The notes below the pieces were generated by a model. The model was not told the origin of the DNA, did not search any database, and was given only the letters and a program-made list of their open reading frames with translations. From assembly GCA_024277475.1 (NCBI GenBank), contig JAJRVC010000219.1, positions 1 to 6,554 of the forward strand: DNA of 6,554 nt, given 5' to 3'. This document shows positions 1 to 6,554 of the stretch, piece after piece. Source of the DNA: Deltaproteobacteria bacterium (GTDB lineage Bacteria > Desulfobacterota > Desulfobacteria > Desulfobacterales > JAFDCJ01). Each line of letters begins with the position of its first letter. Within the stretch, counting starts at the first letter, position 1. A program made the translations under genes and the position numbers.

Positions 1-69
1 CTGCACGAACGTCCCCCTTTTTATTGACGGCTCTAAATGGTTGTTAAATCAGGTGAAATGCGCTATTAC

Positions 70-118
70 TCGGCCTCTCACGCCGGTAACGCGGGTTCGA
101 ACCCCGCTGGGACTACCA
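70..118 (+). tRNA. 3' half of tRNA-Glu (CUC anticodon), 5'-truncated; probable attachment-site remnant
   Basis: The anticodon stem TCGGC (70-74) pairs with GCCGG (82-86) through one T-G wobble, around the 7-nt loop CTCTCAC with anticodon CTC (Glu). The variable segment is TAAC. The T stem GCGGG (91-95) pairs perfectly with CCCGC (103-107) around TTCGAAC. Then come the acceptor strand TGGGACT (108-114), discriminator A and encoded CCA (116-118). A complete tRNA would start near position 44 with AGTCCCA and have a D arm. Positions 40-69 contain neither, and the only GTCCC upstream (11-15) is far too distant. The gene is therefore a fragment and should not give a functional tRNA. Homology seems to begin at about 71, which fits a crossover at or just before the anticodon stem. 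Identity from the arms is confident; the attachment-site role is inference. Confidence 0.78.
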
Positions 119-123
119 ATATT

Positions 124-156
124 AAAAGGTTTTCCTGACCGGAAAACCTTTTTTTT
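124..156 (+). terminator. Rho-independent terminator behind the tRNA fragment, probably bidirectional
   Basis: A perfect 12-bp stem (124-135 with 141-152, AAAAGGTTTTCC / GGAAAACCTTTT) encloses the 5-nt loop TGACC. The T run continues to 156 on the plus strand. Read leftward, the same hairpin ends in TTTT, so it can also stop the minus-strand operon that finishes at 214. It most likely began as the native terminator of the tRNA-Glu transcript and stayed with its 3' half. Confidence 0.85.
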
Positions 157-213
157 CTTGTGCTTACGTCATGATTGATGACCACTGGCCAGAATGAACG
201 ATAACCTTGCTCA

Positions 214-591
214 TCAGAGTGAGTCCAAATTAACGGATGCGTCTTTATTGCCGCTTTCACGATCCTTGCGGGCCTCACGCAGATGTTTTACCGCTTCATC
301 ATCCAGGACCAGCGCCCACCTTTTACCTTCAAAAAGTCCAAAAACAGCCGCGATGCTGAAAACCAGCAGCGGAAGTAGAAAAAGCAGCCCCACGGCGGCG
401 AAAATACCGATCATCGTGCCCATTTCTCCGCCTTTAAAGCCCGCATAGCCGAAGATGGCCGACAGCACGACGATTAAAAATAAGAACAGCACCGCAACCA
501 GGCTCAGCCAGGCCAGCAGGGGCGCCTGCCAGGGGCGGCGCAGGCTGCTGGCAGACGAAATCCCGGCAAGGGGGGGCGAAACTTTTTCCAT
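214..591 (-). CDS. Small membrane protein of unknown function, two hydrophobic segments
   Basis: This 125-residue protein is not recognised as a named family. A polar N-terminus (about 1-23) precedes a strongly hydrophobic segment at about 24-48. A short glycine-containing turn (GFKGGEMG, 51-58) leads to a second long hydrophobic stretch at about 59-86. The C-terminal tail (about 88-125) is charged and hydrophilic, with EGKRWALVLDDEAVKHL followed by acidic and basic residues. This is a two-pass inner-membrane topology with a soluble tail. It is last in the leftward gene run, 47 bp after the DUF2799 lipoprotein, and no good Shine-Dalgarno precedes its ATG, so it may depend on read-through from upstream genes. 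A run of seven C on the coding strand (plus-strand G7 at 570-576) covers codons 5-8. A length change there would shift the frame. Coding status is supported by membrane-like composition and operon position. Confidence 0.7.
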   Translation of the reverse strand: MEKVSPPLAGISSASSLRRPWQAPLLAWLSLVAVLFLFLIVVLSAIFGYAGFKGGEMGTMIGIFAAVGLLFLLPLLVFSIAAVFGLFEGKRWALVLDDEAVKHLREARKDRESGNKDASVNLDSL

Positions 592-638
592 AGGTTATTT
601 GACTTTTCTGTAAATGGCCTTGGTTGCCGGCCCGCAAA

Positions 639-1202
639 TTACTCCGGCGGCGGGTTGTCCTGCATCACTTTCAGGTTCATGGAAGCTTGCCGGTACTGCA
701 GGTCAAGAACTCTCAAATCGTTGCGCAGTTCAGTGCGCTTGCGATCGCTGGTATTTTTATCGTAGAGCTTTTTTTCCTTGGACTTGATCTGGCGCTCAAC
801 ACTTTTGAGCTGATTTTCAAGGACGGCGATCTTGGATTGGTAGACATGAATACGCTTTCCCTTTTCAAAACCGGCCAGAAAATCGGGCTCAAGTTCGGGC
901 GAACATACCTGCCGATAGGTTTTTCCCTGCCTGCTCTGGGCCAGGCCATTGTCATAGGTGCAATAAGACTGCAGGCCTTCGGCCCGTCCTCGATAATAGG
1001 CCTGCCGATCGGCGTGCACCCCGTATTCCAGGCAGGTGTCATAGTGCGACGGGAACAGGGTCCGGGGTTTTCCCAGGCTCCCGTCGCGGTTTCCGATTTC
1101 ATACCAGTCGGCCTGCAGGCACTGGTTTTTGGACATCGACGCGCAGCCGCTGAAGATCCCTACCAGTGCCAGCGCAACGAGGATCACAACTAATTTTTTC
1201 AT
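639..1202 (-). CDS. DUF2799-type lipoprotein with C-terminal coiled coil
   Basis: This 187-residue protein starts with a lipoprotein signal (MKK, then a hydrophobic core) ending in FSGC, so lipidation at Cys20 is predicted. Residues about 28-117 match the DUF2799 pattern as I remember it: CLQADWYEIGNRDG (28-41), a histidine and cysteine near 53-57, YYRGRAEGLQSYC (69-81), G/Y..VC at about 93-100, and FLAGFEKGK (108-116). Four cysteines remain after the lipid Cys (28, 57, 81, 100), which could form two disulfides in the periplasm. Residues about 121-180 are heptad-like and rich in K, E, L and R, suggesting a coiled coil, and the tail is proline-rich. A good Shine-Dalgarno (GGAAGAAG) lies just upstream of the ATG. 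The gap from the upstream large gene is 22 bp, so the two are cotranscribed. The DUF2799 family has no firm function; it is known mainly as envelope lipoproteins. Confidence 0.85.
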   Translation of the reverse strand: MKKLVVILVALALVGIFSGCASMSKNQCLQADWYEIGNRDGSLGKPRTLFPSHYDTCLEYGVHADRQAYYRGRAEGLQSYCTYDNGLAQSRQGKTYRQVCSPELEPDFLAGFEKGKRIHVYQSKIAVLENQLKSVERQIKSKEKKLYDKNTSDRKRTELRNDLRVLDLQYRQASMNLKVMQDNPPPE

Positions 1203-1224
1203 AAGCTTCTTCCTTGATATAAAA

Positions 1225-4200
1225 TCAGGATCCTTGACTTTTACCGGCCAGGACCTGTTTCAACTGCTTGACGCGTTGTTGCACCCCTGGATTTTTTTCC
1301 AGCTCCAGGCTTTTTTTAAAAAAGCCCAGCGAACGGGTCCAAAGCTGCTTTTTGACAGCCGGGTTTTTTTGGGCCGCTCCGGCCAGCAGGTAAGCATGAC
1401 CGGCATAGCGCAGGTTTTCAGCGCTGGGTGCCAGTTCAGCCGCTTTGGCCGAATATTGCATGCTTTTGGCATACTCCGACTGCTTGCCGGCCAGCACCCC
1501 CAGGTTGCGCCAGGCCAGGGCGTAATCGGGCTTCAGGGCCACGGCCTTGTTAAAGGCCTTGGCGCAGGCATCCAGGTGCCCCAGGCCGAACTGGCCGGCT
1601 CCCAGGTCGTTCCAGACGGCGGCCACCTCGGGGATCAACTCGGCGGCCTGGTGGTAAAGATCGATGGCCTGCTCGTATTCACCCGCCTGGTAATGCCGGT
1701 AAGCCCGCCGGGCCAGCTCAATGCCGTTGCGGCTCGACTCGCTGGGCGTGCCCTCGGCCTTGTAACGTTCGCTCACCCGTTCATCGACCGGGGTGCCGGA
1801 CTCGGTGCGCACCCGGAAGCGGTAGGGACTGACGTACAGCCCCTCCAGGCCGTTTTCCTGAAAGACCTGCACCAGGTACTCACCGGCGGGCAGCTTGAGC
1901 TCTTCCGGCAGGTAGATCGGATTTTTGCCTACGGGTTGCCCCCCACGGTCGTAAAGCCGGGCCTGGAGGACGCATTTCTCGGCCTTGTCGGTCGTTTCCA
2001 GGATGACCGTCTCCGCTTTTTTCAGCTGGAACCGGTAGGTGTCCACGTCTGCGGCCGGCAGGCTTAGGGCCTGGATTTCCTGGTCCACGGCAATCGGACG
2101 CGCTTCGGCTATACTTTCGTTGGGCTCGAAAAGATCTTCGGTGCCGGGAATAAAGAGGAAATTAAGCATGATGGGGTGTTGAACCCGGTATTCCTCCCGG
2201 TGCTCCGCATCGACGCGGACCGTCACCGTTTTATCGATGCGCACAGCGCAGGGCAACCAGCGCGCCCTGCTTTCCGACCCGTCGGCTTCCGTCTTCCAGA
2301 GCTTGACCGCAAAGGGCAGCTTTTCAGGGTGGGATACGATCACATAGCCGGGCGCTGTGGAAGACAAACGGTAATAGTTCTTGCCGCCGGTATCGTAACG
2401 CACCGCCAGGCTGGCCGGGACCTTTACCGGCGTGGCCTGGGCCGGCGTGTCATTGGGCTCGATTTTTTCGGTATCCGGCAGCAGCCGGATATCCATGCCG
2501 TAAGGAGCGGTATCGAAATTTTCCCTGGCCCCCTCGCAGTAAAAGTCCAGGAAATAGACTCCCGGAGCCAGCCATCTGGCCATATCGGTCGGACCGGAAT
2601 AAAGCGTTTCGCGCTTGGCGTTGTACAGATCCATCTGTGGATTCTGATGGGTGGTGCGTTCCTGTTTGTCCACCTCGTCGTCGTGTACCAGCAGATAGCC
2701 TGGCTGTTTGACTTCAAAGCGGTAAAAATCTTGATCGTCAGTGCCGATAAAGCCGATTTTGATGTGAGCGTCGAGTTCCAACACAGTGGCGGCTCCAAAG
2801 CTGTCGTTGGGTTCGGCCAGGTCAAACTCGGGGATAAACTTTACCTTCACTTTCACAGGCTCATCCGAGGTATCGCTGTCAAATTCCGGATAGACACTGA
2901 ACACCCACCGGCCGGGGGTCACCCGCTGGGCTCCGTCGAAATACCGGCCTCCTCTACCCACTGCGTCTATAGAACCGGACGCGAAGAAATTGCACTTGAC
3001 GGGGAAAGGACTGCTGATCTTGTCGAGAACGAGATAGCCGGGCCTGTCCACCTCGAGGCGTCGAAACTGCTCGATCCGGGGTTTTTTGAAAAATAGGTCC
3101 ACGGTCTGTCCGACGGAAACAGGTATAGCAGAAAAATAGGACAGCCCGTCGGAGTAATGTCCCACGAACACGGTGACCGCCCCGGGTTTGTCAAAAGGGA
3201 CCTTGGTGCCGGCTTCTGGCTGCTGGTCGATTACCTTACCGTTGTCTTCCAGGGACGATTCCCGCTTCTGCCAGGTAAAGCGCAGGTGACGCCGGCCCAG
3301 CTCCCGGGATGCTTCGTATGTCTTCAGCCCTTTCAGATCGGGCATTTCCACCCGGGTCCCGGGAGCCGGAACAGCAACGATGAGCGTGACCGGTGCGTCC
3401 AGCGTGATCCGGGTGCCAGGCGCCGGGGCCTGTTTGATGATCCGATACCATTTTTCCAGGTCGCGGATTTCTTTTACGCTGTGGCTGTACCGGATTTGGG
3501 GGGGCTTAAGCAAAAATTGGAGTTTGTCCCGGGCCTGTCTCTCCTGCAGGCCCACCACCCGTGGCAGAACCCGCCGCTGAGCCTGGTGCTGCAGCACCAT
3601 CAGGCTGGCGCCTTTGTCCACCCGGATGCCGGCTGCCGGGTTCTGAGCGTAAATTTTGCCCTCATCCGCCGTGCGGGTCTGGGTATAGACAATCTGGCGG
3701 GTGACCCTGAAGCCTTTACCCTGCAGTGCCTTTGTGGCCTCGGCTTTGGTCAGGCCCACCAGTTGGGGGACCGTTATCTTTTCCTTGACCACGTGGCGAA
3801 TCGAGACAGTCAGAGTCCCGGGCATTGGGGCTTGCACAAATCTGCGCTGCAACTGAAGATGGTATACACCTTCCCTGGCATAACCCAGTCGGCTATAGCC
3901 AAGGAAGACTTCATTGAGTGGATCTTCATCCCAGACCCAGAACTCTAAATGAGGCCCATATCCAGGTATGCAGGAACCATAAAATTTAAAGGTTTGGTCC
4001 CAGGTCGGATTGAGATTATCTTTAACGATCCGCGTTTTCCACTCGTACTCGCCACCGCTCAGGGCGCGGACGACAACGTAAGGATCTGAAAGTTTGCGTT
4101 TTCCCCAGTCCTTGTTTTTTAAACCCTGGGCCTTGACCACGGTGATGGTCCAGTAATCCTCGGATGGATCCCCGGCCAGGGCTGTAAAAGTGATCGTTAA

Positions 4201-4275
4201 GGATAGTGCGGTGAGTACGACGGGCAGGATTAACTGCCGGATCCAGTATTTTTTACCTGACTGCCATTGCATCAT
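1225..4275 (-). CDS. Large exported mosaic protein: signal peptide, C2, three PASTA, PPC-like beta modules, C-terminal TPRs
   Basis: This is a 1016-residue protein counted from ATG 4275. AGGGAGA (4279-4285) sits just upstream, and the adjacent in-frame ATG at 4272 is equally possible. A GTG at 4296 would add seven residues but would place the Shine-Dalgarno inside the gene. Residues 1-34 form a signal peptide (KKYWIR, hydrophobic core, cut after ALA). Residues 41-133 form a C2 domain with Asp ligands at D56, D64 (in SDPY), D116 and D118 (in WDED). The fifth canonical Asp is replaced (EVFLG). PASTA modules follow at about 164-230, 234-302 and 308-372, each with a GL...A..L helix motif and a P-x-x-G turn (NPAAG, APAPG, QPEAG). 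Residues about 380-825 are beta-rich modules like bacterial pre-peptidase C-terminal domains, with EPND/EPNE at 488, 606 and 717 and D-x-D-x-Y-R-F motifs. Residues about 850-1000 are TPRs. There is no enzymatic domain. It is probably a periplasmic or surface scaffold. Module calls are from motifs; function is unknown. Confidence 0.9.
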   Translation of the reverse strand: MMQWQSGKKYWIRQLILPVVLTALSLTITFTALAGDPSEDYWTITVVKAQGLKNKDWGKRKLSDPYVVVRALSGGEYEWKTRIVKDNLNPTWDQTFKFYGSCIPGYGPHLEFWVWDEDPLNEVFLGYSRLGYAREGVYHLQLQRRFVQAPMPGTLTVSIRHVVKEKITVPQLVGLTKAEATKALQGKGFRVTRQIVYTQTRTADEGKIYAQNPAAGIRVDKGASLMVLQHQAQRRVLPRVVGLQERQARDKLQFLLKPPQIRYSHSVKEIRDLEKWYRIIKQAPAPGTRITLDAPVTLIVAVPAPGTRVEMPDLKGLKTYEASRELGRRHLRFTWQKRESSLEDNGKVIDQQPEAGTKVPFDKPGAVTVFVGHYSDGLSYFSAIPVSVGQTVDLFFKKPRIEQFRRLEVDRPGYLVLDKISSPFPVKCNFFASGSIDAVGRGGRYFDGAQRVTPGRWVFSVYPEFDSDTSDEPVKVKVKFIPEFDLAEPNDSFGAATVLELDAHIKIGFIGTDDQDFYRFEVKQPGYLLVHDDEVDKQERTTHQNPQMDLYNAKRETLYSGPTDMARWLAPGVYFLDFYCEGARENFDTAPYGMDIRLLPDTEKIEPNDTPAQATPVKVPASLAVRYDTGGKNYYRLSSTAPGYVIVSHPEKLPFAVKLWKTEADGSESRARWLPCAVRIDKTVTVRVDAEHREEYRVQHPIMLNFLFIPGTEDLFEPNESIAEARPIAVDQEIQALSLPAADVDTYRFQLKKAETVILETTDKAEKCVLQARLYDRGGQPVGKNPIYLPEELKLPAGEYLVQVFQENGLEGLYVSPYRFRVRTESGTPVDERVSERYKAEGTPSESSRNGIELARRAYRHYQAGEYEQAIDLYHQAAELIPEVAAVWNDLGAGQFGLGHLDACAKAFNKAVALKPDYALAWRNLGVLAGKQSEYAKSMQYSAKAAELAPSAENLRYAGHAYLLAGAAQKNPAVKKQLWTRSLGFFKKSLELEKNPGVQQRVKQLKQVLAGKSQGS

Positions 4276-4278
4276 AAA

Positions 4279-4285
4279 TCTCCCT
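4279..4285 (-). promoter_or_regulatory. Ribosome binding site deciding the start of the C2-PASTA-TPR protein
   Basis: On the minus strand this reads AGGGAGA, with GGGAG ending 4 nt before ATG 4275 and 7 nt before ATG 4272. The alternative GTG at 4296 lies upstream of it and has no purine-rich site of its own. This supports the shorter protein. Confidence 0.65.
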
Positions 4286-4326
4286 AAATTTGGCACCGGA
4301 ATATCCAGCTGCGATTCGAGGTGCGG

Positions 4327-4366
4327 CCGGACAGCCTCCCTTATGCAGGGGTGCTAAGCTATCCGG
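4327..4366 (-). other. Imperfect hairpin between the small lipoprotein gene and the large mosaic gene
   Basis: CCGGA (4327-4331) pairs with TCCGG (4362-4366). After a C/A mismatch, AGC (4333-4335) pairs with GCT (4358-4360). An inner CCCT/AGGG (4338-4341 with 4347-4350) could close the top. It lies in the 94-bp gap inside the operon with no U tract, so it is not a standard terminator. It could be an RNA processing or stability element, or chance. Confidence 0.3.
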
Positions 4367-4369
4367 GTT

Positions 4370-4873
4370 TCAGCCGATGTTGCCAAAGTCAAATTCCAGT
4401 AAGTGTTTATCGCCCTTGAGAGTGACGAGGTTTGAGCAAGAGAAAACCAGCTGGTGATGGGCATCGAGAAACATCATCAGGTTGCCGGCGTTGGTGCGTT
4501 TCCAGCCCTTTTGGGCAGCGATTTTATCCAGCAGCTGGGAGTAAAACGTATTGACCTTGTCTTCGTATGGCTTGCTGGTATCCGGCAACAGGTACCGGAT
4601 GCCGTACATGCCGCCTTTGGTTTTTCTGATGCGATCAAAGACCGCGTTTTCATAAACCGGGATGCCCAGGTACTTGAGCTTTTGCTCCAAATCCTGCCGG
4701 GTGACAGTCACTGCAGGTTGAAGGGCTTGTTTTTTGTTTGCGATTTCAGCAGCCGTCTGGTTCTGACTGCTTTGTTGGGCCGTGTTTTTTTGTGCGGTAC
4801 TATTTTCCGGCGAACTGCAGGCCCAGATAAAAACCAATCCGGCCATCATCAACGTACAGGCAATTTTTCTCAT
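4370..4873 (-). CDS. Small predicted lipoprotein with Q/N/S/T-rich linker and C-terminal alpha/beta domain
   Basis: This is a 167-residue protein counted from ATG 4873, which has GGGAGG (4883-4888) 9 nt upstream. A longer reading from a TTG at 4927 lacks support and would bury the signal peptide. MRKIAC and a hydrophobic stretch end in IWAC, so Cys19 is the likely lipid site; Trp at -2 is unusual for a lipobox but the -1 Ala fits. Residues about 20-52 are low-complexity and rich in S, N, T, Q and A, a typical tether across the periplasm or peptidoglycan. The folded part (about 56-167) begins with TRQDLEQKLKYLGIPVYENA and has an fY..ll....GW motif (FYSQLL at 110-115, GW at 123-124). This resembles small lipoprotein domains of the 'YPGA..., fY...GW' sort, a resemblance I cannot verify. 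It lies 50 bp after the glycan-binding-domain gene in the same run. Function is unknown. Confidence 0.82.
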   Translation of the reverse strand: MRKIACTLMMAGLVFIWACSSPENSTAQKNTAQQSSQNQTAAEIANKKQALQPAVTVTRQDLEQKLKYLGIPVYENAVFDRIRKTKGGMYGIRYLLPDTSKPYEDKVNTFYSQLLDKIAAQKGWKRTNAGNLMMFLDAHHQLVFSCSNLVTLKGDKHLLEFDFGNIG

Positions 4874-4923
4874 CGTCCATGTCCTCCCATGTTTCAGTAT
4901 GTTATTTGCACAATCATCGGCTT

Positions 4924-6003
4924 TCAATTTGAACCGGCCAGTCGGCGGTAGACGGCGTTGAGATCAAGCCGCTCGATCTCTCCGGTTTTGTTGTTAAGGT
5001 AATTCAGATAGATGGTTTCCCCGGCCCGTTCGAAATCATACATTTCGCCCACATCAGGACCCAGAATTTTCGCCGGCACCCGGCGTTTCAGCCGGGTGTT
5101 GTACAGTTCATAGGTCGTTTCCACCCGTGAATCACCGGTTTCAGCAGGCATCCGGATGGCGATCACCCACTGCCGGTCGGCGCTGGTGTCGATGATTTGG
5201 AAAACAGCTGCCGGCTCATGGTCGAGAACAATCCCGCTGGCTGTTTGCGTATCCATGTAAAGGGTGTTTTCCTTCGGGTTCACATAAACTTTTTTGACTG
5301 TCGGGTATGCCGGCGCCACGCAATTGAACTTGATTTCGGAAACGCAGGTGTCATCGTATTTATTGCTCTTGTAGACGTCTATAATCGTCAATTGCAAGAT
5401 ATAACGAACATCCGGTTTCATGGAGCTATCGCCTTTTATTTGCCGAGACTTGAATTCAGCAAGCACTTTATTTTTAAATTCCCGCATCCTTTGCCAGTCA
5501 AACGGCAGGGGCATCTGCTGGAATCCGAAAATGTCCTGCAGGAACACGGTGTATTCAGCTGAAAATTTTTGGGTATGAAAGAGTGTAAAACTTTCGGTGA
5601 GTTCACCTTCACGGCTGATGCCGACCCAAAGGGCGAGCTTGGCAATTTTGACCCGGTTGTTGGCCCGGAAAAGGGACCGGCTTTTCTGGTAGCCGTTGGC
5701 CATGGAAAAAGACGGAGTGCCGAAGGGAATGACTATGTACAGGGTTTCACCAATGCCTGGACCGGGTGTTCCTTCCGCCCAGCAGGTCTTCAGATCATTG
5801 TCAAAGAGCCGGTGCATGGCGTAGCGACCAAAGGTATTGTCTGTCGGGGTCTGAAGTTCGGAGGATGCCCGATAAAGATGCCCGGCATGGTCCTTTAATT
5901 GCAAGCTGATCCAGCCGGCCGTGGGGACTGCCCCACACAGCAGCAGCGCCATCGCGCAAAGCGCAACGCAAAGCTTTCGGTATTTAGGCCGAATGGTTCT
6001 CAT
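4924..6003 (-). CDS. Exported protein with discoidin-like / NADase-type glycan-binding domain
   Basis: This is a 359-residue protein counted from ATG 6003, with GGAAG (6009-6013) 5 nt upstream. An upstream in-frame TTG (6108) is less likely because it would put 35 polar residues before the signal peptide. Residues 1-29 are a signal peptide (RPKYRK, hydrophobic core, VPTAG). Residues about 44-229 show the hallmarks of the discoidin-fold, NADase-type glycan-binding family: YRASSEL, LFDNDLKTCWAEG (67-78), G-x-G-I-G-E (81-86), MANGYQKS (101-108), NNRVK (115-119) and a closing DDTCVSEIKF (217-226). In that family the domain is thought to bind carbohydrate and is often attached to toxins or enzymes. 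Here no enzyme is attached. The C-terminal part (about 230-359) is beta-rich and unrecognised. It is the first gene of the leftward operon, behind a long leader. Domain assignment is from motifs; ligand and location (periplasm or surface) are inferred. Confidence 0.85.
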   Translation of the reverse strand: MRTIRPKYRKLCVALCAMALLLCGAVPTAGWISLQLKDHAGHLYRASSELQTPTDNTFGRYAMHRLFDNDLKTCWAEGTPGPGIGETLYIVIPFGTPSFSMANGYQKSRSLFRANNRVKIAKLALWVGISREGELTESFTLFHTQKFSAEYTVFLQDIFGFQQMPLPFDWQRMREFKNKVLAEFKSRQIKGDSSMKPDVRYILQLTIIDVYKSNKYDDTCVSEIKFNCVAPAYPTVKKVYVNPKENTLYMDTQTASGIVLDHEPAAVFQIIDTSADRQWVIAIRMPAETGDSRVETTYELYNTRLKRRVPAKILGPDVGEMYDFERAGETIYLNYLNNKTGEIERLDLNAVYRRLAGSN

Positions 6004-6472
6004 GGCATCTTCCACGCCGTATTCCGCGGGTTGACCGCACACCCAGGCAGACGGATTGGCTGAACGGTGTTTAACATCCAAAGCACCGGCGTATGGAGTG
6101 GACGGCAACGCATTTCGTGACGCTCGGTGCTTTCAAATCTACCGGTTATGCTTTCAAGGAGGTCCGGCCCGGTGATGATGCAGGGAGATGACTTGTACAG
6201 TCTGGGGTTGAGAGCCGCTGCAGGACAGAAAAGGCATTGGCCGTGTGCAATGACAGATTTGATGCGGTTTTTGACATTTGAACGCTGATGATGAAAACAA
6301 GAGTATTTACCTCACTGTTGCTGGAACCGCTTTCGGGATTAACCGCCACATTCGATTAATATATAAATTATATTATGGGTTTAAAAATTGGTCAAGCAAT
6401 AGATTGTATTAACCCAGGGTGTTTTTATTCTGCCCTATCCATAAAATAATATCAATTACTTGCAAGAAATTA
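6004..6472. other. Long divergent intergenic region and operon leader
   Basis: No convincing protein gene is seen here. Positions 6004-6350 have ordinary base composition and would be the untranslated leader of the leftward operon if the promoter at 6367-6395 is used. Positions about 6351-6475 are clearly AT-rich and carry the promoter elements. Within it are a direct repeat TGCTTTCAA (6128-6136 and 6149-6157, 21 bp apart) and two very short plus-strand reading frames behind AAGGAGGT (6156-6163), discussed in the findings. Confidence 0.6.
6367..6395 (-). promoter_or_regulatory. Sigma70-type promoter for the leftward operon
   Basis: On the minus strand, TTGACC (6390-6395) is followed by a 17-nt spacer and a perfect TATAAT (6367-6372). 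The expected transcription start is near 6360, about 350 nt before the ATG at 6003. It is the best leftward match seen in the intergenic region. No closer promoter was found, so a long structured or regulated leader is possible. Confidence 0.6.
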
Positions 6473-6501
6473 TGGACAAACGCCTCCGGATGAGGTATAA
6501 A
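6473..6501 (+). promoter_or_regulatory. Sigma70-type promoter for the rightward gene at the window edge
   Basis: TGGACA (6473-6478), a 17-nt spacer and TATAAA (6496-6501) are each one mismatch from consensus. The predicted start near 6508 gives a leader of about 30 nt before the TTG start at 6539. The spacer contains CCTCCGGA (6483-6490), one arm of an inverted repeat whose other arm covers the ribosome binding site, so a bound regulator could occlude the promoter. Confidence 0.62.
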
Positions 6502-6530
6502 ACAAGCCATATGACACTTCATTCCGGAGG
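6483..6530. repeat. Inverted repeat CCTCCGGA / TCCGGAGG spanning promoter spacer and ribosome binding site
   Basis: CCTCCGGA (6483-6490) is the exact reverse complement of TCCGGAGG (6523-6530). Pairing can extend inward through TGAGG against CTTCA with one bulged base and a G-T pair. The right arm contains the GGAGG ribosome binding site. A transcript from the promoter at 6473-6501 would lack the left arm; a longer upstream transcript could fold and hide the site. It may instead be a pair of operators, since both arms contain the palindrome TCCGGA. Confidence 0.5.
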
Positions 6531-6538
6531 TAACTGCA

Positions 6539-6554
6539 TTGAACCTGTTAAAAG
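6539..6554 (+). CDS. 5' end of a rightward gene, truncated by the window edge
   Basis: A TTG start at 6539-6541 is preceded by GGAGG (6526-6530) at an 8-nt spacing and by a good promoter about 40 bp upstream. Only five codons are visible (M-N-L-L-K), so no product can be named. The promoter, ribosome binding site and open frame support a real start. The rare TTG codon could mean low expression, or the true start could be an ATG beyond the window. Confidence 0.5.

What the first reader, a model, noticed from the sequence alone, without database searches (positions are those of the whole stretch)
1225..4275. Exported C2 - PASTA x3 - PPC-like - TPR mosaic protein with no enzymatic domain
The sequence shows a signal peptide, then a C2 domain of eukaryotic type, three PASTA repeats, several EPND-marked beta modules and a TPR tail in one chain. 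PASTA domains are best known at the end of membrane Ser/Thr kinases and penicillin-binding proteins, where they contact peptidoglycan. C2 domains classically bind lipid with calcium and are uncommon in bacteria. TPRs bind proteins. Together they suggest a non-catalytic scaffold bridging membrane lipid, cell wall and protein partners. I know of no named family with this order.
Basis: partly seen in the sequence, partly recalled or inferred. Interest (0 to 1): 0.78.

Follow-up and report, generated by a model that had tools for sequence, protein, structure and literature searches.

The report
Exported C2-PASTA-PPC-TPR envelope adaptor
A rare family of exported bacterial proteins strings together a calcium-and-lipid-type C2 domain, three cell-wall-type PASTA domains, four collagen-binding-like beta modules and a protein-binding tail, and is encoded beside a rare small lipoprotein, which suggests a calcium-dependent connector in the cell envelope.

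The parts
1225..4275 (-). scaffold gene, 1016 aa: signal peptide-C2-PASTA x3-PPC/CBD x4-TPR
4174..4275 (-). signal-peptide-like N-terminus (residues 1-34), no clear lipobox
   Evidence: my reading; no predictor run
3790..4155 (-). C2 domain (residues 41-162), eight strands; Asp56, Asp64, Asp116, Asp118
3580..3780 (-). PASTA 1 (166-232)
3373..3576 (-). PASTA 2 (234-301)
3157..3354 (-). PASTA 3 (308-373)
2830..3150 (-). beta module M0 (376-482), no EPN motif
   Evidence: hhalign to M1 92.0, M2 94.5, M3 65.7%; no match of its own to PPC segments (at most 5.0%)
2476..2823 (-). PPC/CBD module M1 (485-600), EPND
2146..2466 (-). PPC/CBD-like module M2 (604-710), EPND
   Evidence: hhalign to M1 and M3; only weak direct match to PPC segments (at most 21.8%)
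1804..2139 (-). PPC/CBD module M3 (713-824), EPNE
1246..1740 (-). TPR tail (846-1010)
4370..4873 (-). small lipoprotein gene of a rare family (conserved neighbour; lipoprotein by my reading of the lipobox)
   Evidence: 32% to L002 1e-16, 31% to L004 7e-13; 13 proteins found
4924..6003 (-). exported protein (my reading) with NADase_transloc / F5/8-type-C domain (conserved neighbour)
   Evidence: PF25302 8e-21; 30-31% to L002 and L003
639..1202 (-). DUF2799 lipoprotein (lipobox by my reading), neighbour also in L004
   Evidence: PF10973 8.4e-20; 36% to L004 2e-34
214..591 (-). small membrane protein, last ORF of the same-strand run; conservation not shown

Best explanation
An exported, non-catalytic, calcium-tuned adaptor of the cell envelope, probably periplasmic in a Gram-negative Deltaproteobacterium. 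Proposed mechanism: (1) it is exported by its signal peptide (read from sequence). (2) The C2 domain docks on phospholipid headgroups when calcium is present (inferred from fold and four conserved aspartates). (3) The PASTA triplet contacts peptidoglycan, its precursors or a wall enzyme (inferred from family). (4) The four-module PPC/CBD rod acts as spacer or ligand surface; calcium at the EPN linkers of M1-M3 stiffens or reorients it, as reported for ColG (inferred). (5) The TPR tail recruits partners, most likely products of the neighbouring genes (inferred from conserved linkage). Shown here: folds, conservation, rarity and gene linkage. Not shown: location, calcium, any ligand, any partner.
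For: C2, PASTA and TPR in 9 of 9 aligned members, 30-77% identical to the window along the whole length. C2 fold, PASTA fold, CBD/PPC fold and sequence. C2 Asp56/64/116/118 kept in 10 of 11 distinct full-length members. EPN at M1, M2 and M3 in 11 of 11, aligning with the linker-side motif of collagenase CBDs. PMC4356367 (passages): CBDs are a PPC subclass, and calcium changes the s3a-s3b linker of ColG from helix to strand and raises collagen affinity. Linked genes. The small lipoprotein occurs in the same 2 of 97 relatives as the scaffold.
Against: The Planctomycetota member L001 keeps only one of the four C2 aspartates, and its MAG gave no match over threshold for the three partner families (lipoprotein best E 0.69), so neither calcium nor the partners are universal. 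A fifth C2 ligand looks unconserved (loop 3; my reading). In M2 the residue at the ColG D930 place is Asn in 4 of 9 members, the window included (my count), and the letter after EPN varies (D, N, E). M0 and M2 match PPC weakly or not directly. In Foldseek the module region's first hit is cubilin CUB domains (5.1e-12), before ColG (5.2e-9), both at low TM-score. pTM 0.40 leaves the domain arrangement unknown. DUF2799 is commoner than the scaffold (12 of 97) and in G002 lies on another contig, so it may be a loose neighbour.
Confidence: 0.5

Rival explanations
1. A regulator of peptidoglycan synthesis or hydrolysis that works like LpoP: the TPR tail binds and activates a wall enzyme while PASTA senses the wall; C2 and PPC only position it.
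Against: That RlpA gene is separated from the scaffold by the lipoprotein, DUF2799, and two further ORFs. No wall-enzyme gene is apparent in the window; L002 and L003 were read by eye only. No canonical lipobox in the window's scaffold (my reading). The family is very rare.
Confidence: 0.22
2. A secreted or surface adhesin or matrix component: the PPC/CBD rod and the NADase_transloc-type neighbour bind external polymers (glycans, proteins).
For: CBD-type modules; the neighbour's domain is called a glycan-binding domain in NCBIfam (1.2e-22). At the place of ColG Tyr994 both window modules tested are aromatic (M1 Tyr, M3 Phe; my reading).
Against: All three collagen hot-spot tyrosines of ColG (Tyr970, Tyr994, Tyr996) fall on non-aromatic consensus letters of the module profile. 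No surface anchor was seen (my reading). PASTA and TPR are unusual for adhesins (general knowledge).
Confidence: 0.18
3. A wall-signal receptor or decoy that works with PASTA Ser/Thr kinases.
For: The PASTA region resembles that of PknB (NF033483 2.9e-22 over the PASTA part).
Against: No other PASTA protein was found in G001 or G003, and in G002 the only other one is a 351-aa protein without a kinase domain; the genomes are MAGs and may be incomplete.
Confidence: 0.05

Closest known systems
PASTA Ser/Thr kinases (PknB/PrkC/Stk1, NF033483)
   Same: consecutive PASTA domains, sequence and fold matched
   Different: no kinase domain; C2, PPC and TPR added
PPC superfamily / clostridial collagenase CBDs (ColG s3a-s3b, ColH s3)
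   Same: fold of the last module, EPN-type linker motif, tandem repeats
   Different: no protease domain; collagen hot-spot tyrosines not in the consensus; Pfam PPC model not reached
C2 domains of dysferlin C2A, PLC-delta1, extended synaptotagmins
   Different: bacterial, exported, one C2 per chain; a fifth ligand apparently not kept
LpoP (tandem-TPR peptidoglycan synthase activator)
   Same: exported TPR protein of an envelope (abstract)
   Different: not a lipoprotein by my reading, many further domains, no PBP link shown
MamA (TPR protein of magnetosomes)
   Different: far under the MamA cut-off (30.8 against 200 bits)

Membership tests
C2 domain (PF00168) | profile match over cut-off | tested here: met
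   61.4 bits against cut-off 22
C2 domain (PF00168) | eight-stranded C2 sandwich | tested here: met
calcium-binding C2 | aspartates in loops 1 and 3 | tested here: met
   four kept in 10 of 11; L001 keeps one; a fifth ligand looks lost (my reading)
calcium-binding C2 | calcium and lipid binding | not testable with these tools
   -
PASTA (PF03793) | repeats over cut-off and PASTA fold | tested here: met
   95.5 bits against 23.2, three stretches; strand-helix-strands pattern x3; 5e12 8.5e-13
PASTA Ser/Thr kinase (NF033483) | kinase domain | tested here: not met
   only the PASTA part matches; 79.4 against cut-off 450; no kinase in Pfam
PPC superfamily / CBD | Pfam PPC model (PF04151) | tested here: not met
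   0 of 9 members at E<=1; three single window modules also negative
PPC superfamily / CBD | fold, sequence profile and EPN-type linker motif | tested here: met
PPC superfamily / CBD | collagen binding | not testable with these tools
   hot-spot tyrosines of ColG not in the consensus
TPR | repeats over cut-off and fold | tested here: met
   TPR_2 42.4 against 27
LpoP-type activator | lipoprotein anchor | tested here: inconclusive
   no canonical lipobox read in residues 1-34; P0003-P0005 have a cysteine there in a non-canonical setting; by eye only
LpoP-type activator | binding and activation of a class A PBP | not testable with these tools
   -
MamA (NF040959) | equivalog score | tested here: not met
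   30.8 against 200

The most novel reading that the evidence does not exclude
A bacterial counterpart of calcium-gated membrane tethers: an exported C2 protein with up to four calcium places (one C2, three PPC modules) that clamps an envelope membrane to the peptidoglycan when calcium rises, with a dedicated small lipoprotein, and perhaps the DUF2799 lipoprotein and the NADase_transloc-domain protein, as partners; a self-contained calcium-responsive envelope-connecting system.
Probability: 0.2. Interest if true: 0.85.

Novelty: new variant of a known kind. Interest (0 to 1): 0.62.

Why it matters
C2 domains are the classic eukaryotic calcium-and-lipid sensors; none was found in 14 control genomes. 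Here one is fused to cell-wall-type PASTA and calcium-type PPC modules in an exported bacterial protein, with its ligand residues mostly kept, and linked to a small lipoprotein family that is equally rare. It gives a defined, testable gene set for the question whether calcium regulates contacts between membranes and wall in diderm bacteria.

Tried and rejected
Chance or assembly artefact: rejected, since the same order recurs at about 30% identity in metagenome proteins and in named MAGs. Eukaryotic contamination because of C2: rejected, since the relatives lie on bacterial MAG contigs with bacterial-looking neighbours (by reading). Kinase or penicillin-binding protein: no such domain. Mobile or viral origin: no relative among viral contigs; among plasmids 2 records, matched by the PASTA part or the TPR part only; the phage collection was not searched. 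The single-sequence scan of genome contigs found nothing; the alignment scan then found four loci. Promoter and terminator scans were near the shuffled mean (6 found against 4.4, sd 1.4; 9 against 8.7, sd 3.3) and are not used as evidence.

Literature: C2 domain + PASTA domain + TPR + bacteri: 0 papers; C2 domain + PASTA + periplasm: 1 unrelated paper, seen in the listing; four phrases for bacterial C2 domains: 0; DUF2799: 0; pre-peptidase C-terminal + PASTA: 0; C2 domain + bacteria + PASTA + TPR as whole words: 0. The library holds only open-licence papers. Broader searches were seen as listings only, apart from the three papers cited. A search for CBD calcium residues by number gave nothing useful. 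The calcium-ligand residue numbers of ColG are recalled, not from a call; only the tyrosine numbers come from PMC4356367.

Full report
What is there. The minus-strand ORF 4275-1225 encodes 1016 aa. Pfam gives C2 (43-133, 1.1e-16), PASTA (three stretches, 1.9e-27) and TPR repeats in 854-952, over cut-offs, and no enzymatic family. NCBIfam gives no family over its cut-off for this protein; the best match is only the PASTA part of the PASTA kinases (79.4 against 450 bits). Residues 1-34 look like a signal peptide (my reading).

A real family. A search of 5.77 billion proteins returned 19 matches at E<=1e-3, of which nine, the window's own included, are full-length with this architecture and one (P0007, 645 aa) is partial; the rest are PASTA kinases and TPR proteins. 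The profile search gave 34 matches and no further full-length member. In both searches only the 7996 candidates sharing most words were scored, so more members may exist. I aligned nine, leaving out P0007 and the duplicate P0002. C2, PASTA and TPR are matched at E<=1 in 9 of 9. A scan of one genome per species found four loci in three MAGs: one Planctomycetota (L001) and two Deltaproteobacteria (L002; L003 plus L004). P0011 is the same as L003/L004 (100 and 99.1%), so the distinct full-length members are nine plus L001 and L002. Among 97 relatives of G002 (the genome of L002) the gene is in 2, G002 and G003 themselves; of 395 genomes drawn from its phylum only in G002 (two best candidates scored per genome); of 101 relatives of G001 only in G001. 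The window itself is probably Deltaproteobacterial: its small lipoprotein is 71% identical to one from a MAG named so (P0046).

Calcium residues. C2 Asp56, Asp64, Asp116 and Asp118 are kept in 10 of 11 distinct full-length members; L001 keeps only Asp64. EPN opens M1, M2 and M3 in 11 of 11; the next letter is D, N or E. In one search this motif falls on the linker-side E-x-N-D of ColG s3b, and the second Asp of the following D-x-D on the place of its D930. The numbering was fixed by Tyr970, Tyr994 and Tyr996 of PMC4356367 (passages), which all fit one offset; that these positions bind calcium is recalled. In M2 this second Asp is Asn in 4 of 9 members, the window included (my count). PMC4356367 says that the CBDs are a PPC subclass and that calcium turns the s3a-s3b linker from helix to strand to raise collagen affinity. 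The three hot-spot tyrosines fall on non-aromatic consensus letters, although at the Tyr994 place the window's M1 and M3 are aromatic (my reading), so collagen binding is not predicted but a related surface is not excluded.

Neighbourhood. In the window five ORFs run on the minus strand with gaps of 50, 94, 22 and 47 bases: NADase_transloc-domain protein, small lipoprotein, scaffold, DUF2799 lipoprotein, small membrane protein. The NADase_transloc gene is also near the scaffold in L002 (30%, 4e-38; divergent, with one 301-aa ORF of no known family between) and in L003 (31%, 2e-33; divergent). The small lipoprotein follows the scaffold in L002 (32%, 1e-16) and L004 (31%, 7e-13). DUF2799 is next in L004 (36%, 2e-34, opposite strand); in G002 it lies on another contig next to the end of a second scaffold gene and a frameshifted lipoprotein remnant, near an IS200/IS605 transposase gene, which suggests a decayed second copy of the locus. 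The small lipoprotein family has 13 proteins in 5.77 billion; one of them (P0047) has a longest contig of 5720 bases, the same as scaffold P0005, which suggests but does not prove linkage. It is in the same 2 of 97 relatives as the scaffold. NADase_transloc is in 3 of 97, the third in a different 716-aa frame; DUF2799 in 12 of 97. G001 gave no match over threshold for any of the three (lipoprotein best E 0.69). In L004 an RlpA-family lytic transglycosylase lies about 4.4 kb further on.

Genome context of the domains. In G001, G002 and G003 the scaffold is the only C2 protein found, and C2 is found in 0 of 14 control genomes. The scaffold is the only PASTA protein found in G001 and G003; G002 has one more, of 351 aa, without a kinase domain. 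These are MAGs, so absence is weak.

Reading. The best explanation is a non-catalytic, calcium-tuned envelope adaptor. Folds, conservation, rarity and linkage are shown; export, calcium, membrane, wall and partner contacts are inferred. Rivals are an LpoP-like wall-enzyme regulator (PMC7267771, abstract), a secreted adhesin, and a partner of PASTA kinases. For PASTA function I saw only the abstract of PMC4632501: growth inhibition by the overexpressed PknB PASTA region is abolished by magnesium but not by muropeptides, so peptidoglycan binding by PASTA should not be taken for granted. No paper on this combination was found in the searches, in an open-licence library only.

Noticed in passing
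window 71-118: Looks like the 3' half of a tRNA-Glu (anticodon CTC by my reading) without its 5' half, followed by a terminator-like stem at 124-152; ARAGORN found no tRNA and Rfam no tRNA match. It could be an attachment-site remnant of an integrated element.
   Followed up: partly
L029 2840-4660 (G002 C70): Decayed second copy of the locus: end of a scaffold gene and a frameshifted lipoprotein remnant near an IS200/IS605 transposase gene, with an intact DUF2799 gene beyond.
   Followed up: partly
L004 5739-6545: RlpA-family lytic transglycosylase gene with DPBB and SPOR domains about 4.4 kb downstream of the scaffold's end.
   Followed up: partly
L030 1886-2941: A 351-aa protein with three PASTA stretches and no kinase, between an rsmB and an rpe gene; membrane-anchored by my reading.
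   Followed up: partly
G065:C1047:37000-38394: Three tandem NADase_transloc domains in one 716-aa frame.
   Followed up: no
L001 3607-4002: The C2 domain of the Planctomycetota member has lost three of the four aspartates while the rest of the architecture is kept.
   Followed up: yes
window 6395-6367 (-): Promoter-like site matching 11 of 12, upstream of the first gene of the same-strand run.
   Followed up: no
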